DNA of 42,400 bases, taken from assembly GCA_944388995.1 (NCBI GenBank), contig CALXKN010000017.1:1-42400 (forward strand), written 5' to 3'. Shown here piece by piece: positions 1 to 42,400 of the stretch (position 1 is the first letter of the stretch; each line of letters starts with the position of its first letter). The notes beneath the pieces were generated by a model. The model saw nothing but the letters and a program-made list of their open reading frames with translations. It did not search any database and was not told where the DNA came from. The DNA comes from an uncultured Spirochaetota bacterium. Its GTDB lineage: Bacteria > Spirochaetota > Spirochaetia > JAFGXN01. The translations under genes and the position numbers were made by a program.

Positions 1-71
1 AAAATATCCCCAGTGGATGGAACACCATTTTTTTTAATATAATTTTATTATACAAAAAAAAAAAGAGAAAA

Positions 72-1673
72 TCAAGCACCTTTCCAGATAACGATTCCCA
101 CCCCCCCCCCCCCCCCGTCATCGGAATTTTTCTTAAAATTTTTCTCTCGGTACATATTTGTGTCGGCTTGATTCATGAGTTCAGCAAAATCCTGTTCGCT
201 GCTGATGGTGCCGGCGGCGGTACCGATGGAAAATCCGCAGCGAATTCCTGGAAAATTCGGTAATTTTAAATTTTTTCGAATTCTTTTCCGCAGTGATTTG
301 ACCATTTCTCCTTCGGAAGAGTCCATTAAGACCACCAGAAATTCGTCGCCGCCAATTCTGAAGATCAAATCCGGTTTACGAACGCTGGAAAAAAGAGCGT
401 CTACGCATGCTTTAATGTATTGATCACCGGCTGTATGTCCGAAAATATCATTGACGGCCTTTAAATTATCGATATCGCACATCATGATGACAACGAACGG
501 CTTTTTCTCGATAACTGCGTTTTCCTTAAGCCGCAGATAATGGCGGTTGTAAGCACCGGTCAGCGTGTCTTTGAACGCAGAATCTTCCATCATCACCAAA
601 AGTTGTCCGATACGGGAGATGTCGTTCAGCATATAAATAAAACCGATAAACCGCTTCCGTTTATCAAAAAGTCGCCTGACTTCAACATAATGAAGAGTAT
701 CGCCGTCGACCCCTTCAATTAAGTAAAAATTTTCAAGATCGGAGTCGTCTTTCCGCTCCCCAAAAGCAATTTCCTTTTTACGGAAATACTGTGCTAAATC
801 ATAAATTGAGAACATTCCTTCTTTTGACAACAACCCTTTTCTCTTTAAAAGCGCAGTCGTCGCCGCATTCATGTAAACAACGGTTCGTTTTTTGTCGGTA
901 ATCATCACCGGAACAGGAAAAATATCGCTGCCGTGTTTGGAGGCGGAGAGAATCAGTTCTTCCACACGGTCAAAATAAACTGCCATCCAGATGAATACGA
1001 CGGACAGAAAATGTGTGATTCCGCCGCAGGCAAACAAAAGCTCCGGTGAAAAGCCCGGAAAAATCGTCGAAATTATATTTTGAGTAAATAGGAACACAAC
1101 AGCCGCAATCAGCATTGCCACCGTCTTTTTATTAGGCGTCGATTTTCTGAAAAGCTTAATCAGCAGAAAAACCGTTCCCGCAACGGTCGCCACATATCCG
1201 TAAATAAGATGAACATAGTACCACGGTCCATAAAATTCAGGAATTCGCATCCCGAAGCGACTGATAAAAACGTATTCGTAAGAGAACATAAACGGATAAA
1301 ACGGATACAAAAGCGAAAACAGCGTTGTCGCAAAAGACATGATCATAAACGGTGCTAAAAACCGGTTGCTGCCGACAGTCGGCCACGTGTAACACAAGGC
1401 AAAAGAAAACCAAAATGTGACGGTAAATGAATTAGCAGAAAAAATAAGGGAATTATAAAACGCCGCCGTTTCAGGAACGGAGGTCAGCGTGTAAGCAAGA
1501 TAAGATAAATTCCACAGTCCGAGAAAACAGGTAAAAAGCTGAAGATACCGATAAATTCTGCCATGTTCGCGGTACCGTTCACAGAGAAAAAAGACGCCGA
1601 ATGCGACCATCGCCGCCAATACTCTGCCGATGATTCCGATTAAGTACGACATACTCGGGACGACATCAATCAC
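72..1673 (-). CDS. Membrane-bound diguanylate cyclase (7TM sensor, PAS-like, GGDEF)
   Basis: Predicted to make cyclic di-GMP from two GTP at the inner membrane. The first ~235 of 533 residues form about seven hydrophobic segments resembling the 7TM N-terminal sensor of histidine kinases. A PAS-like region follows (~245-355), then a GGDEF domain (~365-512). The active-site GGDEF is at 441-445, DIDNLKAVND at 400-409, and an RxxD inhibitory site (432-435) sits five residues before GGDEF, so product inhibition is likely. The GTG start overlaps the sbcB stop (GTGA), implying translational coupling; the ATG at 1652 is the alternative start but has no better ribosome site. The C-terminal tail contains five glycines (520-524) encoded by a 16-base G run, beyond the end of the catalytic domain. 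The ligand is unknown. Confidence 0.9.
   Translation of the reverse strand: MIDVVPSMSYLIGIIGRVLAAMVAFGVFFLCERYREHGRIYRYLQLFTCFLGLWNLSYLAYTLTSVPETAAFYNSLIFSANSFTVTFWFSFALCYTWPTVGSNRFLAPFMIMSFATTLFSLLYPFYPFMFSYEYVFISRFGMRIPEFYGPWYYVHLIYGYVATVAGTVFLLIKLFRKSTPNKKTVAMLIAAVVFLFTQNIISTIFPGFSPELLFACGGITHFLSVVFIWMAVYFDRVEELILSASKHGSDIFPVPVMITDKKRTVVYMNAATTALLKRKGLLSKEGMFSIYDLAQYFRKKEIAFGERKDDSDLENFYLIEGVDGDTLHYVEVRRLFDKRKRFIGFIYMLNDISRIGQLLVMMEDSAFKDTLTGAYNRHYLRLKENAVIEKKPFVVIMMCDIDNLKAVNDIFGHTAGDQYIKACVDALFSSVRKPDLIFRIGGDEFLVVLMDSSEGEMVKSLRKRIRKNLKLPNFPGIRCGFSIGTAAGTISSEQDFAELMNQADTNMYREKNFKKNSDDGGGGGVGIVIWKGA
101..116. repeat. C16 homopolymer (G16 on the coding strand of the cyclase)
   Basis: Sixteen consecutive C residues on the plus strand lie in the last 16 codons of the diguanylate cyclase. 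An A11 run (54-64) and a T8 run (28-35) lie just beyond the gene. Slippage by one base in either direction would replace only the last ~10-20 residues, because stops occur soon after in all three frames. Confidence 0.9.
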
Positions 1674-3196
1674 GACTGCGCCCCCCGATCGATGTTTTTT
1701 CCAAGAATTTCCCTCTCAAGACGGAGTCCGTAGTCGCGCAGCTCTTTAAGAATCACTTTGTCTTTCGCGAGAGTTTCGCGGCTGGCAAGCCGCTCCTCAA
1801 TTTTTCTCATGTAAAACGAAAAATTGATTAAATGATCCTGCGGCGGAACCAGCAGCCGCTGCGCGCAGAAACTTTTCCACTTGGCGCGGGTCTGATCATC
1901 CAACGAACCGTAATGATTGCGGCAGACAAATCGAAACACCATTTCATTCAGCCGCGGGTCCTCGAAATCGAAGCGGGTTGTCAGCATCTCTTCAGCCGAA
2001 AGCATCAGTGCGCGGTGCATTCTCTCCTTGTCGGCGTCGGAGAAAAAACCGGAGTAAATCATTAAATCCGGATCATTGGTCGGAGCGGCGGAACTGCGTT
2101 CAAAAAGACCGCTGTCGACGGGTTCGGAAGCGACGCGTCGATTGTGTTCGAATAAATTGCGGATGCGGGCAAACAAATCGGTCTCCCTCATCGCCTTACG
2201 CAATTCGGCGGCGTTCCTCAGACAAACAGCTTTATCGATTTTCAGCCGTTCAGCCGCTTCTTTTGTCAGCGCCGAAAGCGGTGCAGCCGCCGGCGCGCGG
2301 TTAAAAAAGAATTCTTTTATCGGCAGCCGGAGAGCGTTTTCGGCAGCCAGAATTTCATTGCGCGAGTACAGACGGTGCGCCAATTCATCCTCGCTCATAC
2401 CGATGAAATCATCCGGAGCAAAGCGCAAATCATAAACGAGACTGCAGTTTGCCCGCGTCGGATCGGTTGCCAGCGGCAAAACGACGCTTGTCATTCCCTC
2501 CGGGCGTGAAAAAAGCGGCGAGGTAAAAAGAAACGGTTCTCCTGCCGTGTGAAATTCCTGAACCGTCTTTTTTTTACGCATATTAAATTCGTAACGGAAC
2601 AGCTTCGGCTGCTTTTCGAACAGCAGCTTTGCGACGGCGATGGTGGCGTAAACGTCACTGAGGGCGTCGTGGGCATGTTCGTGCGCCAACCCGTTGGCGG
2701 CGGAAAGTTTTTCCAATCGAAAGGTCGGCCGCCCCGTCTCTTCGTCAATCGGCCAGACAATTCCCTCCGGGCGTAAATCATGCGCCATGCGGATCAAATC
2801 GATGATGTCGTATCGGTAATTGCCGTTTTTGTACTCCCGTTCGTAAGGATCCAGCAGATTGCGGTAAAGCGCATTCCGAATAAATTCGTCGTCGAATCGA
2901 ATGTTATTGTATCCGAGAACGGTTGTCCCGGGAACGGAAAAAATTTCATTGATCGTGCGGATAAATTCGTATTCATTAACGCCTTTGCGCAGCGTTTCAT
3001 TTGGGGTAATTCCGGTAACCAAACACGCTGCCGGATCCGGCAGATAATCGGGAGTAATTTTGCAATAAAGAACGACAGGATCCTCTATCGGTTCAAATCG
3101 ATCATTGGTTCGGATTCCGGCAAACTGTGCAATCCGATCGATGCGCGGGTTCGTACCGAAAGTTTCGAGATCGTACCAAAAAAGAGATTCTCCCAT
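1670..3196 (-). CDS. sbcB: Exodeoxyribonuclease I
   Basis: Single-strand-specific 3'-5' DNA exonuclease used in recombination and mismatch repair, cytoplasmic. The 508-residue length fits the family (E. coli about 475). The N-terminal DEDDh nuclease domain shows D9 and E11 in FWYDLETFGT, a second acidic site in RFDDEF (~101-105), and H176 with D181 in HDALSD, followed by the ExoI-specific SH3-like and helical C-terminal regions. The ATG at 3196 is six bases after a -10 box and has no Shine-Dalgarno, so its mRNA may be leaderless. The diguanylate cyclase follows with a 4-base overlap; this pairing looks like simple co-transcription rather than a functional link. Confidence 0.95.
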   Translation of the reverse strand: MGESLFWYDLETFGTNPRIDRIAQFAGIRTNDRFEPIEDPVVLYCKITPDYLPDPAACLVTGITPNETLRKGVNEYEFIRTINEIFSVPGTTVLGYNNIRFDDEFIRNALYRNLLDPYEREYKNGNYRYDIIDLIRMAHDLRPEGIVWPIDEETGRPTFRLEKLSAANGLAHEHAHDALSDVYATIAVAKLLFEKQPKLFRYEFNMRKKKTVQEFHTAGEPFLFTSPLFSRPEGMTSVVLPLATDPTRANCSLVYDLRFAPDDFIGMSEDELAHRLYSRNEILAAENALRLPIKEFFFNRAPAAAPLSALTKEAAERLKIDKAVCLRNAAELRKAMRETDLFARIRNLFEHNRRVASEPVDSGLFERSSAAPTNDPDLMIYSGFFSDADKERMHRALMLSAEEMLTTRFDFEDPRLNEMVFRFVCRNHYGSLDDQTRAKWKSFCAQRLLVPPQDHLINFSFYMRKIEERLASRETLAKDKVILKELRDYGLRLEREILGKNIDRGAQS

Positions 3197-3202
3197 ATCG
3201 TC

Positions 3203-3231
3203 ATTTTATTAGATATTCGAAAAGATGACAA
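3203..3231 (-). promoter_or_regulatory. Promoter of sbcB
   Basis: On the minus strand, a -35 TTGTCA (3231-3226), a 17-base spacer and a -10 TAAAAT (3208-3203). Only six bases separate the -10 from the sbcB ATG, so initiation would fall on or next to the A of the start codon. Confidence 0.65.
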
Positions 3232-3239
3232 GTTTAATA

Positions 3240-3268
3240 TTTACGAAATTAGTTTTTTCAAGTATACT
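3240..3268 (+). promoter_or_regulatory. Promoter of the GH127-like/hisS/helicase operon
   Basis: A -35-like TTTACG (3240-3245), 17-base spacer and -10 TATACT (3263-3268). The ATG of the first gene begins six bases after the -10, with no ribosome-binding site. It lies back to back with the sbcB promoter. Confidence 0.55.
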
Positions 3269-3274
3269 CAGAAC

Positions 3275-5302
3275 ATGAAGCGCCTGAAACCGATCCGCAC
3301 GCTTATCATCAAAGACCGATACCTCCTTCCCTATCTGAACCGCAGCGCCGAAGCGATTTTGCCGGCTCTTTGGCGTCAGCTGGACGACAAAGGGTTTCTG
3401 GACAACTTTAAGGTGGCGGGAATGAACGCGTTCGGCTTCTACCGCGGACCGGCGGACGCCGACGCCTGCGTCCACGATTGGGCAGCCGCGGCGCTGAAAA
3501 CGGTTGCCCGAAAAGAAACCTCCGAAGCGGCGCGGGAAGATCTTAACCGCAAACTGGAAACGTATATCCGCTTGGTAACGGCGGCTCAAGACGAAAGCGG
3601 CTATCTTTACACTTTTAAGCAGATTTGCGATCCGTCGCAAAAATGGAAGCGGCTTTTCGCGGAACGGGAGTGGCTCTGCATGGGCGCCTTCATCGAAACA
3701 GCCGTTATCCACGGAGAGCTGACAGGAAAAACGGAACTGCTGAACGCCGCCGAAAAGTGCGCCGACCTTTTTCTCACTGAATTCGGAAAAACCGAAGATA
3801 CGCGGACTGCCGCCTTCAGCCGCATGGAACGGCCGCTTTTTCTGCTGAGCCGCGCCGTCGGCAACGACCGTTTTACGTTTCTGGCAAATGAGTTAACGGA
3901 ACGGAGAACGCGTCAAAAAGCTCCCGGAGTGAGGTTTTTTTTCGAATCGCTGCAGCTGAATCGCCTGAAAAAAAACGTTCTCAAAAGTCAGTTAAAACTG
4001 CTTGGCAAAACATGGCCTATTGAAAGTGAACGGTGGGAAATTTTCCCCGAAGAACGCAAACGGCTGAGACTGAGAAGTTTCATCGACACGGCAACAGGGA
4101 CCCGCTTTCAGATGAATCGGCGCAAACCGGCTCTCGAAAAAACTTGCGGAAACGCCGCCAATTATCTGGAAATTCTGCGCGGCCGTTTAGCCGATCCGAA
4201 CGCCGACGACCGGATCCTTTCCGACATTGAAAATCGCTGGAACGACATTATTTTAAACCATGCCTACCTCACCGGCGGCGTCGGCGTCAACGCGCTGACC
4301 GGCGGATTCGGCAAACCGGGGGATTTACCCGCTGCCCGCTCCGTTGCCGCACCCGAAACGGCGTTTGAAACGGCAGCCCTCTCTCTCGAGCTTTACATGA
4401 GAACAGGGCGGATTTTTTACATCGATTTTTACGAATGGATCTTTTTCAACCTCATTCTGACAACCGCCGACAGTGAGGGGATCCGTTTTTTTTCCCGCCA
4501 CCTTCACGAATCCGACGGCGGTTTCGGACGCAAGGAGAATCCCGTCCACCTGCAGGCGCCGCTTTCGTTTGCCAAAGCGCTCGCTTTTTACCCCGAAACG
4601 GTTGTCTTTCAGGACGATGACGGCGATCTTTACATCGACCAATACATCAGCGCGGAAATACACATCAAAGAACCGGAACTGACGATTTCGATGACGGCAA
4701 GCGAATCGGACTCGTTCCAAACTGTCATTCTTGTCGACAAAAAAACCGCCCGCGATCTGACGCTGTTCCTGCGCATTCCCGGATGGGCTGTCGGCTACCG
4801 CATCACCCTCAACGGAACAGAACTCGAATCGATGCCGAATATCCTTTTCGGCGAAACCGGCGAAGTGCCGCACTATTTCAACGGAAACCGCTTTCCGGTT
4901 AATTTATCAGGCAAAGGAAAAAACGAAATCACCGTCGACTTTCCGAAAATCATCCGGAGCCACTCCCCTCGGCGGCCGCACAAAACCGACGGAGACGTAT
5001 TTGCCGTTTCCCGCGGGAAATTCCTCTACTGCGCCGAAGAAGCCGATAACCGGCACTCCGATTTCAATGAGCTGAACTTAAACCTTCAGAATGACTTTAC
5101 CGTCGAGAAGAGTTACGACTTTTTCGATTCGCTGGTCATCGACGGAAAAGACGAAAACGGCGGGAGGGTTCGTTTGGTTCCCTATCATTTGTGGAACAAT
5201 CGCGGCGACGGAAAAATGAAAATCCGAATAAAGAATCGAATTTCCGAAGAAATTCCTGACAAATCGGTTCGGAAAAAATCCGAACAAAAGGATCGAAAAT
5301 GA
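3275..5302 (+). CDS. GH127 (beta-L-arabinofuranosidase-like) family protein lacking the catalytic cysteines
   Basis: 675-residue protein with the DUF1680/GH127 layout: an alpha/alpha-barrel (about 1-430) followed by beta-sandwich domains. Family landmarks include the N-terminal AILPALWRQLDDKG, TGGVG (333-337), DLPAA (350-354), ETAA (365-368), DGDLYIDQYI, FLRIPGW and YCAEEADN. The start is taken at 3275 because the upstream extension of the frame lies entirely antisense to sbcB, and this ATG directly follows a promoter. In characterised GH127 enzymes zinc is held by the ETCA cysteine and by a Cys-Cys-Pro-Pro motif that also supplies the nucleophile. Here ETCA is ETAA, and the Cys-Cys region before DGDLY reads HLQAPLS. 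No signal peptide is seen, so the protein is probably cytoplasmic. Its stop overlaps hisS by four bases. Catalysis is doubtful; it may bind sugar or use another chemistry. Confidence 0.75.
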   Translation: MKRLKPIRTLIIKDRYLLPYLNRSAEAILPALWRQLDDKGFLDNFKVAGMNAFGFYRGPADADACVHDWAAAALKTVARKETSEAAREDLNRKLETYIRLVTAAQDESGYLYTFKQICDPSQKWKRLFAEREWLCMGAFIETAVIHGELTGKTELLNAAEKCADLFLTEFGKTEDTRTAAFSRMERPLFLLSRAVGNDRFTFLANELTERRTRQKAPGVRFFFESLQLNRLKKNVLKSQLKLLGKTWPIESERWEIFPEERKRLRLRSFIDTATGTRFQMNRRKPALEKTCGNAANYLEILRGRLADPNADDRILSDIENRWNDIILNHAYLTGGVGVNALTGGFGKPGDLPAARSVAAPETAFETAALSLELYMRTGRIFYIDFYEWIFFNLILTTADSEGIRFFSRHLHESDGGFGRKENPVHLQAPLSFAKALAFYPETVVFQDDDGDLYIDQYISAEIHIKEPELTISMTASESDSFQTVILVDKKTARDLTLFLRIPGWAVGYRITLNGTELESMPNILFGETGEVPHYFNGNRFPVNLSGKGKNEITVDFPKIIRSHSPRRPHKTDGDVFAVSRGKFLYCAEEADNRHSDFNELNLNLQNDFTVEKSYDFFDSLVIDGKDENGGRVRLVPYHLWNNRGDGKMKIRIKNRISEEIPDKSVRKKSEQKDRK

Positions 5303-6606
5303 ATCAAATTGTTGAACCGAAAATTTTAAAAGGTTTCCGAGACTCGCTGCCGGAGACCGAAACCGTAAAAAAACAGATCATTCGCAAACTGGAAGAAACC
5401 TTCACCCGCTTCGGGTTTGATCCCGTCGACACTCCGGCGCTGGAATACGCTTCGGTTCTGCTTGGCAAAGGCAGCGGCGAGACCGACAAACAAATTTACC
5501 GCTTCCGGGACAACGGCGGTCGAGACGTGGCGCTGCGTTTTGATTTGACAGTGCCGTTTGCGCGCCTGATCGCCGCCCACCGCAGCGAACTGCCGATGCC
5601 GTTCCGCCGCTATCACATCGCCAAAGTGTGGCGCGGCGAAAACACTCAAAAAGGCCGTTACCGCGAATTTACTCAATGCGACTTTGACATCGTCGGAAGC
5701 GATTCGCCGCTCAATGACTTGGACATTCTGCTGCTGATGAACGAATCGTTTCGCGTCCTGGGAATCGACGGCGTGACGTTTCACATTTCCCACCGCGGCA
5801 TCTTTAACGATTTTCTCAAGAAAGAAGGAATTGAAACGGCGTCGGCCGACATTCTGCGCACGGTCGATAAAATCGGAAAAATCGGCGAAGAGGAAGTGAG
5901 GCGCCTTTTAACCGAATTGCTGACAGCGGAAAAAGCGGAAAAAGTCATCGATTTTATTCGCCCTGAAGAAACAAATGAACGGACGCTGCAAAAGCTGACT
6001 CGTTTCTGCGGCAGAGAAACGCAAAATACCGCGCGTCTCTCCGATTTGCTCCGCATGCTGGAAGCAGCGGAAGTCGGAGCAAAATTTAAAATCAATCCGT
6101 CGATTACCCGCGGACTCGATTATTACACCGGCATCGTTTACGAAACGTTTTTGAATGATCTGCCCGGCATCGGTTCGGTCTGTTCCGGCGGCCGCTACGA
6201 CAATCTGACTTCCATTTACACAAAAGAGCGGATTCCCGGCGTCGGATCATCTATCGGATTGGATCGGTTGATGGCGGCGCTCGGCGAACTCGGTCTTCTT
6301 CCGGGAACCAAAACCGGAACAGCCGCCTTGGTATGCCTTCAGGATGAACGGTTTCTCGACGGCTGCCTGCGTTTGACACAGCGGCTGCGGGAAGCGGGAA
6401 TCGCCTGCGAACTTTATCCTGAAGCCAAAAAACTGCCGAAACAGTTCTCCTACGCAGAAACGAAAGGCGTCCCGTTTGCCGTCATTTACGGCGAAGCCGA
6501 AGCGGCATCCGGGACTGTCACCGTAAAAGATTTAACAAAACGGGAAAACCGCGCTGAAATTTCGTTTGAGGAAGCGCTCGCTTGGATCAAGCGGGAGGGG
6601 CGATGA
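5299..6606 (+). CDS. hisS: Histidyl-tRNA synthetase
   Basis: Charges tRNA-His with histidine using ATP; essential cytoplasmic class II synthetase. The 435 residues show class II motif 2 (FRRYHIAKVWRGE, then the QKGRYREFTQCDFDI loop), the histidine-specific RGLDYYTG and CSGGRYDNL, motif 3 (GVGSSIGLDRL) and a C-terminal anticodon-binding domain. The REFTQCDFDI form of the loop resembles eukaryotic and some bacterial enzymes more than the E. coli REFHQ-type. ATGA overlaps the preceding gene, and the stop overlaps the helicase start in the same way, indicating a coupled three-gene operon. Confidence 0.95.
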   Translation: MNQIVEPKILKGFRDSLPETETVKKQIIRKLEETFTRFGFDPVDTPALEYASVLLGKGSGETDKQIYRFRDNGGRDVALRFDLTVPFARLIAAHRSELPMPFRRYHIAKVWRGENTQKGRYREFTQCDFDIVGSDSPLNDLDILLLMNESFRVLGIDGVTFHISHRGIFNDFLKKEGIETASADILRTVDKIGKIGEEEVRRLLTELLTAEKAEKVIDFIRPEETNERTLQKLTRFCGRETQNTARLSDLLRMLEAAEVGAKFKINPSITRGLDYYTGIVYETFLNDLPGIGSVCSGGRYDNLTSIYTKERIPGVGSSIGLDRLMAALGELGLLPGTKTGTAALVCLQDERFLDGCLRLTQRLREAGIACELYPEAKKLPKQFSYAETKGVPFAVIYGEAEAASGTVTVKDLTKRENRAEISFEEALAWIKREGR

Positions 6607-9071
6607 ATTATGCCGAACTGCCGGTTTACCGGCAAAAAGAAAAAATTCTCGACTGCCTGAAAGACCATTCGGTGATCATTGTCCAAAGCCCAACGGGTTC
6701 TGGTAAGACCACACAAATTCCGATAATCCTGCACGACGCCGGCTACGGAGAAAACGGTGTTATCGGCGTCACGCAGCCGCGGCGAATCGCCGCCCTCTCT
6801 GTCAGTGACTTCATTGCCCGTCAGCTGAACTGCCGCGTCGGTGACTTCGTCGGATACAAAATGCGCTTTGACGATAAAACCTCGCCTTATACGAGGCTGA
6901 AAATCATGACCGACGGCATTCTTTTGCAGGAACTCAAACAGGATCGTTTTTTGTCGAAATACAGCGTCATCATGGTCGATGAAGCGCATGAACGGAGCCT
7001 CAACATCGACTTTATTCTCGGTCTCCTGAAAGAGATTCTGAAAGAACGCAGCGATTTTAAGGTCATCATCTCATCGGCAACCATCAACACCGCCGTTTTT
7101 TCGAAATACTTCGACGACGCACCGATTGTGACCATTGAAACGCCGGTTTACCCGGTCAAAGTCTCTTATCGCCCGCTTTCCGACCGCCGCGACGAAGAAG
7201 CTCTGGACAAGGAGATTGCCGACATCATCGAAGCACGCGTCAAAAATCGTCTTAAAGGCGACATTTTGGTTTTTCTGCCGGGTGAAGCCGCTATCAAATC
7301 GTGCTTAAAAGAGATTGTCGCCCGCCCCATCTCCGAAAAACTGGTGCTTTACCCGCTTTACGGCAGACTGAGCAAAGAGGAACAGGAGCGGGTTTTCACA
7401 CCGACGCCGCCTGGAATGATTAAAACAGTTGTCTCGACCAACATTGCTGAAACCAGCGTCACCATTGACGGAATCGCCGCCGTTATCGATTCGGGATTGG
7501 CGAAAATCAATTTCTACAATAATCGAACCTGCACATCGGCATTAATCGAATCGGAAATCTCCAAAGCTTCGGCGGAACAGCGCAAAGGCCGCGCCGGCCG
7601 CACCGGTCCGGGCGAGTGCTACCGCCTCTATTCGAAACTGAGCTGCGAACACAAGCCGCAATTTACTACTGAAGAGATTTTCCGCACAGACCTTTCGGAA
7701 GTTATCCTGCGCATGGCGGATCTCGGAATCAAAGATTTTGAACGATTCGACTTCATCTCAAAACCGAACCGCGCCTCGATTGCCGGCGGAATAGAGACGC
7801 TTTTGAAGCTCGAAGCAATGACCGACGACCGCGAACTGACTGAAATCGGCAAAATGATGGTGGAATTTCCGCTGCTGCCGCGTCACGCCCGCATGATTAT
7901 CGAAGCGGTTTACCGCTACCCCGATGTTTTAGGACACGTTGTCACCGCCACCGCGTTTCTGTCGACCCATTCGCCGTTTATTCTTCCGCCCGACGAAGAA
8001 TTGGCCGCCCGCGCTGCCCATCACCGCTTTCGCGATCCGTCAGGAGATTTCGTCGCCTATCTCAAAATTTACGAAAAATTCATCACTGCCGAAGACAAAG
8101 AACTCTTTTGCAAAAAAAATTACCTCGATTATAAAGTGATGCTCGAAATTGCCAACATCAAAGAGCAGCTTGAATCGATCTTGGCAGAGAAAAACATCCC
8201 CGTCGGCAACCGCTTCGAATTGAAGCCGTTTCTGATGTCTATTGCGAAAGGTTTGATTCAATTTGTCTGTGTCCGCACCAAAACCAACGTTTATCGATCG
8301 GCGACGGCGGAAAAAATCAGCATTCACCCGGGATCGGTTTTATACAAAGAGAACGCCGAGTTCATCGTTGCCGGAGAAGTGGTCAAAACCTCGAAAACCT
8401 TCGCCCGCAGTGTCTCCAAACTGCAAAAAGAGTGGATAAGCGAACTATCGCCCGAACTCTACCGCGATTTGATGAAAAACAAATCCGGCGAACGCATCCG
8501 AGAACCGAAACAGCCGCACGCCGACGGAGTTTCCAAAAAAATCTGCGGAAAAACCTTCCCTGTTGCAGCAGAAGGATCTCGAAAAGATGTACTGCAAATC
8601 GATTGGGAAACATATCGAAAAATCCGCTATGACATCGACGAAAAAGACATTAAACAAGTCGGTAATCTGCGCGGCACAATCCTGTGGAACGGCCGCCGCA
8701 TTTTAACGGAAGAGAAGATGCGCACGCTGATGTTCACCGCCCAGTTTCTCAACCCTGAACAGGATTTTATCGAAACCATCGATCGGCAGCCCCATCCGTT
8801 TGGAGACGCGCTTCTGCGCAGCCTGCCGCTTCTTCTGAAACTGACCCCGTTCGAAAAAAACGGCAAAAACCTCGGCTTTGTCTATCTGCGCACGGTTAAA
8901 AAAGGCAACTACGCGCTCGATGTCACCGCCAAGTTTACCGTCGCCGTCAACGAAAGTCTCGGGACCCTCGAAGAACTGGTTGACCTTACCGCCGGAAAAG
9001 CGACCGCTCGGCAAACGGAGCAGCTTAACCGCGTTTACAGACGGCTTTCGATTATTGAAGATAAATTTTAA
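6603..9071 (+). CDS. HrpA-like DEAH-box ATP-dependent RNA helicase
   Basis: Unwinds RNA using ATP; in E. coli HrpA acts in mRNA processing and rescue of collided ribosomes. 822 residues: Walker A SPTGSGKTTQ (29-38), DEAH (126-129), SAT motif III, QRKGRAGRTGPG (motif VI), then a helicase-associated HA2 region and an OB-fold-like C-terminal part. It lacks the long C-terminal extension of E. coli HrpA (~1300 residues) and is near HrpB in length, but the motifs (TQPRRIAA, KIMTDGILLQE) match HrpA better. The start at 6603 is preferred over an upstream ATG at 6582, because a strong GGGAGGGG site lies just before it and ATGA overlaps the hisS stop. The 3' end overlaps aroB tail to tail by three bases. 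Confidence 0.85.
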   Translation: MNYAELPVYRQKEKILDCLKDHSVIIVQSPTGSGKTTQIPIILHDAGYGENGVIGVTQPRRIAALSVSDFIARQLNCRVGDFVGYKMRFDDKTSPYTRLKIMTDGILLQELKQDRFLSKYSVIMVDEAHERSLNIDFILGLLKEILKERSDFKVIISSATINTAVFSKYFDDAPIVTIETPVYPVKVSYRPLSDRRDEEALDKEIADIIEARVKNRLKGDILVFLPGEAAIKSCLKEIVARPISEKLVLYPLYGRLSKEEQERVFTPTPPGMIKTVVSTNIAETSVTIDGIAAVIDSGLAKINFYNNRTCTSALIESEISKASAEQRKGRAGRTGPGECYRLYSKLSCEHKPQFTTEEIFRTDLSEVILRMADLGIKDFERFDFISKPNRASIAGGIETLLKLEAMTDDRELTEIGKMMVEFPLLPRHARMIIEAVYRYPDVLGHVVTATAFLSTHSPFILPPDEELAARAAHHRFRDPSGDFVAYLKIYEKFITAEDKELFCKKNYLDYKVMLEIANIKEQLESILAEKNIPVGNRFELKPFLMSIAKGLIQFVCVRTKTNVYRSATAEKISIHPGSVLYKENAEFIVAGEVVKTSKTFARSVSKLQKEWISELSPELYRDLMKNKSGERIREPKQPHADGVSKKICGKTFPVAAEGSRKDVLQIDWETYRKIRYDIDEKDIKQVGNLRGTILWNGRRILTEEKMRTLMFTAQFLNPEQDFIETIDRQPHPFGDALLRSLPLLLKLTPFEKNGKNLGFVYLRTVKKGNYALDVTAKFTVAVNESLGTLEELVDLTAGKATARQTEQLNRVYRRLSIIEDKF

Positions 9072-10120
9072 ACGTGAAGCGCCGGAACCGTCTTCCGCAG
9101 GATTTCAATCGAAAGCGGCGCTCGAAAGGTTTCACAAGGTCCCGACTGTAAAACAAACAGCAGATCTCCGCCGTTTTTCTTTTTATCTTGAGAAAGCGCT
9201 TCGCAAAATCCTTCAAAATCGGGAACCGGCGTTTCGACGGCAAACCCGTATTTATTCACCAGCTCCTCAAACGCTTCCGCATAAGCGGCGTTGCCGCGTC
9301 CGATCAGATCTGCCGCTTTCAACCCCTTGTCAATTCCCCAAACGACCGCTTCGCCGTGAGTCAAAGATCCCAGTCCGCAGACAGCCTCAAACGCATGCGC
9401 AAATGTATGCCCCCAGTTTAAATAGGCGCGGATCCCCTTTTCTCGGAAATCCTCACGGACAAACCGCGCCTTCACCTTCACGCATCGGGAAACGATTTCG
9501 CGCAATACGCCCTCTTCCCGTGCCGCAACGGCGTCACTCTCCCTCAACAGAATATCAAAAAGCTCCCTGTCGCCGAGCATTGCGGTTTTAATCGCCTCCC
9601 CGAGACCGCTGCGGTATTCGTTTTCCGGCAGCGTCTTCAGAAAATTCAAATCGATTCTCACCTCCCGCGCGGGATAGAAGGTACCGATCATGTTTTTCAA
9701 TCCGCGGTAGTCGATACCGGTTTTTCCACCGACGGATGCATCGATCATTGCCAGCAGTGTGGTTGGGTAAAAAACGACGGAACATCCCCGCTTAAACAGA
9801 GAAGCGGCCAATCCCGTCAAATCGGTCAGCACGCCGCCGCCGAATGCGATCATTTCCCCGCTGCGATCCAGCTTCAAATTAAATGCGGCGTCCAAAATCC
9901 GAAACAAGGAATCGGCGTTTTTCACCTCTTCTCCCGAAGGCAGAGTTAAACACCGTCCGTCGGGAATGCGGGAACAAAAATCATCAAAAGGACGATTCAG
10001 CGAGCGGATACGGCTGTCGGTCACAAAAAGACGATTTTCGTAATTATTTTCGCAATACGGTTCACTAAAAGAAATTTCCGTGCTATAATCAGTAAAATGG
10101 ATTGTATCTATCAAAGTCAT
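9068..10120 (-). CDS. aroB: 3-dehydroquinate synthase
   Basis: Second step of the shikimate pathway: converts DAHP to 3-dehydroquinate with NAD+ and a divalent metal. About 350 residues with the family signatures: GGGVLTDLTGLAAS, the FYPTTLLAMIDASVGGKTG nucleotide/substrate site, GLGEAIKTAM (metal ligand E), NWGHTFAHAFE and HGEAVVWG (metal-binding histidines). The frame is open far upstream, but that part lies opposite the SLBB gene leader. ATG 10120 (MTLIDTIHF) is preferred; ATG 10132 is possible. Neither has a clear Shine-Dalgarno. The SLBB promoter lies inside its first codons on the other strand, so the two genes may interfere. Confidence 0.93.
   Translation of the reverse strand: MTLIDTIHFTDYSTEISFSEPYCENNYENRLFVTDSRIRSLNRPFDDFCSRIPDGRCLTLPSGEEVKNADSLFRILDAAFNLKLDRSGEMIAFGGGVLTDLTGLAASLFKRGCSVVFYPTTLLAMIDASVGGKTGIDYRGLKNMIGTFYPAREVRIDLNFLKTLPENEYRSGLGEAIKTAMLGDRELFDILLRESDAVAAREEGVLREIVSRCVKVKARFVREDFREKGIRAYLNWGHTFAHAFEAVCGLGSLTHGEAVVWGIDKGLKAADLIGRGNAAYAEAFEELVNKYGFAVETPVPDFEGFCEALSQDKKKNGGDLLFVLQSGPCETFRAPLSIEILRKTVPALHV
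10061..10089 (+). promoter_or_regulatory. Promoter of the SLBB/cysteine desulfurase/thiI operon
   Basis: -35-like TTCACT (10061-10066), 17-base spacer and a consensus TATAAT (10084-10089). Expected start near 10096, giving a ~75-base leader ending in a CCGGAGG ribosome site (10157-10163). It lies within the 5' coding part of the divergently oriented aroB. Confidence 0.65.
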
Positions 10121-10170
10121 TGCAACTATCATAACCCGTTTGACCGATTTTTTCAACCGGAGGTTACGAT

Positions 10171-11826
10171 TTGAAGCGTTTATTTGTATTATTCTTAAGC
10201 GGATTATCGCTGTCGATGTTTGCGCAAAGCAATCTTTCAACGGCAGTATCCAATTTGGTTCAATCTCAGAGCAGTGAAAACCAAACCTCAAAATCGAGCT
10301 CCGATGAACAAGCCGATTTCGGTCTTCGCGAACGGATTCTCAAAGCATTGACAGTTCCGAAATGGGATACGATTCCGTCGTCATACATTTCGGCGATGGA
10401 GTCATACAAACCGACTCCGGGCGATATTTATCAGCTGACGATTTCTTCTTTTGATAACGGAGACGCCTCAGTCAAAACCGTTCCGTTTCAATTGGATACG
10501 GATTACTGTTTTGATTTACCGGTGATCGGTTTATTCAGCGTTAAAGGAATGGATCTTTTTACACTGCAAAAAACCGTTACACACCGATTGAAAACGGTTC
10601 TGCCTGTTGCGACTGTCGATTTTCGTCTGCTGACCCCGGCGCTGTTTGATGTTTTTATTTACGGAAAAGTGCCGTCACCCGGAAAACAGATCATGAATTC
10701 GACATTCCATCTGGTTGACTCCATTGCCATGGTCGGAGGATTAACGCCGACGGGCAGTTACCGGAAAGTGAAAGTTACCGGAGCCGACGGAACGGAAAGG
10801 TATTTCGACATCTCCAAATACTACACGAACGCCGATTTTTCCGTTAACCCCAATATCAATCCGAACGATGTCATTCAAATTTTACAAGCGGATATTTTGG
10901 TTTATGCTTCCAATGCTCTTTTATATCCGGGAACTTACGAACTAATTGAAGGCGAAACGATCGACGCAGTCATTCAGCAAAGCGGCGGCTTTGCCGGAGA
11001 CGAAAATTTCATTAAAGCGAGCGTCCTCAGAAAGTCCGGATCCACAACCGAAACCATCCTGGTTGAAGCAGAATTTTTTTCTGAATTTAAGCTGCAGGAT
11101 AAAGACATCATTAATTTTATTCCCGAATCGCTGCAGTATGATCCGGTGATTATCGATGGAGCTATAAATATCGGATCTGCCTCCTTTTTCTCGCAAATTA
11201 CCGCCCAGGCAGGCCTCAATGAAGCGAACCTCTCCGGAATAACCGCATCGTTGGGCACCAATCGCCTCTATATTCCTTACAAAAAGGGATTAACGGTTCT
11301 GGGGGCCCTGGATATGGCAGGCGGACCGACAACCGTTGCCAAAATGGAACAGGCATTCATTCTGAAAAAAGGCTCTCTCGAGAAGACCCCTCTTCCGAAC
11401 TTGAAAGAGTTGTGGCAGACGCGCAACGCCGAGCTTGACGTCATCCTTGAACCGGGAGACAAAGTCATTATTCCGTTTGAAGAAGTATTTGTCTACGTGG
11501 CAGGAGAAGTCAATGATCCGAAAGCGATTCCCTACATTTCCTCGTTTGCGCTTTTAGACTATGTAAAAGTGGCCGGTGGGTTTACGCTGGACGCCAACTA
11601 CAAGAAATATTACCTGCTCGACTTAGAAGGAAAACGGATTGAAGTTCCGAAGGATTACGCCGTTTCGCCGGGAGACATCATTTACATTGAACGCAACTTT
11701 GCTCAGCTGTCGAATCAGGCGTTCAAAGACGTTCTGATTTACACCAGCTTTGCAAGTTCACTGGTGGCAACAGCTTCGAGTATCATGTCGCTTGCCATCA
11801 ATATCCGGAACTGGCAGCGTAACTGA
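10171..11826 (+). CDS. SLBB-domain polysaccharide export-like outer-membrane protein
   Basis: Wza-like periplasmic/outer-membrane protein of polysaccharide export. 551 residues: a Sec signal peptide (MKRLFVLFLSGLSLSMFAQS), a low-complexity Ser/Gln stretch (~22-50), a Poly_export domain beginning near PTPGDIYQL (~75), then several SLBB-type beta-grasp domains (PALFDVFIYGKVPSPG, ILVYASNALLYPGTYEL, VFVYVAGEVNDPKAIP) and a hydrophobic C-terminal helix. The start codon is TTG, supported by GGAGG seven bases upstream and by the signal peptide beginning there. No glycosyltransferase or other capsule gene is adjacent. It is followed with a one-base overlap (TGATG) by a cysteine desulfurase, an odd partner. 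Confidence 0.85.
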   Translation: MKRLFVLFLSGLSLSMFAQSNLSTAVSNLVQSQSSENQTSKSSSDEQADFGLRERILKALTVPKWDTIPSSYISAMESYKPTPGDIYQLTISSFDNGDASVKTVPFQLDTDYCFDLPVIGLFSVKGMDLFTLQKTVTHRLKTVLPVATVDFRLLTPALFDVFIYGKVPSPGKQIMNSTFHLVDSIAMVGGLTPTGSYRKVKVTGADGTERYFDISKYYTNADFSVNPNINPNDVIQILQADILVYASNALLYPGTYELIEGETIDAVIQQSGGFAGDENFIKASVLRKSGSTTETILVEAEFFSEFKLQDKDIINFIPESLQYDPVIIDGAINIGSASFFSQITAQAGLNEANLSGITASLGTNRLYIPYKKGLTVLGALDMAGGPTTVAKMEQAFILKKGSLEKTPLPNLKELWQTRNAELDVILEPGDKVIIPFEEVFVYVAGEVNDPKAIPYISSFALLDYVKVAGGFTLDANYKKYYLLDLEGKRIEVPKDYAVSPGDIIYIERNFAQLSNQAFKDVLIYTSFASSLVATASSIMSLAINIRNWQRN

Positions 11827-12992
11827 TGCCGCGCATTTACTTTGATTGGGCAGCCTCCGCTCCGTGCGACCCGGAAGCAGCCGAAACCCTCTCTGCCGCC
11901 CTCAAACGCTATGCGGCCAACCCCTCATCTCGTCACACAAGCGGAAAAGAGGCTCGCGCCTGCTTGGAAACGTGCCGAAACGAGTGCGCCGATCTGTTGA
12001 AAACCACGCCCGAAACCGTCGTTTTTACTTCGGGCGGCAGCGAATCCAATAACATTGTCCTAACCTCGTTTTTGACTAAACGGAGACAAATCCATATTCT
12101 CTCCGCACCGTTTGAACATCCGTCGGTCATCAACCCGCTGTTTGAATTAAAAAGCAGCGGTCACAAAGTCGAATTTCTCAAAACAACCTCCGAGGGCGTC
12201 ATCGACACCGACGATCTGCGCCGAAAGCTGACGCCCGAAACCGCTCTCGTCTGCCTGATGCACACTCACAACGAAACCGGCGCCGTTCAACCGCTCTCCG
12301 AAGCCGTGCAGGCGGTGAGAGAGTTTGAAAACGGCGGAAAACGAATTCACTTCCACTGCGACGCGGTTCAGGCCGGCGGAAAAACCGCCATCGACCTAAC
12401 GGCAGCCGACGTCGATTCGGCGTCATTCAGCGCCCACAAATTCGGCGGCGCACGCGGCGCCGGCATTCTTTTCCTGAAAAAACCGCTTCAGCCGCTCTAT
12501 CTCGGCGGAGGTCAGGAAAACGGTCTGCGGCCGGGAACGGAAAATCTTCCCGCCGTCGCGGCAATGACAGCCGCCCTCAAAAACAGAAATCGCTGCCGAG
12601 ACGATGAGACCGCCGCCGCCCGCGAAATCAGAAGAAAACTGACGAATGCCTTTTCTCTGCGGCCGGAGATTGTCTTTCCCTTTCCCGAAAACGGAGCAGA
12701 GTTTTCACCCTACGTGATGAGCATAGCCGTTCCGGGACTGCCTTCAGAGGTGGCGCAGCGGCTTTTCAGCGACCGAGGTTTTGATATTTCATCCGGCTCC
12801 GCCTGTTCGTCAAACGACGCTGCCCGCAAACAGAAAATCAAAAATCCCCTCGGTCTCCCCCCTCGAATTGCCGAATCGGTTCTGCGTCTCTCGTGGGGAC
12901 ACACCACCTCTCCCTCCGACGCCGACGCTCTCATCAATGCGTTTGATGAAATCATAAAAGAACACCACACCCTTTTACGGCGGTCACCATGA
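11826..12992 (+). CDS. Cysteine desulfurase (NifS/IscS family)
   Basis: PLP enzyme that takes sulfur from cysteine as an enzyme persulfide and passes it on. 388 residues of class V aminotransferase fold: YFDWAASAP at the N-terminus, GGSESNN (70-76), HCDAVQ (177-182), the PLP lysine K205 in SAHKFGG, and the persulfide cysteine C327 in GSACSS. The start overlaps the SLBB stop (TGATG) and the stop overlaps thiI (ATGA). Immediate coupling to thiI indicates that its main role here is supplying sulfur for 4-thiouridine in tRNA and possibly the thiamin thiazole, as seen for dedicated NifS-ThiI pairs in Gram-positives. Confidence 0.93.
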   Translation: MPRIYFDWAASAPCDPEAAETLSAALKRYAANPSSRHTSGKEARACLETCRNECADLLKTTPETVVFTSGGSESNNIVLTSFLTKRRQIHILSAPFEHPSVINPLFELKSSGHKVEFLKTTSEGVIDTDDLRRKLTPETALVCLMHTHNETGAVQPLSEAVQAVREFENGGKRIHFHCDAVQAGGKTAIDLTAADVDSASFSAHKFGGARGAGILFLKKPLQPLYLGGGQENGLRPGTENLPAVAAMTAALKNRNRCRDDETAAAREIRRKLTNAFSLRPEIVFPFPENGAEFSPYVMSIAVPGLPSEVAQRLFSDRGFDISSGSACSSNDAARKQKIKNPLGLPPRIAESVLRLSWGHTTSPSDADALINAFDEIIKEHHTLLRRSP

Positions 12993-14167
12993 AACAACTT
13001 TGGTTGCTGAAAATCGGCGAAATTGCACTGAAAGGCGGAAACCGCTCCCTGTTTGAACGGCAGCTGAAAAAAAACATCCGCTTTCAATTAAAAGAACACC
13101 TGATCTCCTACACCGGACAGCGGGGGCGATTTTACGCCGAAACCGACGGTCTGAGCGAAGAGGAGACGGCAAAACGACTCTCCACTGTCTTCGGGCTTTC
13201 GGGATTTGCCGTATGTCTGAAAACGGAAAAAACTGCCGACGCCGTCATCGAAGCGGCGGCCGAAATTGTCCGAAAGCATTTGGAACAAACAAAAACGGCG
13301 GCCGTTACGTTTAAAGCTGAATCACGCCGCGCCGACAAAGCCTTTCCGCTCGATTCCTACCGCCTCAACTGCCTTGTCGGAGACGCGCTGTGCGGCCGTT
13401 TTCCCCAACTGAAAGTCGACGTTCGCAATCCGCAGCTGACAGTCGGCATCGAAATCCGCGATCACGCCTACGTTTACGGCAACGGCACTGAAGGACCGGG
13501 CGGTCTTCCCGTCGGCTGCGCCGGCCGCGGCGTTCTGCTGCTCTCCGGCGGCATCGACTCACCTGTAGCCGGATGGCTGTGCGCCAAACGGGGCCTGAAA
13601 CCGGAAGCCGTCTACTTTCACACCTACCCGTACACCTCCGGCGACTCTCTGGAAAAGGTCAAAACCCTCGCCCAAATTCTCTCACCGTGGACGTGCGGAT
13701 TAAACCTGTTCTGCGTCAACTTCACGGAAATCCAGCTGAAAATCAAAGCCGAAGCCCGCCCCAACCGCACAACGATACTCTCCCGCAGCGCAATGATGGA
13801 AATCGCCACTCGGTTGGCATCCGAACGGCACGCCGGCGCCCTCGTTACCGGCGAAGCGCTCAGCCAGGTTGCCAGCCAAACCGTCGAAACCCTGCGCGTC
13901 ACCGGCAGCCACACCGACCTGCCCGTTCTCCGCCCCGTCATCGGCTTCGACAAACAGGAAATCATCCGCATCGCCGAAAAAATCGGCACCTACGGAACCT
14001 CCATCCTGCCCTACGACGACTGCTGCACCCTCTTCTCACCCGAACACCCGGAAATCGCCCCCGATTTCGGCGAACTGAAAAAAGAGTTTGACCGCCTCAG
14101 CCTGACGCCGCTGATTGAGCAGGCGGCCGCCTCCGCCGAACGGATTTACTTCTCCCCCGAATCCTGA
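12989..14167 (+). CDS. thiI: tRNA 4-thiouridine synthase ThiI (short form)
   Basis: Adenylates uridine 8 of tRNA and inserts sulfur. 392 residues: N-terminal ferredoxin-like and THUMP RNA-binding domains (~1-165) and a PP-loop ATPase (LLSGGIDSPVAG, SGGIDS at 186-191). It lacks the C-terminal rhodanese domain of the E. coli protein (482 residues), as in Bacillus, so the persulfide is presumably taken directly from the desulfurase encoded just upstream. Ends 20 bases before a perfect 11-bp inverted repeat that begins the first copy of the intergenic repeat. Confidence 0.93.
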   Translation: MKQLWLLKIGEIALKGGNRSLFERQLKKNIRFQLKEHLISYTGQRGRFYAETDGLSEEETAKRLSTVFGLSGFAVCLKTEKTADAVIEAAAEIVRKHLEQTKTAAVTFKAESRRADKAFPLDSYRLNCLVGDALCGRFPQLKVDVRNPQLTVGIEIRDHAYVYGNGTEGPGGLPVGCAGRGVLLLSGGIDSPVAGWLCAKRGLKPEAVYFHTYPYTSGDSLEKVKTLAQILSPWTCGLNLFCVNFTEIQLKIKAEARPNRTTILSRSAMMEIATRLASERHAGALVTGEALSQVASQTVETLRVTGSHTDLPVLRPVIGFDKQEIIRIAEKIGTYGTSILPYDDCCTLFSPEHPEIAPDFGELKKEFDRLSLTPLIEQAAASAERIYFSPES

Positions 14168-14173
14168 CGCATC

Positions 14174-14320
14174 TTCTTTCGGGCGCGTGCGCGCCGCAGG
14201 CGGCGCGCACCGGGCTTTCCGCTGCAATTCGCGGGCCTCCCGCGCCCTTCCCCGCGGCAAAGCTGCCGCTTTGCCCTGCGCCTTCTTTCCGTCGGCCGCT
14301 CATTTCCGCTTCAATCCCTC
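14174..14320 (+). repeat. Intergenic repeat, copy A, block 1
   Basis: G+C-rich sequence also found at 30437-30565. An outer stem GGGCGCG/CGCGCCC (14181-14187 with 14241-14247) encloses other hairpins. A perfect hairpin GGCAAAGC-TGCC-GCTTTGCC (14256-14275) is identical in both copies. Copy A has an extra perfect 11-bp inverted repeat (14187-14197/14200-14210) where copy B has only a short GTACC. Lies between convergent thiI and the DUF362 gene, and may also serve as terminator, though no T tract follows. Confidence 0.85.
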
Positions 14321-14434
14321 GCTCCGGAGTTCCGCAGCCGGTCCGCTGAAAAAAGAAAAAAACGGCATTAATATTAATGGGGGTCTTTGGGGTTAGCCAA
14401 AACTGAATTTGTTTTTCTAAAATAACCGCACAGG

Positions 14435-14550
14435 GAGGCGCAGTCCTGCCGAAGGCGTCAGGCGCCCGGAGGAGGCCGTAAGGCCGTCTGCCCGTCGGGC
14501 AGACCGGGTCCGGAGGGCGCCGACGGCCGCCGCAGGCGGTCGGGACGCCC
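14435..14550 (+). repeat. Intergenic repeat, copy A, block 2 (multi-stem, GNRA loop)
   Basis: Matches 30637-30752 at most positions. Nested stems: GGCGTC/GACGCC (14454-14459 with 14544-14549), GGCGCCC/GGGCGCC (14461-14467 with 14515-14521), GGCC-GTAA-GGCC with a GNRA tetraloop, GTCTGCCC-GTC-GGGCAGAC (14486-14504), and a hairpin closed by CCGCC-GCA-GGCGG. The ~115 bases between the two blocks (about 14321-14434) are less G+C-rich and not shared with copy B; I see no gene there. Confidence 0.85.
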
Positions 14551-14569
14551 AAATGAAAACAGAAAGAAG

Positions 14570-15547
14570 TTATTCGATTTCAACCAATCGGTATTGACGA
14601 CTGCCGAGGTTGATTTTTGCCGCGTGGTCAAGCGTGTGCAGGCCTTGGCGGCTTTCAATGCGTTCTTTTAATGCCGCAGAGTCTTCGGCTGCATAGACCA
14701 TGTCGATAGCGGCTTGGTCGGCTGCCAGCGGATCAAGCGAAGCGACGATGCCGATGTCGTGCATGTCCGGTTCTGCCGGATTTCCGTTGCAGTCACAGTC
14801 GACGCTCAGCCGATTGAGGACGTTGATGAAAGCGATGTTTTTTCCCATGGCGTCACACAGACCTTTGGCAGCTTCGGCCATCGACTCCAGAAAGGCGATT
14901 TGATCGCCGCTGATGGAACCGTTTGTCGTTTTTCCGCCGGAATGGATGTAGACTTTGCCGCTTTCGAAATCTCCCCAACCGCTGCCAAATCCGATTGAGA
15001 GGTTTTTGATTGCTCCGCCGAATCCGGCCATGGCGTGACCTTTAAAGTGGGAGATGACCAGATATGAGCCGTAGTTGTTGAAATGGCTGCCGACAATGTG
15101 TCCTTTTGTCAGGTGTTCGGCGCCTTCAATCGGCAGATAGACGACGTCTTTTTCGTCCAACAGATCAAAGTCGGCGATTTTCGTAAAGCCGTGTTCTTCG
15201 GCGACTTTGTGATGTTCCGCATTGGAATTGCGGCGGCCCGGATAGGCGGTTTTGCACTCGACAATCACGCCGTCAACGGCCTTGACCGTCTTTTCCAGCA
15301 GTGCGGGGCGCAGGTAATTGGATGCGGGCGGTTCGCCGGTGCTGACTTTGACGCCGGTTTTTCCTTCCGGTTTCCAACCGAGGGCTTCGTAGACTTTCAA
15401 CATTCCGTCGGCGGAAATGTCCTTCGTGAAATAGACCACCGGAGCCGATTTGTCGTCGGTTTGGTGGGGCAGTTTTTCTTGAGAAAAGGCTGTTGCACAC
15501 GTGAAGAGGAGCGCCGCTCCCATCAATAAATGCAGAATTTTTTCCAT
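14570..15547 (-). CDS. Secreted DUF362 protein, last gene of the lar operon
   Basis: 325 residues with a Sec-type signal peptide (MEKILHLLMGAALLFTCATA) and one DUF362 domain, function unknown. Landmarks: NAEHHKVAEEHGF (109-121), SHFKGHAMAGFGGAIKN (166-182), CDC (251-253), DIGIVASLDPLAADQ (264-278) and a C-terminal AAKINLGSRQY. Unlike the DUF362 protein at 29276 it lacks the inserted ferredoxin domain. H112, H171, K181 and H202 are possible counterparts of the LarA active-site His108, His174, Lys184 and His200. The start at 15547 has AGGAG ten bases upstream and begins the signal peptide. It follows the small membrane protein gene by only 13 bases, so it belongs to the larEBC transcript. Candidate enzyme or binding protein for the pincer cofactor (inference). 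Confidence 0.85.
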   Translation of the reverse strand: MEKILHLLMGAALLFTCATAFSQEKLPHQTDDKSAPVVYFTKDISADGMLKVYEALGWKPEGKTGVKVSTGEPPASNYLRPALLEKTVKAVDGVIVECKTAYPGRRNSNAEHHKVAEEHGFTKIADFDLLDEKDVVYLPIEGAEHLTKGHIVGSHFNNYGSYLVISHFKGHAMAGFGGAIKNLSIGFGSGWGDFESGKVYIHSGGKTTNGSISGDQIAFLESMAEAAKGLCDAMGKNIAFINVLNRLSVDCDCNGNPAEPDMHDIGIVASLDPLAADQAAIDMVYAAEDSAALKERIESRQGLHTLDHAAKINLGSRQYRLVEIE

Positions 15548-15560
15548 TTGTTTGTTTCTC

Positions 15561-15884
15561 CTATTGTTCCGAACTGATTTTTCGGTCCGAACTCCGATGG
15601 TTCCTTTTTTCGTTTCTCTTTTCGAAGAAAAAGGGAACGACAAAGACGGCAACGGCAGCAGCGACGACAATCACTCCGAGAACAGCGTTGTCAATCGAGA
15701 GATCGAAAAACGGTTCACCGGCGGCAATAGCCGCAAATCCGTCAACGCACCACATTAACGCTGCCGCCGTGCAAGTCAGCGCGGCGGTTGCTAAACTTTT
15801 GTATCCTTGACCTCTGCGCTTGTTTGAAACAAAATACAGAACGCCGAAAACAGCCGCCGCGACGGCGGTAAATATCAGACACAT
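15561..15884 (-). CDS. Small three-helix membrane protein of the lar operon (B)
   Basis: 107 residues with three predicted membrane segments (~1-20, ~31-55, ~64-86), a short basic loop NKRRGQG and a charged C-terminal tail rich in Lys/Arg. Conserved-looking features are LMWCVDG (43-49) between helices and DLSIDNAVLG before the third helix. It starts by a one-base overlap (TGATG) with the other small membrane protein and ends 13 bases before the DUF362 gene. I do not recognise a characterised family; I have an impression of similar uncharacterised proteins in anaerobes but cannot confirm it. With its partner it could form a small membrane complex related to nickel or cofactor delivery. Confidence 0.75.
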   Translation of the reverse strand: MCLIFTAVAAAVFGVLYFVSNKRRGQGYKSLATAALTCTAAALMWCVDGFAAIAAGEPFFDLSIDNAVLGVIVVAAAVAVFVVPFFFEKRNEKRNHRSSDRKISSEQ

Positions 15885-16270
15885 CAGAAGCTCTCCGCCG
15901 CCGTTTTGCGCTTTCGAAGCAGACGCTTAACCGAAGCGGCCGCCCCCTCCGCCAATGCCCAAACACCGGTCACCAGCAGCGCCATACCGACGCCGACGCT
16001 TGCCAACTCCTGCAGCATGACGGAAATCTCCGCAGGGCTGTTCAAAGCTGTCAAGAACGGCGGAAGAAACGAAATTTCTCCGTGCCACAGGTGTTCAATT
16101 GCCAACAGAAAACTTCCACCGTAGAGCATCTTTTCCAAGCGCCCGACACTCTCATTGATCGAATCTATTTTCGCTGAATGAACCGCATTGACAGCGCTTT
16201 TTTTTAAAACGGTTTTTCTGACAGTCGTGACAATCACAGCTTCAGCCAAAGGTACGGTAAAACATGCCAT
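15884..16270 (-). CDS. Small membrane protein of the lar operon (A)
   Basis: 128 residues. The first ~20 residues are hydrophobic (MACFTVPLAEAVIVTT); a linker follows, then two membrane segments (~48-75 and ~84-112) and a basic C-terminus (KRLLRKRK). The motif EHLWHGE (59-65) places two histidines and two glutamates at the first main helix, a plausible metal site. GGAGG lies upstream of the ATG. It is 18 bases after larC and overlaps the next gene by one base. No characterised family is recognised; its position makes a role alongside the Lar proteins likely (inference). Confidence 0.75.
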   Translation of the reverse strand: MACFTVPLAEAVIVTTVRKTVLKKSAVNAVHSAKIDSINESVGRLEKMLYGGSFLLAIEHLWHGEISFLPPFLTALNSPAEISVMLQELASVGVGMALLVTGVWALAEGAAASVKRLLRKRKTAAESF

Positions 16271-16288
16271 ATCATTCCTCCGTAAAAT

Positions 16289-17584
16289 TTATTCTGTTTC
16301 CGCCTTTCGGAAAAGGCCGGTCAGTTCCGCATAAACGTCGCCGAAGCGTTTGCCGGTCCGACGGCAGACGGCAGCGACACTCTCGTATTCGGGAGAAAAC
16401 CGAGTCTCCCCTGCAAATTCCGTCATTTTTCCTTTAATATCCCCGTATGCCGAAGGGATGACGACCGCTTTCCGTTCAAGAACGGTTCGTTCCGCTTCAA
16501 ACCGCCGCACGCCGATGGTATTTGTGTGTGTAAAAAGAATTTCTTCCATAGCGGCGGCCTGCTCCCGACGGCAAAGAATTTTCAGCAGAAAACCGGGGCG
16601 GTTCTTTTTCATGTAACACGGAATCGTACAGACATCCAAAGCGCCGGCTTCAAACAGCCGCTCTGCCGTAAAGCCGATCGCTTCGCCGGTTGTATTGTCA
16701 ATATCGGTTTCCATCTGAATGATCCGTTCGTTCTCTGAGTGTGAGTTTTCCTCAATTATAAATGCTCTCAAAAAACTCGGACGCCGGTAAGTTCGTTTTC
16801 CGGCTCCGTTGCCGATTTTAACAACTTTCATGAGAGTCGGCCGCGCATATTCATCGGCGACGGCGGCTGCAATCGCCGCTCCCGTTGGGGTAACAAACTC
16901 GCCGCGCTCCGGAATGATTTGCAGCGGAATTCCGTAACGCAGCGCCGTTTCGGCGACCGCCGGAACAGGAACCGGCAGGATACCGTGCTGGCAGCGGACG
17001 GTTCCCGTTCCTTCGCATAAATAAGGAATATAAACTTTTTTGATTTCAAGCGAATCAAAACAGACGGCAAAAGCGATGATGTCGACAATTGAATCGACAG
17101 CACCGACTTCGTGAAAAGCGACGTTTTCGGCAGAGGTTCCGTGAACCTTCGCTTCGGATTCCGCTAAAACGGTAAAAATTTTCTTTGCCAGCCGCCGCGC
17201 GCCTTCGCTCATCTTCCCTTCATCGATAACGGCAAATATCTCTTTCAATCGGCGATGCTCGTGGTGATGCGTATGTCCGTGTCGGTGTTCATCTTCATGC
17301 GCATGTGAAGCGAGCTCCGTTTCTCCGCTGTGTTCGTGACCGAAGAGGTATTCCATATCGTGATCTCGGTTCTCGTGTTTTTCGTCTAAAATGACGTTGA
17401 AATCGCAGCAGTCGACACCGCCTTTAACGGCGCGGCCGATTTCTACCGAAAATCCGCCGATCGGCAGCGAATCTAAGGCATCGAGCAGAACTCCTTGATC
17501 CGCTCCGGCATCCAACAAGGCAGCCACAGCCATATCGCCGCAGATTCCGGTGTGGCATTCAAAAAGCAAACTCCGACCGTTCAT
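16289..17584 (-). CDS. larC: LarC, nickel insertion enzyme for the pincer cofactor
   Basis: CTP-dependent cyclometallase that inserts nickel into the pyridinium bis-thiocarboxylate mononucleotide made by LarB and LarE. 431 residues cover both LarC1 and LarC2 in one frame; in Lactobacillus plantarum the full protein needs a programmed frameshift. N-terminal FECHTGICGDM, a histidine-rich stretch (H70-H110, about thirteen histidines) suited to nickel storage, FHEVGAVDSIVDI, then C-terminal METDIDNTTGE and DVCTIPCYMKKNRPG. The start at 17584 has a purine-rich GGAGAGGGGG site and an ATGA overlap with larB. The frame is open further upstream only as an antisense/shadow extension. Confidence 0.95.
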   Translation of the reverse strand: MNGRSLLFECHTGICGDMAVAALLDAGADQGVLLDALDSLPIGGFSVEIGRAVKGGVDCCDFNVILDEKHENRDHDMEYLFGHEHSGETELASHAHEDEHRHGHTHHHEHRRLKEIFAVIDEGKMSEGARRLAKKIFTVLAESEAKVHGTSAENVAFHEVGAVDSIVDIIAFAVCFDSLEIKKVYIPYLCEGTGTVRCQHGILPVPVPAVAETALRYGIPLQIIPERGEFVTPTGAAIAAAVADEYARPTLMKVVKIGNGAGKRTYRRPSFLRAFIIEENSHSENERIIQMETDIDNTTGEAIGFTAERLFEAGALDVCTIPCYMKKNRPGFLLKILCRREQAAAMEEILFTHTNTIGVRRFEAERTVLERKAVVIPSAYGDIKGKMTEFAGETRFSPEYESVAAVCRRTGKRFGDVYAELTGLFRKAETE

Positions 17585-18261
17585 CCGTTCCCCCTCTCCG
17601 CCAAACGTTTGATTTGAGAAGCAATATATCCGGCTCCGTACCCGTTGTCGATATTGACGACGGAAACACCGTTTGCGCAGGAGTTGATCATTGTCAGCAG
17701 CGCCGCCACTCCGCCGAAGTTGGCTCCGTACCCGACCGATGTCGGAACCGCTATCACCGGCACGGATACCAATCCGCCGATAACACTCGGCAGCGCGCCT
17801 TCCATTCCGGCAACCGCAATAACGCAATCGGCCGCCTTTAAAACCGACTCTTCGGCCAGCAAACGGTGCAGTCCGCTGACGCCCGCATCAAAAATACGCC
17901 GAACACGGCAGCCGAAAAACTCTGCTGTCCCCGCCGCTTCCTGCGCAACGGGAATGTCAGCCGTTCCTGCCGAACAGACGATGATATTCCCTGTCTGTTT
18001 CTTTTCTTCGCTTTGAATTGTCAACAAGCGGGAAACCGCATCGTAACGGACTTCGGGCAAAACGGCTTTGACCACTTCAAACTGTGCCGCTGAAGCCCTT
18101 GTGCCCAAAACTTCGCCGTTTTTTTCGTAAAGCCGCTTGAAAATTTCCCGCAAAAATGAATCTTCTTTCCCCTGACAAAAAACTGTTTCGGGGAAACCGG
18201 TTCGCTCTTTCCGCCCCGTATCCAACCGAGCAAATCCCAAATCTTCAAAGCCGCTGTCCAT
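17581..18261 (-). CDS. larB: LarB, carboxylase/hydrolase of pincer cofactor synthesis
   Basis: Carboxylates the pyridine ring of nicotinic acid adenine dinucleotide and releases AMP, the first step of nickel-pincer nucleotide synthesis. 226 residues with the PurE-like AIR carboxylase fold in the C-terminal half: VCSAGTADIPVAQEAA, RIFDAGVSGLHRL, VIAVAGMEGALPSVIGGL, PVIAVPTSVGYG and the C-terminal SCANGVSVVNIDNGYGAGY with the conserved cysteine. Overlaps larE by 17 bases and larC by four, so translation is coupled. Confidence 0.95.
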   Translation of the reverse strand: MDSGFEDLGFARLDTGRKERTGFPETVFCQGKEDSFLREIFKRLYEKNGEVLGTRASAAQFEVVKAVLPEVRYDAVSRLLTIQSEEKKQTGNIIVCSAGTADIPVAQEAAGTAEFFGCRVRRIFDAGVSGLHRLLAEESVLKAADCVIAVAGMEGALPSVIGGLVSVPVIAVPTSVGYGANFGGVAALLTMINSCANGVSVVNIDNGYGAGYIASQIKRLAERGNG

Positions 18262-19078
18262 TCTTCAGAACCTCGTTTAAACTTCCCGAACGGAATCCTT
18301 CCCAATCGACCGAAACGTAAACAAAGCCGATCTGTTTCAGCCGCGTTACCGCCTCTTCCCGCCTTTCAGCCAACAGACGCCAATCGGAGGGATCACACTC
18401 AATCCGAGCCAAACAACCGCCGTGGAGGCGCACTCGGCAGCGGTCGATACCCAATCCAAACAGATACGTTTCCGCCTCTTCGATCATCCGCAGTTTTTCA
18501 ACGGTAATCGTCTCTCCATACGGAATGCGGGAGGCTGAACACGCCGATGACGCTTTATTCCACTGCGCCATTCCCGCCCGCCGCGCCAGGAAACGGATTT
18601 CGTTTTTGGTGAGTCCGCATTCAAGCAGCGGACTGCGGATGCCGGCCTCCGTCAACGCCTTCAACCCCGGTCGGTAGTCGTTTTCGTCATCGGCGTTGGT
18701 GCCTTCGCAAACGGTGCCGAGATCGAGTGCGGCGGCAACGGTTCTGATTTTTTCAAACATCAGCCGCTTGCAAAGATAACAGCGTTCCGGCGGATTGCCG
18801 GCAAAAACGGAGAAATCCTCTTCCGTCAAAGAAACGGTTTCTCTGCGGACGCCTTCATTGCGGCAAAACTCCGCCGCTTCCAGTGCCTCTCGTTTGGGAA
18901 AAAGCGGCGATTCAACGGTAATCGCCGTCACATTTCCTCTCAAAACTTCCGATGCCGTCTTGAGCAAAAAAGCCGAATCAATTCCGCCGGAAAAGGCGAC
19001 CGCGACTCGATTCAACTGTTTCAGCAGTAATTTCAACTGTGCTTGTTTTGTCTCAGCCGCGTTGATGTCTGTTTCCAT
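18245..19078 (-). CDS. larE: LarE, ATP-dependent sulfur transferase of pincer cofactor synthesis
   Basis: Adenylates the LarB product and installs the two thiocarboxylates. 277 residues with a PP-loop (FSGGIDS, 29-35), EGTNADD (125-131) and SACSASRIPYGE (178-189), where C180 corresponds to the sacrificial Cys176 of L. plantarum LarE. Further cysteines C214, C222 and C228 lie in DRCRVRLHGGCLARIEC near the C-terminus. Some LarE proteins use a [4Fe-4S] cluster instead of sacrificing a cysteine; the extra cysteines leave this possible. ATG 19078 is chosen over GTG 19081, since AAGGA is seven bases upstream and TGATG overlaps the GNAT stop. Confidence 0.95.
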   Translation of the reverse strand: METDINAAETKQAQLKLLLKQLNRVAVAFSGGIDSAFLLKTASEVLRGNVTAITVESPLFPKREALEAAEFCRNEGVRRETVSLTEEDFSVFAGNPPERCYLCKRLMFEKIRTVAAALDLGTVCEGTNADDENDYRPGLKALTEAGIRSPLLECGLTKNEIRFLARRAGMAQWNKASSACSASRIPYGETITVEKLRMIEEAETYLFGLGIDRCRVRLHGGCLARIECDPSDWRLLAERREEAVTRLKQIGFVYVSVDWEGFRSGSLNEVLKNGQRL

Positions 19079-19608
19079 CACGATTTCCTTGCCGTCATTG
19101 TATCAAACGGAAATTGATTTGGCAAATACTTTGTTTCTATTGCGGAAAATGCCTGCAAGGAATATTGCCGGCTGATCGGCTTTCTCAAAACAATCATGTC
19201 GACAAGACGCTTGCCCTCCTCCCAAATAGGAAAAGTGTATTCGTCCGGAAAAAAGTTACGGATGCGGCGAAAAAAGACAAAACCGTTTTTTTCGTAAAAA
19301 GAGAGCGTCGCCCGACTCTCCCCCGTGCCGACTTGAAGCAGCGAAAACGCCTCGGCAAAAAAATTGCCGACAAATTCAATCATGGCGCTTCCGTACCCGC
19401 AGCGGCGAAACTGAGGGGCGACGGCAAGGTTCTTGATTTCCAAAACGCCCCCGCCCTCATCGGTGACGACGCAAACCGCATCGCCTCCGTTTAAGACAAA
19501 GAGGCGCCCCCGATTCAAGTAACGGTCAATCATCCGCTCCTCTTCGTCTGCTTGAAGCAAAATCGGTAAAAACCTCTTCTTGGCGGAAGCAATTTCCGTA
19601 ATCGTCAT
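19078..19608 (-). CDS. GNAT family N-acetyltransferase
   Basis: 176 residues. The acetyl-CoA-binding motif A is clear (VAPQFRRCGYGSAMIEFV, about 67-84), followed by LSFYEKNGFVFF, the usual motif B. The substrate cannot be read from sequence. The C-terminal ~25 residues (SRQYSLQAFSAIETKYL onward) extend past the domain. Coupled by overlap to the genes on both sides (ATGA with the preceding gene, TGATG with larE). It could act on a ribosomal or other protein, or on a small molecule. Confidence 0.85.
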   Translation of the reverse strand: MTITEIASAKKRFLPILLQADEEERMIDRYLNRGRLFVLNGGDAVCVVTDEGGGVLEIKNLAVAPQFRRCGYGSAMIEFVGNFFAEAFSLLQVGTGESRATLSFYEKNGFVFFRRIRNFFPDEYTFPIWEEGKRLVDMIVLRKPISRQYSLQAFSAIETKYLPNQFPFDTMTARKS

Positions 19609-20012
19609 GGTAAAGCTTCGTTCTGTACTCCGTCGGAAACTTCATCAGACGGGTTTTCAGACGCCGAAAGATCTTCGGCAAAAGGAACGCCGACGGAGAG
19701 TTCCCGTTCGACGGAAGTCGTTTCGGCGGTATCATGATTCTGAATTTGAAAAAAAAGTCGGTAACGCCCCGGTTGGCGGAAACGGAATCGGAAAACGGTC
19801 GCTCCGTCGCGCTGCTGTTTTCCCGTCAGCCGCGGTTCGCGGTGAGAATCGGCGTCACCGTCGGTCTTTTCCCAACGAAGAAACAGCGCGTTCGGTGATT
19901 CGATTGCAACCGACTCGGTTCGGGAAAACGGCGGTTCGTAGGCGGCTGCCGAAAACGACGATGCCAAAAACAACAAGCTACAAACCGAGAATTTCGCGAA
20001 CTTTCTTCTCAT
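19605..20012 (-). CDS. Exported small protein with Ig-like beta domain
   Basis: 135 residues when started at the ATG at 20012, which begins a clear signal peptide (MRRKFAKFSVCSLLFLASSF, cleavage near SAAA). The mature part is about 110 residues, with beta-rich text such as FRFRFRQPGRYRLFFQIQNHD resembling PKD/Ig-like folds, and an acidic C-terminal tail. The frame is open to 20054, but the extra 14 residues would precede the signal peptide. It overlaps the upstream gene by 35 bases. No known family is recognised; likely periplasmic. Confidence 0.7.
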   Translation of the reverse strand: MRRKFAKFSVCSLLFLASSFSAAAYEPPFSRTESVAIESPNALFLRWEKTDGDADSHREPRLTGKQQRDGATVFRFRFRQPGRYRLFFQIQNHDTAETTSVERELSVGVPFAEDLSASENPSDEVSDGVQNEALP

Positions 20013-20472
20013 TTTCTTCCGCCAACAGATCTTCGGCCAACGCGCGGGAATCATTTTTGTACGGTTTTGCCATTTCGGGAGTCCAAGCCCTCATCGGTTC
20101 CCGGTAACGGATCGGCCCCTCCTTCTCTTCGCCTTTAAACGAATCGGGAATTGCCAAATCGGAAACTTTCAGAATTTCAGTCGACTCGCCGACAAAATTG
20201 TTGAAGGTTGCCTCCTGCGCCAACTCGCTGCGGATTGAAGAGTTCCGGATCCCGCTGACGGCGGCAATCAGAACGGCCGCCGCGACCGTCACGGCGGCAA
20301 GCGCCGCCAGATAAATCTTAAACGGCCGCGAGTGAACAAACAGGGAGAAGTTCTCTCTCAGAACCGTCAGCCGCGACGGAGCGGCGGTTCCGTCCTCTTC
20401 GGCCCACCGGGCCTCCCGTTTTTTCCGCTTCAGAGCCCTTTTTAAATTCAAATCAATTTTCCCGAACTTCAT
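19978..20472 (-). CDS. Single-pass membrane protein downstream of smc, function unknown
   Basis: 164 residues: a very basic cytoplasmic N-terminus (KRALKRKKREAR), one transmembrane helix (~54-75, IYLAALAAVTVAAAVLIAAV), then a periplasmic segment of about 90 residues that is acidic and charged, ending in a predicted helix with LAEDLLAEENEKKVREILGL. Starts 20 bases inside the smc 3' end. No family recognised. Being co-translated with smc, it could tether a chromosome or division function to the membrane, but the sequence does not show this. Confidence 0.75.
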   Translation of the reverse strand: MKFGKIDLNLKRALKRKKREARWAEEDGTAAPSRLTVLRENFSLFVHSRPFKIYLAALAAVTVAAAVLIAAVSGIRNSSIRSELAQEATFNNFVGESTEILKVSDLAIPDSFKGEEKEGPIRYREPMRAWTPEMAKPYKNDSRALAEDLLAEENEKKVREILGL

Positions 20473-23311
20473 ATGCTTCCTCAGCCTCCTCTATCTGCGC
20501 CAGCCTTTTTTCGCGGTAATTTCGGCTTTCGTTGTCCAACTGCGTCGAAAAAACGGCGGAGATACCGGCTTTCGGCATCGTTACACCGATAATCGACGAA
20601 GCGGCCGCCGCTGTTTTTTTATTATGTGTGATGATGATAAACTGCGACTGTCGGGAAAATTCCTGCAATGTCGAAATGAAGTGACCGATGTTGCTTTCAT
20701 CTAATGCGGCGTCGATTTCATCGAGCAGACAAAACGGCGACGGCTTCACCATGAAGATCGCAAAAATCAAAGCAACCGACGTCATCGACCGCTGTCCGCC
20801 GGAGAGCAATCCGATCGACTGCAGCTTCAACCCCGGCGGCTCAGCCAAAATTTCAATGCCGCTGTTTAAAATATCCGACGTGTCTGTAAGGCGGATCTCC
20901 GCATTTCCGCCTCCGAAAAGACGGCGAAACATCGAATGAAAGTTCTTCCGAATTTTTTTAAACGCCTCTTCGAATAAATCCGTCGCTTCGCTTTTGATTT
21001 TTTCCGTCACTTTTTCCAAATCTTTTTTAGCGGTTTCCAAATCCTTAATCTGCTCCGAAAGAAAATCGTAACGTTCCTTGACTTCTTTAAACTCTTCGGG
21101 CGCCATGTAGTTGATACTGCCCAAACCAGAGAGCGTTTTGGTTTTGGTTTCAAAATCGCTCTTCAGCTGCGCTTCATTGTCTGAAATTTCATATACCATG
21201 CTGTCGAATTCGGAGAGACTGCGGGCGTGTTTGTCGGTAAAGTTTTCATAGATGTTTTTAATGTCGGCCTTGACAGCTATCAGCGAAGCGTTAAGCTGAG
21301 AAAGATTTTCTTCCATAGAGTGAAGTTTGTCCTGCGCTTTGGAAATTTTCTCCGCCGCCTTCACCAGACTTTCGCTGTTTTTGGAGATATTTTTCTCCAA
21401 ATCGTGATACTCCGCGTTGAGTTTTTCCCGCTGACGATCGATCATTGCGATGTCTTGCTTCTTCTCTTCGATTTGATTCATCACCTCACGCAGTTTTTCA
21501 TTTTCCGACTCCATCAACGCGCGGTTCTTTTCAACCGACAGCGCTTGTTCGGCTTTTTCAGCTTCGTGGAGCTCAATCTGCTCTTCAAATCCCTGAAGCT
21601 GCGTCTCCAAACGCGTTTTTTTAATGTGAATCTGTCCTTCGGCACTGCGGCACTCGGCGATCCGGTTTTCCAAAAAACGGTTCTCGTCGGCAATCTCGGC
21701 AAGACGATCGCGCCCCTCTTCGATATCGGTCGACAGCCGCTCAATGCGTTCGCCGATTTTCCGTTTTTCGGCAACCACTCCTTCGGGAGAAAGAAAATCC
21801 TCCAGAAAACGGGGAAAGGCGTGCCGATAGCGTTCAAAGGCGTCTGCGGCCTTTTCGGTTAATCGAGCGGTTTCCACCCAGCCGACGTAAAGCGAATCCG
21901 CCATGCTTTTCAGCTCATCACCGTTCGGCGGAACTTCCGAATCTTTCAGAAGTCGGGCAACGCCGCTTTTGGCGCCGACAACAGCCTTCAATTCGGTCAG
22001 AATTCCGTTGATTTCTTCTTCAATCCGATGTTTCGCTTCAAACTGGAAATCACTTTCTTTAAGCCCCTCGTCGAGTTTTTTGACAATATCGTCGGTCAGA
22101 GCCGCCAGATCGCCGTTCAGCTGCCGCAGCAGCGTTTCATTCTCCCGAATCCGCACCTGAACAGTCTGCAGCTCATCTCTGTTCAGCGCCGTTTTTTCGC
22201 GTGCGTAATCGATTTCTCCTGTCAGCTTAGCCGCTTCTTCGTCCAAATCACGAATTTTCATCTCGTAACCGTCGATGATTTCCCGCTTTTCGGAAATGCG
22301 CCTGTCGATTTCCCTGATTTTCTCCTCGACGCGCGCCGACGCCTCTTCCAGCGCCGCGACAGAACTCCGGATTCCCTCTGTTTTTTCATTGAGATGACCG
22401 ACAGTCAGCTCCAAATTCTGTTTTTCGTATTTAAGACTGTTGAGCAGCGTTAAAGTCTGCTGCATTTTATTTTCCATTGAATCGAGCTCGCCTTTTCCGG
22501 CTTGAAGTGCTTTCGCCATTTCGTCAATGGAATCCTGAAGTTTTACCTTCTCCAACACCCGTTGATTGTACGCTTCCTCCTTTGAGTTGCGCGTTTCGAG
22601 GTGACGGCGTAGCCGTAAAAGCTGCAGTTTGATTTCAATGTCGAAAAGATGGGTTTTGAGCTCACGCGCCAAAACCGCCTTTTCAGCCTGCGTTTTCAGT
22701 AAATCGTGATTGCGTTTGACATCCTTCATGATCAGCGACGCCTGTTCCAAGTTGGCGGATGTCTGCTCCAGTTTGCGTTCGGCCTCCTGCTGCCGCGATT
22801 TGAATTTATTGATGCCCGCCGCTTCGTCGAAAATGAAGCGGCGCTCTTCCGGTTTTGTCGACAGAATGCGGTCAATCTGCCCCTGTTCGATAATGGAATA
22901 AGCCGACTTTCCCATTCCCGTATCGAAAAAAAGCTCGCGGATGTCTTTTAAAAGAACCGGTGTTTCGTTGATAAAGTATTCGTTCTCTCCCGAGCGATAA
23001 ACGCGCCGTTTGACGGAAACGTCGGCGACACCGAGGTTCATGACATTGTCGTCGTCCTGAAAAGTCAGCTTCACCTCCGCCATATTCATCGGAGCCTCTT
23101 CCTGCGTTCCTTTAAAAATGATTTCGCTCATAGACTTGGCACGCAACGATTTTGCCGACTGCTCGCCCAAAACCCATTTGATCGCTTCAACCACATTGCT
23201 CTTTCCGCAGCCGTTCGGACCCAAAAGCGCGGTGATTCCGTCGGCAAACTCGACTTTGGTCCGTTTCTGAAACGACTTAAATCCGAAAATTTCCAAACTC
23301 TTTAACAGCAC
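20453..23311 (-). CDS. smc: SMC chromosome-partitioning ATPase, short form
   Basis: Chromosome organisation and segregation ATPase. 952 residues from a GTG start: FKSF signature, Walker A GPNGCGKSN (31-39), long coiled coils (~170-440 and ~515-770), ABC signature LLSGGQRS (835-842) and Walker B CLLDEIDAALDE (861-872). GTG at 23311 is chosen over the TTG at 23323 because it gives the family-typical MLLKSLEIFGFKSF and has GGGG six bases upstream. Typical SMCs have ~1150-1200 residues; here the central region (~443-512) is only ~70 residues with no recognisable hinge glycine motifs. Heads the ten-gene minus-strand operon. Confidence 0.93.
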   Translation of the reverse strand: MLLKSLEIFGFKSFQKRTKVEFADGITALLGPNGCGKSNVVEAIKWVLGEQSAKSLRAKSMSEIIFKGTQEEAPMNMAEVKLTFQDDDNVMNLGVADVSVKRRVYRSGENEYFINETPVLLKDIRELFFDTGMGKSAYSIIEQGQIDRILSTKPEERRFIFDEAAGINKFKSRQQEAERKLEQTSANLEQASLIMKDVKRNHDLLKTQAEKAVLARELKTHLFDIEIKLQLLRLRRHLETRNSKEEAYNQRVLEKVKLQDSIDEMAKALQAGKGELDSMENKMQQTLTLLNSLKYEKQNLELTVGHLNEKTEGIRSSVAALEEASARVEEKIREIDRRISEKREIIDGYEMKIRDLDEEAAKLTGEIDYAREKTALNRDELQTVQVRIRENETLLRQLNGDLAALTDDIVKKLDEGLKESDFQFEAKHRIEEEINGILTELKAVVGAKSGVARLLKDSEVPPNGDELKSMADSLYVGWVETARLTEKAADAFERYRHAFPRFLEDFLSPEGVVAEKRKIGERIERLSTDIEEGRDRLAEIADENRFLENRIAECRSAEGQIHIKKTRLETQLQGFEEQIELHEAEKAEQALSVEKNRALMESENEKLREVMNQIEEKKQDIAMIDRQREKLNAEYHDLEKNISKNSESLVKAAEKISKAQDKLHSMEENLSQLNASLIAVKADIKNIYENFTDKHARSLSEFDSMVYEISDNEAQLKSDFETKTKTLSGLGSINYMAPEEFKEVKERYDFLSEQIKDLETAKKDLEKVTEKIKSEATDLFEEAFKKIRKNFHSMFRRLFGGGNAEIRLTDTSDILNSGIEILAEPPGLKLQSIGLLSGGQRSMTSVALIFAIFMVKPSPFCLLDEIDAALDESNIGHFISTLQEFSRQSQFIIITHNKKTAAAASSIIGVTMPKAGISAVFSTQLDNESRNYREKRLAQIEEAEEAYEVREN

Positions 23312-23340
23312 AAAAAACCCCAAAGGAGAAAGGTTTGATA

Positions 23341-23369
23341 ATTATATCAGAATTCCGCCGCTGTGAAAA
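23341..23369 (-). promoter_or_regulatory. Promoter of the smc-lar operon
   Basis: Minus strand -35 TTTTCA (23369-23364), 17-base spacer and consensus -10 TATAAT (23346-23341). The expected start near 23334 leaves a ~23-base leader before the smc GTG. No other convincing promoter was found downstream, since the following genes overlap or lie within 18 bases of each other. Confidence 0.65.
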
Positions 23370-23469
23370 GCAAAAAACGAGGATTTATTCCGTGTTTGCC
23401 GCGTTGTCAGCCGCTACTGAAAACAAAGGGATTGCCGATAAACTACTTTCTTTTCTGCGGAAAAAAGTT

Positions 23470-23475
23470 TAAAAT
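23470..23475 (+). promoter_or_regulatory. Possible -10 box of rnhB
   Basis: TAAAAT five bases before the rnhB ATG, with no Shine-Dalgarno between. No good -35 is seen at 17 bases (TTTCTT), so this is weak on its own. It matters because it matches the spacing seen at sbcB, the GH127-like gene and the CDF gene. Confidence 0.35.
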
Positions 23476-23480
23476 ACGAT

Positions 23481-24038
23481 ATGATTTGCGGTTTGGATGA
23501 AGCCGGCTGCGGTCCGTTGGCCGGTCCCGTTACAGCCGGCGCAGCGGTACTGCCGCCCGATTTCCCTGTCGGACTTTTAAGAGATTCAAAACAACTCTCC
23601 GAAAAAAAGCGGCTTCTGCTTTATGATTTAATTTGCGAACGGGCAGCTGCGCAGGCAACGGCGTTTATCTGGCCGGAAGAAATCGACCGAATCAATATTC
23701 GGCAGGCGGCTCTAAAAGCGATGGCAGAGGCTTTTGACCGCGTCAGAAAGCAGCTGCCCGACGTTACGGAGTGGCGCTGCTTGGCCGACGGGAACCAAGT
23801 TCCTCCAGTGGCGGTTCCGTGCACCGCCGTCGTTAAAGGAGACCGGCTGATTCCGGAAATCATGGCGGCTTCGATTCTTGCCAAAACAGAACGGGATCGT
23901 TACATGCTTGAAGCCGATAAACTCTACCCGGAATACGGGTTTCGCCGCCACAAAGGCTATCCGACAGCGGAACACCGCGAAATTTGCAAAAAAATCGGAT
24001 TGAGTCCGATTCACCGTCGCAGCTTCCGTCTCCGCTGA
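23481..24038 (+). CDS. rnhB: Ribonuclease HII
   Basis: Removes single ribonucleotides and RNA primers from DNA-RNA hybrids. 185 residues, usual length. Catalytic residues: D6 and E7 in GLDEAGCGPLAGP, an Asp in LADGNQ, and an Asp in SILAKTERDRYM; the C-terminal RRHKGYPTAEHREIC and GLSPIHRRSF are typical. The GRG motif that reads the RNA-DNA junction is GCG here (Arg replaced by Cys10). Ends one base before the convergent PUR-domain gene. Confidence 0.93.
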   Translation: MICGLDEAGCGPLAGPVTAGAAVLPPDFPVGLLRDSKQLSEKKRLLLYDLICERAAAQATAFIWPEEIDRINIRQAALKAMAEAFDRVRKQLPDVTEWRCLADGNQVPPVAVPCTAVVKGDRLIPEIMAASILAKTERDRYMLEADKLYPEYGFRRHKGYPTAEHREICKKIGLSPIHRRSFRLR

Positions 24039-24497
24039 TTATTTTTTCTTGATGATTTTCACCCGCTTCTTCGACGGATTGTTCATCGCGTCAATCGAAC
24101 GGTTGAGAACCTGAAGAAATTCCTTTAAATCTTCTTTAAAGACGACGATCTGATGACGTTCGAATCCGAGGGAACTTTCGCTCTCCTTGCTTTCGACGAT
24201 ATTGAGGAAAATATCCCCCAGGCGGTTTTCCTTGACATTAAAAAAATAGGTTCTCTGCCTGTCGGTCGAGAAGCGCTCCGTGAAAATCTCCCCGCGGTGG
24301 GTCGGTGTTTCCGCCTTCCTGAGAATTTCCCGCTCAATGCGGTCCATCGGCTTCTCTTTTTTATAAAACTTTTCGAACGGTTTTTCCTTCCGCTCCGTTT
24401 CCCGGCCCCCGGATTTCCGGCGGGGTTCATTTTTTCTCGATTTTGAAGCGTTTTCGCGCGTGCGCTTTTGCGGGGCGTCGGATTTCTTACTGTACAT
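24039..24497 (-). CDS. PUR-domain nucleic-acid-binding protein (DUF3276/BpuR-like)
   Basis: 152 residues: a basic, disordered N-terminus (~1-50, many Lys/Arg), then one PUR repeat (~68-140) with GEIFTERFSTDRQRTYFFNV and FERHQIVVFKEDLKEFLQVL, and a basic tail KKRVKIIKKK. PUR proteins bind single-stranded DNA and RNA; in Borrelia BpuR is an RNA- and DNA-binding regulator that forms dimers through this domain. The start at 24497 has AGGAAAAGG just upstream; the frame is open to 24530. It is divergent from ssrA. Confidence 0.85.
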   Translation of the reverse strand: MYSKKSDAPQKRTRENASKSRKNEPRRKSGGRETERKEKPFEKFYKKEKPMDRIEREILRKAETPTHRGEIFTERFSTDRQRTYFFNVKENRLGDIFLNIVESKESESSLGFERHQIVVFKEDLKEFLQVLNRSIDAMNNPSKKRVKIIKKK

Positions 24498-24514
24498 AAC
24501 CTTTTCCTGCCGCC

Positions 24515-24543
24515 AGTTTAGCAGAAACAAAGAAATTTTTCAA
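24515..24543 (-). promoter_or_regulatory. Promoter of the PUR-domain gene
   Basis: Minus strand TTGAAA (24543-24538), 17-base spacer, TAAACT (24520-24515). Predicted start near 24508 gives a ~11-base leader that is almost entirely the AGGAAAAGG ribosome site. Confidence 0.55.
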
Positions 24544-24549
24544 GAAGAC

Positions 24550-24578
24550 TTGTTTCTTTTCTCCCGTTGTGTTATTTT
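24550..24578 (+). promoter_or_regulatory. Promoter of ssrA
   Basis: TTGTTT (24550-24555), 17-base spacer, TATTTT (24573-24578), placing the start at about the first G of the tmRNA (24587). Confidence 0.55.
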
Positions 24579-24586
24579 AAAGGAAA

Positions 24587-24926
24587 GGGGGTGCACCGGT
24601 TTCGACCGACGGATGTCGCAGACTTCGGATGCATGCAGAGCTGCCTAACTCTTTAAAAGGGACGATCAAATTAAACGGAAAAGCGAACTACGCTTTGGCT
24701 GCTTAATGCGGCTCGGGTTTGATTCCTGCTGTTCCTAAGGATGAAAAACCCGTCAGAAACAGGGACTGACCGGACGTCTTCCGGAGGCGCTTCGGGACAT
24801 TTGACCGGATCGGCGGTGAAGCTTTTGTGCTGTTTGACTTCCCCGCTTAAAACGCAAACAGGACTAAGCATGTAGGAGGCCGTTGGTGTGCCCGCCGGGA
24901 CGCGAGTTCGATTCTCGCCACCTCCA
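24587..24926 (+). ncRNA. ssrA: Transfer-messenger RNA (tmRNA)
   Basis: Rescues stalled ribosomes and tags the nascent protein for proteolysis. The 5' end GGGGGTG (24587-24593) pairs with the 3' CACCTCC before the discriminator A at 24926, with the G-U pair at position 3 seen in other tmRNAs; CCA is not encoded. The T-arm GCGAGTTCGATTCTCGC is at 24902-24918, and the conserved GCATGC is at 24631-24636. The tag frame ends ANYALAA-stop (stop 24704-24706). The resume codon is probably GGA at 24677 after TTAAAC, giving tag (A)GKANYALAA; an earlier resume point is possible. About 340 nt, normal size. Confidence 0.95.
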
Positions 24927-24946
24927 TCCGCAAACCCCTGAAGACT

Positions 24947-24975
24947 CCGCCGTTTTTGCCAGCCCAAAACGGCGG
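24947..24975 (+). terminator. Perfect 10-bp hairpin between ssrA and the DUF368 gene
   Basis: CCGCCGTTTT (24947-24956), nine-base loop, AAAACGGCGG (24966-24975). Probable ssrA terminator or processing stem, though only a short T run is inside the stem and none follows. It ends six bases before the next ATG, so in any read-through transcript it would occlude the initiation region. Confidence 0.6.
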
Positions 24976-24980
24976 CAGAA

Positions 24981-25976
24981 ATGAAAAACACTATGAATCA
25001 CCAGACGCAAACCGAAACCACTCCGCCGCAAAACGGCGCCGTTTACTCCGAACTCTCGCTGAAATTCGCAAATAGAAAAGAAGTACTGAAAAGCGCCTTA
25101 CTCGGCGCCTTTATCGGATTGGCAATCATCGTTCCCGGTGTCAGCGGATCGGCTGTTGCCATCATCTTCCGTCTTTACGAAAAGCTCCTGTTTGCCCTCG
25201 GCAACCTGTTTCGTCGATTCGGAGAGTGCCTGCGTTTTCTGGTACCGATCGTTCTCGGCGCCTTTGTCGGTCTGATTATCGGATTTTTCAGCGTCCGCGG
25301 AGTCATCAATAAAGCTCCGTTTGCCGTCATTGCTTTGTTTGCCGGACTTATGTTCGGCGCTTACCCCTCCGTCACCGATCAAATTAAAGGCGAGCGGCCG
25401 ACTCCGTTGAGGATTTTGCTCTTTTTACTCGGAATGGCTGTCCCGATTTCGTTTTCGCTGATTTCGATTTTTGTCGCCTCCGAAGGAATCACCATTACCG
25501 AGTGGAAACTTCCGCATCTTTTTGTCTTTCTCTGTCTCGGATTCGGCGTGGCCGTCACTCAACTGGTTCCGGGATTGAGCGCAACCGCTTTGCTGATGAT
25601 GGCAGGCTGTTTTACGCCGCTGATGAACTCCGTCGGGTTTTTCTTTTGGGAAGCCCATCCGGAAGTGTTTATCATCTACGGAGTTCTGATTTTCGGTTTT
25701 TTCGCCGGGCTCCTGATTGTCTCAAAAGGGCTTTCCGATTTAATCGAACGACGGCGGGCGCCTGCGTTTTTTGTTATCTCCGGTCTCTCTCTCGGATCGA
25801 TTACAACAATGTTCTTCAATCCGGAGATTTTGGAAGTGTACGCCGGCTGGACGCTGCCGTCGGCAAAGAGCCTGACAGAGTTGATCATCGGTCTGGCGCT
25901 TTTCGCCGCCGGTGCGGCCATTGCCTACGCATTCGTCCGCTTCGAACGGAGACACGCAGCTGTCGAAAACAGCTGA
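24981..25976 (+). CDS. popT: DUF368 membrane protein, PopT-type undecaprenyl-phosphate transporter
   Basis: 331 residues with about eight hydrophobic helices and the family signature GLAIIVPGVSGSAVAIIFRL (~41-60), repeated in form at VAVTQLVPGLSATALLMMAG (~182-201), i.e. two inverted-repeat-like halves. DUF368 proteins were reported to recycle the lipid carrier undecaprenyl phosphate across the inner membrane. The N-terminal ~30 residues are polar and cytoplasmic. No clear Shine-Dalgarno is seen for either ATG 24981 or ATG 24993; the longer is given. Convergent with glnN, one base between the two stops. Confidence 0.85.
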   Translation: MKNTMNHQTQTETTPPQNGAVYSELSLKFANRKEVLKSALLGAFIGLAIIVPGVSGSAVAIIFRLYEKLLFALGNLFRRFGECLRFLVPIVLGAFVGLIIGFFSVRGVINKAPFAVIALFAGLMFGAYPSVTDQIKGERPTPLRILLFLLGMAVPISFSLISIFVASEGITITEWKLPHLFVFLCLGFGVAVTQLVPGLSATALLMMAGCFTPLMNSVGFFFWEAHPEVFIIYGVLIFGFFAGLLIVSKGLSDLIERRRAPAFFVISGLSLGSITTMFFNPEILEVYAGWTLPSAKSLTELIIGLALFAAGAAIAYAFVRFERRHAAVENS

Positions 25977-25977
25977 A

Positions 25978-28068
25978 CTACCGCACGCTGTACAAGATTT
26001 CTCCGTAAGTCGGATACGGCCAATACTTTGACGAAATCAACGTCTCCAGCTCGTCTGCCGCACGGCGCAAATCCCCCATGACGGGCACAACCGAATCCCG
26101 GCAAAAGCGAGCGCCTTCAAACGAATCGCGAATCTCTTTTCCTTTCCGAGCAGCCGTCTCCATCCGCTCGATGCAGGCGTACAACTCCGCCCCCAGCCGA
26201 GAAACTTTTGCCAACAACGCTTCTTCCGTCGAAGTGTCAAACACTCCTGCCGACTTTTTCGCGGCAATCGTCTCAGCCAGCAGCTTCTGATACTCCCAAA
26301 CGGCAGCAGAAATCTCTTTCCGAGCCATGTCGATCATCGTCAGCGCTTCGATTTGAATGGTTTTCGTATAGTTTTCCAAAAGGATTTCGCAGCGGGAACG
26401 GATCTCCGTCTTTGAAAAAACGCGGTGCTTGACAAACATTGCTTCGTTGCTATGGTCGATGAACCGCGGCAAAGCGTCGACCGTCGTCGGCAGATTGTGC
26501 AGTCCCCGTTTTTCGGCCTCCTTCATCCACTCGTCCGAATAGTTGTTGCCGTTAAAAATGATACGCTTATGCTCTTTGATACTGCGGCGAATCAACGTGT
26601 TCAATGCTTCATTAAAAGAAGGCGCTGCCTCCAACTCATCGGCAAAACGGGAGAGGATCTCAGCGACAATCGAATTGAGAATGATGTTCGGTCCGGCAAT
26701 CGACAGACCCGCCCCCGGCATCCGGAACTCGAATTTGTTCCCGGTAAACGCAAACGGTGAAGTCCGGTTGCGGTCGGTCGTATCCTTCGGAAACTGCGGC
26801 AAAACAGAGACGCCGATCTCCAGAGGGACCCGTTTTTTCCCCGAATACATCTCTCCTTTTTCTACGGAATCGAGAATTTCGCTTAAATCCTCCCCTATAA
26901 AAATGGAGATAACCGCCGGCGGCGCTTCGTGTCCGCCTAAACGGTGATCGTTTCCGGCAGTGGCAACCGAAACCCGCAGCAGATCCTGATATTCGTCGAC
27001 AGCTTGAATCACGGCGGTCAGAAACAGCAGAAACTGCGCGTTTTTCTCCGGAGTGTCACCCGGATCGAGAAGGTTTTCCCCCGTGTCGGTGGAAATTGAC
27101 CAATTATTGTGTTTGCCGCTTCCGTTGACACCGGCAAACGGCTTTTCGTGCAGCAGACACGCCATGCCGTGACGGTCGGCAACCTTTTTGATAATCTCCA
27201 TTGTCAGCTGATTTTGATCGGTTGCCAAGTTGGTAGTGTTGAAAATCGGTGCCAATTCGTGCTGCGCCGGCGCCACTTCATTGTGTTTCGTTTTTGCCAA
27301 AACGCCCAGCTTCCACAGTTCGACATCCAAGTCTTTCATAAAGGCCGACACCCGCGGTTTAATGACTCCAAAGTAATGATCTTCCATTTCCTGACCTTTC
27401 GGCGGCTGTGCGCCGAAAAGCGTCCGTCCGCAGTAAACCAAATCGGGACGGCGGTCATACATTTTCTTGTCAATTAAAAAGTACTCCTGCTCGGCACCGA
27501 CGGTTGTGATAACGCGGCGGGCGGCGGTGTTGCCGAAAAGCCGCAAAATGCGCACGGCCTGCCGATCCAACGCCTGCATTGACCTCAAAAGCGGGGTTTT
27601 TTTATCCAGCGACTCTCCGTTGTAAGAGCAAAACGCGGTGGGAATGCACAGCGTTCCGTCTTTGATGAATGCGTAAGACGAAGGATCCCACGCCGTGTAG
27701 CCGCGCGCCTCAAAAGTCGCCCGCAATCCCCCCGACGGAAAGCTGGAAGCGTCCGGCTCCCCCTTCACCAGTTCCTTTCCCGAAAACTCCATGATGACGC
27801 GGCCGGATTCCGCCGGAGTAATGAAGCTGTCGTGTTTCTCGGCGGTAATGCCGGTCATCGGCTGAAACCAGTGGGTGAAGTGGGTCGCGCCTTTTTCAAC
27901 GGCCCAATTCTTCATTGCCGCTGCAACGATATCGGCCGTTTTCAAATCGAGATGTTCGCCGTCGGAAACCGCCCGCATCAACGCATTGTAAATATTCTTC
28001 GGCAAAGCGGTCTGCATCACGGAATCGTTGAAAACCATGCTTCCGAAAATTGAAGGAACATCGATCAT
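25978..28068 (-). CDS. glnN: Glutamine synthetase type III
   Basis: Makes glutamine from glutamate, ammonia and ATP; main ammonia assimilation enzyme in many anaerobes. 696 residues, matching the GSIII size (~700) rather than GSI (~470). The N-terminal [38 protein letters not shown], the catalytic core [39 protein letters not shown], and a C-terminal GSIII helical extension are all present. AGGAG precedes the ATG. 27 bases downstream of the CDF gene, probably co-transcribed. No PII or amtB gene is adjacent. Confidence 0.95.
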
Positions 28069-28095
28069 TGAGCTCTCCTTTTATATCGAAATTCG

Positions 28096-29064
28096 TCAAG
28101 CAGGCGATCCTCTCCGCCCCGCTTTCCGTTCTTCTTCCTCTAAATTCTTTTCACTGAGTCCAAAAGGCTCCTCTTCACAGCTGCCTTTCGGTTCGACATG
28201 AACCATCACGTCTGCGGTGTTTTCCAACGAATCGCGGACAGCCGCTTCCACCTCCATCGCGATACGGTGACCGGCGGCAACGGTAAGCTGTCCATCCACC
28301 TCGATGTCCAAATCTACAAAGAACATCTCACCGACTTTACGGATACGGATTTTATGCGGATTGGCAACGCCGTCGACGTCGGAAACCGCGGCAATGACAG
28401 AACGGTAATCTTCCATATCGGAGTGACCATCCATCAACTCGACGCTGATCTCCCGAAAAAGATTGAAAGCAACAACCATGATCCAAACACTCACCGCCAA
28501 CGCCGCAACAGAATCGAGCATCGGCAAAGCGAATAACCGCTCGGCCGCCAACGCCGCCAAAACAGCAGCCGAAAGAACAACGTCGCTCCTCATGTTTTTG
28601 GCGTCCGCCATCAAAAGGATGCTCTTCGTCTTCTGTGCCAGCCGATACTTATAAAGCCATAAAAAGAGCTTTCCCGCAATGGAAACCGCTGCGGCAAAAA
28701 CAGCCGCGACCGACAGCGGCGAATCATTTCCCGAACGGAGATTGGAAATCGATGTCAACGCAATCTGCAGTCCGACAGAAAAAATGATAAATGAAATCAG
28801 CTTCCCCGCAATCTGTTCAGCCTTACCGTGACCGTAAGGATGCTCGGCGTCCGGCGGTGCACTCATAAAACGAGCCGCCACCAACGAAATCAGAGAAGTC
28901 AGCACATCCGTCGCCGAATCGAAACCGTCTGCGACCAGCGCCAAACTGCCCGAAACCAGTCCGACGCCCACCTTCAACGCTGCCAGCACTGTATTGACCG
29001 TCATTCCGACAACGGAGGCTCTCTTGATGATTCGGGTACGGGTATCCGTCGCCGTCTGTTCCAT
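28096..29064 (-). CDS. Cation diffusion facilitator metal exporter
   Basis: 322-residue inner-membrane proton/metal antiporter: six hydrophobic helices (~1-215) and a cytoplasmic ferredoxin-like domain (~215-300), then a charged tail. The transport site is DSATD (DxxxD) in helix 2 and NMRSD (NxxxD) in helix 5 rather than the HxxxD of zinc exporters, so manganese, iron or another metal is more likely than zinc. HPYGHGKAE is the usual intracellular loop. The ATG lies six bases after a -10 box without a Shine-Dalgarno. A link to nickel handling for the lar genes is speculation. Confidence 0.9.
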   Translation of the reverse strand: MEQTATDTRTRIIKRASVVGMTVNTVLAALKVGVGLVSGSLALVADGFDSATDVLTSLISLVAARFMSAPPDAEHPYGHGKAEQIAGKLISFIIFSVGLQIALTSISNLRSGNDSPLSVAAVFAAAVSIAGKLFLWLYKYRLAQKTKSILLMADAKNMRSDVVLSAAVLAALAAERLFALPMLDSVAALAVSVWIMVVAFNLFREISVELMDGHSDMEDYRSVIAAVSDVDGVANPHKIRIRKVGEMFFVDLDIEVDGQLTVAAGHRIAMEVEAAVRDSLENTADVMVHVEPKGSCEEEPFGLSEKNLEEEERKAGRRGSPA

Positions 29065-29070
29065 TCGCTT

Positions 29071-29099
29071 ATTTTATCCGTTTTTCCGCAAAAAAACAA
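29071..29099 (-). promoter_or_regulatory. Promoter of the CDF-glnN operon (leaderless)
   Basis: Minus strand TTGTTT (29099-29094), 17-base spacer, TAAAAT (29076-29071), then six bases to the ATG. The predicted start coincides with the start codon. Confidence 0.6.
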
Positions 29100-29201
29100 G
29101 GTGAAGCCGGTCAAAATCAGCCGATTCTCCGAAGACGATTGCCCCTCCCTCCTTCCGGCGCGCGGATCCGGCGGCAGAACCGCCGTTTTTTGTGCGGATG
29201 C

Positions 29202-29230
29202 TGGAACCGCCCGGCGGAATGTGGTATACT
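29202..29230 (+). promoter_or_regulatory. Extended -10 promoter of the DUF362-ferredoxin gene
   Basis: TGGTATACT with -10 TATACT at 29225-29230 and an extended-10 TG two bases before it. The -35 region is weak (TGGAAC, 29202-29207). Start predicted near 29237; AAAGGAG at 29262-29268 precedes the ATG. Confidence 0.5.
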
Positions 29231-29275
29231 GACATCACACTCTTTCTCAACGCAAGAGCGCAAAGGAGAACCGCC

Positions 29276-30424
29276 ATGAACCGACAGGACAAACGCCAAC
29301 CTTCCGAAGTGTTTTTTACCGACTTCCGCTGCCAAACGGATGAAAGCCCCTGCGACAAACTGAAACGGCTGATCAAAGCCGCAGGAATCGGCAGTATCGA
29401 TATGGAAGGCAAGTTTGCGGCCATCAAAATGCACTTCGGGGAACTGGGCAACATGAGCTTTCTCCGCCCCAACTACGCAAAGACGGTCGCCGACACGGTA
29501 AAGGAGCTGGGCGGTAAACCCTTCCTGACCGACTGCAACACCCTGTATCCGGGCAGCCGCAAAAACGCCATCGAACACCTGTACTGCGCCTGGGAAAACG
29601 GCTTCACGCCGCTGAGCGCCGGCTGCCCGGTGATTATCGGCGACGGTCTGAAAGGCACCGACGACATTGCTGTTCCGGTTTCAGGCGGCGAATACGTGAA
29701 AGAAGCCAAAATCGGACGCGCCGTAATGGACGCCGATATTTTCATCTCGCTGACGCACTTCAAAGGCCATGAAATGACCGGCTTCGGCGGCGCGATAAAA
29801 AACATCGGTATGGGCTGCGGCTCCCGCGCGGGAAAAAAAGACCAGCACAGCAACGGACAGCCGGAAATCAGCGAAGCCGCCTGCCGCGGCTGCCGCCGCT
29901 GTCTGCGGGAGTGCGCCAACAACGGACTCCTCTTCGATGAACAGAAAAAGAAGATGACGGTCAACTATGACAACTGCGTCGGCTGCGGCCGCTGTATCGG
30001 CGCGTGCAACTTTGACGCGATCGCGTTTGCGCAGAACGCCGCGGTAAAAGAACTGAACTGCCGTATGGCGGAATACGCAAAAGCCGTTACGGACGGACGC
30101 CCCTGTTTCCACATTTCGGTGGTACGCGACATCTCGCCCGTATGCGACTGCCACGCGGGAAACGACGCGCCGATTCTGCCGGACGTCGGAATGTTCGCTT
30201 CGTTCGATCCCGTCGCCCTTGACCGGGCGTGCGCCGACGCGTGCCTGCGTCAAAAACCGCTGCCGGACAGCCGGCTTGCCGAAGCGATGGCCGCACCCGG
30301 TTTCCGGGATCGGCGCGACCACTTTGACAACGCGAACCCGAACACCGAATACAAAAGCTGCCTTGCCCATGCGGAAAAAATCGGTCTCGGCACCCGAGCC
30401 TACAAAACGGTTTCGGTTCCGTAA
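29276..30424 (+). CDS. DUF362 protein with inserted 2[4Fe-4S] ferredoxin domain
   Basis: 382 residues, no signal peptide, cytoplasmic. DUF362 landmarks: KMHFGELGN (51-59), TDCNTLYPGSRKNAIEH (85-101), THFKGHEMTGFGGAIKN (160-176), CDC (290-292), DVGMFASFDPVALD (303-316) and HAEKIGLGTRAY near the end. Between them lies a bacterial ferredoxin with C203, C206, C209, C213 and C234, C237, C240, C244, i.e. two [4Fe-4S] clusters. H101, H165, K175 and H191 match LarA active-site spacing (10 and 16 residues for the last three). The function is unknown; it suggests electron transfer to or from the DUF362 active site. The ATG at 29276 has AAAGGAG upstream; the longer frame from 29192 covers the promoter. 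Monocistronic, ending 13 bases before repeat copy B. Confidence 0.9.
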   Translation: MNRQDKRQPSEVFFTDFRCQTDESPCDKLKRLIKAAGIGSIDMEGKFAAIKMHFGELGNMSFLRPNYAKTVADTVKELGGKPFLTDCNTLYPGSRKNAIEHLYCAWENGFTPLSAGCPVIIGDGLKGTDDIAVPVSGGEYVKEAKIGRAVMDADIFISLTHFKGHEMTGFGGAIKNIGMGCGSRAGKKDQHSNGQPEISEAACRGCRRCLRECANNGLLFDEQKKKMTVNYDNCVGCGRCIGACNFDAIAFAQNAAVKELNCRMAEYAKAVTDGRPCFHISVVRDISPVCDCHAGNDAPILPDVGMFASFDPVALDRACADACLRQKPLPDSRLAEAMAAPGFRDRRDHFDNANPNTEYKSCLAHAEKIGLGTRAYKTVSVP

Positions 30425-30436
30425 AATCCGTCCTCC

Positions 30437-30565
30437 CTCCTTTCGGGCGCGTACCGGGCTTTCCGCTGCAATTCGCGGCCTCCCTGCGCCCGTTCACGCG
30501 GCAAAGCTGCCGCTTTGCCCTGCGCCCGCTTCCCGTCGGCCGCTCATTTGCGCTTCAATCCCGCG
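30437..30565 (+). repeat. Intergenic repeat, copy B, block 1
   Basis: Second copy of the sequence at 14174-14320. The GGCAAAGC-TGCC-GCTTTGCC hairpin (30500-30519) is identical and the outer GGGCGC/GCGCCC stem is kept. It lacks the extra 11-bp palindrome of copy A. Between convergent DUF362 and ABC-F genes. The ~70 bases to block 2 (30566-30636) are G+C-rich and not clearly shared with copy A. Confidence 0.85.
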
Positions 30566-30636
30566 CGCCTTCGCCCGCGGCCGCCTGAAAAGCCGGAAGG
30601 CGGCGCCGGACTTCAGCGGCTGCCGATTCTCAAAGA

Positions 30637-30752
30637 AGGCGCAGCGCAGCCAAAGGCGTCAGGCGCCCGGAGGGGGCCGCAAGGCCGTCTGCCGGAGGCA
30701 GACCGGGCCCGGAGGGCGCCGACGGACGCCGCAGGCGGCCGGGACGCCCGGA
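30637..30752 (+). repeat. Intergenic repeat, copy B, block 2 (multi-stem, GNRA loop)
   Basis: Matches 14435-14550. Same nested stems, with GGCC-GCAA-GGCC in place of GGCC-GTAA-GGCC (both GNRA), and GTCTGCC-GGA-GGCAGAC in place of GTCTGCCC-GTC-GGGCAGAC (stem kept although bases differ). Ends ~15 bases before the stop of the ABC-F gene. Confidence 0.85.
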
Positions 30753-30766
30753 AAAAAAGAAATCTT

Positions 30767-32407
30767 TTAAATCGACAGGGCGTTGTGGCAGTTTCGGTAC
30801 ATTTTATCACGCAGTTCACGGACAGCGTCATCGGCAAGGTAGTCGTCAAGCGTCGTCATGCGGTCGATGACGCCGGTTGGTGTCAATTCGATGATGCGGT
30901 TGGCGACGGTGTTGACAAATTGGTGGTCGTGAGAATTGAAGAGAATGACGCCGGTAAAATCTTTGAGCGCGTTGTTAAGAGCGGTGATTGATTCGAGATC
31001 GAGATGGTTGGTCGGTTCATCGAAGATCAGAGCATTGGCTCCGGAAAGCATCATTTTGGCAAGCATACAGCGCACCTTCTCGCCTCCGCTGAGCACACGC
31101 ACTTTTTTCAACGACTCTTCTCCCGAAAAAAGCATTCGTCCAAGGAAGCTGCGGATGTAAACGTCGTCCTGATTTTCAGGAGAATACTGCCGCAGCCAAT
31201 CGGTAATTGATAAATCGCTGTCGAAATAAGCACTGTTGTCTTTGGGGAAATAGGCCGTTTTGATAGTCACGCCCCAAGTGTAAGAACCGGAATCAGGCTT
31301 CTGCTCGCCGGTGATAATTTTAAAAAATTCGGTTTTAGCAGCGTGATTGGTTCCGATGAAAGCAATTTTGTCGCCGTTATTGACTGTCAAAGAAAAGTTA
31401 TCAAGCAGCTTTTCTCCGTCGACGATCTTCGTGAGTTTTTCGGCTTTCAAAATTTCTTTTCCGCATTCACGGTCGGCTTTAAAGTGAACGTATGGAAACT
31501 TTCGCGACGAGGCCTGCAAATCTTCGACTGTCAGCTTTTCGATCAGCTTTTTACGGCTGGTCGCCTGTTTGGATTTAGCAGCGTTTGACGAAAATCGTTG
31601 AATAAATTGCTTCAGTTCCGCGATTTTTTCGTCATTTTTGCGCTTTAAATCCTTCATTTGCTTTTGAATGATGCGGCTGCATTCGTACCAAAAATCGTAA
31701 TTACCGACAAAAAGTTTCATTTTGCCGAAGTCGATGTCAACGATATGAGTACAGACCGTATTGAGAAAGTGCCGGTCGTGAGAGACCACAATAACGGTGT
31801 TGTCAAAATGAAGCAGAAAATCCTCCAACCACGCAATCGATTCGAGGTCGAGGTGGTTTGTCGGTTCGTCCAGCAGCAGAATATCGGGATTTCCGAAGAG
31901 CGCCTGCGCTAAAAGAACGCGCACCTTCTGACCGCCTTCCAATTCGGCCATTTTTTTGTCATGGAGCGATTCAGGAATTCCCAAACCTGAAAGAAGAACC
32001 GCGGCGTTGCTTTCTGCCTCCCAACCGCCCATTTCAGCAAATTCTGTTTCTAAATCGGCGGCGCGCAATCCGTCTTCGTCGGAAAAATCTTCCTTCATGT
32101 AGATGGCGTCTTTTTCCTTCATTACGGAGAACAACCGTTCGTAGCCCATAATCACCGTATCGAGAACCGTTTCACGGTCGTAAGCGAAGTGATCCTGTTT
32201 TAAAACCGCCATCCGCTCCCCGGGAGTGATAAAAATCTCTCCTTTATCGGCCTCAATTTCTCCGGAAAGAATTTTCAAAAATGTCGATTTCCCGGCGCCG
32301 TTAGCACCGATAACGCCGTAACAGTTGCCCGGTGTGAATTTCAGATTGACATCTTTAAACAGAACCCGTTGTCCGAAAGAAAGCGATAAATCGGTGACAG
32401 TCAGCAT
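30767..32407 (-). CDS. ABC-F family ATPase, YbiT-like
   Basis: Soluble ABC protein with two ATPase domains and no membrane part; ABC-F proteins act on the ribosome to resolve stalls. 546 residues: first Walker A GANGAGKST, LEGGQKVRVLLAQAL, DEPTNHLD; a charged linker (~240-300, KRKNDEKIAELKQF); second domain with the unusual Walker A GTNHAAKTEF, LSGGEKVR and DEPTNHLD. The C-terminal FNSHDHQFVNTVANRIIELTP resembles E. coli YbiT. The start at 32407 (MLTVTDLSLSFG) has AAGGAG eight bases upstream; the 19 extra upstream residues cover the promoter. Confidence 0.9.
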   Translation of the reverse strand: MLTVTDLSLSFGQRVLFKDVNLKFTPGNCYGVIGANGAGKSTFLKILSGEIEADKGEIFITPGERMAVLKQDHFAYDRETVLDTVIMGYERLFSVMKEKDAIYMKEDFSDEDGLRAADLETEFAEMGGWEAESNAAVLLSGLGIPESLHDKKMAELEGGQKVRVLLAQALFGNPDILLLDEPTNHLDLESIAWLEDFLLHFDNTVIVVSHDRHFLNTVCTHIVDIDFGKMKLFVGNYDFWYECSRIIQKQMKDLKRKNDEKIAELKQFIQRFSSNAAKSKQATSRKKLIEKLTVEDLQASSRKFPYVHFKADRECGKEILKAEKLTKIVDGEKLLDNFSLTVNNGDKIAFIGTNHAAKTEFFKIITGEQKPDSGSYTWGVTIKTAYFPKDNSAYFDSDLSITDWLRQYSPENQDDVYIRSFLGRMLFSGEESLKKVRVLSGGEKVRCMLAKMMLSGANALIFDEPTNHLDLESITALNNALKDFTGVILFNSHDHQFVNTVANRIIELTPTGVIDRMTTLDDYLADDAVRELRDKMYRNCHNALSI

Positions 32408-32435
32408 GGCAGACTCCTTGCGTGGAATTTTTACG

Positions 32436-32464
32436 ATTATAGCCGAAATGAACGCTTTTTTCAA
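32436..32464 (-). promoter_or_regulatory. Promoter of the ABC-F gene
   Basis: Minus strand TTGAAA (32464-32459), 17-base spacer, TATAAT (32441-32436); a near-consensus promoter with a ~22-base leader containing AAGGAG. Confidence 0.7.
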
Positions 32465-32484
32465 GGGAATAGCGGATTTCGGAA

Positions 32485-32501
32485 AAAGAGTCAGTCTCTT
32501 T
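32485..32501 (-). terminator. Weak terminator after the M30 peptidase gene
   Basis: Six-base stem AAAGAG/CTCTTT with a five-base loop, 23 bases beyond the peptidase stop on the minus strand, followed by two further T residues. A/T-rich and short, so low strength. Confidence 0.35.
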
Positions 32502-32523
32502 AAAGGGGGCGGGCCGGTTTCCG

Positions 32524-33984
32524 TTAATAGCGGACTTCGCGAAACAGCACCGTTCCGTCCGATTCGAATCCGAACGAAGAAACCGTTCCGTTAAGCCACT
32601 CGTGAAGATAAAAAGAATAGGAGAGCATGTCCTCCCGAATTCCGGATTTTTTCGTCAAATCGACCGATAAAGGCCAGCCGGAACCCCGTTTCCGGCGATA
32701 CAGATCATCAATCAGCCGCGCCAAGTGGAACCCGTTTTTCCGATACGCCTCACTGCCCGGTTCATGACCGAAAGCGGCTATCTCGTAACGTTCATCCTGT
32801 TCGATACCCCGTCCGGTGACGGCAATCATGGTTGTAAAATCGTAAAAAAGCGTATTAAATTCGACGCCGGTTGCATCGGAAACGACCGCCACTCCCGAAA
32901 ATGGGGAATCATAAATGCGGCGGACAACATTGTCTCCCCACCGCTCCCGAAGATACCGGAGAAAGAGAAGAGAATAACCGTAATTGGGCAACGGGAAAGG
33001 GTGATTCTCGATCAGAGAAATGCCCTGATTCTCAAATAACGCTTCCAGATAACGACCGTGCGGCAGCGCATATCCGGCGTAATATTCGGAGAGCATGGAG
33101 AGTCCTTCGTTCAGCCAGACCGGCAGCTGCGATTTTCCGAGACGGGTTCGGTGATCGAACAAAATCATATGCTGAAATTCATGAATAAACGTGGCAATCA
33201 AATCGTCCCGATGTGTTTCGAAATCGGCAAAACAGTCGGAATTCACATAAAGAAGATCGGCTTCGTTCGAAAACTCGCCGCCGGTTCCGTCGGGATATTT
33301 ATCCTGAGCGTAAAAATAACCGTAGAGTCCCGGTTCCAGCGGGGTCAGCAGAAAAAGAACGGTACCGTTCCCGTCGATATCGCTTTCATGAGAAAAAAGC
33401 CGATGCATTTCCGGCACCATCCGATCGAATTCCGCGGTAACGACCTCCAACGCGGCGCTGTCGACCGTCACCGCGGTATCGACATAAACGGCAGCGTACC
33501 GGGAAACCCGGCGGCAAACGGCATCAACCGAGTGGGACACTCCGTTGCCGTCGAGAACCCGAAACCCGTAGCGGATGCTGCCTTCCGTAACGGAACGGAC
33601 TCCGGATCTGCCGTCCGCAATCCGAAACCGGGATGCGCCCGCCACTCGGCCCGATGCCGATGCGGCCGCCAGCCGCTCTTCGGTCTCCCTCATCCGGGAA
33701 TAAAACGAGTGAACCGCTGCGGTTTCCCGATTTTCCGACGCCGACCGGACCGGCAGCGCCGCCGACGGCCGCGGCTGTGCGCCGGCCGCCGCCTCGCGGC
33801 CGGGAGCAAGGGCGGCCGACAGCGTAAAACGGTGGCCGCTGTCGATAAAGTTCCCCTCTTCTTGCGGAACGGCGGCCGTCAGCGTATAAAGCCGTCCCGC
33901 TTCACTCTTTTTTTCTTCGCAACCGACAGCCGCCTGCAGCATCACCGCGGCAATCGCCAAAAAAATCGTTTTCCGGATGTTCAT
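32524..33984 (-). CDS. M30-like zinc metallopeptidase lipoprotein
   Basis: 486 residues. Signal peptide with a lipobox AVGC (19-22), so lipid-anchored at C22. After a low-complexity Ala/Arg-rich region (~55-120) comes a gluzincin domain: HEFQH (268-272) supplies two zinc histidines and the catalytic Glu, and E293 in WLNEGLS the third ligand. Surroundings (DGNGTVLFLLTPL, LLYVNSDCF, LPNYGYSLLFLRYL) fit the hyicolysin/M30 group seen in spirochaetes. Presumably cleaves host or environmental protein at the cell surface. ATG 33984 is chosen over GTG 33987 (GGAGG five bases before). It follows the BIG2 lipoprotein genes on the same strand but is separated by a hairpin. Confidence 0.85.
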   Translation of the reverse strand: MNIRKTIFLAIAAVMLQAAVGCEEKKSEAGRLYTLTAAVPQEEGNFIDSGHRFTLSAALAPGREAAAGAQPRPSAALPVRSASENRETAAVHSFYSRMRETEERLAAASASGRVAGASRFRIADGRSGVRSVTEGSIRYGFRVLDGNGVSHSVDAVCRRVSRYAAVYVDTAVTVDSAALEVVTAEFDRMVPEMHRLFSHESDIDGNGTVLFLLTPLEPGLYGYFYAQDKYPDGTGGEFSNEADLLYVNSDCFADFETHRDDLIATFIHEFQHMILFDHRTRLGKSQLPVWLNEGLSMLSEYYAGYALPHGRYLEALFENQGISLIENHPFPLPNYGYSLLFLRYLRERWGDNVVRRIYDSPFSGVAVVSDATGVEFNTLFYDFTTMIAVTGRGIEQDERYEIAAFGHEPGSEAYRKNGFHLARLIDDLYRRKRGSGWPLSVDLTKKSGIREDMLSYSFYLHEWLNGTVSSFGFESDGTVLFREVRY

Positions 33985-34017
33985 CACCCCCTCCGCCCGA
34001 TTGTTTTGCCTTTAAAC

Positions 34018-34050
34018 GGAGAGATTTCTTTCCAAAGAAGACATCTCTCC
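34018..34050 (-). terminator. Long hairpin between lipoprotein and peptidase genes
   Basis: GGAGAGAT (34018-34025) pairs with ATCTCTCC (34043-34050), with an inner TTCTT/AAGAA extension. Lies 14 bases after the BIG2 gene stop. No T tract follows on the minus strand, so it may be a processing or mRNA-stabilising stem rather than a full terminator. Confidence 0.5.
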
Positions 34051-34063
34051 CGCACAATAAGAT

Positions 34064-35197
34064 TTAACGAAAGGTAACGGTCACGCCCTGATTCACCGGG
34101 TATCCGTTCCCTTTATCTTTGCTCCACGTTTCATCCCAAAAGGACTTTTTGGAAGACGGCAGTGTAACGGTAATGGACGCCTTCCCGCTACTATCAGACT
34201 CATCCTCCTTCTGGTAGCCGACCTGAAGTCCGTAGTAGGTCGCCGCTCCCGATGTTTCGGATGAAATTAACTCTGTCTGATTCGATAAATCCAGTTCTCG
34301 AATATAATTAAACTCCAGATTGACTCTTTTTAATTTTTTATTTTCGCTCAAATCGACTGTTTGCAAATTTTGATAGGCGGCATTTAAAATTTCGATTTCG
34401 GAAAAAAACGCAATTCCCTGCAAATTTTGAATTTTTGTTGAGACCCAGTCCCACTCCAAATTCAGTTCCGTAACCTCATCCGCTTCCGCCCGGGACACGA
34501 TTCCGTCATTGTCCGTATCAAATTTTTTCAGCACGTCACGGAATGCCGCATCGGGAACATCTTTCTCCAGATTCAGGCTCTCCGGTACCGGCGCGGTGAC
34601 GGTCACCGTCCACGAAACGGAAACCTCACTGTTGTCGGCCGAGACGGCGGTGACGACAGCGGTACCGGCAGAGGCGGCGGTCACCGTTACGGACATTCCG
34701 GTTGCGGCACTCAGCGTGACGGCTCCGTTATCGACGCTCCAGTTCACGGCAGGGTTTGAGGCATCCTCCGGAACGACGGCGACACTAAATATCTGCGTTC
34801 CGCCGACGGTAAGAGAAACCGGCTGATCGACTGCCGGAGTCGGCGTCAGTCCCGTTACGGGTTTTTCTTCCGGTACCGGCTCGGTGACGGTCACTTTACA
34901 GACAGCCGTCAGACTTTTATTTTCGGCAACGACCGCTTTCACTTCGGCTTCCCCGGCAGCTATTGCCGTCACTTTTCCTTCTTCCACCGTAACGATTGTT
35001 TCATTCGAACTTTCCCAAAGAACTTTCTGAACCGCCTGCTCCGGCAAAACCGCAAACGTCAGTTCTTCCGTTTTTCCGATTTCCAAAGTCACCGACGAAG
35101 GTCGGATCTCGATACCGGTTGCCTTCACCGGATCCGTTACCGGATCGCAGGAAGCCAACATCCATACAGCAGCAATACAACTGAAGATCTTTTTCAT
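34064..35197 (-). CDS. BIG2 lipoprotein with LRR-like C-terminus (third of three)
   Basis: 377 residues. Lipoprotein signal peptide MKKIFSCIAAVWMLASC (lipid at C17). Two BIG2 Ig-like domains (about 25-205), an EF-hand-like DTDNDGIVSRAEA linking to a short leucine-rich segment (LNLEWDW, LQTVDLSENKKLKRVNLEFN, LRELDLSNQTEL type), and a C-terminal segment VTLPSSKKSFWDETW shared in form with the two upstream genes. Likely surface-exposed adhesin-like protein. AAAGGAG precedes the ATG; the frame extends to 35269 only through the 3' end of the upstream gene. 19 bases separate it from that gene. Confidence 0.85.
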   Translation of the reverse strand: MKKIFSCIAAVWMLASCDPVTDPVKATGIEIRPSSVTLEIGKTEELTFAVLPEQAVQKVLWESSNETIVTVEEGKVTAIAAGEAEVKAVVAENKSLTAVCKVTVTEPVPEEKPVTGLTPTPAVDQPVSLTVGGTQIFSVAVVPEDASNPAVNWSVDNGAVTLSAATGMSVTVTAASAGTAVVTAVSADNSEVSVSWTVTVTAPVPESLNLEKDVPDAAFRDVLKKFDTDNDGIVSRAEADEVTELNLEWDWVSTKIQNLQGIAFFSEIEILNAAYQNLQTVDLSENKKLKRVNLEFNYIRELDLSNQTELISSETSGAATYYGLQVGYQKEDESDSSGKASITVTLPSSKKSFWDETWSKDKGNGYPVNQGVTVTFR

Positions 35198-35216
35198 TTT
35201 TCGCTCCTTTCCTATA

Positions 35217-37556
35217 TTATTCTCTGACAAGAGTGACGTTGTAATTGGAACCGTTCCGACTCCATTCATTATCCCACCTCTCCCATAAAGAAGAAGGCAG
35301 ATAAAGAGTGACTTTTTTTAATCCCTGATATCCGCAGACCAGATTCTTCAATGCCGAATTCGAACGCAAATCGAGCTTTTCCAAAGAATTGCCGTTGCAA
35401 ATCAGCGTTTCGAGTTTCGAATTCATCGAAGTATCCAGATCGGTCAAATATCCGCCGCTGCAGTCAAGCGAGAGCAGATTCGGCATCAGCTCCAGACCGT
35501 ACAGCGCGGATGCCGCGGCAACCTCCAGTCCGGAGACGTTTTTCAGGTCGTCTTCGGTGAAGTTCTGTTTGCCGGTCGCGAGGGCAACGGCATCGAACAG
35601 CGCTCCTGCGGGAATCAGTTCCTTACGAACCGTGACCTTGCAGGTTGCTGTCACTCCGGAAGCGTCTCCGGCGGTCGCTTTCACCGTAAACATGGCCGCG
35701 CCGGCATTTGAATTGACACTCAGAAGACCGTCGTCCGAAATCGTTGCCGGCACATCGCCTCCTTCGAGACTCCATGTGACGGTTTTAACAGCGGCGTTGG
35801 GCGGTTCGACGGATGCTGTCAGACGGTAACTTTTTCCTTTATAAAGGTTCACACTCTCCCGATTCAAAACAATTTTTGTGACGGCTGCCGTTGCCGGAGA
35901 GACGGTGACAACACACGAGGCCGATGCCCCGAAGCCGTCGGCGGCGGTCGCCGTTACGGTAGCGGTTCCGGCTTTTAACGCGGTTACGGTTCCGGTTGCG
36001 TCATCCAATGAAACAATGTTTTCGGGTGAAACACTCCATTTCAGCCGTTTGTCTGTCGCGTCGCCGGGCGTCACCGTCGCACTCAAAACGAAATCGAGGC
36101 CGACTTCGAATCTTTCCGGAGCTGCGGGGTAAACTGAAGGATTCAGCGTAATCTGCGTGACGGGAGAAATCACCGTCACTTCGCATTCATCGTAAACTCC
36201 CGGATTGGAAACCGATTCGGCGCGAACGGTTGCCGTTCCGGCGTTCAGTGCGGTCACTGTCCCATTCTCAACAGAGACAATCCCGTCGGGAACGGCTGTC
36301 CACCGGACGTTGCGGTCAGTCGCTTCTTGCGGTTCGACCGCAGCGGTCAGGGTTGCCGTTTTGCCGTCTTCGGTCAGCGTCAGCTGCAGGCTGTCGCGGT
36401 CCAACCGGACGGCGGTGACAGCCTCCCGAACCGTGACGGTACAGCTGTCCGTTTTGGCAGCATCGGATCGCGAGGTAACCGTTACGGTCGCCCTTCCCGG
36501 ACCGAGCGCCGTCACTTCTCCCGTATCGGCATTGACGGAAACGACATCGGCCCCCTCTGTGACACTCCAAACCACTGTTTTCTCTGAGGCATTCGGGGGA
36601 TTGACCGTACAGGTCAGCTGTTTTGTCTCTCCCCTGAACATCGTAACGGTTTCGCCTTCGTTAATTGCAACCGATTCGACAGCGGCACTGCCCGCGACAA
36701 TGTCGATTTTGATCTCCGCCGTGACATCGGCAGGGTAATCGGGGTTGTCGAACGGGTGCAGCGAAGCCCGCACGGTAACGGTACCCGGTGCGTTGGCCGT
36801 GACCGTGCCGTCCGCAGCGACAGCGGCGGTTTGCGGATCGGACGTTGCCCAGAAAACGGTGCCGTAAGTCGGCTCTCCGGAAACGGTCGCCGTCAGCGCA
36901 AGCGTCAGCCCGGCCTCCAACCCGGCGGCAGCCTCGTAACCGTCGGCCGTTATCGTCACCTTTTCCGCTGCCCGGTAAACCGTCACGGAACAACTGTCGC
37001 TGTACCCGCCTTCCGCGGTAGTCACCGTCACCTGTGCCGTACCGACAGCAACCCCTTTCACGATACCGCGGTTGGAATCTTCAAGCGTCAGGACATTTTC
37101 CTTCCCCTCTTCGACCGTAAACAAAACCGTTTTCACGGAGGCATCGGTCGGCAGAACCGCATAATTTAAACCGACTTCTTTTCCCACCGGAACCGGAAAC
37201 GTCTCCTCGATTCGGACTCCCGTAACGTCCGTTTTGCCGATAACGGTTATCAGACAGGAAGCCCGGTAATTTCCGTCGGTCGTGACAGCTGTCACGGACG
37301 TCTCGCCGGCGGCTTTGGCCGTTACCACTCCGGAAGCGGTCACGTCGGCAACAGCCGGATTTTCCGATTCCCACCGGACAGTTTTATCGGCTGCCGTTTC
37401 GGGCACAACAGCGGCTTTCAGCGAAACCGTCTTCCCCGTCTCCAGTGTCACCGATGCAGGCGTTACCGTTATTCCGGACACTTTTGCCGAATCCTTTTCA
37501 CAGCTTGCCAAAGCGAGCAGCAAAACCATTCCCCAACAGCGAACAAAGATTTTCAT
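35217..37556 (-). CDS. Large BIG2 repeat lipoprotein (second of three)
   Basis: 779 residues. Signal peptide with lipobox LASC (lipid at ~C19). Seven consecutive BIG2 Ig-like domains of ~80-90 residues, each with the W/V..GxVTAxxxGxATVT core, form a ~600-residue stalk. A leucine-rich region with cysteine at the repeat consensus (LLSLDCSGGYLTDLD, LETLICNGNSLEKLDL) and the C-terminal LYLPSSLWERWDNEW module follow. Probable surface adhesin or matrix protein. GAGGAGG precedes the ATG at 37556. The repeats are diverged at DNA level, so I see no exact long duplications. Confidence 0.88.
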   Translation of the reverse strand: MKIFVRCWGMVLLLALASCEKDSAKVSGITVTPASVTLETGKTVSLKAAVVPETAADKTVRWESENPAVADVTASGVVTAKAAGETSVTAVTTDGNYRASCLITVIGKTDVTGVRIEETFPVPVGKEVGLNYAVLPTDASVKTVLFTVEEGKENVLTLEDSNRGIVKGVAVGTAQVTVTTAEGGYSDSCSVTVYRAAEKVTITADGYEAAAGLEAGLTLALTATVSGEPTYGTVFWATSDPQTAAVAADGTVTANAPGTVTVRASLHPFDNPDYPADVTAEIKIDIVAGSAAVESVAINEGETVTMFRGETKQLTCTVNPPNASEKTVVWSVTEGADVVSVNADTGEVTALGPGRATVTVTSRSDAAKTDSCTVTVREAVTAVRLDRDSLQLTLTEDGKTATLTAAVEPQEATDRNVRWTAVPDGIVSVENGTVTALNAGTATVRAESVSNPGVYDECEVTVISPVTQITLNPSVYPAAPERFEVGLDFVLSATVTPGDATDKRLKWSVSPENIVSLDDATGTVTALKAGTATVTATAADGFGASASCVVTVSPATAAVTKIVLNRESVNLYKGKSYRLTASVEPPNAAVKTVTWSLEGGDVPATISDDGLLSVNSNAGAAMFTVKATAGDASGVTATCKVTVRKELIPAGALFDAVALATGKQNFTEDDLKNVSGLEVAAASALYGLELMPNLLSLDCSGGYLTDLDTSMNSKLETLICNGNSLEKLDLRSNSALKNLVCGYQGLKKVTLYLPSSLWERWDNEWSRNGSNYNVTLVRE

Positions 37557-37587
37557 AAAACTCCTCCTCAATACGATTCGATGGTTT

Positions 37588-38685
37588 TCATTCTTTAATA
37601 AGGGTCACCCAGGTGTTGGCCGTTTCGGCAGGATATCCGTCCGAACCCGGCTTTCCCCACGTTTCGTCACTCTCCCATCTGTCCCACAACGATCGGGGCA
37701 GATAAAGAGAAAGTTTCAAATTGTACATTCCTTCCGCTTCGTTGATCTGCTGTCCGCACCAGAGAAAATCGAGATTCGGACAGTTTCGGGCATCGAGCCG
37801 ATCCATGTAATTATTGTAGCAGCTTAAATGAATCAGCTTCGGATTACGGGAAACATCGAGCGATCCCAGACGATTTTGCGAACAGACCAGATATTCCAAT
37901 TCCGGCAAACCGGTCAGATCCAGCTTTTCGAGTCGGCATTCCCCGGCATCAACCGTAACAAGAAACGGGTTTGCTTCGAGACTCAACTGTTTCAGCGTAT
38001 TGCCTCCGCAGGAGACCTCCGTCAGCAGCGGATTTCCGGAAAGATCGAGCTCTCTTAAACGATTATCAAAGCAGTAAAGACGACGCAGTTTCGAAAGCGA
38101 CCGCAAATCGAGAGATTCGATTTTATTGTAGTGACACGCCAATTCTTCCAGATTGACAAAATATTCGAGACCGGTCAAATCGGCAATCTTTTCTTCCGAT
38201 GGTGTGTTTGACAGTTTGTAGCAGTGAATCACCGTAACCGTTTCCGCCTCTTTTAATGTGATAATGCCGTCCGCATCGAGATCGATCTGTTTCTCTCCCG
38301 TTTCCGAATTTTCGCCGAAAAGAGAAAACAGATAGGAGCGGAAAAGCGGATCGGGAATGTAAACCTCATCGGCCACCGTCACCCGGCACTGCTGCCGAAA
38401 ACCGCCGTCAACCGTCTCGGCCGTCACGGTCGCCGTTCCCGGCAAAACCCCGCGAATGCGGCCGTCCGCAACGGAAACGGTTTGCGGGGCATCGCTCGTC
38501 CAGCGGATTCCCTTTTCGCCAGCCTCCCCTGGAAGAACCGACGCATTCACCGTCTGTTCCTGCCCCAGCTTCAAATTCAGTTCCGTGCGGTCGATTGTTA
38601 AACCCGATACCGCCGCCGGTTTCCCGGGACAGGAGACAAAGATCATGGCCGCCAATAAAACGATTCCTTTAAAAAACAGTTGCAT
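37588..38685 (-). CDS. BIG2 plus leucine-rich-repeat lipoprotein (first of three)
   Basis: 365 residues. Signal peptide with lipobox FVSC (lipid at C19). One BIG2 domain (~25-105), an EF-hand-like DLDADGIITLKEA, then six to seven ~21-residue leucine-rich repeats of the form LxxLxCxxNxLxxLDLSxNPxL, with cysteine at a fixed position, and the C-terminal LYLPRSLWDRWES module ending WVTLIKE. AAGGAG before the ATG. First gene of the lipoprotein operon, behind a TTGACA promoter and a palindrome. Confidence 0.88.
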   Translation of the reverse strand: MQLFFKGIVLLAAMIFVSCPGKPAAVSGLTIDRTELNLKLGQEQTVNASVLPGEAGEKGIRWTSDAPQTVSVADGRIRGVLPGTATVTAETVDGGFRQQCRVTVADEVYIPDPLFRSYLFSLFGENSETGEKQIDLDADGIITLKEAETVTVIHCYKLSNTPSEEKIADLTGLEYFVNLEELACHYNKIESLDLRSLSKLRRLYCFDNRLRELDLSGNPLLTEVSCGGNTLKQLSLEANPFLVTVDAGECRLEKLDLTGLPELEYLVCSQNRLGSLDVSRNPKLIHLSCYNNYMDRLDARNCPNLDFLWCGQQINEAEGMYNLKLSLYLPRSLWDRWESDETWGKPGSDGYPAETANTWVTLIKE

Positions 38686-38709
38686 AAAAACTCCTTCCGT
38701 TGTTTTTTG

Positions 38710-38723
38710 TTAGTTAAAACTAA
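38710..38723. promoter_or_regulatory. Palindromic operator candidate
   Basis: TTAGTT-AA-AACTAA, a perfect 6-bp inverted repeat centred about 10 bases downstream of the predicted start of the lipoprotein operon. This is a typical place for a repressor. The binding protein is unknown. Confidence 0.45.
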
Positions 38724-38731
38724 TTAAGATA

Positions 38732-38760
38732 GTATTATCAAATTAATAACATATTGTCAA
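38732..38760 (-). promoter_or_regulatory. Promoter of the BIG2 lipoprotein operon
   Basis: Minus strand consensus TTGACA (38760-38755). At 17 bases the -10 reads TAATAC (38737-38732); GATAAT is two bases closer. The region is strongly A/T-rich compared with the flanks. Confidence 0.6.
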
Positions 38761-38870
38761 TCTTTTTTCGTTTCTAACGTCATGATTTTTCCGGGCTGTT
38801 TATCGGAAGGCAAACTTTTTCCAAAGACTGTTGACTTTTCCGGTTAAAGGTGATACAAACACTCTTCCGA

Positions 38871-38903
38871 GCGTTATCGTTATGATACGCTCTTTTTTGT
38901 TTT
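38871..38903 (+). terminator. Terminator-like hairpin in the leader of the S-subunit-like gene
   Basis: GCGTTATC-GTTAT-GATACGC (one bulged T) followed by TCTTTTTTGTTTT. There is no upstream plus-strand gene to terminate, but a TTGACT (38831-38836) could start a short leader just before it. It may act as an attenuator, or its palindrome as an operator. Confidence 0.45.
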
Positions 38904-38933
38904 CCGGAAAAATATCAAAGAGGAGGAAAAGCG

Positions 38934-39338
38934 ATGAAACAGAAAAACGGAATGTTAAAACTGAAAGATTTGGCCGACATCTCGGTTTGTCCGTGGAGCC
39001 CGAAACGGAAAAGAAGTACGGGACGTTTCCCGTATATCGGCCTCAAAGGAGAAACCGGATTTTGCGATACCGCCAACTTCGAAGCCGATTCGATTGTTAT
39101 GACCCGCTTCGGCAGCGGCGGCGGGCGTGTTTTCTATTTTTCCGAACCGGGATTTGCTTCGGGCTGTTTCATTCTGAAAGGAAAAACGGTCTCCGATACC
39201 CGCGCCCTCTACCGCTATCTCAAAGAACGGCGTTGTCCCCGGTCGACCGTCTCCCCGGGGCATTCGATTCCGCAGATTTCGCTGAAGGCCGCGGAAGAGT
39301 TTGAAATCGAAATCACGCCGGTTGACAGCGAGACGTAA
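38934..39338 (+). CDS. Orphan half-size type I restriction specificity (HsdS)-like protein
   Basis: 134 residues, about one target-recognition domain. The N-terminal LKLKDLADISVCPW resembles the start of an HsdS repeat. IGLKGETGFCDTANFEADSIVMTRFGSGGGRVFYF and the end region SIPQISLKAAEEFEIEI follow the HsdS pattern of beta-rich recognition domain and a terminal Pro-x-Ile-Ser-Leu helix. Normal HsdS has two such domains (~400 residues); no hsdM or hsdR is in the window. GGAGGAAAA precedes the ATG. It may be a solitary DNA-binding protein, a remnant, or a swap cassette. Assignment by pattern only. Confidence 0.6.
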   Translation: MKQKNGMLKLKDLADISVCPWSPKRKRSTGRFPYIGLKGETGFCDTANFEADSIVMTRFGSGGGRVFYFSEPGFASGCFILKGKTVSDTRALYRYLKERRCPRSTVSPGHSIPQISLKAAEEFEIEITPVDSET

Positions 39339-39404
39339 GCGCCTGCGCAAGGAAAGAGCGGGAAACGGAGTCGTAACGGTTCGGTAAAAAGAAGCCGGAA
39401 AAGA

Positions 39405-39581
39405 TCAGTACCGGACAGCCGGATGAGGAACGGTTTTCCGGCTGCCGCACTGCGGACAGGCCGGTGAAACCGGTCTCACTGACAGAAACGAACGGGGAAC
39501 GACGGCTTCGAAAGACCGTCCGCATTTTGTACAAAGATAGAGCCGGGATTCCCCGGGCTGCGGTTCTCTAAAAAAAGACAT
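39405..39581 (-). CDS. 58-residue zinc-ribbon protein (FmdB-like)
   Basis: Small gene found by reading the minus strand below the rhodanese gene. ATG at 39581 with GGAGG (39596-39592) ten bases upstream; stop TGA at 39405-39407. The protein has two CxxC knuckles, C17/C20 (LCTKCGRSF) and C42/C45 (ACPQCGSRK), 21 residues apart, typical of FmdB-type zinc ribbons that bind one zinc. 24 bases after the rhodanese stop, so probably co-transcribed. Function unknown; could be a small regulator or metal/sulfur handling protein. Confidence 0.7.
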   Translation of the reverse strand: MSFFREPQPGESRLYLCTKCGRSFEAVVPRSFLSVRPVSPACPQCGSRKTVPHPAVRY

Positions 39582-39605
39582 TGAAAAACGACCTCCCGAT
39601 TCCGC

Positions 39606-39959
39606 TTATTTCTCCAGCGGAAAAGCCTCGGTAAAACCGGCATACATAATACCGCCCATATTGTGAACCTTCTCATATCCGAGATGTCTCATTTGACGGG
39701 CCGCCGATCCGGCACGGGCTCCGCTGTAGCAGTAAATATAAACCGGAGTTTTTTTGTCGGGAACTTTCGATTCGATCTCTTCCGCAATTTTGTAATCGGG
39801 AATATGAAGCGCTCCCCTGACATGTCCTTCGTTAAACTCATCCGCACTGCGGACATCCAGAATCACCGGGCGTGACTGCCTGCGAATCATCTCCGGATAA
39901 TCACCGACAGGGATTCTCTTACCGCAAAAAAAAGAAACCGTTCTCCTTAAAAAACACAT
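39606..39959 (-). CDS. Single-domain rhodanese
   Basis: 117 residues. Sulfurtransferase fold with VILDVRSADEFNEGHVRGALHIP and the active-site loop YCYSGARAG, catalytic C77. The first ~20 residues (MCFLRRTVSFFCGK) are short and partly hydrophobic but not a clear signal peptide. AGGAAAAG before the ATG. Probably carries persulfide sulfur, donor and acceptor unknown; co-transcribed with the zinc ribbon. Divergent from the transglutaminase-like lipoprotein. Confidence 0.9.
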   Translation of the reverse strand: MCFLRRTVSFFCGKRIPVGDYPEMIRRQSRPVILDVRSADEFNEGHVRGALHIPDYKIAEEIESKVPDKKTPVYIYCYSGARAGSAARQMRHLGYEKVHNMGGIMYAGFTEAFPLEK

Positions 39960-39984
39960 CTTTACTTTTCCTATTCACTTGTAA

Positions 39985-39990
39985 TATAAT
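39985..39990 (+). promoter_or_regulatory. -10 box of the transglutaminase-like lipoprotein gene
   Basis: TATAAT at 39985-39990 gives a start near 39997 and a ~48-base leader ending in AGGAG (40031-40035). The -35 region is weak (TTACTT). Confidence 0.45.
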
Positions 39991-40044
39991 AATTTCAGTA
40001 TACAGAAAATGAAAAAAAATAACAACCGTCAGGAGCGAATCCGT

Positions 40045-41118
40045 ATGAAAAACAGAATTCTGATTTTTCTAATGGTATTATTTTCGGGACTCGCGGCATG
40101 CCCGCCGCCGGCAGCCGACGGCAGTACATCCGAAGAAAATCAGACGAAACCTTCGGAACCATTCGATCCTCTGACAGGATTCTTACCCGTCGAACTCTAC
40201 TACGGCCGTTCGCTTTTGAACCAAGAAGAAAAGCAGGCTTACGATTTTATTCTCAAAGCATTTCTGACCGAACCGGTCACCGATGAACAGAAATCAGCCG
40301 CACACATCACAGTCAGGTTGAAAGAAAACGGCTTCTCTCTGACGGAGGCTCAGATCGTTAAAATTTTCGATTTTCTCTCCAAAGACGACCCGCGCATGGC
40401 TCTGCTGACCTCGAGTGTCCTGCCGCGCCGTTCGGACAATATCGGCGACACTTACGATCCTTCGGGAACCGCGATTGCCGACGAGGCTTGGTTTGACAAT
40501 GCTTTCAAAGGAATGGCTCTCGGAACTTTTTGGGAAACGTTCCACAAACCGCAAACGGCCGAAATGGAAACCCGGATTCAACCGATTTTGGATACCGTTG
40601 ACGAAAAAATGACAACAGCTCAAAAAGTCAGAACTCTTCACGATGCTTTTCTGGCGACAGTAACATACGGCACCACCAATTCCCGCGGTGACGGCAATCT
40701 GAGGGGAGCCTTTTTGAACCCGCTGACCGCCCCCGAAGCCGAAATCCGTTATGTGGTTTGTCAGGGTTATGCCGTTTCGTTTCAATATCTGCTGATGCGC
40801 TGCGGCATTCCCGCCATCACGGTGCCCGGAACCGCACTCTCGACGCCGGGCGATCCCGATACGAAAGGCTCACATGCCTGGAATAAGGTCTGTATCGACG
40901 GTGATTGGTATCTGGTCGATCCCACCCATGACGATTCCCTTATGTGGAACAGCCCGACCTGCCGCTACGACTATTTTCTCAAAGCCGACAGTTCGGTTCC
41001 GACTCACGAAGAGGGCGTCCTTCCCGACGGTTCGAAAACCGGCTACCCTGTTTTCCCGGAAACCGCGAAAAACGATTTTCCTCTTAATCAGACGGTTTGG
41101 ATCGGAGATTCGCAATAA
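40045..41118 (+). CDS. Transglutaminase-like lipoprotein
   Basis: 357 residues. Lipoprotein signal peptide MKNRILIFLMVLFSGLAAC (lipid at C19). The C-terminal half is a papain-fold transglutaminase-like domain: C239 in VVCQGYA, H277 in GSHAWNKV and D292 in YLVDPTHDD form the usual triad. Such bacterial proteins are usually peptidases or peptide-bond-modifying enzymes of the envelope. ATG 40045 is chosen because AGGAG lies nine bases upstream and the lipobox fits; an in-frame ATG at 40009 would add 12 polar residues before the signal peptide. Confidence 0.85.
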   Translation: MKNRILIFLMVLFSGLAACPPPAADGSTSEENQTKPSEPFDPLTGFLPVELYYGRSLLNQEEKQAYDFILKAFLTEPVTDEQKSAAHITVRLKENGFSLTEAQIVKIFDFLSKDDPRMALLTSSVLPRRSDNIGDTYDPSGTAIADEAWFDNAFKGMALGTFWETFHKPQTAEMETRIQPILDTVDEKMTTAQKVRTLHDAFLATVTYGTTNSRGDGNLRGAFLNPLTAPEAEIRYVVCQGYAVSFQYLLMRCGIPAITVPGTALSTPGDPDTKGSHAWNKVCIDGDWYLVDPTHDDSLMWNSPTCRYDYFLKADSSVPTHEEGVLPDGSKTGYPVFPETAKNDFPLNQTVWIGDSQ

Positions 41119-41246
41119 CAGAGAGTCCGAAACTTTATTACGGCAGATCCGACGGATTCTTTTCCTCAAACCCGTCAAAGGTGACACTCCGGCTCCTGTT
41201 CACAACGGAAATGTAAAACAGCGCTTTATCGGTATGAACGGACGGA

Positions 41247-42245
41247 TCAGAGTCGACAGGAGAGAACTTCCGACGCCAATTTCCGCTCTTCCTTCAATTC
41301 CTCAATCGACGCATCGATTTGAGCGCGGGCATAATCGTTGATCTCCAAATTAGGAACAATTTCATGATTGCCGTTTGCATCGGTTCTAAGCGGAAATCCC
41401 GTTATCAACCCCGGTTCTGTCCCGTATTCTCCGTTCGATAAAACGGAGACGCTGAACCAATCTCCGGTCGGAGTAGGATTTATTAATTTTCGAACAGTTT
41501 CAACAATCGCATTGGCGGCTGAAGCAGCTGAAGAAACTCCGCGCGTTTCTATAATCGCCGCGCCCCGTTTTTGAATGGCGGGAACAAAGGTTTCCTCGAG
41601 CCACGTTTTATCTCGAATCACTTCGGGAACAGGAATTCCGCGAATAGTCGCGTTTGTAAAATCGGGGAATTGGGTTGAAGAGTGGTTCCCCCAAATAGTC
41701 ATGTTTTTAACAGCAGAAACATGAACTCCTGCTTTTTGAGCCAGTTGATACTTACTGCGGCTCTCATCGAGTCCCGTCATCGCGAAAAAATTTCCGACCG
41801 GAACTCCCTCTGCATGCCGCAAAGCAATCAATGCGTTTATATTGCAGGGATTTCCCACTACAAGAACTTTCACATTGTTTGAAGCGTGAGCAGCAATTGC
41901 TTTTCCTTGATCGACAAAAATTTTCCCGTTTATATCCAATAAATCGCGGCGTTCCATGCCCGCTTTTCTCGGAGCGGAACCGAGCAAAAGACACCAATCG
42001 GCATCTTGAAAAGCAACCTTAGGATCGGTTGTTGCCGTAACCTCTTTCAACAAAGGAAACGCGCAATCCTCAAGCTCCATCACAACACCGTTGCATCTTG
42101 TCAAAGCCGGCTCAATTTCAAGTAAATTTAGAATAACCGGTCGATTCTCTCCGAAAATATCGCCGGCTGCAATTCGAAACAGCAACGAATAGGCAATCTG
42201 TCCTGCCGCACCGGTAACTGCAATTCGAATAGGTTTCTCACTCAT
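41247..42245 (-). CDS. mdh: Malate dehydrogenase, type 2 (cytosolic-like)
   Basis: NAD(H)-dependent interconversion of malate and oxaloacetate. 332 residues: Rossmann [22 protein letters not shown], the substrate-binding Arg in [26 protein letters not shown], the catalytic [13 protein letters not shown] region, and [15 protein letters not shown] with the active-site histidine. GAGGT lies before the ATG at 42245; the frame extends to 42320 through the promoter. The plus-strand interval 41119-41246 between this gene and the lipoprotein holds no gene that I can see. Confidence 0.95.
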
Positions 42246-42280
42246 AAAAACCTCGGTGATCGAACAAAATTCAATATTTC

Positions 42281-42309
42281 TTTTTACCATATTCCATTGT
42301 TCTTTGCAA
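42281..42309 (-). promoter_or_regulatory. Promoter of mdh
   Basis: Minus strand TTGCAA (42309-42304), 17-base spacer, TAAAAA (42286-42281); ~29-base leader. Only moderately close to consensus. Confidence 0.45.
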
Positions 42310-42400
42310 TCCCCATGCAATCGGTATTAATTTCAGGATAGCCTGATAATTTTTTCCGTTTTATTTTGATTGATTTTTCAAGGCACAAACCCTGTATTTT

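Follow-up and report, generated by a model that had tools for sequence, protein, structure and literature searches.

A DUF362 protein with an inserted 2[4Fe-4S] ferredoxin, its kinship to LarA and its possible cofactor

The DUF362 protein P0001 of an uncultured Spirochaetota bacterium raises the question whether a ferredoxin-bearing relative of the racemase LarA uses the nickel-pincer cofactor (NPN), or whether the same scaffold serves a different chemistry. An earlier note on this locus had matched four residues of P0001 by their spacing to H108, H174, K184 and H200 of LarA; these numbers agree with the literature, which gives both numbering and roles and has K184 and H200 holding NPN (PMC11770544). 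About 15% of surveyed genomes make NPN without LarA, the client there being not known (PMC11796402). DUF362 and LarA had already been placed in one Pfam clan, CL0471 (PMC11770544), and one publication used DUF362 as an outgroup for LarA. A literature search found no function for DUF362, and the retention by DUF362 of the NPN-holding lysine and the nickel histidine was not found in the literature searched.

Gene setting, ferredoxin insert and fold of P0001

The window, i.e., the whole stretch of 42,400 nucleotides that was analysed, is one complete contig of a 1.93 Mb genome (98% complete). The genome encodes only two DUF362 proteins, both within the window:

29276..30424, plus strand: P0001, DUF362 protein with an inserted 2[4Fe-4S] ferredoxin (382-residue open reading frame, Pfam match, AlphaFold2 model, LarA fold)
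29882..30007, plus strand: 2[4Fe-4S] ferredoxin insert of P0001, C203 to C244 (Fer4 matches, similarity to clostridial ferredoxin 1fdn)
30143..30151, plus strand: CDC motif of P0001, C290-D291-C292, shared with the exported subtype that lacks a ferredoxin (alignments)
14570..15547, minus strand: DUF362-1, without ferredoxin, with the His/Lys/His trio and CDC, LarA fold and a hydrophobic, signal-peptide-like N-terminus, directly downstream of larC

P0001 was assigned to DUF362 (PF04015) with 190.1 bits (E 5.9e-56), above the Pfam gathering score of 24 bits, and the profile search placed a Fer4_7 match (E 2e-9) nested inside PF04015. No whole-length NCBIfam family was found for P0001, the ferredoxin parts alone being matched. 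In contrast to the other copy, its N-terminus is not hydrophobic, and P0001 is therefore probably a soluble, cytoplasmic protein, as the earlier note had assumed. The subtype usually occurs once per genome, and no conserved gene neighbour was identified among 80 loci, which fits a stand-alone enzyme. An operon context was considered and rejected, as the high neighbour-cluster counts were produced by shadow open reading frames of the gene itself. A search of plasmids returned three records only. Elsewhere in the window (34064-38685, minus strand), three adjacent lipoprotein-like open reading frames, in which bacterial Ig-like segments recur and the tails are leucine-rich-like, probably encode surface proteins, to judge by their sequence.

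The insert comprises two CxxCxxCxxxC motifs (C203/206/209/213 and C234/237/240/244). Fer4 matches and cysteine positions agree on its location between K175 and the CDC motif, where it had been placed before. All eight cysteines are invariant in 81 of 81 ferredoxin-insert sequences, and residues 195-252 of the model superimpose on 1fdn with Z 9.2 and an rmsd of 1.2 Å over 55 aligned residues.

The AlphaFold2 model of P0001 (pLDDT 92.4, pTM 0.90) was compared with the PDB by Foldseek, and all 12 LarA-family entries came out as its top matches (E down to 8e-8). In the VIA comparison with the LarA entries, Z ranged from 14.9 to 18.5 (17-18.5 for most) at an rmsd of 2.8-3.8 Å over 211-228 residues. 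The remaining strong matches were ferredoxins on residues 193-256, and outside the ferredoxin part no non-LarA structure in the PDB was comparable to the model. As judged by this model, P0001 has the LarA fold. A still cleaner picture than for P0001 was obtained with the model of DUF362-1 (LarA Z 13.6-15.8, next fold 4.5). When PDB sequences were searched with P0001 by phmmer and by profile, the matches listed were of ferredoxin type only, so the link to LarA is invisible to a plain sequence search of solved structures.

Counterparts of the LarA active-site residues

The residues bearing on the comparison with LarA are, all on the plus strand:

29768..29770, plus strand: H165, aligned with LarA His174, the catalytic acid/base (DUF362 alignment, hhalign, linsi)
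29798..29800, plus strand: K175, aligned with LarA Lys184, the NPN tether (DUF362 alignment, hhalign, linsi)
29846..29848, plus strand: H191, aligned with LarA His200, the nickel ligand (DUF362 alignment, hhalign, linsi)
29762..29764, plus strand: K163, invariant throughout DUF362, absent from LarA (alignment)
29834..29836, plus strand: K187, invariant throughout DUF362, absent from LarA (alignment)
29576..29578, plus strand: H101, invariant in the ferredoxin-insert and exported subtypes, not the positional equivalent of His108 (alignments)
29558..29563, plus strand: R95-K96, where the catalytic His108 of LarA falls in the joint alignment (K96 in 22/23 LarA; R95 invariant)
29465..29467, plus strand: R64 of the R64-P65 pair, which linsi, but not hhalign, places on LarA R75-P76

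On the 382-residue translation, H101, H165, K175 and H191 lie exactly where they had been reported, with gaps of 64, 10 and 16. The segment HEMTGFGGAIKNIGMGCGSRAGKKDQH of P0001 aligns without gaps to HFFAGFSGGRKSVLPGVASRTTVLANH of LarA, which puts H165, K175 and H191 on His174, Lys184 and His200; some LarA proteins read HLWAGFGGGMKNILPG and are thus nearer still to DUF362. The Lar_N profile (PF09861) matched residues 143-192 of P0001 (E 8.7e-4, 19.0 bits, not reaching the cut-off of 23.3), and the same profile stretch was matched by dozens of orthologues, a few of them just above the cut-off. As the gapless trio, the Lar_N match and the fold are three independent lines that agree, the match of the trio to LarA is homology, not chance. 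A chance origin of the spacing had been considered and was ruled out by this homology together with the shuffle rates: among 20,000 shuffled P0001 sequences, H-x9-K-x15-H arose in 1.3%, and with an additional His 65 ± 3 residues upstream in 0.12%. With hhalign the probabilities stayed low, at no more than 37%, small alignments and a lone template being poorly suited to calibration; its output was therefore used for the register only.

The fourth position fared differently. In the joint linsi alignment His108 falls on K96 of P0001 for 22 of 23 LarA proteins, and with hhalign on about Y91-S94. His108 is located in a GxHR loop that, according to the alignment, precedes a helix, and in the P0001 model H101 comes fourth in helix 98-107, 5-10 residues past these positions. 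H101 as the counterpart of His108 was thus rejected at the alignment level, and the similarity of the gaps, 64 versus 66, looks coincidental, as His108 falls on Y91-K96 and never on H101. Of the four-position match originally proposed, H165, K175 and H191 hold, and H101 is not supported by the alignments. H101 is nevertheless invariant in 81 of 81 ferredoxin-insert sequences and is also kept in the exported subtype, and therefore matters. The phosphate-binding Arg75 of LarA was placed on R64 by linsi but on about E56 by hhalign; R64 is kept in 81 of 81 ferredoxin-insert sequences scored and is nearly invariant in the subtype as a whole.

Ten residues (V12, K51, P65, K163, H165, K175, N176, G180, K187 and H191) are invariant in 34 DUF362 proteins of three subtypes, with identities down to 20%, and the trio is therefore a property of DUF362 at large. 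In the ferredoxin-insert subtype, CDC, R95, H53 and H161 are invariant as well. Variation in H101, H165, K175 or H191 was looked for and not encountered in any ferredoxin-insert sequence examined. Out of 101 such sequences, the four residues were scored in 37 whose genomes have LarBCE and in 34 whose genomes lack it, and both sets proved invariant.

NPN synthesis and the distribution of the ferredoxin-insert subtype

The window also carries a larE-larB-larC cluster (19081-16289, minus strand), which is followed by the DUF362-1 gene:

18245..19081, minus strand: larE (TIGR00268, E 7e-90)
17581..18261, minus strand: larB (NF033503, E 7e-87)
16289..17590, minus strand: larC, nickel insertion in the NPN pathway (profile search)

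The genome thus makes NPN. LarA is absent from it, the sole Lar_N match there being that of P0001 below the cut-off. Co-occurrence was determined in 247 genomes of the same phylum, 89 of which carry the ferredoxin-insert subtype, and in a second set of 50 carriers, mostly from other phyla.

LarC was found in 55 of the 89 carriers versus 30 of the 158 other genomes (odds ratio 6.9), close to the LarC enrichment of LarA itself (7.9), and after collapsing to genera the odds ratio was 5.1 (p 2e-5). Among LarA-less genomes of the phylum, 25 of 47 with LarC carried the subtype, versus 23 of 147 without, and full-strength LarA was missing in 18 of the 29 LarC-positive carriers of the second set. Genes for lar proteins occurred within 4 kb of the ferredoxin-insert gene at 3 of 80 loci, where about 0.2 were expected. 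At one of these loci (L183, 2814-7152), a larE/larC/larB cluster lies divergent from the ferredoxin-insert gene with 0.3 kb between them. Given this enrichment and these three loci, the subtype may use NPN, although the enrichment could also be due to a shared anaerobic lifestyle.

Against NPN use stands the number of carriers that lack the pathway. LarC was missing in 34 of the 89 carriers of the phylum, with LarB and LarE below the cut-offs wherever checked, and both LarC and LarB were missing in 21 of the 50 further carriers; overall, about 40% of carriers have no LarC. Among the carriers without LarC and LarB are Phocaeicola and Faecalitalea isolates and a Faecalibacterium whose chromosome is complete (L209). 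The ferredoxin-insert proteins of one LarBCE-positive genome (G153) and one LarBCE-negative genome (G086, 99% complete) are 99.5% identical. A strict dependence of the subtype on LarBCE was accordingly not found. As many carriers cannot make NPN and the residues are equally invariant there, NPN use by P0001 is doubtful, and our assessment leans negative.

Genomes without LarBCE can likewise harbour intact LarA, and the absence of LarBCE was therefore not accepted as excluding NPN. In the control, LarC was missing from 15 of the 53 genomes of the phylum that have LarA, and the LarA proteins read from LarC-less genomes keep H108, H174, K184 and H200. Intact LarA was observed in G111, G146, G206, G237, G016, G039 and G201 (L064-L067, L069, L070, L084), which lack LarC and have no LarB or LarE match above the cut-offs; cofactor salvage or another cofactor may account for it. 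Conversely, LarB, LarC and LarE but neither LarA nor any DUF362 were found in G182, G215 and G246 (L122-L124), where a further NPN client would be needed.

In four genera, among nine LarC-positive carriers, the gene of the exported subtype to which DUF362-1 belongs is no more than about 4 kb from larBCE: downstream in the genome of the window, G046 and G038, and upstream in G153. The subtype was also found without LarC, in 8 of 17 genomes. Adjoining larEBC, DUF362-1 is the sharpest candidate for an NPN client in the window and a better one than P0001; as it looks exported, loading with NPN would have to precede or follow its export.

Proposed function and relation to known systems

We consider P0001 to be, with a probability of about 0.5, a redox enzyme built on the LarA scaffold and wired through its ferredoxin, with a cofactor that in most carriers is probably not LarBCE-made NPN. 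It would be a soluble LarA-fold enzyme of the ferredoxin-insert branch of DUF362, which keeps the His174/Lys184/His200 site as H165/K175/H191 and adds invariant residues of its own (K163, K187, R95, H101 and the CDC loop). The trio is probably the binding site for a ligand, metal or cofactor. We infer from the architecture that the ferredoxin, spliced in shortly past H191, most likely moves electrons to or from this site; the chemistry would therefore be a net one- or two-electron reaction on a small molecule rather than the hidden-redox racemisation of LarA. This is in line with the earlier suggestion that redox chemistry is the likeliest meaning of the insert. That the cofactor is probably not LarBCE-made NPN follows from the protein being kept unchanged where LarBCE is absent. 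In a second DUF362 subtype a 2[4Fe-4S] module is located elsewhere, at the C-terminus, and redox coupling therefore looks like a recurring theme of DUF362. The exported subtype keeps the core without a ferredoxin, which is thus not essential to the core function.

Alternatively, P0001 may be a true NPN enzyme, with NPN on K175, H191 as nickel ligand, H165 as acid/base and the ferredoxin rendering the redox reaction net, and with larBCE supplying the cofactor in LarA-less genomes. The invariance in DUF362 of the counterparts of K184 and H200 would be explained, as would the larEBC genes in the LarA-less genome of the window, the LarC enrichment, the three loci near lar genes and the genomes with larBCE that have no assigned client. 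We nevertheless regard this as doubtful in view of the LarC-less carriers with identical residues, the position of His108 off H101 and the ambiguous alignment of R75. In addition, the trio occurs in the C-terminal-ferredoxin DUF362 protein of genus g37 (large, one-copy), where LarC is lacking and neither LarB nor LarE exceeded the cut-off in the five checked. It is likewise improbable that the DUF362 branch at large supplies the missing non-LarA clients of larBCE-positive, larA-negative genomes, with P0001 as a ferredoxin-wired NPN enzyme of net redox chemistry.

Many invariant His, Lys and Cys residues, among them C290 and C292 of the CDC loop in both the ferredoxin-insert and the exported subtype, together with the missing conserved pathway neighbours, would also suit a protein whose trio binds another metal or metallocofactor with CDC as loop ligands, carrying a metal or electrons or serving in maturation or repair rather than acting on a substrate. 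The kinship to LarA favours an enzyme, however, and the trio is found in the C-terminal-ferredoxin subtype together with another loop in the place of CDC, so that we hold such a role to be unlikely. Highly improbable is a vestigial LarA-like site in a fold that merely serves as ferredoxin scaffold: nothing direct speaks for it beyond the lack of a DUF362 function in the literature searched, and the non-cysteine polar residues checked are nearly all invariant in 81 sequences from several phyla.

DUF362 is a large family, and the kept Lys and His that hold the cofactor in LarA make its members concrete candidates for NPN clients. If the cofactor differs, as we favour for P0001, the LarA fold would support one further chemistry, probably coupled to ferredoxin and found widely in gut anaerobes; the ferredoxin-insert protein itself is a widespread anaerobe protein.

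Compared with known systems, P0001 shares with LarA (DUF2088/Lar_N, PF09861; 6c1w, 5huq, 6d6z) the fold, the gapless trio region and the clan CL0471, at 11-15% identity across the aligned residues. The ferredoxin insert, the CDC loop and the invariant K163 and K187 do not occur in the LarA proteins seen. P0001 is filed as DUF362 and not as LarA because its Lar_N score stays below the curated cut-off, the alignments disagree on Arg75 and do not place His108 on H101, and its carriers are often without LarBCE. The C-terminal-ferredoxin subtype has the DUF362 domain, the trio, K163, K187 and a 2[4Fe-4S] module as in P0001, but its ferredoxin is not inserted and it has neither CDC nor H101. The exported subtype resembles P0001 in the trio, the H101 column, CDC and the LarA fold; unlike P0001, it has no ferredoxin, most copies look exported, and it adjoins larBCE in the four genera. 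The clostridial 2[4Fe-4S] ferredoxin 1fdn finds its likeness in residues 195-252, which in P0001 form an insert within a larger enzyme-like domain.
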